Shown: piece by piece, positions 1-50,383 of the stretch
Layout of the letters: each line of letters opens with the position of its first letter
How positions within the stretch are numbered: the stretch's first letter is position 1
Source: a virus
Length of the DNA: 50,383 nt
Virus record (IMG/VR): IMGVR_UViG_3300007514_000021
Coordinates: 1-50,383 of that record
Direction: 5' to 3' (one strand)
Notes under the pieces: generated by a model
Told to the model about the DNA's origin: nothing
Seen by the model: the letters and a program-made list of their open reading frames with translations, nothing else
The model's database searches: none
Made by a program: the position numbers and the translations under genes

Positions 1-2174
1 GTGAACTTAATGCTTTATATAGTACAAATTGTTCAGGATACGCAGCAGCTTACTTAGCTCAACAATGTGCTCTAGATGCTTTATATAATTCAGCATGTTC
101 AGGATATGCAGCAGCTTATCTAGCTCAGCAATGTGCTTTAAATACATTGTATTCAGAGGACTGCACAGGATACGCAGTAGCTTTATTAATATATGAATGT
201 GATTTAGATGTATTTTATTCTACTCAATGCGACGGATATGCTAGTGCATTAGCACAGGAGGAAGCATTATATGATGCGATCTATGGATCCACTGATGATA
301 CTGATATGTATGGTTATGAAGATGAATATGGATATGATGAATACGGAAATCCTTATACTCAAGATGATATGTGGTATGATGAAGAATATGGTGAATACTT
401 AGACCCTAATGACCCTTGTTATCAAAATGCTTGTGAAGGATTTACAGATGCTGATTGGTATGCATTAGACATTGAGCAGTTTGGCCAAGAACAAGTTGAT
501 GAATGGTATGGACAAGATGTTCAATTCTCTGATGAAGGTTATATGGATTTTGAACAATATGGAACAACAGAAGAAGAATTCTTTTCAGCATTGGATGCTA
601 ATATGGATCAATATGATATAGAACAGGAACAATATCAAGAAGAACTGGCATATTTAGAGCAATTAGCAACAGAAGAAGAATATGCTGAAATGTTTACAGA
701 AGAAGCTGTAGAGTATTTTGTTGAAACTGTTGCAAATATGGAAACTGATGCAGATTGGTATGACTATGAGGTAGAAACCTTTGGTCAAGAACAAGTTGAT
801 GAATGGTGGGGTGAAGAGGTATCATTTGATGAGGAAGGATTTGTTGAAGAATCATCTTTCCAAGAAACTTCATTTGAAGAAGTTTTAACTGCAAATGTAG
901 ATGATCTTTATATATTAGAAGAAGCTATTGGTGTTGAGATCTTTATAGAAGAAGATTGGTCACCAGAAGAAGTATTAGAGGTTTATGAAGAAGTATTAGA
1001 AGATTATGAAAGAGATGCAATGGAAACACAAGAAGAAGAGGTCTATGAAGAATTTGAAGAAGCTTATGAGAGCTTAGAGGAAGAATTTTTAGAAATCGAA
1101 GATGAAGCACTTGAAGATCTAATTAATGAAGAAGAATTAGAAGAACTTATCAACGAGGAAGAGGCAGAAGAATTTTTTGAAGAAGATAGAGAAGAACTTT
1201 TTGAAGGAGATGATTCGGAGATGAGAACAAGAGAAGAAGAGGAAGAAGAAGAGAAAGAAAAAATTACTGTAATGATTGCCCAAGAGCAACAACAAGAACA
1301 ACAAACAATACAACAAGCCGTATCACAAGATTCAAATTCTTCTACTCAAGCTACACAGGCAGCTATATCAGAAATTGACTTTGGTGGAACACAAGAAGAA
1401 CAACAAACAGTTGCTGAAGTAATTCAGGAACAATTGGATGATGGATCTACTGGTGGAGGAAGTTCTAGTTTTGATAGTAATAGTTTCTCTTCTGGTAGCT
1501 CAAGTTCTGGTGGAGGACAAATTACACAATCTACTGGAGATACATTTGTAGTAGAACAACAAGAACAAGTTAGTGGTCAAGTACAAACACAAATACAGGT
1601 AGCAGAAGTAATTGATTCTGGACCAGTAATATCTGCGTTTGAAGTTGCAGAGCAACAACAAGAAGAAACAGCAGATACACAAGAATTTACATTTGATGAT
1701 GGTAGCTCTTTTGGAGTAGCAGCTCAAAACTTTGAAGATTCATTTGATGATGCATTAGGATCAGGACAAAGTATTGGACAATTCCTAAGTAATACAGCAC
1801 CGAGTTTTGCAAAGTTTGATATTGCTCCACCTACAGTCGATGAACAACAGGTTTCAGAAGCTGTTGAATCCTTAGCGGATAGACAAGGTGCAGCGGTAGC
1901 AGCAGCTAATCTCCAATCACAATTATCAGATGTACAACAAAGTGGAGGTTTTGATTCAGATCAAACTGCAACAGTCGCTTTCTTAGGATATAAAGCTGGA
2001 TTCTTAGATTATACTGGACAAGAACAATTAAGCGATAAAGAAGATTGGTATCGATCTAAAACATTATATGCTAGTAATAAGATAGATGATAACCAATATA
2101 ACTTTTATATGATGGCGGGTAAAACCCAAGGTAAATTACAAAAAATGATAGATATGCAATACAACCGGGAGTAA
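1..2174 (+). CDS. Cys-repeat / acidic low-complexity phage protein, 5' partial
   Basis: The frame is open from the left edge (first full codon at 3) to the TAA at 2172-2174, so the N-terminus lies outside the window; a TTG at 147 is internal. It begins with tandem 22-residue units (15-278) built around CSGYAAAYLAQQC. A Tyr/Asp/Glu-rich region follows, then a second duplicated module with the core FGQEQVDEWYG near 450-540 and FGQEQVDEWWG near 750-840. After that come a very Glu-rich helical stretch (about 950-1260), a Gln/Ser/Gly-rich linker and a C-terminal globular-looking part rich in Tyr and Lys. Similar C-x-G-Y...Q-Q-C repeat proteins occur in marine T4-like phages (recollection, not searched). 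No enzyme motif is seen. A virion or host-surface role is only a guess. A membrane/coiled-coil protein follows 3 nt downstream. Confidence 0.8.
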   Translation, partial: ELNALYSTNCSGYAAAYLAQQCALDALYNSACSGYAAAYLAQQCALNTLYSEDCTGYAVALLIYECDLDVFYSTQCDGYASALAQEEALYDAIYGSTDDTDMYGYEDEYGYDEYGNPYTQDDMWYDEEYGEYLDPNDPCYQNACEGFTDADWYALDIEQFGQEQVDEWYGQDVQFSDEGYMDFEQYGTTEEEFFSALDANMDQYDIEQEQYQEELAYLEQLATEEEYAEMFTEEAVEYFVETVANMETDADWYDYEVETFGQEQVDEWWGEEVSFDEEGFVEESSFQETSFEEVLTANVDDLYILEEAIGVEIFIEEDWSPEEVLEVYEEVLEDYERDAMETQEEEVYEEFEEAYESLEEEFLEIEDEALEDLINEEELEELINEEEAEEFFEEDREELFEGDDSEMRTREEEEEEEKEKITVMIAQEQQQEQQTIQQAVSQDSNSSTQATQAAISEIDFGGTQEEQQTVAEVIQEQLDDGSTGGGSSSFDSNSFSSGSSSSGGGQITQSTGDTFVVEQQEQVSGQVQTQIQVAEVIDSGPVISAFEVAEQQQEETADTQEFTFDDGSSFGVAAQNFEDSFDDALGSGQSIGQFLSNTAPSFAKFDIAPPTVDEQQVSEAVESLADRQGAAVAAANLQSQLSDVQQSGGFDSDQTATVAFLGYKAGFLDYTGQEQLSDKEDWYRSKTLYASNKIDDNQYNFYMMAGKTQGKLQKMIDMQYNRE
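15..278 (+). repeat. Tandem 66-nt (22-aa) Cys-containing repeats
   Basis: Four in-frame units start at 15, 81, 147 and 213. Each begins Leu/Phe-Tyr and carries a C-x-G-Y-A motif; the first two are nearly identical and units 3 and 4 decay. Paired cysteines about 12 residues apart in units 1-3 could form disulfides or bind metal. The array probably continues upstream of the window. Confidence 0.85.
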
Positions 2175-2177
2175 GAC

Positions 2178-2630
2178 ATGGCACAAGTAGAATATCAAGG
2201 AATAAAGGTAGGCGGAAGCAAATGGCTTATGATCCTGCCATTAATAGGTACCTTAGTAGGTGGTCTCTGGGGAGGTTTCGAACTGTATAACAGACTTTTG
2301 TTAGCAGAAGGAAAACTCCAAAAATTAAATCCTACTACAATATTGGCAGAGGTTGAAAACCTAAGATCAGTATCAGAAGTAATTAAAGAAGAATTACGAG
2401 CTGATATTGATGAGGTAAAAGAAGATCTTGACAAAGTCCAAGACTTAGTTCGAGATGTTGAAGATTCAACTGCCGAGACACAGAGAGAAGTTCGCAATGA
2501 CGTATATGAAATGGAGCAAGAAATGCAAGATCGCTTCAGAGAAGTGGATGATGATGTACGTGAAATGCGAGACGAACTTGAAGATAGAATTGAACAAATA
2601 CTAGAAAATCCATTAAATGATGTTGAATAA
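2178..2630 (+). CDS. Single-span membrane protein with long coiled coil
   Basis: A 150-aa protein starting 3 nt after the previous stop. Residues about 16-36 form one hydrophobic segment rich in Gly, Leu and Ile with a Trp-Gly-Gly motif. Residues about 50-145 are heptad-like and highly charged (repeating Glu/Asp/Arg with Val/Leu/Met), so a membrane-anchored coiled-coil rod is expected. Comparable small proteins sit in structural regions of marine myoviruses. The exact role is unknown; a spanin-like or virion-anchoring function is possible but unproven. The reverse-strand ORF here is only a shadow of the charged codons. Confidence 0.75.
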   Translation: MAQVEYQGIKVGGSKWLMILPLIGTLVGGLWGGFELYNRLLLAEGKLQKLNPTTILAEVENLRSVSEVIKEELRADIDEVKEDLDKVQDLVRDVEDSTAETQREVRNDVYEMEQEMQDRFREVDDDVREMRDELEDRIEQILENPLNDVE

Positions 2631-2709
2631 GATACCAGTTTGGTTAATAGGTACACTCGTCTATGGTATAGGCGGGTTTGCTTTTTTTGCAATATTATTT
2701 TGGACATGA
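2617..2709 (+). CDS. Tiny membrane peptide (30 aa)
   Basis: The ORF overlaps the end of the coiled-coil gene by 14 nt (ATGATG at 2617; the second ATG at 2620 is equally possible) and ends TGA at 2707-2709. After a short Asn-Lys start, almost the whole peptide is one hydrophobic helix (PVWLIGTLVYGIGGFAFF...). The overlap with upstream and downstream starts suggests translational coupling. The function is unknown; single-helix peptides in this position could be lysis- or membrane-associated. It is short, so the call rests on hydrophobicity and gene packing. Confidence 0.5.
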   Translation: MMLNKIPVWLIGTLVYGIGGFAFFAILFWT

Positions 2710-2732
2710 GTATAATGAGTGAGGTAAATGAA

Positions 2733-2855
2733 ATGAGAAATTATATGATCGCTATCTGGGAATTCTGTAAAGAATATCCAGGCTGGGCAGCCGCATTTTT
2801 CTTTTGTGGCTACCTATTAGGGATAGTACTAAAAAGCTCAATGACTTATGTGTGA
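2733..2855 (+). CDS. Small membrane protein (40 aa)
   Basis: The chosen start, ATG 2733, has GAGG at 2721-2724, 8 nt upstream. An in-frame ATG at 2706 overlaps the previous TGA as ATGA and would give 49 aa. The product has a short amphipathic N-terminus (Trp, Glu, Phe, Cys, Lys) and one hydrophobic segment with an Ala-rich core and Phe-Phe-Phe-Cys-Gly, then a short Lys-Ser tail. It is the last gene of the left cluster before the non-coding gap. No family is recognised. Confidence 0.5.
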   Translation: MRNYMIAIWEFCKEYPGWAAAFFFCGYLLGIVLKSSMTYV

Positions 2856-3047
2856 TTCTAAGCACGCATATGGGCACTAGTCGCGAAACCTACCAATTCT
2901 TCACCTAAAACACCCTTTTTAAGCTCCGTAGCGCGCGCCTAAGCGCGTTTGCGCGGGGGGACCTTTATGTTTATATGGGGCCCTTTCTGGGGGCCTTATA
3001 TGCAGAATGGGCATAAACTTATGCCAAAACTGTTACGATTTGTTACG
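2856..3047 (+). other. Non-coding gap with GC-rich hairpins
   Basis: No convincing gene occurs between 2856 and 3143. The stretch holds a GC-rich alternating block (2931-2960) that can fold as CGCGC-CTAA-GCGCG (2934-2947) or GCGC-GTTT-GCGC (2943-2954). An 11-bp hairpin follows at 2973-3001 (ATATGGGGCCC / GGGCCTTATAT, two G-U pairs, 7-nt loop), then a small hairpin GGCATA-AACT-TATGCC at 3010-3025. There is no clear U-run after the hairpins, so a classical intrinsic terminator is not obvious. A transcription stop, RNA-processing element or protein-binding region are alternatives. Confidence 0.6.
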
Positions 3048-3106
3048 AAAAAAGTTGAAAAAAGTTGAAAAAAGGGGTTTACAAGGGGCCAAAAATGTGG
3101 TATAAT
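3048..3106 (+). promoter_or_regulatory. T4-early-like sigma70 promoter with phased A-tracts
   Basis: The -35 is TTTACA (3078-3083), the spacer is exactly 17 bp and the -10 is TATAAT (3101-3106) preceded by TGTGG. Three A6 tracts at 3048-3053, 3058-3063 and 3068-3073 are spaced by exactly 10 bp, as expected for bent DNA or UP-element contacts. This matches the known T4 early promoter pattern (GTTTAC ... TGTGGTATAAT). It reads into the gene at 3144. Confidence 0.92.
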
Positions 3107-3143
3107 GGTACCCATATTCAAAATTAATCATAAGGAGTTATAA

Positions 3144-3584
3144 ATGATTTTAGCAATTGATACCCAATACCGCGAGAACTACGGAGCCCATTCTTGGGAC
3201 GGCGAAGGCGAATGCCCTCAGTATTGGAAGCCCAAAGGTGGGTCAACCTATTTAGTAACCGGTGACGTTAATCACAAAAATGTGATAAACGAACTCACTA
3301 ATCTCATTAATTACAAAAATGAGGCTAGCGAGGAATTCGTTATCGCAGTTCATCTTGAAGAAGATGGATATTGCTCTGATTTCGAAAGATGGCAGAAAGA
3401 AGATCGCTATGGTGATGGTGTTAGATATGATACACGTATCACACGTCGCGAAGATGGAACTTATTTTGCTACTGAGCAATATAAAGGTCCTCGCGGACAG
3501 TCAGTTGCAACTTATAACATGGCACCTGGCGGTGAACAAGAAAATCGTCAGTATACTGAAGAAATTTACGAGGAGACAGCATAA
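3144..3584 (+). CDS. Early conserved phage protein of unknown function
   Basis: A 146-aa soluble protein, the first gene after an early-type promoter, with Shine-Dalgarno AAGGAG (3132-3137) inside a leader ATAAGGAGTTATAA shared with the gene at 4367. It starts MILAIDTQYRENYG and contains a Trp-Asp-Gly-Glu-Gly-Glu-Cys-Pro-Gln segment and a Lys-Gly-Gly-Ser-Thr-Tyr turn. I recognise it only as a small conserved hypothetical of T4-like phages. There are no catalytic motifs or membrane segments. The stop overlaps the next start (TAATG). Its leader is a predicted target of the hairpin RNA at 6144-6195. A +1-frame ORF inside it is a shadow. Confidence 0.85.
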   Translation: MILAIDTQYRENYGAHSWDGEGECPQYWKPKGGSTYLVTGDVNHKNVINELTNLINYKNEASEEFVIAVHLEEDGYCSDFERWQKEDRYGDGVRYDTRITRREDGTYFATEQYKGPRGQSVATYNMAPGGEQENRQYTEEIYEETA

Positions 3585-3811
3585 TGGCTATTAAAATAGA
3601 ACAACAAGTTCACGGATCCCCGTACGATCGAGGAACAGCAGATTCTTATTACAGGAGATTAGCAAAACCTCATTTCTATCCAAATGGAACATATAAAAAT
3701 CCTTTGGTCATAGAAGAATTTATGACACCAAAACAAGTTAAAGAATATCATCAAGGTTATGAAGATAACGAGCGTGAGGGTCATTTCAAGGATTGGGGCT
3801 ATGACTATTAA
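3584..3811 (+). CDS. Small hypothetical protein (75 aa)
   Basis: The ATG at 3584 overlaps the upstream TAA by one base (TAATG), so translation is probably coupled. The product is Tyr-rich and hydrophilic, with FMTPKQVKEYHQGYEDNERE in its C-terminal half and ending in Trp-Gly-Tyr-Asp-Tyr. No recognised domain, signal or membrane segment. Likely an early host-takeover or accessory protein, inferred only from its position behind the 3,078-3,106 promoter. Confidence 0.7.
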   Translation: MAIKIEQQVHGSPYDRGTADSYYRRLAKPHFYPNGTYKNPLVIEEFMTPKQVKEYHQGYEDNEREGHFKDWGYDY

Positions 3812-3920
3812 AATGAACACTAATTCTTTATCTCGAAAAGAATCTAAAAAACTTAAAAAGATTCGTGAGACAAAAGAAAGGCAAAAATCTAAAAAGGATT
3901 TAAAATTTAATGATGCTTGA
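3801..3920 (+). CDS. Very small Lys/Arg-rich ORF (39 aa)
   Basis: ATG 3801 lies inside the end of the previous gene and the TGA at 3918-3920 lies inside the start of the next, so the ORF bridges two genes. The product is strongly basic (Ser-Arg-Lys-Glu-Ser-Lys-Lys-Leu-Lys-Lys near the N-terminus) and probably helical. The compact overlaps favour a real gene, but there is no homology evidence. A later in-frame ATG at 3813 would shorten it by four residues. Confidence 0.45.
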   Translation: MTIKMNTNSLSRKESKKLKKIRETKERQKSKKDLKFNDA

Positions 3921-4269
3921 AATTACAGGTAGTGTTAAAGATCGACATTTAGTCGAAGAATATGCCGTGAATATAATCAAGAGATTTAGACTTGACAGGC
4001 GTAAGCATGGAACTATTACCATAAGGTTTAGAAAAAGAATGCCTAATGGATATGGAGATTCTCTGGGAGCTTGTGAAGGAGACAGAAGAGATGCTGATAT
4101 TGATATTGCTCAAAAACAATCATTTTATGAACAGATGTTAACATTAGCTCATGAAATGGTTCACGCAAAACAATTTATGAGAGGGGAATATCCCTCAGAA
4201 ATGGAAGCTAAAACTGCTGAATATGACTTATTTGGTAGGTGTTATCCATGGAAAAAGGTGAGATATTAA
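3910..4269 (+). CDS. Putative zinc metallopeptidase-like protein (HEMVH)
   Basis: A 119-aa protein with LAHEMVHAKQ at residues about 79-88: an HExxH zinc/catalytic motif in the last third, followed by acidic residues (EYPSEMEAKTAEYD) that could supply the third ligand. The layout resembles short SprT/gluzincin-like phage proteins. There is no signal peptide, so it would act in the cytoplasm. ATG 3910 or ATG 3913 could be the start. The substrate is unknown; it could modify host proteins early or process a phage protein. The enzyme class is inferred from the motif alone. Confidence 0.7.
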   Translation: MMLEITGSVKDRHLVEEYAVNIIKRFRLDRRKHGTITIRFRKRMPNGYGDSLGACEGDRRDADIDIAQKQSFYEQMLTLAHEMVHAKQFMRGEYPSEMEAKTAEYDLFGRCYPWKKVRY

Positions 4270-4273
4270 TGAA

Positions 4274-4331
4274 ATTATTTTCAATTATTTTCAAAAAAGG
4301 GGTTTACAAACCTCTCGAAATGTGGTATAAT
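4274..4331 (+). promoter_or_regulatory. T4-early-like sigma70 promoter
   Basis: TTTACA (4303-4308), 17-bp spacer, TATAAT (4326-4331) with TGTGG directly upstream, near-identical to the promoters at 3078 and 8458. Upstream T/A-tracts at 4278-4281, 4288-4291 and 4293-4298 keep about a 10-bp period (TTATTTTCAA twice). It drives the gene at 4367. Confidence 0.92.
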
Positions 4332-4366
4332 GGCCATATAGATACAAAATTCAATAAGGAGTTATA

Positions 4367-4708
4367 ATGGATCGAATCGAAATAATCAAAAAAGCCGCAA
4401 TGAAACTTGAGGCTAAAAAACTTGGCTTGACCTTCGAGCAATATGAAGGAAAGCTAATCTGCGATGAGCTCGATGCTCGCAAAGCAGCAGCAAAGGCAGC
4501 TGAAAAAGCTCGCAAAAAAGAAGAGCGCAAAGTTGCTAAGGACCTAACCGGTCAAGTTAAAAAAGCTGGACATCTTGCAAAAGGTGGTTTAGATTTTAAT
4601 CGTCCAGAGAATATGTATTACTCTGATAAAGATACAGAAAAATTCCTCGCGGATAGTTCTATAATGGACGCATATAATGCTAACAGATCAGCTGATGGAG
4701 ATTATTAA
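4367..4708 (+). CDS. Charged Ala/Lys-rich helical early protein
   Basis: A 113-aa protein. The start has a strong AAGGAG (4356-4361) in the same ATAAGGAGTTATAATG leader context as the gene at 3144. Residues about 8-65 are rich in Lys, Ala and Glu and look like a continuous helix or coiled coil (AAAKAAEKARKKEERK). The C-terminal part is more polar and ends with Asp-Gly-Asp-Tyr. A nucleic-acid-associated role is possible because of the basic helix, but no family is recognised. Confidence 0.75.
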   Translation: MDRIEIIKKAAMKLEAKKLGLTFEQYEGKLICDELDARKAAAKAAEKARKKEERKVAKDLTGQVKKAGHLAKGGLDFNRPENMYYSDKDTEKFLADSSIMDAYNANRSADGDY

Positions 4709-4891
4709 ATGTTCGTAGCTAATTTTACAATAAACAGTAGATCAAAAAATCTAGGGATAAAGGTCTCGTTGTTAGATTTTTTGATTTATAAAATCGCTCC
4801 AGACTTTTTTATGGAGAGGTTTAATAAAAGATTTACAAACGATTTTTCTAAATTCAATTTTGAAGGAGTTAATTATTATGGAAAAAAATGA
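4709..4891 (+). CDS. Small hypothetical protein (60 aa)
   Basis: The ATG directly follows the previous TAA with no gap, and the 3' end overlaps the next start by 14 nt. The product is basic and aromatic-rich (Phe, Asn, Lys), with a moderately hydrophobic middle (SLLDFLIYKIAPDFF) that may be an amphipathic helix. No recognisable motif. Gene packing is its main support. Confidence 0.5.
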   Translation: MFVANFTINSRSKNLGIKVSLLDFLIYKIAPDFFMERFNKRFTNDFSKFNFEGVNYYGKK

Positions 4892-5294
4892 AATAAGATT
4901 TGAACCTTGTGATGATGGAACCGCTGGTGGTTCTCTTCAAGGCTCAATAACCGCATCTTTCTACGAGCTAGAACAGATGTTTGGTACACCTGCCTTTGAA
5001 GGTAAAGGTGATAAAATCACTACAGAATTTGTAGTTGATTTCGAATACTATGATGCTTGGGGTGACCTTGAAACAGGAACCTTTAGTCTTTATGACTGGC
5101 ATTATGCTAGAAACTTTAATGATGATTCAGAAGAAATCACATGGAATGTTGGAGGTCCTTATTATACCTGCGGCGTTGCAGCTGATTTTGCTCTAAAGAT
5201 TTTTAGAGAAACTGATGTTAGATATGGAGATGAAGAGGCTTGTTTAGCTGATTACAACTTCAATCTAGAAGATATTGGCGAAGTATCTGCATGA
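4878..5294 (+). CDS. Acidic hypothetical protein (138 aa)
   Basis: ATG 4878 is chosen because AAGGAG lies at 4863-4868, 9 nt upstream; a longer frame from TTG 4860 lacks a ribosome-binding site. The protein is acidic and aromatic, with no membrane segment (DFEYYDAWGDLETGTFSLYD in the middle; Tyr-Tyr-Thr-Cys-Gly-Val later). No known fold is recognised. Its stop codon overlaps ATG 5291 as ATGA. Confidence 0.8.
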   Translation: MEKNEIRFEPCDDGTAGGSLQGSITASFYELEQMFGTPAFEGKGDKITTEFVVDFEYYDAWGDLETGTFSLYDWHYARNFNDDSEEITWNVGGPYYTCGVAADFALKIFRETDVRYGDEEACLADYNFNLEDIGEVSA

Positions 5295-5425
5295 ACTATT
5301 TAGAACAACCGGGCCACGCTCTCCCCAACAGCGTATCTGTTGGTGAGCCCCTGCAGGGGACCGAGAGAACCGTGAGCAGCCAGTTGGAGACCCCCATCGC
5401 GTTGGGGGTCTTTTATGTATTATGA
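5291..5425 (+). CDS. Possible 44-aa ORF spanning the structured RNA
   Basis: The ORF has ATGA overlaps at both ends: with the TGA at 5292-5294 upstream and with ATG 5422 downstream, exactly as expected for coupled genes. The whole frame, however, runs through the stable stems and terminator described next, and the product (MNYLEQPGHALPNSVSVG...) has no recognised feature and unusual GC-rich codons for this region. It may be a real coupled leader peptide, or only a chance frame in an RNA gene. Confidence 0.3.
   Translation: MNYLEQPGHALPNSVSVGEPLQGTERTVSSQLETPIALGVFYVL
5306..5415 (+). ncRNA. Structured RNA candidate, three-way junction plus terminator
   Basis: Seen by hand folding: the closing helix CACGCTCTC (5315-5323) pairs with GAGAG (5363-5367) and CGTG (5371-5374), with an AAC bulge. 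Inside are hairpin A, CCAACAG/CTGTTGG (5325-5343, 5-nt loop), and hairpin B, CCCC-TGCA-GGGG (5348-5359). It is followed by a linker and the terminator at 5388-5415. GC content is far above the surroundings. It fits no riboswitch or tRNA I know and lacks the hammerhead core. It could be a stable phage RNA, analogous in kind only to T4 RNA C/D, or an attenuator before the gene at 5422. Confidence 0.6.
5388..5415 (+). terminator. Strong intrinsic terminator
   Basis: A perfect 9-bp stem AGACCCCCA / TGGGGGTCT (5388-5396 and 5403-5411) with loop TCGCGT, followed by TTTTAT. It would end transcription coming from the 4,303-4,331 promoter just before the gene at 5422 unless readthrough or antitermination occurs. 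Confidence 0.88.
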
Positions 5426-5715
5426 ATAATATTTCCAAAGCTTTAAATCAAAAGATGAAGGAAGGACAACCAACCCTTGAAGTCCAAACCCATTCGAATG
5501 GAGGTATACAAAAGCTATACAAATTTCGAAATGGTATGGGCGCGAGCGTAGTTATGTTTCCTGGATCATATGGATTTGAAAAGGGATTATGGGAACTAGC
5601 AGTTCTTGATCCTTGGGGAGATATTACTTATGATACACCTATCACATCAGATGTGATCGGATATTTAGATGATAATATGGTAAATATAATATTAGAGAGG
5701 ATTAAAAAACTATGA
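5422..5715 (+). CDS. Hypothetical protein (97 aa)
   Basis: The start lies 7 nt beyond the terminator's U-run. The only purine-rich candidate for ribosome binding is the GGGGG of the terminator stem, so translation may be coupled to the overlapping ORF (ATGA at 5422-5425). The protein is soluble, with a Lys-rich N-terminal helix and a beta-rich middle (GGIQKLYKFRNGMGASVVMF, then LWELAVLDPWGDITYDTP). No recognised family. Confidence 0.7.
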   Translation: MNNISKALNQKMKEGQPTLEVQTHSNGGIQKLYKFRNGMGASVVMFPGSYGFEKGLWELAVLDPWGDITYDTPITSDVIGYLDDNMVNIILERIKKL

Positions 5716-5858
5716 CACTATTTAATAGAAGAGTCTTTGCGGTTAGAGAAGCAATGAAAAGAGCTCAAAATCCTGAGTTTAAAAAATTATGGGAAAACAT
5801 TTTAGAAAAACTTATCAGGAACGAACAAGCAAGGCGGGAGGAAAAACCTAAGCTATGA
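5712..5858 (+). CDS. Small basic helical protein (48 aa)
   Basis: ATGA overlaps both neighbours (5712-5715 and 5855-5858), the classic coupled arrangement of this cluster. The product is Arg/Lys/Glu-rich and helical throughout (RRVFAVREAMKRAQNPEF then LWENILEKLI). GGGAGGA at 5836-5842, in its 3' end, serves the next gene. Unknown function. Confidence 0.6.
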   Translation: MTLFNRRVFAVREAMKRAQNPEFKKLWENILEKLIRNEQARREEKPKL

Positions 5859-6127
5859 CTCAATATGATGATGTAGTAGAAAAGCAGCGCATCAAGGCAG
5901 CTGCTGAAGCATGGGGTAAAAAAGTTAATAATATCCACATGTTTAATTCTGATGATACCAATGTATGGTATGATGATAGAAAAGGAGATGGTCGAGTAAT
6001 CGATACCACATTTAATTCTGGACTCATTAGAAGAGAAATAAGTTCTACTGGAAAAACAGTTTATATAGGTAAGAGAGCAAAAGGTGAAACTCTTATCGAT
6101 CGCTTTAGGCGATATAGGGCAAAATAA
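5855..6127 (+). CDS. Hypothetical protein (90 aa)
   Basis: ATG 5855 lies 12 nt after GGGAGGA and overlaps the upstream TGA. The product is a basic soluble protein with a possible helical N-terminus (EKQRIKAAAEAWGKKV) and a beta-rich remainder ending in Arg-Phe-Arg-Arg-Tyr-Arg. A nucleic-acid-binding role is conceivable from charge, with no motif to prove it. Its TAA is the edge of two consecutive hairpins. Confidence 0.7.
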   Translation: MTQYDDVVEKQRIKAAAEAWGKKVNNIHMFNSDDTNVWYDDRKGDGRVIDTTFNSGLIRREISSTGKTVYIGKRAKGETLIDRFRRYRAK

Positions 6128-6142
6128 AACGCTTAGCGTTTT
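6126..6142 (+). terminator. Short perfect hairpin ending in T-run
   Basis: AAAACGC-TTA-GCGTTTT: a 7-bp stem with a 3-nt loop, starting on the last two bases of the TAA stop codon. It may be a weak terminator or a 3'-end stabiliser. It is immediately followed by the longer hairpin at 6144. Confidence 0.55.
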
Positions 6143-6143
6143 G

Positions 6144-6195
6144 GCCGGTCTTACCTACCCTAACTCCTTATCAAAGGGTAGGACCGGCATTTTAT
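6144..6195 (+). ncRNA. Hairpin RNA with anti-Shine-Dalgarno loop
   Basis: The outer stem GCCGGT (6144-6149) pairs with ACCGGC (6183-6188); after a 4-nt bulge CTTA, the inner stem CCTACCCT (6154-6161) pairs with AGGGTAGG (6175-6182). The 13-nt loop (6162-6174) contains AACTCCTTAT, exactly complementary to ATAAGGAGTT in the leaders of the genes at 3144 and 4367, and over 8 nt to the leader at 4863. ATTTTAT follows, so the hairpin could be both terminator and riboregulator. The structure is seen in the sequence; the regulatory role is inference. Confidence 0.6.
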
Positions 6196-6205
6196 AGATA
6201 ATATT

Positions 6206-6310
6206 ATGTGGAATTTTTTAACAAACTTAATTAAATATTCAGTATACCTAATTCTAGGAACATTTGGACTTGGTATACTAATGATATTTATAGTAAGTAC
6301 TGTAGTTTAG
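6206..6310 (+). CDS. Tiny membrane peptide (34 aa)
   Basis: The frame ATG 6206 to TAG 6308-6310 encodes MWNFLTNLIKY followed by one hydrophobic helix (LILGTFGLGILMIFIVSTVV). The stop overlaps the GTG start of the next gene (TAGTG), supporting a coupled real gene. There is no clear Shine-Dalgarno. Function unknown; similar one-helix peptides occur elsewhere in this window. Confidence 0.5.
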   Translation: MWNFLTNLIKYSVYLILGTFGLGILMIFIVSTVV

Positions 6311-7461
6311 TGGTAAAGAAAAGAATAAAATCAGTTGATGAACTGTACATGGGTAAAGAACCTTTCTGGGATGAAACTAATCCTTGTCCCCCAATAGGGT
6401 CAAAAGGAAGAGGAATGGAATGGTCTAAATCATCTCATTGGTATGATTATTTTTATAAATCAAAAGATCATGTACCCATAGTTCTTAAATATTGTGAAGA
6501 AGAATTAGGATATTCTAAATCAGATATAGCTATACTTAAAAAATTACCGGCCTGGAAACTAGGAATTCATGCAGGTTCATGGGTTCGTCTCTTTTATCAA
6601 GGATGGATATATGAAGACGAGTGGAAAGAAAACATGAAAGAAAAGATTGCTGGGTATTTTAAAGAAGCAAAGAAATTAAAAACCGAATTAGACGAAAAGA
6701 AAAAAGATAAACCTCCTGTTATAAGTCCGCATGAAAGAATGCGCCTAAAGGTATTAAAGACTATAGCAGTTGATTGGGATAAAATGGTTATTGATAAATG
6801 GATGGATAATGAATTTGATAAAAAGATAGTTAAATTTCCTACATATAGTTTATTACAATTACATGGATTAAAAGGTTCTGCCATTAATATGTTTCGTGAT
6901 ATAGTAATGGAAGAATATGAAACAATTAAAGCTGCTTACGAGAAAACAGATGAGCAATGCGTAGAAGGATATGCACATATCAAGAAAGGTGATAAGCGAA
7001 AGATGATTGATCTTATGGATAGCATTTTTGATGATATAGAACGATATAGGGAAGCACAAAAAGCTCAAAGAACTACTAGAGCAAAGAAAGTATATACTGC
7101 TACTGATCAAGTCAAGACTTTAAAATATTTAGTAGAAGATGAAGATGCTAAACTTCATTCTATTGCTCCAGCTCTTATACCTAAATCTCAAATGTTTTGG
7201 ATGTATAATATTAAGACAAGAAAGCTTACAGAATTTCATTCTAACTCTGTGTTAGGATTTGAGATTAAAGGATCAACACTAAAGAATTGGGATGATACCA
7301 CTAGTCGAATTACAACACTCAGGAAACCTGATGAGATCTTACCCCAAATTCTTACCAAGACAGAAAAACAAATTAATAATGTGTGGAAATCTTTAACCAC
7401 TAAAATTGGTATACCCACAGGAAGAATAAATAAAGATACAATTTTATTACGAGTAGAATGA
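6310..7461 (+). CDS. Conserved T4-like phage protein of unknown function
   Basis: A 383-aa soluble protein with a GTG start overlapping the upstream TAG. The N-terminal part has an aromatic, Pro/Cys-containing segment (MGKEPFWDETNPCPPIGSKG). A long Lys/Glu helical region covers about 105-140, a second lies at 195-260, and a beta-rich C-terminal third follows (MFWMYNIKTRKLTEFHSNS). It lies directly upstream of gp33-gp59-gp32 with a 4-nt overlap to gp33, a position linked with replication and late-transcription genes. I do not recognise a catalytic motif. Three antisense ORFs across it are codon shadows. Confidence 0.8.
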   Translation: MVKKRIKSVDELYMGKEPFWDETNPCPPIGSKGRGMEWSKSSHWYDYFYKSKDHVPIVLKYCEEELGYSKSDIAILKKLPAWKLGIHAGSWVRLFYQGWIYEDEWKENMKEKIAGYFKEAKKLKTELDEKKKDKPPVISPHERMRLKVLKTIAVDWDKMVIDKWMDNEFDKKIVKFPTYSLLQLHGLKGSAINMFRDIVMEEYETIKAAYEKTDEQCVEGYAHIKKGDKRKMIDLMDSIFDDIERYREAQKAQRTTRAKKVYTATDQVKTLKYLVEDEDAKLHSIAPALIPKSQMFWMYNIKTRKLTEFHSNSVLGFEIKGSTLKNWDDTTSRITTLRKPDEILPQILTKTEKQINNVWKSLTTKIGIPTGRINKDTILLRVE

Positions 7462-7700
7462 TTGAAGAATTAGAACACAAGATAATGACCAAGAAGAGAT
7501 TCACTAAAGCAGTTGAAGTTTTAGTATCTCAAAAGAATATGAGTTATATAGATGCAATGACTTACATAATAGAAGAAAGAGGAATGGATTATATGAATGT
7601 AAAGAAACTCATTTCTCCTGCATTAAAAGAAAAACTCACACAAGAAGCTCAAGGTCTAAATCTAGTTAAAGTTAAAAAGAAAAATAGCTTACCAGTATGA
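7458..7700 (+). CDS. 33: Late promoter transcription accessory protein gp33
   Basis: An 80-aa protein, shorter than T4 gp33 (112 aa) but like the marine versions. The core FTKAVEVLV...YIDAMTYIIEERGMD followed by KKLISPALKEKLTQEAQGLN fits the gp33 pattern, in which the C-terminal helices contact the RNA polymerase beta-flap. In T4, gp33 bridges polymerase with the sliding clamp and gp55 to fire TATAAATA promoters, many of which are present in this window. ATGA overlap with the upstream gene; one gene away from gp59 and gp32, as expected for T4-likes. Confidence 0.85.
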   Translation: MIEELEHKIMTKKRFTKAVEVLVSQKNMSYIDAMTYIIEERGMDYMNVKKLISPALKEKLTQEAQGLNLVKVKKKNSLPV

Positions 7701-7885
7701 ATTCGAATATAGAAATTCAAATGCAGTGGGCTATGTTTAACTTTGATATAGCTGTAGTTATTATGTTTTTAATAATATCTCTATTTTGGAAACAGCAAAG
7801 ATTAGGTCTTTTTGTTGGTGCTATGATTTATTTATTTTTTACAATATTGTGGCATATACCTATAGATTGGAGCAATTTATATTAA
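7697..7885 (+). CDS. Small two-helix membrane protein
   Basis: A 62-aa protein with two hydrophobic segments (about residues 15-31 and 36-53) separated by a basic turn Trp-Lys-Gln-Gln-Arg, so a hairpin in the inner membrane is likely. ATGA overlaps with gp33 (7697-7700), and its stop overlaps the gp59 start (TAATG). It interrupts the usual 33-59 pairing. Unknown function; a holin or membrane-anchoring role is possible. Confidence 0.6.
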   Translation: MNSNIEIQMQWAMFNFDIAVVIMFLIISLFWKQQRLGLFVGAMIYLFFTILWHIPIDWSNLY

Positions 7886-8475
7886 TGGATCCTTTCGACA
7901 GTTATAAATTATATAATGCACTTAAACTTCATTTTGAGAGTGATACATATGATGCTATCAAATATAATTTTCATACTACAATTAATCATAATAGTTTCTT
8001 TAAAAGAAAGGATAAGTATTATTTTGCTAAGTTAGCTAAAAATTATCCAAAGGAATTAAAAGAATTTTATGTATCACAATTTATTAATGATGCAAAATAC
8101 GTAGGAGATATGATGGATCCTACAGCCAAGAAAAATTATGTTGAATATAAAAGAGTACATGAAGCAATACATCGTGTGTTCGAAAAAGATATAAATACTA
8201 TTGGTAATAAAGAATTTGATGATCTTTTGGTGGTGAACAATATAAACACACCTCCGGAGATTATTAAAAGATGGATGGAGGAAGACATAACACTGGAAAC
8301 AGTGGTCATCCTTGATCAATTGACTAACTTTGTTGAGAAAGAAGGGAGTAAGATAACCGAAACTTTGTTTTGGCCCGATACTTCTAGAAAGATCAAAAAG
8401 TATAGTCCATTCGTAAACTTCAAAAAAGATAAATGTTTAAATATTATCAAAAAGAGGTTTACAAAACCACAATAG
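7885..8475 (+). CDS. 59: Helicase-loading protein gp59
   Basis: 196 aa from ATG 7885, chosen because it overlaps the upstream TAA as TAATG and matches T4 gp59 length (217 aa); an in-frame upstream ATG at 7786 lies inside the membrane-protein gene. The start MDPFDSYKLYNALKLHFES, a basic centre (FFKRKDKYYFAKLAKNYP) and a helical C-terminal half fit the gp59 family. In T4, gp59 loads the gp41 helicase onto gp32-coated forks. Direct adjacency to gp32 supports this. Its 3' end contains the early-like promoter for gp32. Confidence 0.85.
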   Translation: MDPFDSYKLYNALKLHFESDTYDAIKYNFHTTINHNSFFKRKDKYYFAKLAKNYPKELKEFYVSQFINDAKYVGDMMDPTAKKNYVEYKRVHEAIHRVFEKDINTIGNKEFDDLLVVNNINTPPEIIKRWMEEDITLETVVILDQLTNFVEKEGSKITETLFWPDTSRKIKKYSPFVNFKKDKCLNIIKKRFTKPQ

Positions 8476-8486
8476 TGTGGTATAAT
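8458..8486 (+). promoter_or_regulatory. T4-early-like promoter for gp32
   Basis: TTTACA (8458-8463), 17-bp spacer ending in TGTGG, TATAAT (8481-8486). Same sequence plan as at 3078 and 4303, but embedded in the end of gene 59. An AT-rich leader of about 56 nt follows. Confidence 0.9.
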
Positions 8487-8521
8487 AAGAGTCTATATTA
8501 TGGGAAAGTGGATAATTCAGT

Positions 8522-8551
8522 AAATACAATGCAATACGGAGAAATACAATG
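8522..8551 (+). promoter_or_regulatory. Direct repeat over the gp32 start region
   Basis: AAATACAATG occurs at 8522-8531 and again at 8542-8551, the second copy ending in the gp32 start codon; ACGGAGA lies between them. The first ATG is out of frame. T4 gp32 represses its own mRNA by binding an unstructured A/U-rich leader, so this repeat could be an operator or a decoy start; that link is inference. Confidence 0.4.
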
Positions 8552-9436
8552 TCATTTGCAAATTTAAAGAGCGCACGAGGCTCGTCAATCGACAATCTCG
8601 TAAAAGCAGCGGAAGCTGTTTCAACAAAATCAGAAACTAAATCATATGTTGATGAACGTTTCTGGAAACCCACTCAAGATAAAGCTGGCAATGGATACGC
8701 TGTTATTCGTTTCTTGCCTGCTAAAGAGGGTGAGGATCTACCTTGGGTTCGTTACTGGGATCATGGCTTTAAAGGCCCAACTGGTCTCTGGTATATCGAG
8801 AATTCTTTAACTTCAATTAATCAACCAGATCCTGTATCTGAAGCTAATACGCTTCTTTGGAATACTGGTCGTGAAGAAGATAAAGCACTTGCTCGTGAAC
8901 GTAAACGTAGATTACATTATGTGTCAAATATCCAGGTGATATCTGACTCTACTAGACCTGATGCTGAAGGAAAAGTATTCCTTTACAGGTTTGGTAAAAA
9001 AATCTTTGACAAAGTCATGGATGCAATGCAACCTGCATTCTCAGATGAAGTACCGGTTAATCCGTTCGACTTCTGGGAAGGTGCTGATTTTAAATTAAAA
9101 ATCAGAAAAATAGATGGTTGGACAAACTATGATGCATCAGAATTTTCTACACCGACTCCTTTGTCGGAAGATGATTCTGTACTAGAAGAAGTATATGGTA
9201 AATTATATACTTTGTCAGAGTTTGCTTCTCCTGAGAACTACAAATCATATGATGAGCTTAAAGCTAAATTGAATAGGGTTCTTGGAGTTGATGCTGGTAT
9301 TACAGCTGCAGCAACTGCACCTGCTACTGCCACATCTAATGTAACTATGGATTCAATGCCTGAAGTACAACCTGAATCTTCTTCTGAAGAAGATGATACT
9401 TTGAGTTATTTTGCTAAACTAGCAAACGAATCATAG
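8549..9436 (+). CDS. 32: Single-stranded DNA-binding protein gp32
   Basis: A 295-aa protein (T4: 301). It has the conserved N-terminal basic segment (MSFANLKSARG), the family core WKPTQDKAGNGYAVIRFLPA, RRLHYVSNIQV and FLYRFGKKIFDK, and an Ala/Thr-rich linker leading to an acidic tail (PESSSEEDD) for protein partners. It protects ssDNA and organises replication and recombination together with gp59, encoded just upstream. There is no cysteine in the whole protein, so the T4 zinc site (His64, Cys77, Cys87, Cys90) is missing, as I recall for marine gp32s. It ends before a bidirectional terminator. Confidence 0.95.
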   Translation: MSFANLKSARGSSIDNLVKAAEAVSTKSETKSYVDERFWKPTQDKAGNGYAVIRFLPAKEGEDLPWVRYWDHGFKGPTGLWYIENSLTSINQPDPVSEANTLLWNTGREEDKALARERKRRLHYVSNIQVISDSTRPDAEGKVFLYRFGKKIFDKVMDAMQPAFSDEVPVNPFDFWEGADFKLKIRKIDGWTNYDASEFSTPTPLSEDDSVLEEVYGKLYTLSEFASPENYKSYDELKAKLNRVLGVDAGITAAATAPATATSNVTMDSMPEVQPESSSEEDDTLSYFAKLANES

Positions 9437-9479
9437 TACACGGGTTTAGTATACTCTATCGTAGTCAATTCTAAACTTT

Positions 9480-9518
9480 AAAAGGGGTTCGTGACCGTAA
9501 ATCCGAATCCCTTTTTCT
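9480..9518 (+). terminator. Bidirectional terminator between convergent genes
   Basis: AAAAGGGGTTCG (9480-9491) pairs with CGAATCCCTTTT (9504-9515) with one G-U pair and a 12-nt loop; T-runs lie on both strands. It sits between gp32 (+) and the minus-strand tape-measure candidate, so it can stop both transcripts. Apart from this hairpin, the 9,437-9,578 gap shows nothing. Confidence 0.85.
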
Positions 9519-9578
9519 TAGGAATTCAAAACGTATATATAAAGTGATAGCCTGAGAAAAGGAACACACCAAATCTTA

Positions 9579-11633
9579 TTATCCAATCTTTAAAGAATTA
9601 GTCGTATCAGATGAATCTGGTGTTGAATGTATAGAAGCTAAATTAGTGATGTTTGTACTAGTAGTTAAACTTGTTGGTGAGAAGACAGATTGATCAACAG
9701 AAGTAGGTCCTCCGGCAGTCGCTAAAGCAGGATTACCAGCAGCAACTAATTCTAAACCAGTAGTCTGAATTGGAGCAAATAAGGATTTTAATAGATTAAT
9801 TTCTTCAGTAACCCTATCTATTCCTTCTATATTAAGTAATCCCTTAACTTCTGTATTGAATCCTCTATAATCAATTCCACCTTCTAAAGCTACCTCAAAT
9901 ACCTTTGTAGCGTCCAATAGATCCTCAGCCATTTGCTCCGTATCCATATCAAATGTTATATCACCTAATCCTTGGAAATCAGTTAAAACATTTCTAAATC
10001 TTTCTAAAGAATCAACTCCTTTATCAATTTGATCAGCATTATTTGCTAAGATAAGCGCTTGTTCTACTGGACCTTTTTCACCTGAAAAGAATTTTACAAC
10101 AGCTGCCATGGCTTGACCTAATGCTCCAATAAATGTACCACCGCCAAAGGCAGCTAGACCTGCAGCTAATTCTACTAATATGGCAGTTGTTTTTGTAGTT
10201 TTTTCTAATGTTGCTGAAGGTAAATCACCAATGGTTAATAGTGTTGCTACTTCTCTTTTAATATCTTCAGCAAAATTATCACCAGCTGAGAATTTAGTTA
10301 TTGCATCAGCTAATCCAGCCATGCCTTTACCATAAGAAAATGCTACTAGACCTGCAGCTAATCCACCCATAACAGCTATGAATTTAGTTGTATCCCAACC
10401 CATTCCTTCTATTTGTGATATGGATAATAGTGTTTCTACTTCTGCTTTAATATCCTCTGCAAAATTTTCACCTTGGAACAATGTAATTGCATCACCAACA
10501 CCGGATCCAGCTTTACCAATTGCAAATGCTACTAAACCTAATCCAAGACCTGTCATTGCAAGGAAGAATGCACCGCTTTCTCCCATAAGATTTTTAGCAC
10601 CACCTAGCTCTTTTGAAATAGATAATAATGTTATAACATCTTTCTTTATCTTTTCTGCCCAGTCTCCTTCTTTTGTAAACATCTCTACACCGGCCGAAAG
10701 TCCTGAGGCAACTGCTGAAGCTCCTTGACCAATAGCAAAAGCTGTTAATCCAAGGCCTAAACCAGTCATTGCAAGGAAGAATGCACCACCATCTTTAAGC
10801 ATTTCACCAGCACCACCTACTTCATCAGATATACTTAAAAGGGTTATAACATTATCTTTAACATCATCAGTCCATTTCTTTCCTGTAAATTTTTCTACTA
10901 CTGGACTTAAAGCTGACGCGCCCATGGTCGCGGCCGAACCTATTGCAAATGCTGCTAATCCAAGGCCTAAACCAAGCATGGCTAAGAAGAATTTACTTCC
11001 TTCTCCTATAAATGAATCCCCATCTGCTTCAACTAGATCACTAATACTTAATAGGTTTGCAACATTTTCTTTTATCTTTTCAGAATCTATATCATCTAAT
11101 ACATTTAATAGATAAGCTCCTGCTCCTATAACAGCTGCAGCTCCGAGTCCAGCAGCTCCAACACCTATACCTAAGCCGCCCAGCATCTTGCCCATACCAC
11201 CCATTAGACCTTCAGCTAATTTTCCGGATTCTTTTGATCCTTCTTTAGCTAAAGCTTCTGGTTGTCCTTTTAGAGAATCTCTTATATCCTCAAAGATCTT
11301 TTGCATATCATCGGATTTTTCTTCCTCTTTAAGACCTTCAACTGATTCTCCTTCTAGCTTTTCCTCTTCATTTTCAAGTTGAGCACCGAAGGTTTTATTA
11401 AGGGCTTTTTGATTTTCTAACTGCGCAGCAGTCATATTCTTCATTTCAAGGAGATGTCTACGAACATTAATCGTATCTCTTCCTAGGGATTCGCCAAGGT
11501 TCTCTGATTGTTTAATCAGAGTTTCTTTTATTTCAGATAGTAATTCTTTTTGAGTACTACCCGAGACTGGGTCAGGCTTTGATTTACCTGTTTTACCTCT
11601 TTGGCTTTCAGCATCTGTTTTATCGTCAGCCAT
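9579..11633 (-). CDS. Repeat-rich virion protein, tape-measure candidate
   Basis: A 684-aa protein. The N-terminal 130 residues are polar and coiled-coil-like (KELLSEIKETLIKQSENL...). A Gly/Ala-rich hydrophobic stretch follows (GLGIGVGAAGLGAAAVIGAG), then five imperfect repeats of 63-71 residues, each with LLSIS followed by FFLAMTGLGLGLxAFAIG. The C-terminus is a mixed Ser/Thr-rich domain. It is the last gene of the gp4...gp26-gp51 minus-strand operon. Long helical/hydrophobic repeat proteins beside gp26/gp51 are candidates for the tail-length/hub function of T4 gp29 (590 aa) or an ejected membrane-interacting protein. No sequence signature proves gp29 identity. Confidence 0.7.
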   Translation of the reverse strand: MADDKTDAESQRGKTGKSKPDPVSGSTQKELLSEIKETLIKQSENLGESLGRDTINVRRHLLEMKNMTAAQLENQKALNKTFGAQLENEEEKLEGESVEGLKEEEKSDDMQKIFEDIRDSLKGQPEALAKEGSKESGKLAEGLMGGMGKMLGGLGIGVGAAGLGAAAVIGAGAYLLNVLDDIDSEKIKENVANLLSISDLVEADGDSFIGEGSKFFLAMLGLGLGLAAFAIGSAATMGASALSPVVEKFTGKKWTDDVKDNVITLLSISDEVGGAGEMLKDGGAFFLAMTGLGLGLTAFAIGQGASAVASGLSAGVEMFTKEGDWAEKIKKDVITLLSISKELGGAKNLMGESGAFFLAMTGLGLGLVAFAIGKAGSGVGDAITLFQGENFAEDIKAEVETLLSISQIEGMGWDTTKFIAVMGGLAAGLVAFSYGKGMAGLADAITKFSAGDNFAEDIKREVATLLTIGDLPSATLEKTTKTTAILVELAAGLAAFGGGTFIGALGQAMAAVVKFFSGEKGPVEQALILANNADQIDKGVDSLERFRNVLTDFQGLGDITFDMDTEQMAEDLLDATKVFEVALEGGIDYRGFNTEVKGLLNIEGIDRVTEEINLLKSLFAPIQTTGLELVAAGNPALATAGGPTSVDQSVFSPTSLTTSTNITNLASIHSTPDSSDTTNSLKIG
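10050..11054 (-). repeat. Five tandem membrane-like repeats inside the tape-measure candidate
   Basis: Repeat starts (Leu-Leu-Ser/Thr-Ile) lie near 11054, 10841, 10628, 10430 and 10241 on the minus strand, giving units of 71, 71, 66 and 63 residues and a decayed fifth. Each unit carries about 20 residues of Gly/Leu/Ala/Phe suited to a transmembrane or buried helix, then a charged helix. Units 2 and 3 are most alike. Confidence 0.85.
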
Positions 11634-11641
11634 TTATTTTC

Positions 11642-12028
11642 CTATTTTTTGATTGATATATCTGCCGCATGATCTTTTGCTGCGCTGTTAACATACAATC
11701 CAAACCATGCTGCTCCTGCACCTACCAATATTGATAGTAATCCAGATTGTTCCATTGTTGGAGCCTCTAGATCTAAGAACCACATTACTACATAATATAT
11801 TAAAAATATGTAAACACTTAAGAATGCTCTTGGCCATATACGCCAAGAATCGATCATTTTAGATAGGTAAATCCATTTTTGCCATGGATTTTGATCATGT
11901 ATATCTTCTAATTCTCTTATCCTATCTTTTAATTTTCCATTCTCCGCAAGCATTTCCATGAACTTTGATAAGTCCATTTCCACTTCATTCCGGCTCATAT
12001 CGCCATGAAATCTATCGTGTTCTGCCAT
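11642..12028 (-). CDS. Holin-like membrane protein
   Basis: A 128-aa protein. The polar N-terminus (about 1-60) has a coiled-coil-like segment (MEMLAENGKLKDRIRELEDI). Two hydrophobic segments follow: about 68-86 (FLSVYIFLIYYVVMWFLDL) and about 96-116 (LLSILVGAGAAWFGLYV), and then a short Lys tail. The GAGAAWFGL signature resembles the GTA-type 3-TM holin family (PF11351-like; from memory), but a third helix is not clear. A TAATG overlap couples it to gp51. Placement in a structural operon also allows a virion-membrane protein. Confidence 0.6.
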   Translation of the reverse strand: MAEHDRFHGDMSRNEVEMDLSKFMEMLAENGKLKDRIRELEDIHDQNPWQKWIYLSKMIDSWRIWPRAFLSVYIFLIYYVVMWFLDLEAPTMEQSGLLSILVGAGAAWFGLYVNSAAKDHAADISIKK

Positions 12029-12180
12029 TACTTATTCCTCTGTTTTTCCAGTTCTTCCTCTATATGATCTTTTAACATTGTAACGTAAACATCGCGCTCC
12101 CACGGTATCATGTTTTCCAATTCATTCAAACTATATTTGTGATGTTGTACCAACGCAAAGTTAGTTTGATAATGATTCAT
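12028..12180 (-). CDS. 51: Baseplate hub assembly protein gp51-like (50 aa)
   Basis: Read from ATG at 12180-12178 to TAA at 12030-12028: MNHYQTNFALVQHHKYSLNE, then LENMIPWERDVYVTML and a Glu/Lys-rich end. The Tyr-Ser-Leu-x-Glu-Leu...Pro-Trp-Glu-Arg-Asp pattern is typical of the short tail assembly protein that sits after gp26 in T4-like phages and is annotated gp51. It is much shorter than T4 gp51, so the symbol is tentative. Its stop overlaps the next start (TAATG), and gp26 ends 21 nt upstream. Confidence 0.65.
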   Translation of the reverse strand: MNHYQTNFALVQHHKYSLNELENMIPWERDVYVTMLKDHIEEELEKQRNK

Positions 12181-12200
12181 GATGCTCTCATGTGAGAGGC

Positions 12201-12911
12201 CTACGTAAAAAAACTTTGGAGCCCTCTCAGTTCATATGAACTTTCGTGCTCACATTTTTCACAATTAAATCTTAAGTCGTATTCTAATACCGGAGTATTT
12301 TGAAAGAAACTACTTATCAATTTAAATTGATCAGAAGTTAAATTATCAACAAAGTCTTGAACTTCTTTAATATTTTCTTTTTTACAATCGTAAATATTTT
12401 CATTATCAAAAATAGTATTAATACATGATGTTACAATATTCATTAAAGTATCTAATGAATCCAAATCACCTTCCATATCATTTAATAAATCAATGGTTGG
12501 GTATCTCATAGTTACGCCAACATCTTCTGAAAGCTTAATTATTGAGTCATCTGGATTATAATCCTTTAATTGAATATCTTTAATATCGATCTCAACGCCA
12601 TTAGGGTGTTCACACTCCTCAGCTTGGCATTTAGTTTGTAATTGAATCTTTTCTCCAACTGAGATTCCTCTCAATTCTAAGAAAAGTTTTTCAATATCAA
12701 ACCCTGCAAGAGAATCAATATTAATTTCACCTTCAATGCAATTACTTATTAAATTTCTTATTGCTAATGCTATTTGTTTGGGATCCTGAGATTCCATAGC
12801 TAACAATAAGACCTTTTCTTCCTTAACTAAATAAGGTCTCATAATGTATTCCTCTCCCGTTGACGGAATTGTCACCGGATAACGAGGCACATCAAGTTTT
12901 GGTAAAGCCAT
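12201..12911 (-). CDS. 26: Baseplate hub subunit gp26
   Basis: 236 aa from ATG at 12911 with GGAG 11 nt upstream; a longer frame from TTG 12926 lacks support. The N-terminus MALPKLDVPRYPVTIPSTGE leading into RPYLVKEEKVLLLAMES matches the T4 baseplate gp26 family (PF12322-type). Two Cys-pair regions (KCQAEEC and FNCEKCEH) could bind zinc and are frequent in this family. gp26 takes part in hub assembly. It lies between the tube-fold protein and gp51, as in other T4-like genomes. Confidence 0.88.
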   Translation of the reverse strand: MALPKLDVPRYPVTIPSTGEEYIMRPYLVKEEKVLLLAMESQDPKQIALAIRNLISNCIEGEINIDSLAGFDIEKLFLELRGISVGEKIQLQTKCQAEECEHPNGVEIDIKDIQLKDYNPDDSIIKLSEDVGVTMRYPTIDLLNDMEGDLDSLDTLMNIVTSCINTIFDNENIYDCKKENIKEVQDFVDNLTSDQFKLISSFFQNTPVLEYDLRFNCEKCEHESSYELRGLQSFFT

Positions 12912-12929
12912 AATTTTATTCTCCAATTA

Positions 12930-13574
12930 TTATGAAATTAAATTTTTAATCGCTCTTAGTCCACCACCAAGAGTCGATGTTATCGCATTCTCTGGTACCC
13001 ATTTATCATAGGACCAGCTAACCGTTAACTCCTGCATAGTATTTTCACTACTATGATCCAGGCCAAGACCTCCTACAGAAGTAGGAAATGCATTTCGCAA
13101 TCTTACTCCATAAACAGGTCTATTTTCTTTATTCAACTGCTGTATAGTTACATCAGTACTGAATTCATCTTTAAATCCGACGTGATAATTTTCTCTGTCG
13201 AATATAGCGTCTAACCAGCCATCAAACATTGTCTTAATATACATGTCGCTGGTAACGTAAAAAACTGTAGATATATCTTCTTGTGTTGCTGCGTTAGGCA
13301 TTTTTCTTGATTCTTTGTGTGCTTGATAATCCAGAGTATTTATTTGTTGCCCTGGTAAAGAAGCAGTTTTACACAATAAAGTTATATCTCTTGGATCATT
13401 AATTAAACTTTTTGCACTGAATGATCCGGATATTAAACTTCCTATTAAATTAGTAGGGTTTAAATTTATAAGAGAAATTTGTGGAGGAGTAAAGATTATA
13501 TTAAATCTATTTGCTGGTACTAATCCACCATGTTTAGATATACTTGCTTTTAAATCTTCTATTGAATTAGCCAT
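12930..13574 (-). CDS. Tail-tube-fold protein, baseplate tube initiator candidate (gp54-like)
   Basis: A 214-aa protein with layout typical of the gp19/gp54 tube family: N-terminal VPANRFNIIFTPP, then LLCKTASLPGQQINTLDYQAH (SLPG-type strand), then FYVTSDMYIKTMFDGWLDAI, a VYGVRLRNAFPTSVGGLGLD strand and a TVSWSYDKWVP C-terminal strand. In T4, gp54 starts tube polymerisation on the gp48-capped baseplate, and gp48 is encoded nearby here. A second tail-tube paralogue is an alternative; the main gp19 gene is not in this window. Confidence 0.65.
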   Translation of the reverse strand: MANSIEDLKASISKHGGLVPANRFNIIFTPPQISLINLNPTNLIGSLISGSFSAKSLINDPRDITLLCKTASLPGQQINTLDYQAHKESRKMPNAATQEDISTVFYVTSDMYIKTMFDGWLDAIFDRENYHVGFKDEFSTDVTIQQLNKENRPVYGVRLRNAFPTSVGGLGLDHSSENTMQELTVSWSYDKWVPENAITSTLGGGLRAIKNLIS

Positions 13575-13582
13575 CTGTATGT

Positions 13583-14176
13583 TTATTTTCCGTATATAGA
13601 TTTTCTAGAATATCTCCAAACAGTATCTCGAGATACTTTTTTGAATTCATCTACTGGTAAGAATACTGCAATTTCCCATTCGGTCATTGGTACTCTATTA
13701 ATTTTAGATTTAACATGTGACATAAGATAATGTTTAAAACAAGGTTTAAATTCTTTATATTTTGTTGCACCTTTTAATAGATCATATTTTAATCTTGTTA
13801 GTCTAGTTGTTTCTGCTAATTTTTTAGGTGCTAATCCCATTAATTCATCTAGAAATAAAGCTCTTACTCCTGGAGAAAGATAATGCAAATTCAATGCATG
13901 AAATCCCCCTGGTGCTGGTTGTACCATTATTGACATAGGGAATTTATCGTAATATGGTAATTCGGCTTTTAATTTAGGATCATAAACATACATACACATA
14001 TCACCTATCTTGGGTTGAGCACGTACTTTCAGCTGATCATCTTTCATTATTTTAGCTCTAGATACGTCCCCGAGCTCACGTACGCGCGCTTGAAACCAAG
14101 CCCTAGATTTCTTAGTTCTAGGAACTATATTAGCTCTATATGCTCCAGCTTGTAATGTATCAAATAAACTTGCCAT
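13583..14176 (-). CDS. 2: DNA end-protector-like protein (gp2-like)
   Basis: 197 aa from ATG at 14176. A longer frame to 14257 would overlap gp4 and ignore the late promoter fused to this ATG. The start MASLFDTLQAGAYRANIVPR, the KIGDMCMYVYDPKLK and LPYYDKFPMSIMVQPAPGGF segments and LNLHYLSPGVRALFLDELM form a well-conserved marine T4-like protein. In T4 the gene beside head-completion gene 4 is gene 2 (end protector, 274 aa), so position supports gp2. The identity is by synteny and recollection, hence moderate. A GC-rich, palindrome-rich codon patch lies at 14061-14090. Confidence 0.55.
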   Translation of the reverse strand: MASLFDTLQAGAYRANIVPRTKKSRAWFQARVRELGDVSRAKIMKDDQLKVRAQPKIGDMCMYVYDPKLKAELPYYDKFPMSIMVQPAPGGFHALNLHYLSPGVRALFLDELMGLAPKKLAETTRLTRLKYDLLKGATKYKEFKPCFKHYLMSHVKSKINRVPMTEWEIAVFLPVDEFKKVSRDTVWRYSRKSIYGK

Positions 14177-14189
14177 ATATCTATTTATA
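14174..14189 (-). promoter_or_regulatory. Late promoter fused to the gp2-like start codon
   Basis: On the minus strand, TATAAATA (14189-14182) is followed by GATAT and then the ATG at 14176. The same 18-nt string TATAAATAGATATATGGC occurs at gp25 and at the gene at 45481. It lies in the last codons of gene 4. Confidence 0.8.
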
Positions 14190-14637
14190 CCTGGGACTTC
14201 AGAAGTTTGATGCCTAAATTTTTCAAAGTATCTTCTGTCCAGACTTGAAATTTCCAACCTTTATGTTGAGCAAACTTATCAGCTGCTTCCCACTTATCTT
14301 GATTTTTCACATAGGTCATAACTTCTTTAAGATACTTTTTGGTCTTTCTCTTAGGTTGTTTAGGGGGTTTTGTTTGGCTTTTAGGTTTAATTTCTATTAG
14401 AAATGTATCACCATTTTTCATTTCTATTAATAGATCTACGAAATAACGATGCATTCTTTTATCTTCTCGTGCAATGTATGGTATAACTACCTCTTCACTA
14501 TTCCATGCTTTAACGTTTGGATTGTTCTCACACCATTTAAATGATTGTCTTTCCCAGAGAGAACGATATACAACATTGGTAGAATCCCCAACATATTTCT
14601 CTGGTTTAGTAATTTTGTATCTGCCTTTGTAACTCAT
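14185..14637 (-). CDS. 4: Head completion protein gp4 (gp50)
   Basis: 150 aa from ATG at 14637, the same length as T4 gp4; the longer frame to 14859 would run through the divergent promoter region and into gp48. The core MSYKGRYKITKPEKYVGD, then NVVYRSLWERQSFKWCENN, EEVVIPYIARED, HRYFVDLLIEM and LIEIKPKSQT resemble a TnsA/PD-(D/E)xK nuclease-like fold (D at HRYFVD, E-x-K at IEIK). In T4, gp4 acts with gp2 at the packaged DNA/neck. Encoded divergently from gp48. Confidence 0.88.
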   Translation of the reverse strand: MSYKGRYKITKPEKYVGDSTNVVYRSLWERQSFKWCENNPNVKAWNSEEVVIPYIAREDKRMHRYFVDLLIEMKNGDTFLIEIKPKSQTKPPKQPKRKTKKYLKEVMTYVKNQDKWEAADKFAQHKGWKFQVWTEDTLKNLGIKLLKSQV

Positions 14638-14680
14638 ATAAATAATTCTATATATTAAATTAATGTTAACTCTATTTATA
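14637..14680. promoter_or_regulatory. Divergent late promoters for gp4 and gp48
   Basis: TATAAATA on the plus strand at 14637-14644 points to gp48 (ATG 14693). TATAAATA on the minus strand at 14680-14673 points to gp4 (ATG 14637). The two -10 boxes are 28 bp apart and fire away from one shared 55-bp intergenic region; the plus box overlaps the last base of the gp4 start codon. They match the known T4 late consensus. Confidence 0.85.
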
Positions 14681-14692
14681 TAGGAAAAAACT

Positions 14693-15610
14693 ATGGCAGA
14701 AAAAGAGAGTAACCAAACTAAAGAACCAGCTGGTCCTGTAGGAGGTGATACTGAAGGTATTTTAAAATACCCATTAAATATATTAAATGAAGAAGTGACG
14801 GAATTAATGAGATTCTCTATAAAATCTAGGGATAATTTAGAAGAAGATAAACAAACCATATATCTTTATACTCCAGCTGGCGTTGCAAGTGCTGATTCAG
14901 CTACTTACAATACTCAAGACTTTGGATTTACAGGAGCTTTACAACAAAATATGACAAGTGTAGCTCCTGCAATAAAAGGTGACGCAGGAGCAACTTCTTC
15001 TCTGAAAGATACTATACTTGCAAATAAATCAGAAGTTGCTGGAGGATTAGCAGTAGCAGCTAAAGATCAATTAGGCTGGGGAGTATTACAAAAAGGAATG
15101 ATAACAGCCGGCCGTGCAAAAAATGCTCATACTAATCTTGCATTTGATGGTGTTGGTATGAGATCTTTTACTTTTACATTTAAACTGGTTGGTGAATCTG
15201 AAAAAGAATCTGAAGAGATAAGAAAAATAGAAAATACATTTAGAAAATTTTTATATCCAAGTAATGAAAAAGAACTGGGCATAGTACTTAAATATCCACC
15301 ATACTGGTCAATACAATTTATGAGCCATAGAGATGGAAAAGTAGATGAGAATCCTTATTTGCCTTATATTGATCTTTGTTATTTAAGAAGTGTAAGTACT
15401 ACCTATAATAGTTCCACAAATGCCTATCATAAAAAAGGTCAACCGATTGAATTAGATCTAGCTTTAGCTTTTGATGAAGCACAACAAAATACAAGAGAAG
15501 GATTATATAAGGATCCATTAAATTTTAAATCAACTACATATCATTATGAAAGAGGTGGATTAGAATCAACTGCGCCTGAAGCATTTACAGGTGAAGTTTC
15601 AGCAGAATAA
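14693..15610 (+). CDS. 48: Baseplate tail tube cap gp48
   Basis: A 305-aa protein with a polar N-terminus. The family segment lies at about 160-190: MRSFTFTFKLVGESEKESEE followed by IENTFRKFLYPS, equivalent to the gp48/gp54 pattern (aromatic strand, then Ser-Glu-Lys-Glu and a helix ending in Tyr-Pro). LKYPPYWSIQFM and YLPYIDLCYLRSVSTTYN complete a tube-like beta fold. In T4, gp48 caps the hub so that the tube can start. The TAA overlaps the next ORF as TAATG. Driven by the late promoter at 14637. Confidence 0.85.
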   Translation: MAEKESNQTKEPAGPVGGDTEGILKYPLNILNEEVTELMRFSIKSRDNLEEDKQTIYLYTPAGVASADSATYNTQDFGFTGALQQNMTSVAPAIKGDAGATSSLKDTILANKSEVAGGLAVAAKDQLGWGVLQKGMITAGRAKNAHTNLAFDGVGMRSFTFTFKLVGESEKESEEIRKIENTFRKFLYPSNEKELGIVLKYPPYWSIQFMSHRDGKVDENPYLPYIDLCYLRSVSTTYNSSTNAYHKKGQPIELDLALAFDEAQQNTREGLYKDPLNFKSTTYHYERGGLESTAPEAFTGEVSAE

Positions 15611-15735
15611 TGGGTGGTTACTGGAAATTCAATGAGTTAACCCCAGAAGAAATAAAAGAGCTTCAAACACTTATTGATGAAGATATAAAAAGAGAACTTA
15701 GGATAAAAAAAGAGTTTAGAGAGAAAAACAAATGA
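15610..15735 (+). CDS. Tiny charged protein between gp48 and gp53 (41 aa)
   Basis: ATG 15610 overlaps the gp48 stop, and the TGA at 15733-15735 overlaps gp53 (ATGA). The peptide MGGYWKFNELTPEEIKEL and the following Lys/Arg/Glu helix look like a soluble coiled-coil peptide. The perfect packing between two baseplate genes supports expression. No family is recognised. Confidence 0.6.
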   Translation: MGGYWKFNELTPEEIKELQTLIDEDIKRELRIKKEFREKNK

Positions 15736-16862
15736 GTTATTTTAAAAGATTCCCTAAATTAGTTTATGATTTTAATCGTGAAGGCGTTGTTAATTCAGTG
15801 GTTGATATATTTAGGCAGGTTAGACCAATACAAAATTATGTAGACAATTTTACTGCTTATAAATTTTATTCAATTAGAGATGGCGAAAGACCAGATATAG
15901 TATCTCAAAAATTATATGGAAATACAAGTTATTATTGGACCTTTTTTATAATTAATGATTTTCTTCAAAATGGAATAGGTTCTTGGCCAATGGGTATGCA
16001 AGATTTGAATCAATATATTGATCTTGAATATGAAGGAGTTGCCTTAGAAACAAGACCAAATATTGTACGAGATACAGATGGTGGTATTACTGAATTCAGG
16101 AATTCTCTTGCAGGAGAAGACAAAGCACAAAAACAAGGTGCTTGGACTGTTGGAAGAACTGTTACTGGAGCTACCAGTGGTGCTACTGGTATTCTTAAAA
16201 GAAAAGATCTTTACTTAAATCAACTAGTCGTACAAGATGTCACTGGAACTTTCCTAGGAGCTGGAGATGGAAATACCTTAGAAGATGTTACGGGTAGTTG
16301 GATAGATCCTGTTACTAAAGCTATTATACCATGCTCAGTTCAAATTTGGAAAGCATGGCCATATGCTGATGCACCTCATCACTGGTATATATCAGGTGAT
16401 GCTATTGAAAATGAATCATTTTTTCAAGATGAATTTGAAGGTGATGGTACAACACGCGTATTTACTTTAACTAGTTTACCTTATGCCTCAGAAAAAGTCC
16501 AAGTTCAAGTAAATAATCAATCAAATTATAATTGGACTTTAAATGGTATAACATTAACCTTTTCTTCAGCACCAGTAAATGGTGCAGAGATAAAGGTAAT
16601 AATACCTTCTACCTATCCGGATGGAACCCCAAAATATGGTATTGAAGCTCACGTTTCAAATGCTAATTTCTTTTCAGTCACAGATGATGCAACCGCAGCA
16701 GAGCGTTTACTTCAACAAGAAGGGTCTGTTGCAGCACCTCTTTATACTTCTAATAGAGAATACATATTTGAGAAAAATGAAGAACGTTCTAAGATAAGAA
16801 TTATAGATCCTACATTTATTTCAGAGTTTGTATCTAAATTCGAGTCTTTGATCAATGACTGA
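15732..16862 (+). CDS. 53: Baseplate wedge subunit gp53 with inserted beta modules
   Basis: A 376-aa protein, nearly twice T4 gp53 (196 aa). Residues 1-110 carry the family core (FPKLVYDF, DGERPDIVSQKLYGNTSYYW, FIINDF) and the C-terminus (about 340-376) looks like the gp53 end. Between them lie an SGATGILKRKDLYL-type module (about 139-195) and a beta module DGTTRVFTLTSLPYASEKVQ...LTFSSAPVNGAEIKV (about 236-292). Both recur in fibres and other wedge proteins of this window. gp53 joins adjacent wedges via gp6. It overlaps the next gene by 8 nt. Confidence 0.9.
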   Translation: MSYFKRFPKLVYDFNREGVVNSVVDIFRQVRPIQNYVDNFTAYKFYSIRDGERPDIVSQKLYGNTSYYWTFFIINDFLQNGIGSWPMGMQDLNQYIDLEYEGVALETRPNIVRDTDGGITEFRNSLAGEDKAQKQGAWTVGRTVTGATSGATGILKRKDLYLNQLVVQDVTGTFLGAGDGNTLEDVTGSWIDPVTKAIIPCSVQIWKAWPYADAPHHWYISGDAIENESFFQDEFEGDGTTRVFTLTSLPYASEKVQVQVNNQSNYNWTLNGITLTFSSAPVNGAEIKVIIPSTYPDGTPKYGIEAHVSNANFFSVTDDATAAERLLQQEGSVAAPLYTSNREYIFEKNEERSKIRIIDPTFISEFVSKFESLIND

Positions 16863-18399
16863 AAATATAACAGAACCTTTATCCCCAACCTCCAAAGCAG
16901 ATCATCAAGGATTTCATGTTGATCCTATTGCTTATGATATAAAAAAGGTAGAATTATATCCCCATACTGTAACATTCAAGGAAAAAGAAGGAGATAAAAC
17001 ATCTATAGATCTTAGACCCCAGGTAAATATGATTCTAATTACAGAATCAATATTCCAAAGTGCTCTCCATGTTAGTTTTGGTATTATAGATGCTGTTGGA
17101 ATTTTAGATGAACTTCGTATACAAGGGGGAGAAAAAATACATTTACGAATTGAACAAAAAATTAAACAGACTGTTTTTTCAAGTAGTTTTTTGCAAGATT
17201 TAACAAAAGACATTGATCTAGAACTTTATATTTCAGATATAAAAAACTTTGAAAAACCTAAGATTGACACACAAACTTATACACTAGAATGTGTTACAAA
17301 ACCTGCTTTTCTAAATCAATTAAAAGTTTTAAATGAAAGCTTTGAAGGTACACCAGCAGATTTGATAAAAAATATAGCTGAAGGTGATTTAGAAATAGAA
17401 CTAGGAGAAAAAGGCCGAAAATTTAAACCAAACTCAATTGATTTAATTAAAGCTATTGATGATACAGTTTATAGTTCACCTCCTGATGATAGTGGTTATG
17501 GTGAACCAATAAAAGGAATATATCCTAAACTTAGACCTATGGCAGCAATTAATTGGTTATTAAGAAATGCTAGTGATCTTGGTACTCCTATATTTTTTTA
17601 TGAGAGTATGACATATGGTTATCAATTAAAATCATGGGAAGATATGATTCTAGATGTTGCAGATAATTTTCCTTATGGTCCTGTAATGCCATTTACCAAT
17701 CTTCCATTCGATTCAATATATAAAGGTAGAGAAATGACTATCGATAATCCAGATTATTATGATTATCAAAGAAGAAAAATAATATCACTCCAAAGTTCAT
17801 TAGGGGTTTCTAAATATAATGATGCTAGAAAAGGAGCATATGCTTCTAATCTAACTTCAGTTGATTTTTCTACAAAACGCTATATGACTGGGAAAAATTG
17901 GGGTAGTGTTTTTAAATATGATAATAATGATGAAATGAAGAAATTAAATAGCTATAAACCTTTCTCAGATAAAATTAAATTTAATGGTGATTCTCTTAAT
18001 ACAGATTCTAATAAAGATGCTAGAAACTTTTTTGTAAGTCTAAATCTAAATGCTTTTAAGGATTGGAAAAATTATCATTCAGCATTAAAAGTAAAAGAAA
18101 TACAGCAAAAAGAATCTTATCGAGCTAATATGGATGTATTAACTCATACCATGGAAATACCTGGAGATCCAGTATTAGGAGCAGGAATGATAGTTCAATT
18201 ACATGTACACAAAATACAAGATCAAAATCTTACTGATGAAGAAATTACAACTAAAGCAACAGATGGTGATACATTAATGGGCGGAAGATTTATAATAAAA
18301 AAAATTAATCATTATTTTAAATCTACTGGATATACAATGGATTGTGAAATTATAAAAGATTCATCAACAGTAGATCTTGATGAGGAGATTAAAGTATAA
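16855..18399 (+). CDS. 27: Baseplate hub protein, gp27-like
   Basis: A 514-aa protein. The N-terminal half alternates beta strands and helices (VNMILITESIFQSALHVSFG, LRIQGGEKIHLRIEQKI, LYISDIKNFEKPKIDTQTY) as in gp27/gpD hub proteins. A WLLRNASDLGTPIFFYESM segment corresponds to the late-control middle part, and the C-terminus has GDPVLGAGMIVQLHV, typical of the second hub barrel. The next gene encodes the OB-fold spike, so this pair makes the central hub/needle. Identification is by pattern and position. The stop overlaps the gp5-like start. Confidence 0.72.
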   Translation: MTENITEPLSPTSKADHQGFHVDPIAYDIKKVELYPHTVTFKEKEGDKTSIDLRPQVNMILITESIFQSALHVSFGIIDAVGILDELRIQGGEKIHLRIEQKIKQTVFSSSFLQDLTKDIDLELYISDIKNFEKPKIDTQTYTLECVTKPAFLNQLKVLNESFEGTPADLIKNIAEGDLEIELGEKGRKFKPNSIDLIKAIDDTVYSSPPDDSGYGEPIKGIYPKLRPMAAINWLLRNASDLGTPIFFYESMTYGYQLKSWEDMILDVADNFPYGPVMPFTNLPFDSIYKGREMTIDNPDYYDYQRRKIISLQSSLGVSKYNDARKGAYASNLTSVDFSTKRYMTGKNWGSVFKYDNNDEMKKLNSYKPFSDKIKFNGDSLNTDSNKDARNFFVSLNLNAFKDWKNYHSALKVKEIQQKESYRANMDVLTHTMEIPGDPVLGAGMIVQLHVHKIQDQNLTDEEITTKATDGDTLMGGRFIIKKINHYFKSTGYTMDCEIIKDSSTVDLDEEIKV

Positions 18400-19052
18400 T
18401 GAGAGAAGATGATTTCATAGGACAAAAATTTTACTGGTTTAGTGGTGAAGTATTAGATATAAATGATACTAAAAAATGGAATAGGGTTAAAGTAAAATGC
18501 CACGGTTATCACCCAGAGGATATAAAAAAAGAGGATCTACCCTGGGCAACAGTTATGATGCCGACAACTTCAGCTGGTATACAAAACGTAGGAGCTAATC
18601 ATCACCTCGAAGAAGGTTCGTGGGTAATTGGATTCTTTAGAGATGGTGCTAGCGCGCAAGACCCTGTTGTTATGGGAAGTATAACTACTTCAGATAATGG
18701 TACTGAAGATCTTCATTCTTCAGCTTCAACAACAAATAAAATTTATAGATCAAAAGCTGGTCATCTAATAGAATTACAAAATGAAAAAGATAATGAAACA
18801 ATTCAAGTAACCCACGCAAAGGGTACAAAGATTAATATTGATAAAGATAATAACATCACTATTACCAATTCTGGAAATACCAGTATAACTACTGGCGGTG
18901 ATACCAGTATTAAGACGACTGGAAAAACAGATATAGAATCAGAAGATGGTAATGTATATTTGACTTCAGTTGCTGGAAAAGTTTACGTAACATCTTTATC
19001 AGAAGATATTATAATTAGTTCTGGTATCGGAAAGAAAACCAAGATATCATAA
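18399..19052 (+). CDS. 5: Baseplate central spike OB-fold protein, gp5-like without lysozyme
   Basis: A 217-aa protein. An N-terminal OB-fold (GQKFYWFSGEVLDINDTKKW, RVKVKCHGYHPEDIKKEDLP, VIGFFRDGASAQDPVVMGSI) is followed by a short repetitive beta part rich in Thr/Ile/Asn/Gly (TITNSGNTSITTGGDTSIKT), typical of gp5/gpV spikes. T4 gp5 (575 aa) has a lysozyme domain in the middle; none is present here, so peptidoglycan cleavage must come from another protein or not be needed. It overlaps both neighbours by one base. Confidence 0.88.
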   Translation: MREDDFIGQKFYWFSGEVLDINDTKKWNRVKVKCHGYHPEDIKKEDLPWATVMMPTTSAGIQNVGANHHLEEGSWVIGFFRDGASAQDPVVMGSITTSDNGTEDLHSSASTTNKIYRSKAGHLIELQNEKDNETIQVTHAKGTKINIDKDNNITITNSGNTSITTGGDTSIKTTGKTDIESEDGNVYLTSVAGKVYVTSLSEDIIISSGIGKKTKIS

Positions 19053-20440
19053 TGGCTGAAGCAGCAGAAACACTCCCAGAAATCTCGGTACCTCCTTTTG
19101 AATGTGTAGGAGAACTATTACCTACTCCTGCTAATATGACCAATATGTTTGGCACTATAGCAACCAATGCAGAAAAATTCGCTTTATCTGCAGTTGCAGA
19201 ATGGAGAGATGAAGGAGAAAAATTAAAAGATATATTAGATACCTTTAGAGAATTTCTAGTTGCATATGATCCTAAATGGAAAAGATTAGAAATGCCAGAG
19301 AAAGAATGGGAGATAATGATACAAAGATTGATGGAAGAATATCCTATGTATATTCAAAATACAATCTTACAATTAGTTAGTAATATAATCCCTATAAATT
19401 TCACATTACCTTTACTAGGATTACAAATAGATTTAATTAAATTAGTTTCTGATAGAGCTTATCTAGATCAATTAATGGCAGATGTTCAAGGATTTGGTGC
19501 TGATGTCCAGGCACAAATAGATGGATTAGCTTCAGATTTATCCCCAGAAGCAAGACAAGAAGCAATAGATAAACTCCGAGCAGATAAATTAGACGCAATA
19601 TATCAATTACTTCCTTCTGAATATAAAATGTTTGCTGGTGAACATGGGTTCGAAACTGCGGATTTTAAAGGAAAGCAGATAGGGGATTTTATAAAGAATG
19701 AAGCTAAGAAATTACAGAATGCTTTAATGACAGGTGGAGCTACTGCTCTAATTGATAAATTTAAAATAATATGGGATGCTTTAGGATTACCTGGTATAGA
19801 TTTCCCACTAAATTTAGATGCAAAAGCACTAATTGATGCAGCTATAGCAGATGCTAAAGATGATGTAGAAAAAATGGCAGCATTAAAGAATATTAAAATA
19901 GCAGGATTTGATGTTATGGCTTTACTCGGTGGAGAGTTTGATGATAATGTTGAATCAATGGAAGTTCAAATTGCCAGAATACAATCGAAGTTAAAAGAAT
20001 TTGAAGTTAACTTTGAGGACTTTACGATAAAAACCTGGTTACAAAAAGTTGGACCATTCCTTAAGGCAATAGGATTAGGACCAGTAATAGATTTAGTATT
20101 ATTAGATTTTTGTGATTTTATGGTACTAATGGGTATACCTACAGCATTAGATTTGAGTAGCTTCTCAAGTATTAAAGAAGTAGCAAATACTTTTGATTCA
20201 GGATTACCTACTTTGAGTGCTTCAAATAATCCGGCAAGTAATTTTACAGAACAGACTATGTCAGAAGGACAAACAATCATTGAAGGAAGTTTTACAGAAG
20301 GTGTAACGGTTGTTAACACAGCAACTCTGGATGCAGAAACAGCATTTACAGATTATACAATTGTAAGTGGAAATATAGTTTTGGATGAAGCAGCTGCAGC
20401 TGGAACAGAGTACTTAGTAATTCCTGATTCTAGTGGCTAA
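19052..20440 (+). CDS. Baseplate/tail structural protein of unknown function
   Basis: A 462-aa protein encoded between the spike and gp25, where many marine T4-likes have an unassigned virion protein. Mostly helical: an acidic N-terminus, then long amphipathic helices (WEIMIQRLMEEYPMYIQN, LPEIS... to DKLRADKLDAIYQLLPSEYK) and hydrophobic segments near residues 110-130 and 340-365 that could be buried. The last about 65 residues change to a beta module (TIIEGSFTEGVTVVNTATL...) like those in the fibres. Function unknown. The late promoter at 20445 follows its stop. Confidence 0.7.
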   Translation: MAEAAETLPEISVPPFECVGELLPTPANMTNMFGTIATNAEKFALSAVAEWRDEGEKLKDILDTFREFLVAYDPKWKRLEMPEKEWEIMIQRLMEEYPMYIQNTILQLVSNIIPINFTLPLLGLQIDLIKLVSDRAYLDQLMADVQGFGADVQAQIDGLASDLSPEARQEAIDKLRADKLDAIYQLLPSEYKMFAGEHGFETADFKGKQIGDFIKNEAKKLQNALMTGGATALIDKFKIIWDALGLPGIDFPLNLDAKALIDAAIADAKDDVEKMAALKNIKIAGFDVMALLGGEFDDNVESMEVQIARIQSKLKEFEVNFEDFTIKTWLQKVGPFLKAIGLGPVIDLVLLDFCDFMVLMGIPTALDLSSFSSIKEVANTFDSGLPTLSASNNPASNFTEQTMSEGQTIIEGSFTEGVTVVNTATLDAETAFTDYTIVSGNIVLDEAAAAGTEYLVIPDSSG

Positions 20441-20444
20441 CGAG

Positions 20445-20460
20445 TATAAATAGATATATG
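20445..20460 (+). promoter_or_regulatory. Late promoter fused to the gp25 start codon
   Basis: TATAAATA (20445-20452), GATAT, then ATG 20458. With T4-like initiation a few nt downstream of the box, the transcript would begin at or near the A of ATG. No GGAG-type site lies between the box and the start. Confidence 0.8.
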
Positions 20461-20895
20461 GCAATCGCAACAGACAAATCATCAGTATATGCTCCAATAA
20501 GCACAGTATCTAGGAAAAAGGGCTGGGCTGATTTGGATTTATCTCTGAAAAAACATCCTATACAAAAAGATATAATACCTTTAAAGGATGATAATGCTAT
20601 TAAAAATGCTGTTAAGAATCTAGTATTAACTAATTTTTACGAAAGACCTTTTCAACATGCAAAGGGAGGTAATTTATCTGGATTTTTATTTGAACCAGCT
20701 GATCCAATTACAGCATACGAAATAAAAGAAGCTATTACTGATGTATTAAGTTATCATGAATCAAGAATAAAGCTCGAAGGAATAAGTATATTAGATGATG
20801 TTGATGCTAACGCGTGGATAATAAACATTAAGTTTTTAATAAAAAATATAAATATAGTAACCAATGTAGAGGTTTTACTAAGAAGAACAAGGTAG
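20458..20895 (+). CDS. 25: Baseplate wedge subunit gp25
   Basis: A 145-aa protein (T4: 132). The gp25-family core is clear: WADLDLSLKKHPIQKDIIPL, AVKNLVLTNFYERPFQHAKG with the ERPF turn, and the C-terminal ILDDVDANAWIINIKFLIKN strand pair. gp25 is the sheath-like wedge adaptor that joins gp6/gp53 to the sheath. Late promoter directly at the start; gp6 follows after 4 nt. Confidence 0.95.
   Translation: MAIATDKSSVYAPISTVSRKKGWADLDLSLKKHPIQKDIIPLKDDNAIKNAVKNLVLTNFYERPFQHAKGGNLSGFLFEPADPITAYEIKEAITDVLSYHESRIKLEGISILDDVDANAWIINIKFLIKNINIVTNVEVLLRRTR
20847..20854 (+). promoter_or_regulatory. Late promoter candidate for gp6
   Basis: TATAAATA within the 3' end of gp25, 46 nt before the gp6 ATG. 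The match is exact, but it lies in AT-rich coding sequence, so chance is possible. Confidence 0.55.
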
Positions 20896-20899
20896 AGAT

Positions 20900-22753
20900 A
20901 TGGCAACAAATTTAAATGTAACCGAATTAGATTTTGATGATATAAAACAAAATCTAAAAAATTATCTAAAACAACAAACCGTATTTAATGATTATGATTT
21001 TGATGGGTCAGGATTAAATGTATTACTAGATGTTCTAGCATATAATACACATTATAATGCCATGGCCGCACATTTATCATTAAATGAAGCTTTCCTTGAT
21101 TCTGCTCAAATAAGAGGAAACGCTGTCTCGAGAGCTCGGATGTTAGGATACGTTCCTACATCCGAGTTAGCAGCTCGAGCTAAAATTAATATTGTTTTAG
21201 ATGTTACGGGTGAAACAGCAGAAAAACCTACTTCTCTTACAATACCTAGAGGAGCTAAATTTTCTACTTCAGTAGGAGGATTAACTTATAGATATGTTGC
21301 TTTAGAAGCCCAAACTGCATCATTAATTAGTAACAAATATACATATAATAATGTAGAAATTGCTGAAGGAACTTATAATTCAATTAAGTATAGAGTTGAT
21401 AATGATATAGCAATTCAAAAGCATCAAATTCCTCATAAGAACGTGGACACGACCACGCTCCGCGTGCGCGTACAGGCGAATGAAGAATCTTCAAACTATG
21501 ATCTGTTTATTAAATTTACTACTCTATTAAATGTAGTATCAACTTCTAAGATTTATCATCTTCAAGAAAATTCAAATGGATTTTATGAGTTATATATGGG
21601 CGATGGGGTTATTGGTACTAAACCTGCTAATAATAATATTGTTACTCTAGATTATGTACACTCAAATGGTAAAGATTCTAATGGAGCTACTACATTTACT
21701 ATGGTAGATTCAATTGGTGGATTTTCTAATACTGCAGTAACAACTGTCAGTAATGCAGCAGGTGGAGCTGATCAAGAAACTATAGAATCAATTAGATATA
21801 ATGCTCCAATAGCATTTACTGCTCAAAATAGAGCAGTTACGGCAGATGATTATAAATCTATTATCGAAAGAAACTTTACAAATATTTCTTCTATTAATAC
21901 TTGGGGCGGAGAAGATCAAGCTATACCTGATTATGGAAAAGCTTTTATCTGTATTAAACCAACAACTGCAACAACATTAGATCCAGATGAAAAAATATCT
22001 ATTATTAATTCTATCCTTAAAGGAAAAAATGTTGTATCTGTTACGCCAGAAATCATAGATCCAGATTATAGTTATTTAGAATTAGATATATATTTTAAAT
22101 ATAATCCTAATCTAACAGATAGAACTTCTGCAGATCTAGTTTCTGTTGTAAAAGATACAGTTGATGATTATAGCCTTAATAACTTAAATAAATTTGATGG
22201 AGTATTTAGGCATTCTGGAATATTAAAACAAATTGATAGCTCTGATCCATCAATATTGTCTTCTACCTGTAGACCTTTTATATTTAAAAATATAACACCA
22301 ATTGCAACAGTTGGCGTATTAAATAATTTTACACTTACTTTCCCTGGATCAATCTTTACTCCAAATGGTGTTGATGAATCTTGTATAAGTTCTACTGCCT
22401 GGAAATATGGTGGTATTGATAATTATTTTGCAGATAAAGCAATTTCAGGTTCTACAGATAGACAAATATATTCTTATAAAATAGTTGATAGTATTAAAGT
22501 AACTACAATAGATAATTGTGGAACAATTACTCCTTCAACTGGCGTAGTAGTATTAAATAATTTTACCCCAGATGATACTACTGAAATTCGATTAACCGTA
22601 ACACCTGATTCATTAGATGTTGCTCCAAAGAGAGAAGAAATTTTAGCAGTTGATGGGGCAAGAATGTCAGTCACAGCAGAAATAGATACTATCTCTACAG
22701 CTGGTTCTTCAGGTTCTATAGATTATACAACTACTTCAAGGTTTAGAACCTAA
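20900..22753 (+). CDS. 6: Baseplate wedge subunit gp6
   Basis: A 617-aa protein (T4: 660). The gpJ/gp6-like N-terminal core is recognisable: GLNVLLDVLAYNTHYNAMAA, then LNEAFLDSAQIRGNAVSRAR and MLGYVPTSELAARAKI. Middle segments ENSNGFYELYMGDGVIGTKP and IRYNAPIAFTAQNRAVTADD follow, as in wedge proteins that form the inner ring. Two GC-rich codon patches (21128-21180 and 21441-21480) interrupt the AT-rich coding; the first forms a 13-bp hairpin. The TAATG-type overlap with gp7 suggests coupling. Confidence 0.93.
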   Translation: MATNLNVTELDFDDIKQNLKNYLKQQTVFNDYDFDGSGLNVLLDVLAYNTHYNAMAAHLSLNEAFLDSAQIRGNAVSRARMLGYVPTSELAARAKINIVLDVTGETAEKPTSLTIPRGAKFSTSVGGLTYRYVALEAQTASLISNKYTYNNVEIAEGTYNSIKYRVDNDIAIQKHQIPHKNVDTTTLRVRVQANEESSNYDLFIKFTTLLNVVSTSKIYHLQENSNGFYELYMGDGVIGTKPANNNIVTLDYVHSNGKDSNGATTFTMVDSIGGFSNTAVTTVSNAAGGADQETIESIRYNAPIAFTAQNRAVTADDYKSIIERNFTNISSINTWGGEDQAIPDYGKAFICIKPTTATTLDPDEKISIINSILKGKNVVSVTPEIIDPDYSYLELDIYFKYNPNLTDRTSADLVSVVKDTVDDYSLNNLNKFDGVFRHSGILKQIDSSDPSILSSTCRPFIFKNITPIATVGVLNNFTLTFPGSIFTPNGVDESCISSTAWKYGGIDNYFADKAISGSTDRQIYSYKIVDSIKVTTIDNCGTITPSTGVVVLNNFTPDDTTEIRLTVTPDSLDVAPKREEILAVDGARMSVTAEIDTISTAGSSGSIDYTTTSRFRT

Positions 22754-24798
22754 TGGCAAAATACGGATCAGATCACGAGAATCCCAATTATGTGGAATCT
22801 GTTGCTTCTTTAAAAAGAAAAACTAAAGAAGATATTAGAATTGATTCGATAATCCCTTCTCATATATTACAGGATGCAACCAATAGTGATGGTTCTCCTA
22901 ATATAAAAACATTATTAGAATATTATTATAAGTTTATGAATATGGAGGAATTTATATATACCTCCACTGAAACATATACGGATCTTCTTTCAGCTTCTAC
23001 TACATATAGTGGAAAATCAAAAGCTGCTTTTAGAATACCAGATCCTAATAATGAAAATAATGAATTCTTTGCTGATTCAACTGGTGCATCTTCAACGTTA
23101 GTCGTAGATAATGCCGGTACTGATGTAACTATTCCTTTGACTGGTAATTCTGTACCAGTTATTTCAAATGGTAATGAACTTCCAGGAACTTTAGTAAATA
23201 GTTTAACCCCAAAAGGCAAAACTTTTACGGTCGATGATATAGATGGCTCTTATGTAGGAAAATATGCTACATTAACTACTACTGCCTGTCATTGGGTTGG
23301 ACCAGGACCTTCTTATGTTTTAAATGCTATTGAAGAAGCTATGAACATAGACGAAAATTCAGAAGTTTATCTAGATCAAATGCAAAAAGAAATAGCAGGA
23401 GCTATTCCTCGTAACTTAACCTCAGTAGAAAAAAGATCTCTATATAAAAATATCACAGAGTTCTATAAATTAAAAGGTGCACAGGATAGTATTGAAGTAT
23501 TTTTTAGATTATTATTTGATGAAAATGTTGAAGTAGAATATCCATGGAATGAAACATTAATCCCTTCTTCAGGAGATTGGGATATAGATGAGAATCATCC
23601 AGCTGGTGGACAATACCTAGATAAAAAAGGAATGTTATCAAATACTATTAAACTTCAAGATTCTTATTATTGGCAAAAGTTTTCTTATAATATAAAAACA
23701 GGTAAAAATTTAGCTGATTGGAGATATGCTTTTGATCGATTAGTTCATCCTGCAGGATTTATTTTCTTTGGTGAAGTTTTAATTCTAACAGAATTAACTC
23801 GACTTATACTAGGAGATTATCAAAGAGTTTCAGCAACAACTGCTGGAGATGGATTAGTTCAAGACCCTGCAAATCCAGGATATCAATATAAATATTTAAA
23901 TGTTTATCCTAGGAGTGGTAGGAAAACACTTAGTTCAATGCCAGGATTACAGCCTGGGGTTATTGGCGCAGAAGATGTTGCACTACTCGTAGAAGCTTTT
24001 GCTTCAACATTCTTACCTAATATTATAGCTAAGGTTGATAGAAGCGCAACTCTTTCCACTAATTTTTCTGGGGGTCAAATAACCTCTATTGAAATTATTA
24101 ATGGTGGTTGGGGATACGCTTCAGCCCCTACTTTAACTATTACAGGAGATAATGGTTCAAATGCAACAGCTACTTGTACGATTGATGCAACTACAGGTGT
24201 AGTTGAAACAGTTACAATAACAAATGCTGGGTCTGGATATACAACTGCATATACTAGTGCATCAGCTAATCCAGATGTTGGCAAGATTAAAACAATTCTT
24301 ACTAGTAATTTAGCTGATAAAACATATGCAGCTGCACCAGTATTAGTTTTTGATGCACCAACTGCAACAGATGCTGATGGTGAACCGCTAGAAACTAATG
24401 TGACAGCTACAGCAACGATACAATTATATGCTGAAGGTCATGCTCAAGCAGGAGAAATCTCAGGATATACCATTACCGAAGACGGTTTTGGTTATATTAA
24501 AGACCCAAAAATAAGAATTATCTCACCTTCTGAATCTGAAAATAGAGGAAAAGATGTAAAAGAGATAGCTATTATTATGTTAAATCACGTAGCAAACAAG
24601 CAAGCTTATCAAACTTGGGGCGACGGATTTAAAACTTTATCTGAAAATGATTATTTTAATAGTAAAAATACTTATTATGCAAATAAAAAGTTCAGAGATA
24701 ATTATCCTATTAGTTTTTTTAGTGAAAATATCATAGGATCTACTTACGAAAGCGTTATAAATAAATATAACGTGAAAACAAATATCGCACAGGAATAA
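22753..24798 (+). CDS. 7: Baseplate wedge initiator gp7
   Basis: A 681-aa protein, encoded between gp6 and gp8 as in T4 (T4 gp7: 1032 aa). The N-terminus has PNYVESVASLKRKTKEDIRI and IIPSHILQDATNSDGSPNIK followed by LLEYYYKFMNM, and a middle segment has LKGAQDSIEVFFRLLFDENV, typical of marine gp7. At about 440-500 a glycine-rich beta module is inserted (GGWGYASAPTLTITGDNG... GSGY), also found in gp8. gp7 nucleates wedge assembly with gp10 and gp8. A late promoter candidate lies in its last codons. Confidence 0.78.
   Translation: MAKYGSDHENPNYVESVASLKRKTKEDIRIDSIIPSHILQDATNSDGSPNIKTLLEYYYKFMNMEEFIYTSTETYTDLLSASTTYSGKSKAAFRIPDPNNENNEFFADSTGASSTLVVDNAGTDVTIPLTGNSVPVISNGNELPGTLVNSLTPKGKTFTVDDIDGSYVGKYATLTTTACHWVGPGPSYVLNAIEEAMNIDENSEVYLDQMQKEIAGAIPRNLTSVEKRSLYKNITEFYKLKGAQDSIEVFFRLLFDENVEVEYPWNETLIPSSGDWDIDENHPAGGQYLDKKGMLSNTIKLQDSYYWQKFSYNIKTGKNLADWRYAFDRLVHPAGFIFFGEVLILTELTRLILGDYQRVSATTAGDGLVQDPANPGYQYKYLNVYPRSGRKTLSSMPGLQPGVIGAEDVALLVEAFASTFLPNIIAKVDRSATLSTNFSGGQITSIEIINGGWGYASAPTLTITGDNGSNATATCTIDATTGVVETVTITNAGSGYTTAYTSASANPDVGKIKTILTSNLADKTYAAAPVLVFDAPTATDADGEPLETNVTATATIQLYAEGHAQAGEISGYTITEDGFGYIKDPKIRIISPSESENRGKDVKEIAIIMLNHVANKQAYQTWGDGFKTLSENDYFNSKNTYYANKKFRDNYPISFFSENIIGSTYESVINKYNVKTNIAQE
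24756..24763 (+). promoter_or_regulatory. Late promoter candidate for gp8
   Basis: Exact TATAAATA in the end of gp7, 39 nt before the gp8 ATG (24802), a normal T4 late leader length. Confidence 0.65.
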
Positions 24799-24801
24799 AA
24801 A

Positions 24802-26427
24802 ATGACAGCAATAGTAACAACCCCCTTTAGAGTGGTAAATGCAGAGAATTTTAAAGAGGATGTTGCCGGTTCTTCAGTATATGTAGGGATTGGTAAAACA
24901 GACGTTTGGTCTACAGCAACCTCAGATTTAACGGATGCAACCACACCCTTCACTCCACAAGACAGAATAGATGATATTCATGAAGCATACCAGAATATGA
25001 TTGGTATGAAAAAGATAGCCTCTGCAGATGTAGCACACATCGTACCACGGCACACTTGGACTTCAGGAACAACTTATACTGCTTGGGATTCAGATGATTC
25101 TGCAATATACGATAAAGCATTTTATGTCGTTACTTCAGAATATAAAGTTTATAAGTGTATATCCTCACCAGGAACACAATCAACTGTTGAACCAACACAT
25201 ATTAATACAGATCCAACTGCAGAATCTGATTCTTACAAATGGAAATATATGTATACAGTTTCAGTAACTGATGCAGAGAAATTTTTAACTATTTCATATC
25301 TACCAGTTCGAACTGAACCAACTGTATCAACCTCTACTGGAGGTAATGGTGGATCTTCAAGTACAACTGTTACGCTAACAGCTGCTAATGAATATATTGT
25401 AGCTGGTATGTTAGTTACTGGTTCTGGAATAACAGCCGGAGATACAGTTGCAGCTATTGATGGAACAACACTTACTTTATCAACTGCAAGAGCAGTTGCT
25501 AATGGTACTACATTAACTTTTGGTAGATTAGCAGATACAGATGTTAACTATGCTAATCAAACAGCTCAAATAAATTCAGCTGATACCTCACTTACTGCAG
25601 TAGCTGGTATAGAAAGATATGAAGTCACTGCTGGAGGTTCAGGATATGTTTCTGCTCCCGACGTTATTGTTAGAGGAGATGGTACTAACGCGCTCGCGGT
25701 AGCTACTGTTTCTGGAGGAGCAGTTACGGCAATCACAGTTTCAAGTGCTGGTTCTGGTACAGAAGCTAATAAAGGTGATGGATATACTGTTGCAGATTTA
25801 CTTATTGGTAGCGTTACATCTGGTGGCGGTACTGCTGCAGCTGGAAGAGCAATTATTACTCCTTCGGGAGGACACGGAATAGATCCTGTAAAAGAACTTG
25901 GAGCATTTTATGTTGCAGTTAATTCACAACTATCAGGCTCAGAAGGTGGAGATCTTACCGTAGGAAACGATTTTAGACAAATATCATTAATCAAAAAACC
26001 TCAAAACTTTGGAACAGATGTTACTGCTACAGCTACTACACTAAGAGCAAGAAAAGCTTTAGTATTAGCTAGTGCTGGTTCAGTTTCTGGATTTGCAGTT
26101 GATCAAGTTATTGTTGGATCAAGCTCTGGAGCTAAAGCTTATTTAGTTGAAATAGATACTACTAATAAGGTTTTATATTATGTTCAGAATTCAAAAACAG
26201 GATATGCTGATTTTGTATCTGGAGATACTATTACAGGAACCTTACCTTCAGGTGGAAGTTCAGTATTAAATACAACTTCAGGAACAACTTGGTATGGACA
26301 AGCCACGAATGGTTATGGTCCAGAAGTAAAAATGAATTCAGGTCAACTCTTATTCCTAGAAAATAGAGATGCAATCAATAGGTCATCCTCACAAATTGAA
26401 GATATTAAACTGATTATTGAATTCTAA
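24802..26427 (+). CDS. 8: Baseplate wedge subunit gp8 with extra modules
   Basis: A 541-aa protein (T4: 334). Its N-terminus carries the marine gp8 pattern (TTPFRVVNAENFKEDV, SVYVGIGKTDVWS, KAFYVVTSEYKVYKCISSPG, YKWKYMYTVSVTDAEKFLT), and VNSQLSGSEGGDLTVGNDFR and ENRDAINRSSSQIEDIKLI close the fold. Two inserted beta regions enlarge it: a GGSGYVSAPDVIVRGDG-type repeat, also in gp7, and an SGAKAYLVEIDTTN-type module like those in gp53 and the fibres. gp8 is a wedge dimer in the baseplate periphery. Confidence 0.9.
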   Translation: MTAIVTTPFRVVNAENFKEDVAGSSVYVGIGKTDVWSTATSDLTDATTPFTPQDRIDDIHEAYQNMIGMKKIASADVAHIVPRHTWTSGTTYTAWDSDDSAIYDKAFYVVTSEYKVYKCISSPGTQSTVEPTHINTDPTAESDSYKWKYMYTVSVTDAEKFLTISYLPVRTEPTVSTSTGGNGGSSSTTVTLTAANEYIVAGMLVTGSGITAGDTVAAIDGTTLTLSTARAVANGTTLTFGRLADTDVNYANQTAQINSADTSLTAVAGIERYEVTAGGSGYVSAPDVIVRGDGTNALAVATVSGGAVTAITVSSAGSGTEANKGDGYTVADLLIGSVTSGGGTAAAGRAIITPSGGHGIDPVKELGAFYVAVNSQLSGSEGGDLTVGNDFRQISLIKKPQNFGTDVTATATTLRARKALVLASAGSVSGFAVDQVIVGSSSGAKAYLVEIDTTNKVLYYVQNSKTGYADFVSGDTITGTLPSGGSSVLNTTSGTTWYGQATNGYGPEVKMNSGQLLFLENRDAINRSSSQIEDIKLIIEF

Positions 26428-26449
26428 TTAATTTTTAGAAGAGAAAAAT

Positions 26450-29400
26450 ATGGCAATTACGAAAGTTAAGAATTATAACATAGCCCCTTATTATGATGAC
26501 TACGATGAGTCAAAAAACTATCATCGTGTTTTATTTCGTCCGGGATTTGCAGTTCAAGCAAGGGAATTAACTCAATTACAAACATCATTATATTCTCAGA
26601 TAGATAAACTTGGTCAATATTCGTTCGAAGATGGTTCTAGAGTGGTTGGTGGTAAAGTCACGGTTAATACCGAATATGATTTTATTAAATTAACATCAAC
26701 CTCGGCCGTTGCTGCTTTTGTAGGAAATACTATTACAGGTGGAACCAATGGAGTCACGGCTACAGTATTAGCTGCAGTGGCTGCAACAGGTGGTGATCCA
26801 GATACTCTTTATATTAAATATGATACTTCAGGTACAGCTAACGCAACTAAATTATTTGTTAATGGCGAAACAATTACAGATACAAATTCTAAAACCGCAA
26901 CATTAGCATCTTCATCTTCTACTGGAAAAGGATCAAAAGTAGATATAGATGAAGGAGTTTATTTTATTTCAGGTACTCTGGCTTATGTAGCAAAACAAAC
27001 ATTAATTCTAGACAAATATACTAATACTCCTTCCTATATAATTGGATTATCTGTCACTGAAAGTTTAGTAGATAATTCAACTGATGTATCTCTTGTAGAT
27101 AATGCTCAAGGAACTCCAAATTATGCTGCACCAGGTGCACACAGATATAAAATTGCAACAGCTTTAATCAAAGAAAGCTTAACTGCACCAAATACAACCT
27201 ATGCTAATTATATCATGTTAATGAAAATTAAAGCTGGTATTATACAGGTTAAGACAGATACTAAAACAGCTAATACAGAATTAACTACAAGATTAGCTAG
27301 ACGAACACACGAAGAATCAGGTAATTATTCTGTTGCTCCATTCTCCTTAGATATTAGAGAGCATCTAGATGATGGAGCAGGTAATGGTGGATATTTAACA
27401 TCAGGTCAAGGTGGAGTAGCCACTAAATTGGCAATTGGTGTTGAACCATCAATAGCTTATGTACAGGGATTTAGAGTAGAAAACTTAGCAACAAAATATG
27501 TTGCAGTAGATAAACCAAGAGATCACGTTAATGAAAATGAAAAATCTGTAGTATTACCTATTGGTAACTATGTTAGATTAACTGTATCTACTATTACTGG
27601 TATGCCAGATATTAATTCTTATTCTAGAATTTCTTTAAGAAATAGCTCAGATACTGTTATTGGTTATGCAAGAGTAAGAGGACTTGAAGAATATACAGCT
27701 ACTGTTTGGAATTTATACCTATTTGATATAACAATGAATAGTGGTCAAACATTCTCTAATGTTCATAATGTATTTCAAACTCAAACAAATCAAGATTTTG
27801 ATGGTCATTTATCTGTAGTTGGAGTAAGATATGATTCAGGTAATAATGGATTAGTATTTAAATTACCATATGATGGAGTTAAATCACTACTAGATTCTTC
27901 TCCTGCAGATCCGTTAGAATATAATGTAAGAGTAGAGGTTGAAGGAACTGTATCAGGAACTGGAACAAGTGCAGCGGTAGTATTTAGTAATCTTCCTGGA
28001 AATCTACAATCTAATTCAGATATAATGGTTGCAACTGCAGGAAATGCTCCTCAGGTAGCAGCATCTGGAACCGTTGGTGGAGTAGGAACTACAACTCTAA
28101 CACTTACTAATGTAGGAAGTGCACTTACTGGATTCGCTTCTGGAACACCACACGTAAAAGCTATATGTACAGTTCAAAAAACTGCTTCAGGTGGAAAGAA
28201 AAATAAAACCCTAGAAACAATAGCAGCAGCTGATTTCACATATGCAAGTGCTACAGGATATATTCCTTTAGATAAATCAGATATTCATTCTATTACATCA
28301 ATTACAATAGGTGGAGCAGATGCTAGTGATAAATTTAGACTTGATAATGGACAGAGAGATAATTTCTATGATGAAGGTAGATTATATCCAATTGGTAATT
28401 GGTTAGCTAATGGTACAGTAGTTAATATTGCATTTAAACATTTTTCACACGCTCAAACAGGGGATTATTTTACAGTAGATTCATATCCTACATATACAGA
28501 TATTCCTACATTTGATTCATCTCAAGGTAAAGTAGAACTTAGAGATTGTATTGATTTTAGACCAACTAAAGCTAGTGCAGGTTCATTTACAGAAGATAAT
28601 GTATTTACAAACGGAACAGGATTTTCAAATGCAGATGCTCCAAAACCAGGAGGAGTTGCTCAAGCAGATATATCTCACTATTTAGGTAGAATTGATAAAC
28701 TCTATATTGATAGAGAAGGAGATTTTGCAGCAGTAACGGGTGTAGCTGCTACTAATCCACAATCACCAGATGATATAGATGATTCAATGACAATATTTGA
28801 ATTACATCATCAACCTTACGTATTTAATACTGGAGATTGTATTCCAGTTAAGATAGATTCCAAACGCTATACAATGCGGGATATTGGTGCTATCGATTCA
28901 AGGGTGAAGAACCTAGAATACTATACTTCTCTTTCTCTTTTAGAAAAAGAAGCTTCACAAATACAAATACAAGATGGTTCAGCTAACGATAGATTAAAAA
29001 ATGGTATCGTAGTTGATGGATTCTATGGACATAATATTGGTAATATAACTCACCCAGATTATAATTGTTCAATTGATAAAGGAAATGGTGTACTTAGACC
29101 AAGATTCCATGAAGATAATATTAGAATGATCCAAGGAACTACAAGTAATGTAACAAAAACAGGTTCTTTACTTCACCTACCATTTACTGAAACAGTTTAT
29201 ATAGAACAACCTTATGCTACAATGTCTGAGTTTGTTAACCCATATAATGTATTCACCTGGGGTGGAGAAATGAAACTTTCTCCTGAATCAGATGAATGGA
29301 AAGATACAGATACAAGACCAGACGTAGTGATTGATGATGAAGGAGTTTATGATCAGTTAGTAAATATGGCTGAAGAATCTGGAATACTTGGAACAGTTTG

Positions 29401-31672
29401 GAATGAATGGGAAACTAACTGGACTGGCGTAGAAGTTACGGAAAGTACTAGCTCAAATATGATTGAACAAGAAGATGGTGGAAGATTCTGGAGTAGATGG
29501 AGAAGAAGGAGAGGAGCTTCTACTACAACTACTGTTGCAACAACTACTACATCTAATCAAGCTAGATCAGGGTTAAGAACAACCGTTGTACCTGATACTC
29601 AATTAAAAGAAATGGGCTCAAGAGTAGTTGAAACAAACTTTGTTCCATTTATGAGATCAAGAGAAATATTCTTTAAAGCAGAAAGAATGAAACCAAATAC
29701 AAAGGTTTACGCATTCTTTAATGGTGCAAATGTAACAGATTTCTGTGCAGAAACATCTTTTGTCGAATGGTCAGGTCAATCAGTTGGAACTGCAGTAGCT
29801 AGTTTTAAAGATGCTACAGCTCATGCCTCTAATTCTGATTTGATTACTGATGCAGCAGGTAAAGTTGAAGGATCATTTAGAATACCACATAACTCTACAC
29901 TTAAATTTAAAACAGGTACAAGAGAATTTAGACTAAGTGATTCAAATACTAATTCTAAAACAGATGAAACAACTTTTGCAGAAGCTCTTTATCACGCTCA
30001 GGGTTTACTTGAGGTTAAAGAAAATGTTATAATATCAACTAAGGTACCTAAATTTGTATCAACAGAATTAACAGATTCTAGAGTTATTCAAGATACTGCA
30101 ATTACAAGATTTACAGATCCAGTTGAGTGGGTTGATCCATTAGCACAAACATTTATTGTTGATACTGCTGGTGGTATATTCGCTTCATCTTGTGAAATTT
30201 ATATAGCAGCTGAAGATGCTAGTATACCAATTAATCTTTCAATAAGAGCAGTTGAGAATGGAACACCAACACAACAGGTTGTTCCAGGGTCAAGTGTTAA
30301 TATGTACCCAAGTGCGATAACAACTTCAGCTACTGGAGCAACAGCAACTAAATTTACATTCGATCATCCAATTTATTTAGGACAAGATCAAGAATATGCA
30401 ATTGTATTAATATCTCAATCAGATGATTACAAGGTATTCATTGCAGAAGTTGGTGGATTTGATCTACAGAATACAGCCAATAGGGTTACAAAACAGCCTT
30501 ATAATGGAGTATTCTTTACATCACAAAATGCTTCAACCTGGACTCCAGAACAAACTAAAGATCTTAAATTCAAACTTAATAGATGTAACTTTACTCAAAC
30601 TTCTGGTACAGTGGTATTAAATAATGATAGAATGCCAACTAAAACATTACCAGCTAATCCACTTAGATATGTTGCTAATTCAGGATCAGATTGTATTATA
30701 AGGGTTACACATCCAAATCACGGTATGTATGCTGGAAGTAGTGTAGACTTAGCTGGACAAAGTGGTGAAGTTAATGGTATAGCAGCTGCTAAGATTAATG
30801 CAACTCACGTTATAGGAAATGTAGAACATGATTCTTATTCAATTCTTATTTCAAGTGATAATGCAACAACTGTTGCAATTGATGGTGGTGGTTCAGCAAT
30901 GACAGCTGCAGGTAATATAAATTATAATATATTCGTTCCACAAATACAAACTCTCGAAGTTCCAGGAACTGGTCTTAGTTATAGTTTAGCAGGACGTACA
31001 GGTAAATCTCAAGATGGAACAGAATCAGCTTATGCAGCTTCTACAATTGGAGCAGTATTACCTAATTCTAGTAATGTACTTACAGCACTACATACAGTTT
31101 GCTCACAAAGAAATGAAATAGCACAAAGCATAACAGAAAATACTTCACTGGCTTTAACAGCTACATTTGCAGGAACATCTACTCTATCACCAATTATTGA
31201 TATGAATAGATGTAGTGCAACGTTAATCTCTAATAAAGTAAATGATGCAGGAAATAATTCAGGTGGTTCAGGTTATAATAATACTGGATATGGTAGAACA
31301 TACGTTGCTGAAACAGTAGCTACAGGTGGATCAGAAATAAATAAATATATTACTAAGAGAATAGATCTTAAGAACGAAGCATCAAATATTGATGTTTATA
31401 TCAGTGCTAATAAACCTAAGAATGCTAATATAGATCTATATTATAAAACATTACCTGCAGGATCAGATAGTGATTTTGATTCTGAAGCTTGGGTATTAGA
31501 TGCACCAGAATCTGTAATTCCAGATAATGATGGAGGAATATATAACGAGGTACATTATGTTATAGCTCCTGGGGCAAATTTTGGTTCATTTGCAATTAAA
31601 CTTGTATTAAGAACAAGCGATAGTTCATATGTTCCAAGTGTTAAAGATTTTAGAGCAATAGCAGCATTATAA
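26450..31672 (+). CDS. Giant baseplate/tail structural protein (DUF4815-type)
   Basis: A 1740-aa protein. The N-terminus NIAPYYDDYDESKNYHRVLF and PGFAVQARELTQLQTSLYSQ is the signature of the DUF4815 family found after gp8 in marine T4-likes, where a gp10-like position is usual. A module TGGTNGVTATVLAA lies near residue 95. A basic Arg/Trp cluster (WSRWRRRRGAS) and Thr-rich linker near 1020-1050 precede MRSREIFFKAERMKPNTKVY and AFFNGANVTDFC, a recurrent adhesin-platform domain. It probably forms the peripheral baseplate to which fibres attach. Function is by family and position. Confidence 0.85.
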   Translation: MAITKVKNYNIAPYYDDYDESKNYHRVLFRPGFAVQARELTQLQTSLYSQIDKLGQYSFEDGSRVVGGKVTVNTEYDFIKLTSTSAVAAFVGNTITGGTNGVTATVLAAVAATGGDPDTLYIKYDTSGTANATKLFVNGETITDTNSKTATLASSSSTGKGSKVDIDEGVYFISGTLAYVAKQTLILDKYTNTPSYIIGLSVTESLVDNSTDVSLVDNAQGTPNYAAPGAHRYKIATALIKESLTAPNTTYANYIMLMKIKAGIIQVKTDTKTANTELTTRLARRTHEESGNYSVAPFSLDIREHLDDGAGNGGYLTSGQGGVATKLAIGVEPSIAYVQGFRVENLATKYVAVDKPRDHVNENEKSVVLPIGNYVRLTVSTITGMPDINSYSRISLRNSSDTVIGYARVRGLEEYTATVWNLYLFDITMNSGQTFSNVHNVFQTQTNQDFDGHLSVVGVRYDSGNNGLVFKLPYDGVKSLLDSSPADPLEYNVRVEVEGTVSGTGTSAAVVFSNLPGNLQSNSDIMVATAGNAPQVAASGTVGGVGTTTLTLTNVGSALTGFASGTPHVKAICTVQKTASGGKKNKTLETIAAADFTYASATGYIPLDKSDIHSITSITIGGADASDKFRLDNGQRDNFYDEGRLYPIGNWLANGTVVNIAFKHFSHAQTGDYFTVDSYPTYTDIPTFDSSQGKVELRDCIDFRPTKASAGSFTEDNVFTNGTGFSNADAPKPGGVAQADISHYLGRIDKLYIDREGDFAAVTGVAATNPQSPDDIDDSMTIFELHHQPYVFNTGDCIPVKIDSKRYTMRDIGAIDSRVKNLEYYTSLSLLEKEASQIQIQDGSANDRLKNGIVVDGFYGHNIGNITHPDYNCSIDKGNGVLRPRFHEDNIRMIQGTTSNVTKTGSLLHLPFTETVYIEQPYATMSEFVNPYNVFTWGGEMKLSPESDEWKDTDTRPDVVIDDEGVYDQLVNMAEESGILGTVWNEWETNWTGVEVTESTSSNMIEQEDGGRFWSRWRRRRGASTTTTVATTTTSNQARSGLRTTVVPDTQLKEMGSRVVETNFVPFMRSREIFFKAERMKPNTKVYAFFNGANVTDFCAETSFVEWSGQSVGTAVASFKDATAHASNSDLITDAAGKVEGSFRIPHNSTLKFKTGTREFRLSDSNTNSKTDETTFAEALYHAQGLLEVKENVIISTKVPKFVSTELTDSRVIQDTAITRFTDPVEWVDPLAQTFIVDTAGGIFASSCEIYIAAEDASIPINLSIRAVENGTPTQQVVPGSSVNMYPSAITTSATGATATKFTFDHPIYLGQDQEYAIVLISQSDDYKVFIAEVGGFDLQNTANRVTKQPYNGVFFTSQNASTWTPEQTKDLKFKLNRCNFTQTSGTVVLNNDRMPTKTLPANPLRYVANSGSDCIIRVTHPNHGMYAGSSVDLAGQSGEVNGIAAAKINATHVIGNVEHDSYSILISSDNATTVAIDGGGSAMTAAGNINYNIFVPQIQTLEVPGTGLSYSLAGRTGKSQDGTESAYAASTIGAVLPNSSNVLTALHTVCSQRNEIAQSITENTSLALTATFAGTSTLSPIIDMNRCSATLISNKVNDAGNNSGGSGYNNTGYGRTYVAETVATGGSEINKYITKRIDLKNEASNIDVYISANKPKNANIDLYYKTLPAGSDSDFDSEAWVLDAPESVIPDNDGGIYNEVHYVIAPGANFGSFAIKLVLRTSDSSYVPSVKDFRAIAAL

Positions 31673-31676
31673 AGAT

Positions 31677-31898
31677 ATGGCAAAGAAACAAAAAACAGCA
31701 ATAGTTGAAGATAATCCGGATTTAGTTCGTGATTTATCTACTAATGCTATTATAAATAATAGTGATAAAGCATATGAAGCAAGATTATCTCAGATAGCAA
31801 AATCCAAAAGAGATGAAAAACAATCTGAGGATATAATGGAGCTTAAAAAGGATGTTGAAGAAATTAAAAAACTTTTAAAAAAGATAGCGAGTAAATAA
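31677..31898 (+). CDS. Small coiled-coil protein before the fibre operon
   Basis: A 73-aa charged protein. The C-terminal half (IMELKKDVEEIKKLLKKIAS) is a heptad-type helix, and the N-terminal part has NPDLVRDLSTNAIINNSD. Similar small proteins lie between the baseplate and fibre genes in marine myoviruses. Possible fibre linker or chaperone, inferred from place. The stop overlaps the fibre start (TAATG). It contains a TATAAATA box at 31751-31758. Confidence 0.75.
   Translation: MAKKQKTAIVEDNPDLVRDLSTNAIINNSDKAYEARLSQIAKSKRDEKQSEDIMELKKDVEEIKKLLKKIASK
31751..31758 (+). promoter_or_regulatory. Possible late promoter inside the coiled-coil gene
   Basis: Exact TATAAATA about 140 nt before the fibre gene at 31898. 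It lies in coding sequence for Ile-Ile-Asn-Asn, so it may be a coincidence. Confidence 0.4.
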
Positions 31899-34800
31899 TG
31901 GCGAATAACGAAACTAGAGTAATAAAAACAGATACCTTTGAAGGATGGAGACAAAAAAGCAATGAAGTTTCCTTCGAATTAGGTGATGTTGATCAATTAG
32001 ATTCTAGAATATTAGATAAAACTTATACATATACAGCTTCTGCTGGAGATGCACTATTTACTGGTACTGATACTGGATCTAAAACTTTAAGATTTGAAGA
32101 AGCACCAGAAACAGTTACGGATATGCTTCATGTGGTTATCTTTACTGGATCACCAACAATACCTTCAAACTTTGTTGCAGGAGCTACGGCTACTCAGACT
32201 GGTGGATTCTCTGGTAAGATCTTATGGATTAATACAAATAAAGCAGCATTTAGCACAGTAAGTGGAACATTTAATGCTGGAGAAAATCTAACAGTTAGTG
32301 GACAAAGTATTGCTCATGCTAATTTAGTAAGAACAGTTTCTGAATCAGTTGCAGTAGGATATGTAAGAGTCAAACAAGGTGGAACAGAACAAACACAAAC
32401 ACAAGTTCAGGCAGGATTCCATGTACCTAACCTTGCATATACTATTACTCTTACAGGATCACCAGCCGTATTAGCTACCTTTTCGGAAGGTGCAACTGTT
32501 TATCAAGGTAGTGTAGGATCAGAAACATTTACAGGTACAATATTAAAAACTACTACATCTAACGTCTACTTAAAAACATACACCGGATCATTCAGTGCCA
32601 GTGTTATGTTAAAACAATCTGAGACTAGTGGAGACAGAATTCTTGCAGCTAATTTATCTAGTGGTGTATCGGTAGATGCAAGTTATGGTACTATTGTAGA
32701 ATTACATACCTTAGCTACTGGTTCTCAGGCAATTCTAGTTATTTCAAATGATGCAGTTGATGCTATTAATGAAGTTCAAGATGATGTTGGTGATATTACT
32801 GCATTAGGCACAACTGATAAAGCAGATGTAGTAACAGCTGTTAATGAGTTAGAAACAGGCATAAGAGGAAGTTCCTCTAGTCTAATTTCAGCTGGACTTA
32901 CAACTACAGGAAATGATTTACTTGCAGCAGTTAATGAACATGATGCTGAACTAGGAACAATCTCTGCAGCTGCTATGGGAACAACTGCTTCAACAGTAGG
33001 TCCTGCTATACTCGAATTAGAAACAGAAATAGATGTATTAAATGCAAGAGTAGAACCAACACAAGCCTTTGCAGGAACATTCTCTTCATCAACAGTAATG
33101 GATGCTTTAAATGAGCATGAAGGTGATATTGGTAATATGACTCTTACTGGGTTAGCTGCTAGTGATTTATCAGCAGGACTTAGAGAAATAAGAGTTGATA
33201 TAGGTGATGTTGGAAATAGTGGAGCAACATTAACTACTGGAACAAATATAGTAGCTACTGACTTAACTGCGGCAGTAGTAGAATTAGATTCAACCCTTGG
33301 AACTGGTGTTATATCAGGATCAGGAACAGAGGCAGTTGGCGCAGCTAATATAACAACTGCAGTTAATCTTTTAAATACAGCACTCGGTGATTCCGATTCA
33401 TATAATGATGGGACATACGGAGCAAATACCGTCGCTGGTACATTAGATCTTCTTCAAGCAGGAATGATTGCTAATGATACAGAAATAGCTGATAGATTAC
33501 GATTAAATTTAGATACTACAACACAAACCCTAACAGGAACAAATAGAACAATTCAAATCGGTGATGGAACCGATGCAGTTACTTTAGACTTTGCTAATAA
33601 TGCAGTTTTAGATATATCTGATGGTACTTTACTCGTATCAGCTGCAGGTGGAATAGCAAACTTCGGATCTGCATTCTTAAATCTTGATGCTAACCTGTCC
33701 ACAGGAATGGGACTACAGGTTGATAGAGATCATATTACTCAATTTGGTACTATGACAAATCATGATGTAAGATTACAATGGAATGAAGCTATAGCTCATA
33801 ATGGTTCATCATTAGTTAACCCAGAAGAAGCTTGGCAATTAATTGGAATGGAAACTGATGGTACTACTAATACTACTTCTATTGTTACAAGATATAATGC
33901 ATTTAATTTAATAGCTAATAATACCGAATCAGGTATTAATGTAACTTGGGATGCTACAAACGAGAATTTTGATTTTGATGTTAATGACTTTAGTATTACT
34001 TTAACTGGTGATGTAACTGGTACCGCAACAATTACGAATTTAGCCAATCAAAACCTTATAACAACAATCGCAAATAATTCAGTTGATTTAGGTGCTCATA
34101 CAACTGGAAATTATATAGCAACAATTGCTGGAACAGCTAACGAAATAACAGTTTCTGGATCAGGTTCAGAAACAGCAGCAGTTACACTTGCATTACCAGA
34201 TGATGTTACAATAGGAAATGACTTAACAGTTACGGATTATACAAGAACAGCCGGACTTAGAGTTGCAACATCAGGATCAGATCCAGGTGATGGCAATGCT
34301 ATAATTAGTAATGATTTAACTGTTGGAGGTGATATTACTATCACTGGTAATTTAGATGTTAATGGTACAACAACTACATTAAATACTACCTCATTAGAAG
34401 TAGATGATACTATAATACTAATGGGTGCTTCAAATAGTTATCCATCAAGTGGTGGATTTGGTATAGAAACAAGGCCATTTACTGGACAAACAAACCCTCA
34501 CGCGAACGCGGCAGCGGGCGTAGCTGGTACTCACTCACTCGTATATAATTTTGCAACAGATCGTTGGGAAGCAGATGGATCATTAGTATTATCTGAAGCA
34601 ACACTAGGAACTGCAGAGGTAGCAATAACTAATAGTTCAGGTACAGATTTAACTGGTGACGGAAATATGGAATTATCTGGAACTAGGAGATTACATTTTA
34701 GAGAAGGAACTGGAATTGAGTTAGACAATGGAGATGTAGGAATAACTGGTAATGATATTGATATTCCTATCACTAACAGTGACAGAGGATCCTCTCAAAA

Positions 34801-36523
34801 TATATGGAAAGTTATAACTCCTACTACTGGATCTGGACTTTCACCTAGTAGTTATGGTGGAAATAATGCTGCACTATACTTTGATGCTGGAACAGGTATA
34901 ACTGTAACTAGCTCAACACCTAATTCACAAGCACACTTTACGTGGGCACTAGCTGATACTGGCGCTGGAGCAGCAACTTATGGTCAAACTGGATCTGAAG
35001 ATGGTCAATATATTAAATCAGTTGTTGTAAATGCAAAAGGTCAAGTAACGGCAGTGACAGCTGATGATTTTGATGATAGATATATGGATCGATCTAATAA
35101 TCAAACAGTAAATGGAATTAAAACGTTTACCTCTACAATAGTAGGATCCATTAATGGATCATCTGCATCTTGTACAGGAAACGCAGCATCAGCTTCAAAT
35201 GCTGCTACATTAGATGGGGTTGATTCAAGTCAATTCTTAAGAAGCGATACTGCAGATAGCTTTACTGGTTCACTTACTATGGGAACACAGAATGCTCTCG
35301 TAGCTTCTGACTATGGTCATGGTGTACATGGACTCTATAACGCAGGTAAATACCATCACGTTTGGGGAAGAAGCACATCAAATACTATGCATGCCTCGGG
35401 TAATAACTTAACAGGATTTTATGGATTAGCATGGGCAGATGCTGCACTGAATAATAAAGCTGGTGGAAATCAATTATTTGTTGTTCAGAATGGAAGTATA
35501 ACAAGTGCATTAGGTACTAATATATGGACATCAGGAATTATTTCAGGTATTGGTTCAGGTATTACGGATCTTAATGGTTCAGAGATAGATACTGGAACGG
35601 TAGCTGCAGCTAGAATAGCAAATTTAGATGCTAGTAAAATTACAACTGGTACACTTGCTGATGCAAGAATACCAAATTTAAATACTAGCAAACTTACCGC
35701 AGGAACACTCCCTGCATCTAGAGGTGGAACAGGATTAACAAGTGTTTCAACTCTATTAAATAGTAATACAACAAAATCTGATGTTGGACTAGGTAATGTA
35801 GATAATACTTCAGTAGCAGATATTAGATCAGGAACAACAGCATCTAATGTAGGTTTAGGTAATGTAACAAACGAAAGTAAAGCTACTATGTTTACTGCAC
35901 CTACATTTACTGGAACAGTTGCTAATTTCACCGTAGGAACAATTACAGGAAGTATTACCGGTAATGCAGGAACAGTCACAAATGGAGTTTATACCACAGG
36001 AAATCAGACAATAGGAGGAACTAAAACATTTAGTTCTGTTTGTAATTTCGCTTCAAGTCAAAGTGCTAATGCAAAATGGCTGAATACGGATAATAATACT
36101 CAAACTAGAATATTATTTACTGTAGCTACATCTGATGGTTCAGGACCAATATATCATAGTGGTGGACTTACTGTTAATTCATCTTCTAATATCTTCTATG
36201 CTACTGATTTTGTCGCATCATCTGATGAAAGATTAAAAATTAAAGTTGGAACTTTAGATAATGCATTAGATAAAATATGTGCATTAGATGGATTCTTATA
36301 TACTTGGAATGATAAAGCTGAATCAGAAGATAAAGAAACAGTTCAAGTTGGTATAAGCGCACAACAAGTCCAAGAAGTTTTACCAGAAGCAGTAGATGAA
36401 GGTGATAATGGATATCTAGGAGTTAAGTACGATAAACTAGTTCCATTATTAATAGAATCAATAAAAGAATTAAAATCCGAAGTCGAAGAACTAAAAAGTA
36501 TAAATAGTAAGGATAAAGGTTAA
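31898..36523 (+). CDS. Long tail fibre with C-terminal S74 self-cleaving chaperone
   Basis: A 1541-aa protein. The N-terminal part has an attachment-like start (TRVIKTDTFEGWRQKSNEVS) and a TGGFSGKILWINTNKA-type module. Many LGT-x-AAxxELDxxLG helical/beta repeats follow, then DLTVGGDITITGNLDVNGTT and NTTSLEVDDTIILMG shared with the other fibres. A shaft segment has VDNTSVADIRSGTTASNVGL. The last about 101 residues form a peptidase S74 intramolecular chaperone (SSDERLK start at about 1441, VQVGISAQQVQEVLPEAVDE, LVPLLIESIKELK), which trimerises the fibre and is expected to cleave just before the Ser. Likely a major adhesin. Confidence 0.9.
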   Translation: MANNETRVIKTDTFEGWRQKSNEVSFELGDVDQLDSRILDKTYTYTASAGDALFTGTDTGSKTLRFEEAPETVTDMLHVVIFTGSPTIPSNFVAGATATQTGGFSGKILWINTNKAAFSTVSGTFNAGENLTVSGQSIAHANLVRTVSESVAVGYVRVKQGGTEQTQTQVQAGFHVPNLAYTITLTGSPAVLATFSEGATVYQGSVGSETFTGTILKTTTSNVYLKTYTGSFSASVMLKQSETSGDRILAANLSSGVSVDASYGTIVELHTLATGSQAILVISNDAVDAINEVQDDVGDITALGTTDKADVVTAVNELETGIRGSSSSLISAGLTTTGNDLLAAVNEHDAELGTISAAAMGTTASTVGPAILELETEIDVLNARVEPTQAFAGTFSSSTVMDALNEHEGDIGNMTLTGLAASDLSAGLREIRVDIGDVGNSGATLTTGTNIVATDLTAAVVELDSTLGTGVISGSGTEAVGAANITTAVNLLNTALGDSDSYNDGTYGANTVAGTLDLLQAGMIANDTEIADRLRLNLDTTTQTLTGTNRTIQIGDGTDAVTLDFANNAVLDISDGTLLVSAAGGIANFGSAFLNLDANLSTGMGLQVDRDHITQFGTMTNHDVRLQWNEAIAHNGSSLVNPEEAWQLIGMETDGTTNTTSIVTRYNAFNLIANNTESGINVTWDATNENFDFDVNDFSITLTGDVTGTATITNLANQNLITTIANNSVDLGAHTTGNYIATIAGTANEITVSGSGSETAAVTLALPDDVTIGNDLTVTDYTRTAGLRVATSGSDPGDGNAIISNDLTVGGDITITGNLDVNGTTTTLNTTSLEVDDTIILMGASNSYPSSGGFGIETRPFTGQTNPHANAAAGVAGTHSLVYNFATDRWEADGSLVLSEATLGTAEVAITNSSGTDLTGDGNMELSGTRRLHFREGTGIELDNGDVGITGNDIDIPITNSDRGSSQNIWKVITPTTGSGLSPSSYGGNNAALYFDAGTGITVTSSTPNSQAHFTWALADTGAGAATYGQTGSEDGQYIKSVVVNAKGQVTAVTADDFDDRYMDRSNNQTVNGIKTFTSTIVGSINGSSASCTGNAASASNAATLDGVDSSQFLRSDTADSFTGSLTMGTQNALVASDYGHGVHGLYNAGKYHHVWGRSTSNTMHASGNNLTGFYGLAWADAALNNKAGGNQLFVVQNGSITSALGTNIWTSGIISGIGSGITDLNGSEIDTGTVAAARIANLDASKITTGTLADARIPNLNTSKLTAGTLPASRGGTGLTSVSTLLNSNTTKSDVGLGNVDNTSVADIRSGTTASNVGLGNVTNESKATMFTAPTFTGTVANFTVGTITGSITGNAGTVTNGVYTTGNQTIGGTKTFSSVCNFASSQSANAKWLNTDNNTQTRILFTVATSDGSGPIYHSGGLTVNSSSNIFYATDFVASSDERLKIKVGTLDNALDKICALDGFLYTWNDKAESEDKETVQVGISAQQVQEVLPEAVDEGDNGYLGVKYDKLVPLLIESIKELKSEVEELKSINSKDKG
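36499..36506 (+). promoter_or_regulatory. Late promoter candidate for the 36523 gene
   Basis: TATAAATA in the last codons of the S74 fibre, 16 nt before the ATG at 36523, leaving a leader of about 10 nt. Confidence 0.55.
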
Positions 36524-36855
36524 TGGCGATAATATCTAATTTAACGGTTGATCAAGGAAGTACTTTCTCGGCTAGTGTTGATATAACAGACACAGAAGAT
36601 AATATACTTACATTAACAGGTTATACTGTAGCAGGACAAATAAGAAAGACTTATGACTCTACTACATCTGTAGCTTTTTCAGCTAGTGTATCGAATGCAA
36701 CACAAGGTGAAATAACTATAGCATTAACGCCAGTACAGACCAATGCTCTAGTAGCTGGAAGATATGTATATGATGTTGAGATAACAAGTTCAGGAGGAAC
36801 TGTTACTAGAGTTTTAGAAGGACAATTAGAAGTTACACCTGGAGTGACACGATAA
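36523..36855 (+). CDS. Small beta-sandwich virion protein (110 aa)
   Basis: It begins ISNLTVDQGSTFSASVDI and has alternating Thr/Ser/Val strands with SVAFSASVSNATQGEITIAL and LVAGRYVYDVEI, a pattern seen in BppU-like N-terminal/Ig-like domains of phage structural proteins. No signal peptide. TAATG overlaps on both sides place it in the fibre transcription unit. It may be a fibre cap or collar; the fold is inferred from strand pattern only. Confidence 0.7.
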   Translation: MAIISNLTVDQGSTFSASVDITDTEDNILTLTGYTVAGQIRKTYDSTTSVAFSASVSNATQGEITIALTPVQTNALVAGRYVYDVEITSSGGTVTRVLEGQLEVTPGVTR

Positions 36856-37103
36856 TGGCAAACTTAAAATCCAAAGTTAAAACGACTGGAAAATTAAAAG
36901 GGAAAGCTCGATCTCAAAAGGAAATTGTTGCTCAAGCCGTAGGTATAGGATCTTTTAATGTAAGCATTGGGGATTTAAATAATGTAGATGTGTCAGGTCA
37001 AACTGACGGAGCTATGATGATCTTCGATGGTGATTCTGGTAACTACGAAATGAAAACAAATATTGAGAACGAAAATCTCAGCATTAACTCAGGACAATAC
37101 TAA
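36855..37103 (+). CDS. Small fibre-associated linker protein (82 aa)
   Basis: The N-terminus is very basic (ANLKSKVKTTGKLKGKARSQ); then GIGSFNVSIGDLNNVDVSGQ and GAMMIFDGDSGNYEMK form short beta segments like those at fibre N-termini (GDLNNVDxSGxxDGAMxxFD). It probably connects or decorates the next fibre, whose ATG overlaps this stop. No further function can be read. Confidence 0.7.
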   Translation: MANLKSKVKTTGKLKGKARSQKEIVAQAVGIGSFNVSIGDLNNVDVSGQTDGAMMIFDGDSGNYEMKTNIENENLSINSGQY

Positions 37104-38905
37104 TGGCAGAACTAACAAGAATTAAAATTTTAACGACCGGTGCCACAACAACGGCTCCGGCGAATATATACACCGGTGAATTAGCATATTCATATGTTGC
37201 CGGTACACAATCAAACAATGGTGATAGATTATACATTGGTACTGGTACGGAAAACCCGTACGCTCCTAGTGTAGATGTTATAGGTGGTAAATATTTTACC
37301 ACGATGCTCGACCACGTTCATGGTACAACTACAGCATCGAGCGCTCTAATTACAGATGCTAATTCGCATGTAAGCGCAGTAAATACAGCAGCTCTTAAAA
37401 TTGCAGCAACAGGTTCTCTTGGTGGTGCAGTTGCAATTGATACTATACTTGATGAAGATAATATGGCATCTGATGATGCTACTGGACTTGCTACTCAACA
37501 GTCAATTAAGGCTTATGTTGACGCTCAAGTCACAGCTCAAGACCTAGATTTTCAAGGTGATTCAGGCGGTGCATTAAATATTGATCTGGATTCAGAAGTA
37601 TTAACTATTTCTGGTGATACAGGAATAAGTACTGTTGGATCTGGTAATACAATCGAGATTGATCTTGATGATACAGCCGTAACACCAGGATCATATGGAT
37701 CTCAAACAGCTATACCAACATTTACAGTTGATCAACAAGGTAGATTAACAGCTGCTGGTACAGTAACGGTTGCTACTACTCTTACAGTAGATGGTGATTC
37801 CGGAACTCAAGACGTAAATCTATTAGCAGATGATCTACAAGTATTAGGTACATCAGGTGAAGTTGATACTGCAGTAACTAAAGTAGGTACTGATGTTAAA
37901 GTTACGGTTGGTTTACCAGCCGCAGTAACAATTACTGATTCATTAGTAGTTGATAATATTGAAATTGGCTTAAATGCAGATGGAACCATATCTACCGCAA
38001 CAGGTGATCTTACATTATCACCAGATGGTAATAGTGACGTTGTCGTAGATGCTGATACATTTACAGTAACTGCTGGTGAAGCAGAATCTGCCCTAATTAA
38101 AATAATAGCTGATGAATCAGACGATGCTGGAGATGAATGGCACGTTCTAAATAATGCAGCAGATAACGTATTATCATTTGGTAATGATATTAATACTGCT
38201 GGAACTGCAGTAACTCATTTATCTATTACACCTAACGCAACCGTAGCAAATTCAACGACAGCAGTAGCTGGTCATTTAACAGTTGGTAATAAACTAACAG
38301 TTTCTGGTGATTTACAAGTTGACGGTACTACCGTAACAGTTAATACTGATCAGGTAACATTAGATGATCCAATTATGACCTTAGGTGGTGATACTGCTCC
38401 AGGTTCGGATCTTAATAAAGACTTAGGTATATTAGGTAGATGGCATAACGGTTCAGCAGCAAAAACAGCGTTCTTTGGATTCGACGATTCAACAGGAAGA
38501 TTTACATTCGTACCAGATGCTACAGAAACCAATGCAGTTATCTCTGGTTCTACTGGTGATATAGACATAGCCGGTGCTTATATTGATAATATTCAAATTG
38601 GTGTCACTGGTGCAAACGAAATTGATACCTCAACTGGTAATCTAACTATAGATTCAACTGGTGGTCTAGTAACGGTTGATGATGACTTAACCGTAACGGG
38701 AACAGTCACATTAACAAACGATTTAGCAGTTCCACAAGGTGGTACTGGAGTATCATCATTCACAGATAATGGTGTACTTTATGGAGATGGTGCTAATGCA
38801 TTAGATGTTACGGCAGCTTCAACCGCAGCAGGTGCAGTACTTCAAACTGCAGCTTCAGGTGGAGTGCCAGCATTTTCAAATATTATTGATGGCGGAACCT
38901 ATTAA
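37103..38905 (+). CDS. Tail fibre protein (600 aa)
   Basis: It starts AELTRIKILTTGATTTAPAN and GELAYSYVAGTQSNNGDRLY, a common phage fibre N-terminus. Beta repeats then dominate (LDSEVLTISGDTGISTVGSG, TFTVDQQGRLTAAGTVTVAT). A shared domain LTVSGDLQVDGTTVTVNTDQ plus VTLDDPIMTLGGDT resembles those in the fibres at 31898, 38998 and 46041. No S74 domain; it ends with AAASGG-like segments and an Ile-Ile-Asp-Gly-Gly tail. Receptor binding may be provided by another subunit. Confidence 0.85.
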   Translation: MAELTRIKILTTGATTTAPANIYTGELAYSYVAGTQSNNGDRLYIGTGTENPYAPSVDVIGGKYFTTMLDHVHGTTTASSALITDANSHVSAVNTAALKIAATGSLGGAVAIDTILDEDNMASDDATGLATQQSIKAYVDAQVTAQDLDFQGDSGGALNIDLDSEVLTISGDTGISTVGSGNTIEIDLDDTAVTPGSYGSQTAIPTFTVDQQGRLTAAGTVTVATTLTVDGDSGTQDVNLLADDLQVLGTSGEVDTAVTKVGTDVKVTVGLPAAVTITDSLVVDNIEIGLNADGTISTATGDLTLSPDGNSDVVVDADTFTVTAGEAESALIKIIADESDDAGDEWHVLNNAADNVLSFGNDINTAGTAVTHLSITPNATVANSTTAVAGHLTVGNKLTVSGDLQVDGTTVTVNTDQVTLDDPIMTLGGDTAPGSDLNKDLGILGRWHNGSAAKTAFFGFDDSTGRFTFVPDATETNAVISGSTGDIDIAGAYIDNIQIGVTGANEIDTSTGNLTIDSTGGLVTVDDDLTVTGTVTLTNDLAVPQGGTGVSSFTDNGVLYGDGANALDVTAASTAAGAVLQTAASGGVPAFSNIIDGGTY

Positions 38906-38909
38906 TCGT

Positions 38910-38943
38910 TATAAATAACTATATTAATTCAGTATATACTGAA
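38910..38943 (+). promoter_or_regulatory. Late promoter with palindromic leader
   Basis: TATAAATA (38910-38917) lies about 80 nt before the TTG start at 38998. A perfect 16-bp palindrome TTCAGTATATACTGAA (38928-38943) lies just after the expected start site and may be a 5' hairpin or protein site. The 92-nt gap holds nothing else apart from TAGGAG at 38986-38991. Confidence 0.75.
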
Positions 38944-38997
38944 GCGAAGTAAAATATTAAATTCTCTATATAGAGGTTGAACAAATAGGAGCCAAAA

Positions 38998-41900
38998 TTG
39001 GCACGCGTAACGAATATTAAATTAAGGCGTTCAGCTACAGCTAGCGCCGTACCAACAACATCCCAATTAGATTTAGGTGAGATAGCCCTTAATACCTACG
39101 ATGGTAAGGCCTACATGAAGAAAGATGTAGGTGGTACTCAATCTGTAGTTCAAATTGGTTCATCAGAGGCAGTTTCTGCCGACATTCTTAAAGAATATCA
39201 ATACGATGGTTCCGATGGAACCAGTGGCAATACTGTATTCTCAGGTGCCGATAATAGTTCAAATACTCTAAAATATACAGTAGGTGCTCTTCAAGTATAC
39301 CTCAATGGTGTATTATTACAACCCACAACAGACTATACTGCTGCAAATGGTAATTCTATAACTCTTGTTAATGCAGCAGCTAATGGTGATTTACTTCAAG
39401 TTATAGCATGGTTTAAATCAATTGGTACTGGAGCAGATACAGTACAACAATTAACAGGTGTAGATGGTAGTGAAACAGAATTTACTCTTGCTACTAATCC
39501 TATTAATGAAAATCAAACTACTATATTCATAAATGGTGTATATCAAAATAAAACAACCTATTCTGTAGCTGGAACTACTCTTACATTTTCAAGTGCACCA
39601 GCAAATGGTGCAACAGTCGAGGTCGTAACTCATTCTTCTAATTTAGTTGTTGATACTACTGTAGCAGATCTTACTATTAGTGGTACAATGACAGCCAACG
39701 CATTTGTTGGAGATTTGACAGGTGATGTTACTGGAACAGTTTCAAGTTTATCTAATTTAAGTACTTCTAATCTATCAGAAGGTTCTAATCTTTATTATAC
39801 CAATGCTAGAGCAGATGCTCGAATAGCTGCGGCTGATACTGATGATCTATCTGAAGGTTCTAGTAATTTATATCATACATCAGAAAGAGTAGATGATAGA
39901 GTTAATGCTCTAATTGTTGCCGGATCAAATATAACTAAAACTTATGATGATGCCGCTGGAACATTAACTCTAGCCTCTACACAATTAACAACAGAACAGG
40001 TTCAAGATGTTGTTGGTGCTATGTTCACTAGCAATACAGAAACAAGAGGTTCTCTTACCTATGATGATAGTGATGGAACAATAGATTTAGTCGTCGATGA
40101 TATGACGGCTAATACAACTTATTCGGCCGGCACAGGACTAGCATTATCTAGTACTACATTTAGTTTATCTCATTTAGGACTTGAAGCTCTTTCTGATCCT
40201 AATGCTGATAGAATATTCTTTTGGGATGATTCAGCTGGAGCAGCTAAATTCTTAACACTTGGTACTGGACTTAGTATAACCGGTACAACACTTGCCGGAT
40301 CCGCATTATATACGGACGCGGACGCGCGAGGCGCAATAAGTGTTACAGATTCTGGTGGTGATGGTTCATTAGCTTACAATAGTTCAACAGGAGTAATTAC
40401 ATACACTGGTCCAAGTGCTGCAGAAGTAAGAGCACATATAAGTGTAACAGATTCTGGTGGTGATGGTTCATTAGCATATTCAAATGGCGTTATTACATAC
40501 ACAGGCCCGAGCGCGGCCGAGGTTCGAGCGCACATAAGCGCGGGCACGGGCGTAGCAATATCTAATGGAGCAATCTCTATTGGACAAGCAGTAGCCACAA
40601 GTTCAGATGTAACGTTTAATGATTTAACAGTTAGTGGAGATTTAATTGTTAGTGGAGATACTACTACAGTTAATACAGCTACATTGGCCGTAGAAGATCC
40701 TTTAATATCAATGGCAACAGGAAATAATTCTGCAGATGCAGTAGATATAGGGTTTTATGGATTATATGATACATCAGGTTCTCAAGATTTATACGGTGGT
40801 TTATTTAGAGATGCATCAGATTCTGGTAAGTGGAAATTATTTAAAGATAATCAAGCAGTTCCAACTACTACAGTTAATACCTCAGGAACTGGTTATGCAA
40901 CAGGAACATTAGTTGCTAACCTTGAAGGTAATGTTACTGGTAACGTAACTGGAAATACATCTGGAAGTTCTGGAAGTACAACAGGAAACGCAGCAACAGC
41001 TACAGCATTACAAAATGCAAGAACTATTGGTGGAACATCCTTTGATGGTACAGCAAATATTGCGGTAGCTCTAGCATCTACTGCTACTACATTAGCTACA
41101 GCTAGAACTATTGGTGGAACTTCTTTTGATGGATCAGCAAATATAGCAGTAGCTTTATCGGCAACTGCAACTGCTCTTGCCACAGCAAGAACAATTGGTG
41201 GAGTATCATTTGATGGTACAGCTAATATTAATCTACCTGGGGTTAATGCTTCAGGTACACAAGATACTTCTGGGAATGCTGCTACTGCTACAACTGCAGG
41301 AACAGTTACTACAGCAGCTCAAACTGCTATAACTTCTCTTGGATCATTAACTGGATTAGATGTTAATGGTGCAGTTACTATAAATGATAACCTTTCATTA
41401 GATGGTTCAAATAAAGAATTAAGATTTTATGAAGGATCTAATTATGTTGGCTTCGAAGCTCCTGCTCTATCGGCAGATCAAATATGGGTATTACCTTCGG
41501 CTGATGGTTCAAGTGGTCATGCACTTAAGACAGATGGTTCTGGAAACTTAAGTTGGGGAACCGCTGGTGGTAATGCATTCGAAACAGTTGCAGTATCAGG
41601 TCAATCAAATATCGTAGCAGATTCTACAACAGATACCCTTACATTTGCAGCTGGAACAGGAATAACATTAACAACAGCGGCAGGTTCAGATACACTTACA
41701 ATAACAAACTCTGCTACTGGCGATAATGCATTTAAAACAATTGCAGTATCAGGTCAATCAAGCGTAGTAGCTGATGCCACTGATGATACATTAACTCTTG
41801 TTGCTGGTACTGGTATGACTATTACCACAGATGCTAGTGCAGATTCAATTACACTTACTGCTGGAACTGCAGTTAATCCTTTTAATACTGATTTATTTAC

Positions 41901-42729
41901 TACTGCAAATGCTTCAACAACTCAATTTACTGTAAGCCAAGAGCCAGCCGATGAAGATTCTATGCTGGTATTCATTGAAGGTGTATATCAAAATAAAAAT
42001 TCATATGTTCAATCAGGAACAACAGTAACATTAGATACTGCTCCGGCCAGCGGTCAAGAAGTTGTTATACATACAATCTCAACTGGAGTAACGGGAGTAG
42101 GACATACTAGTGATCAATTTACAGCCAATGGTTCGACCGCAGCTTATACTCTATCGGTTAATCCTTTAAGCGAAGATAATTGTTTTGTATTCTTTGATGG
42201 TGTATATCAGAATAAATCTACATTTACTACATCAGGAACTACAATAACATTTGATGCTAATGTAACTGCAAATACAGCAATTGAGGTTATAATACCAACA
42301 GTTACTGAACTTAGTGTTCCTGCAGATGATTCAGTATCTCCGGGTAAACTTTCTACCGGTGGTCCTACATGGAATACAGATGGTCAAGTCACTATTGATT
42401 CTGATCTTTCAATAGGAATGACCGTAACTTCTGTTAGTTCTGGAAGTGCTACAACAATTTGTTCTCTTGCTGCAGCAACATATAGATCAGCTAAATTAGA
42501 AATATCTATTAAGGATGCAACTGCAGGAGAATATGAATCAACTGAGGTTCTTATGGTTCATAATGGATCTACAGCATCAATAACAGAATATGCTCAAATA
42601 TATACTGGTTCTGCTGCATTAGGAACTATTTCAGCCACTATTTCTGGTGGTAATGTTCTTATTCAATATACAAGGACTGGATCAAATACACACGCTATCA
42701 AGACAAAACATTCTGCGATCAAAGTTTAA
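38998..42729 (+). CDS. Long tail fibre protein (1243 aa), TTG start
   Basis: TTG 38998 has TAGGAG 6 nt upstream, and the product ARVTNIKLRRSATASAVPTT plus LDLGEIALNTYDGKAYMKKD is a standard fibre N-terminus. Four copies of a beta module (e.g. FTLATNPINENQTTIFINGV...TYSVAGTTLTFSSAPANGAT) lie near residues 60-145, 150-210, 960-1020 and 1040-1100. Shaft motifs include SNLSTSNLSEGSNLYYTNAR. A 34/32-aa tandem repeat (40336-40533) contains TGPSAAEVRAHIS twice. TARTIGGTSFDG-type repeats follow. Likely the main lateral fibre. Confidence 0.88.
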   Translation: MARVTNIKLRRSATASAVPTTSQLDLGEIALNTYDGKAYMKKDVGGTQSVVQIGSSEAVSADILKEYQYDGSDGTSGNTVFSGADNSSNTLKYTVGALQVYLNGVLLQPTTDYTAANGNSITLVNAAANGDLLQVIAWFKSIGTGADTVQQLTGVDGSETEFTLATNPINENQTTIFINGVYQNKTTYSVAGTTLTFSSAPANGATVEVVTHSSNLVVDTTVADLTISGTMTANAFVGDLTGDVTGTVSSLSNLSTSNLSEGSNLYYTNARADARIAAADTDDLSEGSSNLYHTSERVDDRVNALIVAGSNITKTYDDAAGTLTLASTQLTTEQVQDVVGAMFTSNTETRGSLTYDDSDGTIDLVVDDMTANTTYSAGTGLALSSTTFSLSHLGLEALSDPNADRIFFWDDSAGAAKFLTLGTGLSITGTTLAGSALYTDADARGAISVTDSGGDGSLAYNSSTGVITYTGPSAAEVRAHISVTDSGGDGSLAYSNGVITYTGPSAAEVRAHISAGTGVAISNGAISIGQAVATSSDVTFNDLTVSGDLIVSGDTTTVNTATLAVEDPLISMATGNNSADAVDIGFYGLYDTSGSQDLYGGLFRDASDSGKWKLFKDNQAVPTTTVNTSGTGYATGTLVANLEGNVTGNVTGNTSGSSGSTTGNAATATALQNARTIGGTSFDGTANIAVALASTATTLATARTIGGTSFDGSANIAVALSATATALATARTIGGVSFDGTANINLPGVNASGTQDTSGNAATATTAGTVTTAAQTAITSLGSLTGLDVNGAVTINDNLSLDGSNKELRFYEGSNYVGFEAPALSADQIWVLPSADGSSGHALKTDGSGNLSWGTAGGNAFETVAVSGQSNIVADSTTDTLTFAAGTGITLTTAAGSDTLTITNSATGDNAFKTIAVSGQSSVVADATDDTLTLVAGTGMTITTDASADSITLTAGTAVNPFNTDLFTTANASTTQFTVSQEPADEDSMLVFIEGVYQNKNSYVQSGTTVTLDTAPASGQEVVIHTISTGVTGVGHTSDQFTANGSTAAYTLSVNPLSEDNCFVFFDGVYQNKSTFTTSGTTITFDANVTANTAIEVIIPTVTELSVPADDSVSPGKLSTGGPTWNTDGQVTIDSDLSIGMTVTSVSSGSATTICSLAAATYRSAKLEISIKDATAGEYESTEVLMVHNGSTASITEYAQIYTGSAALGTISATISGGNVLIQYTRTGSNTHAIKTKHSAIKV
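40336..40533 (+). repeat. Tandem 34/32-aa fibre repeat with recoded second copy
   Basis: Unit 1 (40336-40437) and unit 2 (40438-40533) encode nearly the same ISVTDSGGDGSLAY...GVITYTGPSAAEVRAH peptide. The PSAAEVR segment is CCAAGTGCTGCAGAAGTAAG in unit 1 and CCGAGCGCGGCCGAGGTTCG in unit 2: same protein, different codons. Confidence 0.9.
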
Positions 42730-42733
42730 TTTA

Positions 42734-42753
42734 TATAAATAGAGATATAAATA
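42734..42753 (+). promoter_or_regulatory. Two tandem late promoters
   Basis: TATAAATA at 42734-42741 and again at 42746-42753, 12 bp apart, upstream of the gene at 42781 (leader about 25-40 nt). GGAGAG follows at 42765-42770. Confidence 0.8.
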
Positions 42754-42780
42754 ATAAACCTGGTTGGAGAGTGAAAACCA

Positions 42781-43767
42781 ATGGCAGATAAAAATTTCAT
42801 AGTAAAGAATGGATTAACTGTAGGAAGTACAGAACGTATTTCTTCTGCAGGCGTGATCACGGGTACCGCAGCTACTCAGTCAGTAGGAAATAGTTCAACA
42901 TTATTAGCTACTACGGCTTATGTTCGTGGAGAAATCGATGCGCTTATTGATTCTGCTCCTGGAACACTTAACACTCTAGACGAATTAGCAACTGCTCTTG
43001 GTGACGATGCTAATTTTAGTACAACAATTACAAATAGTATTGCAACAAAACTACCTCTAGCAGGTGGCACAATGACAGGAGCATTAGTACTTAATGCGGC
43101 CTTGCAAGGTGGTGCAAGTAATTTTGACATATATCAAACTACTTCAGATGGTTCAGATAATAGAAGAACTAGAATTGGTGGTGGTGGTGATGTATCTCAA
43201 GGTCGTGGAGCATTTATCGAATTACATGGAAACGAACATTCAAATACTGGTGATTTAATTCTTAATGCTGGTGATGTATCTGGTGGCGATATTCTTTTCA
43301 AAACTGACAATACAACTAGGGTTTTTGTAGATCGTGATGGAAAGGTGCTGGTAGGTCAAACTTCAGCAGGAACAAACGGAACGTTACAAGTTACGGGTGG
43401 TATTGGATTAACAGGGACCTCCGTAATCCGTCTTCAGTCCAATGCAGATGATTCAAATTCATTAAAATATTTTGGTCATCAATTTGTAGCTGGACAAAAT
43501 AATTCACATCAATACGGTTATTCGGGTGGTGGATTAGTAGCCTCTGTATCTCCAAATAATGCTGCAATTACGCTAGATGTTGGGGCAGTCAACACATCAG
43601 GTCATAGACTTAAAGTTATCAATGCCGGGAATGGTATAGATGGTTCTTTGCAATACTTGGACGGAAGTACCGTTAGATTCCATGTAGATAGCACAACAGG
43701 AATAATTAAAGAAAACAGTATACCAGTAAGATCGAGGGCTATAGCAATGGCCATGGTTTTCGGATAA
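42781..43767 (+). CDS. Tail fibre protein (328 aa)
   Basis: It begins ADKNFIVKNGLTVGSTERIS, then TQSVGNSSTLLATTAYVRGE and IDALIDSAPGTLNTLDELAT with LPLAGGTMTGALVL, a very common phage fibre shaft block. The distal part is beta-rich (TRIGGGGDVSQGRGAFIELH, VFVDRDGKVLVGQTSAGTNG). It ends in a short Arg/Met-rich tail (VRSRAIAMAMVFG) that may be a trimer end. Small virion partners follow. Probably one of the side or tip fibres. Confidence 0.82.
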   Translation: MADKNFIVKNGLTVGSTERISSAGVITGTAATQSVGNSSTLLATTAYVRGEIDALIDSAPGTLNTLDELATALGDDANFSTTITNSIATKLPLAGGTMTGALVLNAALQGGASNFDIYQTTSDGSDNRRTRIGGGGDVSQGRGAFIELHGNEHSNTGDLILNAGDVSGGDILFKTDNTTRVFVDRDGKVLVGQTSAGTNGTLQVTGGIGLTGTSVIRLQSNADDSNSLKYFGHQFVAGQNNSHQYGYSGGGLVASVSPNNAAITLDVGAVNTSGHRLKVINAGNGIDGSLQYLDGSTVRFHVDSTTGIIKENSIPVRSRAIAMAMVFG

Positions 43768-43785
43768 TAATGGGAGAAATAAAAA

Positions 43786-44148
43786 ATGGCAACACCAAAT
43801 TTAGTAAATGTAGCAACAATTAATGGATTTACAGTTAATGGAGCTGTTACAACATCTGATACAGATATAGTAACTGTACCTTCAGATTATATCTATAAAA
43901 TTAATACTATTATTATTACTAATATTGATGGTACAAATGCACAAAGTGTTACTTTAAAAGTAAGTACCGATGGTGCTACTACATATCATAATATAACTAG
44001 CACAGTATCAGTACCAGCTGATGCAGTATTGGTAGCAATCGACAGAAATAGTTCATTTTATTTAGATGAAACTGATAGATTAAGAATTAGCTGTGGAGCT
44101 AATAGTGATCTTACATATCTAGTTTCAGGCGAAAAAATGACAGATTAA
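43786..44148 (+). CDS. Small fibre-locus virion protein (120 aa)
   Basis: The product starts ATPNLVNVATINGFTVNGAV and is beta-rich (YKINTIIITNIDGTNAQSVT, LKVSTDGATTYHNITSTV). It resembles small virion proteins that accompany fibre genes in marine phages and may cap or decorate fibres. No enzymatic motif. GGGAGA lies about 12 nt upstream of the ATG. Confidence 0.7.
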   Translation: MATPNLVNVATINGFTVNGAVTTSDTDIVTVPSDYIYKINTIIITNIDGTNAQSVTLKVSTDGATTYHNITSTVSVPADAVLVAIDRNSSFYLDETDRLRISCGANSDLTYLVSGEKMTD

Positions 44149-44149
44149 C

Positions 44150-44524
44150 ATGGCACACTTTGCAGAACTTAATTCAAATAATGAAGTATTACGAGTAATC
44201 GTAGTATCTAATGAGGATGTAGATGCCAATGGTGGTGATCAACATGCTGATGCAGAAACTTTTGTTACAACTATTGTTCCACATTCAACAGGTGGAGTAG
44301 CTTGGAAACAATGTTCTTATAATAATAATTTTAGAAAACAATATGCAGGCAAGGGATATACTTACAATTCATCAAAAAATATATTTATAGCTGATAAACC
44401 TTATCCATCTTGGACTTTAGATTCTAATGATGATTGGCAACCGCCAACCAGTAAGCCTGATGATGGGAAACTTTATTATTGGAACGAAACAGACACACAA
44501 TGGGAGGAGATAACTAGTGGCTAG
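44150..44524 (+). CDS. Conserved marine phage fibre-locus protein (124 aa)
   Basis: The start MAHFAELNSNNEVLRVIVVS, the middle WKQCSYNNNFRKQYAGKGYT and the end PYPSWTLDSNDDWQPPTSKP plus YYWNETDTQWEEI match a small protein repeatedly found beside fibre genes of cyanophages and pelagiphages (recollection). The many aromatic residues suggest surface or sugar contact, but the function is not known. Overlaps the next gene by 8 nt. Confidence 0.8.
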   Translation: MAHFAELNSNNEVLRVIVVSNEDVDANGGDQHADAETFVTTIVPHSTGGVAWKQCSYNNNFRKQYAGKGYTYNSSKNIFIADKPYPSWTLDSNDDWQPPTSKPDDGKLYYWNETDTQWEEITSG

Positions 44525-45422
44525 TGCTAATGGTGGAATAATAGGCAAAAGTAATGTGCCAAGTTCACAAGCTGAAGTTATAAGTACATTTAACTCAAGT
44601 GGTACTCTTACAACAGGCGCGCTAACAACCGAAGTTGAATATTTAGTTATTGCTGGTGGTGGTGGTGCTGGAAGCACTGTTTCTGGTGGAGGCGGAGCTG
44701 GTGGTTATAGGACAGCTAGTGGTTTCTCGGTTTCAAGTTCAACCGACTACTCAATTACTGTAGGTGCAGGTGGAGCTCAAAGTAATGCAGGAAATAGTTC
44801 TGCAATGCACGGATCAGATTCAGTTTTTTCTTCAATAACTTCCGAAGGCGGTGGATACGGAGCAGGTTTCCAAGGGGCAGGTGATGCTGGTGGCTCTGGC
44901 GGTGGTGTTGGTGGTAGAAATGGTTACGCAAACGGTTTAGGAGGCGGTGCTGCATCACCTTCTGGTCAAGGTAATGCTGGTGGCGGTCGAGGTGGCGGTG
45001 GAGCTAACGCACTTGGCGGCGGAGGCGGCGGCGGAGGTGCTGGCGCAGTTGGTGGTCATAGTAGGCAGACTGATGGGACCAATTATAGCCACGGTGGTCA
45101 CGGTGGTGCTGGTACGGCTTCTTCAATCACAGGTTCATCTGTAACAAGAGCTGGTGGTGGTGGAGGCGGTGGTGATGTTAGTCAATCTGGTGGAACTGGT
45201 GGAACTGGTGGTGGTGGTAATGGTGCTGGTAACAATCAGTCATCATCAGCGCCAACTGTAAACACAGGTAGTGGTGGCGGAGGTTCTGGTAACAGTATCA
45301 ATAGTACAGCAGGTGCCTCTGGTGTTGTTATCATTAAAGAACCCGCAGTTACAACTAACACTTCTGGAGTTTGGACTATGCAAGCGGTTTATATTGCTGT
45401 AGCAGGAAACAACTGGACTTAG
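44517..45422 (+). CDS. Glycine-rich adhesin candidate
   Basis: GTG 44517 with GGAGGAG 8 nt upstream (44502-44508). After a short N-terminus and VEYLVIAGGGGAGSTVSGGG, most of the 301-aa protein consists of Gly runs separated by short variable loops (GGGGAGGYRTASGF, GRGGGGANALGGGGGGGGAG). This resembles phage tip adhesins with polyglycine-II sandwich domains, in which Gly-rich motifs stack and the loops contact the receptor. The reverse-strand ORFs here are shadows. Receptor binding is inferred by architecture. Confidence 0.75.
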   Translation: MASANGGIIGKSNVPSSQAEVISTFNSSGTLTTGALTTEVEYLVIAGGGGAGSTVSGGGGAGGYRTASGFSVSSSTDYSITVGAGGAQSNAGNSSAMHGSDSVFSSITSEGGGYGAGFQGAGDAGGSGGGVGGRNGYANGLGGGAASPSGQGNAGGGRGGGGANALGGGGGGGGAGAVGGHSRQTDGTNYSHGGHGGAGTASSITGSSVTRAGGGGGGGDVSQSGGTGGTGGGGNGAGNNQSSSAPTVNTGSGGGGSGNSINSTAGASGVVIIKEPAVTTNTSGVWTMQAVYIAVAGNNWT

Positions 45423-45467
45423 GAAAATAATAAGGAATTAAAAACATTAATAGAGAGCTCATAGGAG

Positions 45468-45483
45468 TATAAATAGATATATG
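45468..45483 (+). promoter_or_regulatory. Late promoter fused to the 45481 start codon
   Basis: TATAAATA (45468-45475), GATAT, ATG 45481, the same arrangement as at gp25 and the gp2-like gene. GGAG at 45464-45467 lies upstream of the box and would not be in a transcript starting after it. Confidence 0.8.
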
Positions 45484-46041
45484 GCGTATTCAAGAGGAAG
45501 AAGATTAGCACAATTTTTACAAAGTGATGGAACAATTTCTGCTGGCAAAATACCAGCTGATTCAATTGATAGCACAAAAATAGCAGATGATGCTATTGAT
45601 AGTGAACATTATACTAATACTTCAATAGATACTGCTCATATAGCAGATGATCAAGTAACACTGGCCAAAATGGCTGGACTAGCTAGAGGGACCATAATTT
45701 ATGGAGATTCTTCTGGTAACCCGGCAGCTTTATCGATTGGATCTTCTGGTCAAGCACTAACCTCAGATGGTACTGATGTATCATGGGGATCTGGTGGTAA
45801 AACCACAGAAGAAATACAAGATATAATTGGTGCAATGGTCTCTGGGAATACAGAAACAAGATTTACAGCTACTTATGATGATACAAATGCTAAGTTAAAT
45901 TTCGAAACCCCTGCGGTTGGAACAGAACTTAGAGTAATAGGCAGAGGTTCTTTACCTGGTGCTTATGTAGATTGTACAGTAAGTAACGCAACATTAACTG
46001 TCGTAGGTAGGGCAGCAAATATTTCAGTAGGAGTAACATAA
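45481..46041 (+). CDS. Fibre-type protein (186 aa)
   Basis: The N-terminus AYSRGRRLAQFLQSDGTISA is followed by two SIDSTKIADDAIDSEHY-like repeats that also occur in the large gene downstream, then YGDSSGNPAALSIGSSGQAL. TEEIQDIIGAMVSGNTETRF and a short beta end follow. It is shorter than a full fibre and may be an N-terminal fibre subunit split from its shaft. The stop overlaps ATG 46041 (TAATG), so the two products may form one fibre. Confidence 0.8.
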   Translation: MAYSRGRRLAQFLQSDGTISAGKIPADSIDSTKIADDAIDSEHYTNTSIDTAHIADDQVTLAKMAGLARGTIIYGDSSGNPAALSIGSSGQALTSDGTDVSWGSGGKTTEEIQDIIGAMVSGNTETRFTATYDDTNAKLNFETPAVGTELRVIGRGSLPGAYVDCTVSNATLTVVGRAANISVGVT

Positions 46042-49000
46042 TGGCAAATAGATACCCATTAATCGTAGATTCTAGCGCATTAGCAATCAAAGAATTACCC
46101 GCAGGTGATGGGTTATTATTCGCAGATAACGATAAAATAGTAATTGGCACTGGTGGAAGTGACTTAACTCTCTACCACGATGGCACAAATTCTTATATCA
46201 CTAATGGAACTGGAGCATTAAAAATTGCTACAGAAACTAGTGGTATAGCAGTAACAATAGGACATACAACCTCAGAAACAACTGTGGCAGATAATTTAAC
46301 GGTCACAGGAGATATGAGTATAGGTGGTAACTTTGATGTTACGGGTACACTTGATTTTAGTGATTCAGCAATTACTAATGTTGGTGATATTCAATTAGAT
46401 AGTATCACAGGAGATGCAGATTCAAATACTGCAATAACCTTTAGTGGTTCTGATGTTATAACAATATCGGCCGCGGGCGCGAACCAAGTAACATTTATTG
46501 ATGGAGCTATTGTTCCTTCAACAGATAGTGATATAGACTTAGGTACAAGTTCGGTAGAATTTAAAGATGCATTCTTTGATGGTACAGTCACCTCAGATGC
46601 TTTTGCAGGACCTTTAACAGGTAATGTTACGGGTAATGCTGATACAGCAACAGCACTAGCTACAGGAAGAACAATAGGAATGACTGGAGATGTTGTTTGG
46701 ACATCACCTTCATTTGATGGTAGTGGAAACATAACCGCTGCAGCTACAATACAAGCTGGATCAGTGGAAAACTCCATGTTAGCAGATGATGCAGTAGACA
46801 GTGATGAAATAGCTGCAGGTGCAATAGACTTAGCTCATATGTCAGTAAACTCTATCGATAGCGATCAATACGTTGATGGTTCAATAGATACTGCTCATAT
46901 AGCTGCCAGTCAAATAACAAATGCTTTAATGGCAGATGATGCTATTGATAGTGCAGAAATTGCAAATGGAGCTATTGATTTGGTTCATATGTCTGTTAAT
47001 TCAATAGATTCAGATCAGTATGTAGATGGTTCAATAGACACTATTCATATAGCCGATGATCAAATTACAGCAGATAAACTAGCTAATACAGCAGTTACTG
47101 CAGGTTCATATGGTACTTCAACAGCTATTCCAGTAATTACTGTTGATGCTCAAGGACGTTTGACAGCTGCTAGTACAGCTGCAATAAGCACAAGCTTTAC
47201 TTTATCAGCTGATTCAGGTTCTAATGATACTTTTAATACTGGCGAAACTCTAACAATTGCTGGTACTACTAATCAAATAGCAACTACAGTTTCAAATAAC
47301 CAAATTCAAATAGGATTCCCAACTGATGTAACAATTTCGGGAGATCTAACGGTAAGTGGAGATACTACAACCGTAAATACAGCAACCCTGGCGGTAGAAG
47401 ATCCTTTAGTATCTTTAGCTACAGGTAATAACGCAGCTGATGCAGTAGATATTGGAATATACGGACTGTATGATACCTCAGGTTCACAAGACCTTTATGG
47501 AGGATTATTCAGAGATGCTTCCGATTCAGGAAAATGGAAATTATTTAAAGACAATCAGGCAGTACCGACCACAACAGTTAATACAAGTGGTACAGGATAT
47601 GCGACTGGAACATTAGTTGCTAATATAGAAGGTGCTGTCACAGGAAATGCTGATACAGCTACAGCTCTGGCTACTGGTAGAACTATAGGAATGACTGGAG
47701 ATGTTGTATGGACATCTGCAAGTTTTGATGGATCAGGTAACGTTACAGGAACAGCAGCTATCCAAGCAGATTCTGTTGATTTAACTACGCATACTACAGG
47801 AAATTATGTAGCAACCGTTACAGCTGGTACAGGATTAACAAGTACAGGAGCAACTTCAGGTGAAGGTATTGCTCATTCACTATCCGTTGATGCAACACAA
47901 GGAGGTATTACTTCTTTAGGAACATTATCAAGTTTAGCAGTAAGTGGTAATCAAACAATTGGTGGAACATTAGGAGTTACGGGAGTTATAAGTCCTACAA
48001 CTCATATTGATATGCCAGATAGTGCAATTATTAAGTTAGGAACAGGTGATGATTTACAGATTTCACACGATGGTACTCATACTTATATGTCTAATGGAAC
48101 AGGAAATCTGTTTATAGAGTCCGATAATATTTATTTTAGAAATGCTGCACGAACTGAATATTATGCATCATTTATTGTTAATGGAGGTACAGGTCTTTAT
48201 TATGATAATTCAAAGAAATTAGACACAGTAACGGGTGGTATAGATGTAACAGGTACAGTTGTTTGTGATGGTGGTAATTTTGATGGAGCTGCTACCTTTA
48301 ATGATACAGGTGCAGATGTAGATTTCAGAATTGAATCTAACAACAACGCTAATATATTCTTTGTTGATGGTGGGAACGACAAGATTGGTGTAGGAACTAC
48401 TAGCCCAGATAGTTTATTATCTGTAACTAGCACAGGAGCTGCTAGTGAAGATGTTCTTTATTTAAAATCTGGTGCTGACAATGTTAATGAATATTTAGGA
48501 ATAGCTTTTGAAACTGCAATAGGTGGAAATGGTCCACACGCTGCAATTCGAGCTTATAATGGTCCTTCTTCAGCAAACGATTCATATCTTGCTCTTCTTA
48601 CTACTACAGATGGTGGAACACTCACACAAGGTTTAATACAAGATCATGCAGGGAGAGTATTGATTGGAATTACTGAATCTGATTTCCAAAATAATTATTT
48701 TCAAATAGAAGGAACAAGCTCAACTAATTCAAGTATGAGTTTATTTAGAAATGCAGCTAGTGCAGTTGGACCATATTTAAATTTTGGTAAATCAAGAGGT
48801 GCTTCAGTAAATTCAGATACAGTTATTCAAGATGATGATAATCTTGGATCAATAATGTTTTATGCAGCAGATGGCACTGACAGAAATTCTTCCAGTGCAT
48901 ATATAACCGCCGCAATAGATGGAACACCTGGATCTGATGATACACCGGGCAGACTTGTATTTGGAACAACTTCAGATGGCGGAAATGGTGCAACAGAAAG

Positions 49001-50383
49001 AATGCGTATTGATTCTAGTGGAAATTTATTTCTTGGTATGACTTCAGGACATCATGCAGGTTCAGGTAGAATTAATTTTGAAATGAAAGGAACAAGCTCT
49101 GCAATTATTGGGTTTGATATTGGTGGAACTGCTTCAACTTATATGTATGATAGTGGACAATCAGGTGCACTCGAAATTAATCATCCCGCTTCAGTATATT
49201 TAAATGCAGATACTAATATAAGATTTGCAACAGGCAGTAATGCAGAAGCTATGCGTATTAATTCCGATGGGAATATTGGTATAGGAACTACTTCCAATTC
49301 ACATCCACTTAGAATTGTACAAGCAACTAGTGCAGCAGGATTACATATGCCTCTAAAAATTAATACTAGTTCTTATAATGATAATGGATATTATTCATTA
49401 ATTGGATTTGGTATAGAAAATACTGCAGGTGCAGGTGCTGCTATCGGGTTTAATAGAACTGCAGGATATGATAGAGGTTCACTTGTATTCATGACAAGAT
49501 CTGCTTCGACTCATACTAACCCGGTTGCTGGTGATATACGTATGACAATCGATAAAGATGGTACTGTTGATATTGCAGGTAAATTAGATGTAAATAATTT
49601 AACAATTGCAGGTGCACAAGGTTCTGATGGACAAGTACTAACTTCAACAGGAAGTGGAGTAGGATGGGAAGATGCATCTGGTGGTGGCGGTGGTGGCGTA
49701 ACCGGTACAGTAGGCGGAGCAAACTTTACTAATTCAATACTCGTAGGACATACAACAACAGGAACATTAAGTTCAGCTGATGGAAACGTAGGTATTGGTG
49801 CCAATGCAATGAATGCTATTACCTCAGGAGATCAAAACGTCTTTATAGGTTATAATTCAGGTACAGATGCAACTGATGCTAGTTATAATGTGGGTGTTGG
49901 CGCACTATCGTTAGAAAATGTGATAGGAAATTCCGGAGCTTCTCAAGGAATGGGTAATGTAGCTGTTGGTCAAGCAACTTTGCAAGCTTGTACAACTGGT
50001 TCAGGTAATGTAGCAATAGGTAGTTATGATGGTGCCAGGCAACAACCATTAAAAGCAAATACTACAGGAAGTGGTAACGTAGCAATTGGTACAGGAGCAA
50101 TGCAATCAAATGTTACCGGAAGTGGAATAACTGCTGTTGGTAAAAATGCTATGACAAGTTTCGCAGCTTCAGGTGATAATAGAAACACAGCTATTGGTCA
50201 TGGAGCTTTATTTACTTTTAATGGTAATCCAGGATTCTGTACTGTAGTGGGTGAATATGCAGGTTATAGTTTAACAGGTACATCAGTTGGTTATAATACT
50301 TTTGTAGGAACACACTCTGGATATCAACTTGGTTCAGGTAGCCAATCAAATACAGCAATCGGAGCTAGAGCAATGCAAGGTGG
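46041..50383 (+). CDS. Giant tail fibre with YadA-like head repeats, 3' partial
   Basis: The frame is open from ATG 46041 to the right edge (1447 codons), so the C-terminus is missing. It starts ANRYPLIVDSSALAIKELPA. Two copies of an EIAxGAIDLxHMSVNSID module lie about 150 nt apart (from 46805 and 46955). A domain nearly identical in protein to the one at 40621-40930 (GLYDTSGSQDLYGGLFRDAS) lies at about 47338-47640. Repeated GIGTTS/DSSGNLFLG segments follow, and the last about 190 residues carry GSGNVAIGTGAMQS-type repeats as in trimeric autotransporter heads. Probably an adhesin fibre; an S74 domain could follow outside the window. Confidence 0.88.
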   Translation, partial: MANRYPLIVDSSALAIKELPAGDGLLFADNDKIVIGTGGSDLTLYHDGTNSYITNGTGALKIATETSGIAVTIGHTTSETTVADNLTVTGDMSIGGNFDVTGTLDFSDSAITNVGDIQLDSITGDADSNTAITFSGSDVITISAAGANQVTFIDGAIVPSTDSDIDLGTSSVEFKDAFFDGTVTSDAFAGPLTGNVTGNADTATALATGRTIGMTGDVVWTSPSFDGSGNITAAATIQAGSVENSMLADDAVDSDEIAAGAIDLAHMSVNSIDSDQYVDGSIDTAHIAASQITNALMADDAIDSAEIANGAIDLVHMSVNSIDSDQYVDGSIDTIHIADDQITADKLANTAVTAGSYGTSTAIPVITVDAQGRLTAASTAAISTSFTLSADSGSNDTFNTGETLTIAGTTNQIATTVSNNQIQIGFPTDVTISGDLTVSGDTTTVNTATLAVEDPLVSLATGNNAADAVDIGIYGLYDTSGSQDLYGGLFRDASDSGKWKLFKDNQAVPTTTVNTSGTGYATGTLVANIEGAVTGNADTATALATGRTIGMTGDVVWTSASFDGSGNVTGTAAIQADSVDLTTHTTGNYVATVTAGTGLTSTGATSGEGIAHSLSVDATQGGITSLGTLSSLAVSGNQTIGGTLGVTGVISPTTHIDMPDSAIIKLGTGDDLQISHDGTHTYMSNGTGNLFIESDNIYFRNAARTEYYASFIVNGGTGLYYDNSKKLDTVTGGIDVTGTVVCDGGNFDGAATFNDTGADVDFRIESNNNANIFFVDGGNDKIGVGTTSPDSLLSVTSTGAASEDVLYLKSGADNVNEYLGIAFETAIGGNGPHAAIRAYNGPSSANDSYLALLTTTDGGTLTQGLIQDHAGRVLIGITESDFQNNYFQIEGTSSTNSSMSLFRNAASAVGPYLNFGKSRGASVNSDTVIQDDDNLGSIMFYAADGTDRNSSSAYITAAIDGTPGSDDTPGRLVFGTTSDGGNGATERMRIDSSGNLFLGMTSGHHAGSGRINFEMKGTSSAIIGFDIGGTASTYMYDSGQSGALEINHPASVYLNADTNIRFATGSNAEAMRINSDGNIGIGTTSNSHPLRIVQATSAAGLHMPLKINTSSYNDNGYYSLIGFGIENTAGAGAAIGFNRTAGYDRGSLVFMTRSASTHTNPVAGDIRMTIDKDGTVDIAGKLDVNNLTIAGAQGSDGQVLTSTGSGVGWEDASGGGGGGVTGTVGGANFTNSILVGHTTTGTLSSADGNVGIGANAMNAITSGDQNVFIGYNSGTDATDASYNVGVGALSLENVIGNSGASQGMGNVAVGQATLQACTTGSGNVAIGSYDGARQQPLKANTTGSGNVAIGTGAMQSNVTGSGITAVGKNAMTSFAASGDNRNTAIGHGALFTFNGNPGFCTVVGEYAGYSLTGTSVGYNTFVGTHSGYQLGSGSQSNTAIGARAMQG

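Follow-up and report, generated by a model that had tools for sequence, protein, structure and literature searches.

Phage RNAs that act on phage messages by base pairing include the c4 RNA of P1 and P7, a short RNA that blocks antirepressor translation in this way, and the sar RNA of P22, whose hairpin loop meets the RBS region of its target. The sar RNA is likewise short, pairs with phage mRNA and blocks translation of the antirepressor (PMC12197685). By its action, sar is the nearest phage analogue of the hairpin described here, with no claim of homology. Both sar and c4 are dedicated to a single antirepressor gene of temperate phages, whereas the hairpin stands at the close of an early operon in T4-like phages, where it would act on several leaders.

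In bacteria, the 3' UTR of the icaR mRNA of Staphylococcus aureus carries an anti-Shine-Dalgarno (anti-SD) motif, UCCCCUG, that pairs, within one molecule or between two, with the Shine-Dalgarno (SD) sequence of the mRNA that bears it; the pairing stops ribosome loading and yields a substrate for RNase III, an established block of translation (PMC3868564). The hairpin would resemble icaR in placing an anti-SD at the 3' end of an mRNA, facing the SD of that same mRNA. However, icaR forms 7 nt of pairing through a motif in a single gene's long 3' UTR, whereas the hairpin, which is known from sequence, presents its motif in the loop at the end of an early operon in a phage, is complementary to several leaders over 9-15 nt and is conserved throughout a group of viruses. 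The alphaproteobacterial sRNA AbcR shows an anti-SD to many mRNAs. RsaE and RNAIII of S. aureus also present an anti-SD to many mRNAs, through C-rich, UCCC-type motifs (UCCCC) (PMC3868564). Unlike these RNAs, the hairpin is phage-borne, sits on what is most likely a terminator and carries ACUCCUUAUC, which is not of the UCCC type.

T4-like phages are abundant in the ocean, and the switching-off of their early genes is known mainly from proteins of T4. RegB of T4 cuts GGAG/U in the SDs of early genes, and RegA competes with ribosomes at initiation regions (PMC3014915). The regulatory step and the target are the same as those proposed for the hairpin, but RegB and RegA are proteins and the hairpin is an RNA element. 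A RegA homologue is encoded in one relative record (G008), so the hairpin need not replace protein control and may add to it; a family search for RegB, run without a positive control, gave no match anywhere. On the sequences compared here, it is rather probable that the hairpin serves as a 3'-terminal anti-SD element and keeps early leaders repressed through base pairing, which we regard as its best reading.

The hairpin and its targets

The window, meaning the whole stretch of DNA analysed, is a 50.4-kb virus record of a T4-like phage, and the features located in this paragraph and the next two lie on its + strand. At 6144..6188 a hairpin is predicted whose 13-bp stem (base GCCGGTC...GACCGGC) exposes a 19-nt anti-SD loop, ACCCTAACTCCTTATCAAA (6157..6175); comparison with relatives shows its core, ACTCCTTAT, to be general among them. 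The loop bases AACTCCTTAT (6162..6171) are complementary to the extended SD of early leaders. A U-rich tail, ATTTTAT (6189..6195), follows the 3' arm, and a small hairpin, AAAACGC-TTA-GCGTTTT (6126..6142), lies upstream and has a counterpart in several relatives of the same clade, for example AAGTACTTTTTTATAAGTACTT. The predicted fold has an energy of -24.3 kcal/mol over 81 nt (z = -2.66 against shuffles). Read by eye, the same hairpin has 7 + 6 bp, a bulge and a 15-nt loop, and the anti-SD bases are unpaired in the predicted and by-eye folds alike. A preliminary description made from the sequence had placed a hairpin RNA at 6144-6195; the stem-loop at 6144-6188 followed by ATTTTAT is confirmed, and the 6 + 8 bp stem with a 13-nt loop that it gave is replaced by the folds above.

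A promoter of the form TTTACA-N17-TATAAT at 4303..4331 opens a run of small genes that ends just 5' of the hairpin. The first gene of this operon (4367..4708) encodes 113 aa, the third (4875..5294) 139 aa, and the stop codon of the last (5855..6127) occupies 6125-6127, 16 nt 5' of the hairpin stem. The preceding early unit has a promoter of the same form at 3078..3106 and a gene of 146 aa at 3144..3584. On the 3' side of the hairpin lie a 383-aa gene (6310..7461; phrog_11903), which is a conserved anchor of synteny, and genes for a gp33-like late-transcription coactivator (7458..7700), a gp59-like helicase loader (7888..8475) and a gp32-like single-strand DNA-binding protein (8549..9436). No strong promoter of the hairpin's own was seen in the window, and since the hairpin also comes directly after a stop codon, it would foremost be the 3' end of the early mRNA.

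The perfect 10-nt complement of the loop, ATAAGGAGTT, occurs at only two places in the 50-kb window: at 4354..4363 in the leader of ORF 4367 (target 1) and at 3130..3139 in the leader of ORF 3144 (target 2). Counting the next base, the match is 11 nt at both, and it is 9 nt at a third target, AAGGAGTT(A) at 4863..4870, the RBS of ORF 4875-5294. The preliminary description had listed the two 10-nt sites one position too high, as 3131-3140 and 4355-4364, and had correctly located the 8-nt match at 4863-4870; its observation that both 10-nt targets follow promoters also holds, both promoters being strong. For the window, the duplex of loop and leader is predicted at -14.4 kcal/mol, against -9.5 to -10.6 kcal/mol for the same leader with a generic 16S tail, which may not be that of the host. 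The arrangement is that of icaR, with a promoter at 4303, an SD at 4354-4363 and an 11-nt complement near the end at 6188, and we infer that the stretch from 4303 to 6188 is one transcript. It is also that of sar and c4, in that a hairpin loop is complementary to the RBS of a phage mRNA.

Two differences from a near-identical contig (L002) concern the early region. A G+C-rich structured intergenic insert at 5291-5425 of the window, with a terminator-like hairpin of its own (GACCCCCATCGCGTTGGGGGTCTTTT), is absent there. Further, window 3078-3160 and L002 1621-1960 share the same promoter and leader and continue into different first genes, and the early leader seems to be a point at which early genes are swapped.

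Conservation among relatives

Relatives were gathered by searches with gp32, gp33 and the 383-aa gene, giving about 200 loci. By this comparison, the hairpin is the end of the early gene cluster in many uncultured marine T4-like viruses: it lies upstream of the 383-aa gene in 73 of the 76 contigs that have that gene and the region upstream of it (72 loci from the anchored count plus L002, which also has the hairpin), at a median distance of 119 nt. Across the contigs with the 383-aa gene, protein identity falls to about 43%. Two closer relatives, one with 78% DNA identity (L003) and one with 70-79% where aligned (L005), have the hairpin at the same place with different stems, and 18 nt of the loop are identical in these two and the window.

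The collection comprises 67 distinct hairpins, the weakest one or two of which (L061, L068) may be chance, with 61 different 5' arms. Each position of the helices is occupied by many pair types without any loss of pairing, and swapping arms between hairpins lowers pairing from 100% to 46%. When whole hairpins were aligned with MAFFT, the loop aligned and the stems did not; the covariation of stems was therefore scored directly on the paired arms. The loop core ACTCCTTAT(C) is kept across the 67 copies, a constancy that is partly by construction because ACTCCTT (ACTCCTT/ACTATCCTT) was the search seed; the flanking ATCA was not seeded, and its bases are nevertheless kept in 61/67 (A), 64/67 (T), 56/67 (C) and 51/67 (A). 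A gene-anchored look that demanded only CTCC within a hairpin returned the same ACTCC loops and one variant, ACTATCC in L205. Some 70 divergent contigs keep the hairpin, its loop core constant and its stems covarying, which is beyond chance: the hairpin of the window is real, and chance does not account for its match to the early leaders. This much of the original proposal, a hairpin RNA with a loop antisense to the RBS shared by early genes, is supported.

A few relatives depart from this pattern. L010 and L208 have a very different, branched fold in which CACTCCTTATC is still unpaired, and their leaders read AAGGAGTG. The hairpin is absent upstream of the 383-aa gene in L217/L218 and L168, where strong AAGGAG leaders are retained, and these contigs are possible natural controls. 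In L205, upstream of 3155, the loop core is mutated to ACTATCCTTATC and a leader still reads TGATAAGGAGTTAA, a possible decay of the pairing.

Matching of loop and leader

An AAGGAG beside a start codon is uncommon in these phages, with at most nine per record, and such sites cluster near the hairpin: in the leader of its own operon (about -1.3 to -1.8 kb), in a leader farther upstream (about -2 to -3.7 kb) or at the gene just past the hairpin (+37 to +180). The sequence ATAAGGAGT is present in 27% of near leaders, 3% of distant leaders and 2% of AAGGAG sites outside RBSs. Extended from AAGGAG, the match to the loop of the same genome averages 8.66 nt for near leaders, against 6.70 nt for non-RBS AAGGAG sites (p = 3e-21) and 6.64 nt for distant RBSs (p = 1.6e-7), p values that count related sequences as independent. 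An SD must contain AAGGAG to function, which makes this part of the complementarity unavoidable; the complementarity extends beyond the SD core. Among the hairpins with enough upstream sequence, 26 of 33 have a leader match of at least 9 nt, the longest being 15 nt (L109), 14 nt (L099, L105 and G019) and 13 nt (G005, G016 and L224). In the stretches covered, the loop is kept without a long leader match in L018/L020/L023, L038/L044 and G007/G008; in the first two of these groups the hairpin is kept and the loops are altered.

Whether the loop follows the RBS in related phages was probed at several levels. When the loops of 29 records are shuffled, the match 3' of GGAG falls from 2.79 to 1.96 nt (p = 2e-4), and no covariation is seen 5' of AAGGAG (p = 0.59). 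The loop base before ACTCC is complementary to the leader base after GGAGT in 70% of cases, with 39% expected (p = 2e-4; 20 clusters), the partners of loop and leader being A/T, T/A and C/G. This loop base changes about ten times on the protein tree. An independent-pairs sign test with the leaders, on a quick protein tree and underpowered, was not significant; with only about four independent pairs it cannot reach significance. The expectation that the loop follows the RBS is thus borne out at the level of clusters, the tree test having too few changes to add to it, and we consider covariation of loop and leader supported but not proven by these sequences.

A different partner for the loop has to be weighed here. 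It could bind a phage or host RNA-binding protein, or the SDs of host mRNAs in a general shut-off of translation, by mimicking the 16S tail, in which case the likeness to the leaders would simply follow from the SD. Its core, CTCCTTA, is the same as the 16S anti-SD core, the loop occurs in some genomes that lack a long leader match, and the leaders are less constant than the loop. However, all 67 loops read ACT (within the seeded ACTCCTT) where a copy of the 16S anti-SD would read CCUCC, and the look that demanded only CTCC also returned ACTCC; the loop thus has ACTCC rather than CCTCC and so fits the phage AGGAGU. The covariation of the base neighbouring the core and the shorter matches of distant RBSs also speak against such a partner, and we consider it unlikely.

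Termination and strand

The copies of the hairpin sit after the stop codon of the last early gene, and at least four T occur in the 8 nt after the stem in 60% of the 67 hairpins, against 28% in a mirror-image test on the other side. A clear U-tract is missing in some copies, while the window has ATTTTAT; a simple terminator scan with a loop limit of 8 nt did not list the hairpin of the window. From its position behind the last stop codon and the U-rich stretch that follows in 60% of cases, intrinsic termination of the early operon is the most likely role of the hairpin. Folded as RNA, the + strand averages -22.4 kcal/mol and the - strand -20.9 kcal/mol (p = 0.0016). The greater stability of the + strand and the T-rich tails together favour an RNA that is made along with the early genes and in most cases acts as a terminator.

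It could be that pairing of the loop with an SD, on a leader RNA in trans or on the same transcript, mainly alters read-through into the gp33/gp59/gp32 block. The hairpin stands exactly between the early operon and this block, the window has no strong promoter between hairpin and 383-aa gene, and the loops are much larger than is usual in terminators. On the other hand, pairing of the loop need not open the stem, and read-through is not needed in the many relatives that have a promoter and RBS of their own right after the hairpin; this role appears still more doubtful than a different binding partner. A plain intrinsic terminator, its loop incidental or just inherited, would account for the post-stop position, the U-rich tail and the G+C-rich stem, but it predicts the opposite of a loop that stays fixed while stems wholly diverge, a pattern of conservation that in the main refutes it and leaves it very improbable. 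Least credible is a DNA element, a cruciform or single-strand replication origin near gp59/gp32, which would suit the adjoining replication genes and the inverted repeat kept in place, but G-U pairs favour the fold of the + strand RNA, T-rich tails are more frequent on the + side and the loop matches SDs.

Proposed function

For the preferred reading, a 3'-terminal anti-SD element, the following mechanism may be envisaged. In a large marine T4-like group the hairpin would close the early operon on its 3' side, most likely as its intrinsic terminator, and its oversized loop would stay single-stranded as an anti-SD sequence. It could then pair with UAAGGAG(U/A/G) RBSs in the leaders of its own operon and of neighbouring ones, either in cis, the 5' leader with the 3' end, or in trans, where the partner could also be a stable 3' fragment that outlasts decay of the mRNA. 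The duplex would block loading of the 30S subunit and might be marked for RNase III, and the outcome would be negative feedback on the early genes, or their shut-off. We infer from sequence patterns the transcription and termination of the hairpin, its pairing in the cell, the repression and any role in timing. A discrete small RNA and a timed switch from early to late, which the preliminary description proposed, would be one form of this control, and a dedicated timed sRNA is no more likely than feedback in cis or trans. The same description had also suggested that the hairpin sequesters the anti-SD of 16S; this idea is rejected, given that the loop itself reads as an anti-SD and like does not pair with like. 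A pseudoknot between the loop and an RBS directly downstream could fit L117 and L108 and was set aside for the window, where no SD follows.

It is an even question whether the hairpin represents an undescribed RNA family of marine T4-like phages in the fullest sense, an early-operon terminator that doubles as a general anti-SD repressor of strong early leaders, the RNA counterpart of the shut-off by RegB and RegA, with loop and leaders co-evolving. If true, a terminator that bears the anti-SD of its own operon would be a compact form of feedback. The model predicts the effect of swapping loop and leader together, and this could be tested without the uncultured virus.

Searches for described counterparts

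No Rfam family reaches its gathering score anywhere in the window; the stretch 2800-9600 has no match even up to E = 5, and the hairpins of five relatives match no family either. A BLASTN comparison of the hairpin with cultured phages returned nothing; an exact match in L006 looks like chance, with no hairpin there. In the parts covered, no such hairpin was found in three cultured relatives, Pelagibacter phage HTVC008M, Methylophilales phage Melnitz-3 and Synechococcus phage syn9, or in the single-cell virus AG-345-E02, and a full-text literature search, whose reach left out most subscription papers, returned no description of one. The hairpin thus appears to work like known anti-SD RNAs while forming a new family with an unusual placement. 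The hairpin also suggests how such elements may be recognised, by a fixed loop on a freely drifting stem, a pattern that RNA searches based on alignment can miss.

Two further observations concern the surroundings of gp32. Just 3' of this gene in L038, at 6896-7010, lies a stretch with a sub-threshold likeness to the Rhizobiales sRNA Atu_C8 (30.4 bits, cut-off 50). The gp32 leader, behind a promoter at 8458 (window 8458-8548), carries a strongly conserved TATTATGRGTAAAGTGGATAATTCAGTAAATACAAYGCAATACGGA across relatives, which may be a short ORF that overlaps the start of gp32, or else a site of gp32 autoregulation.
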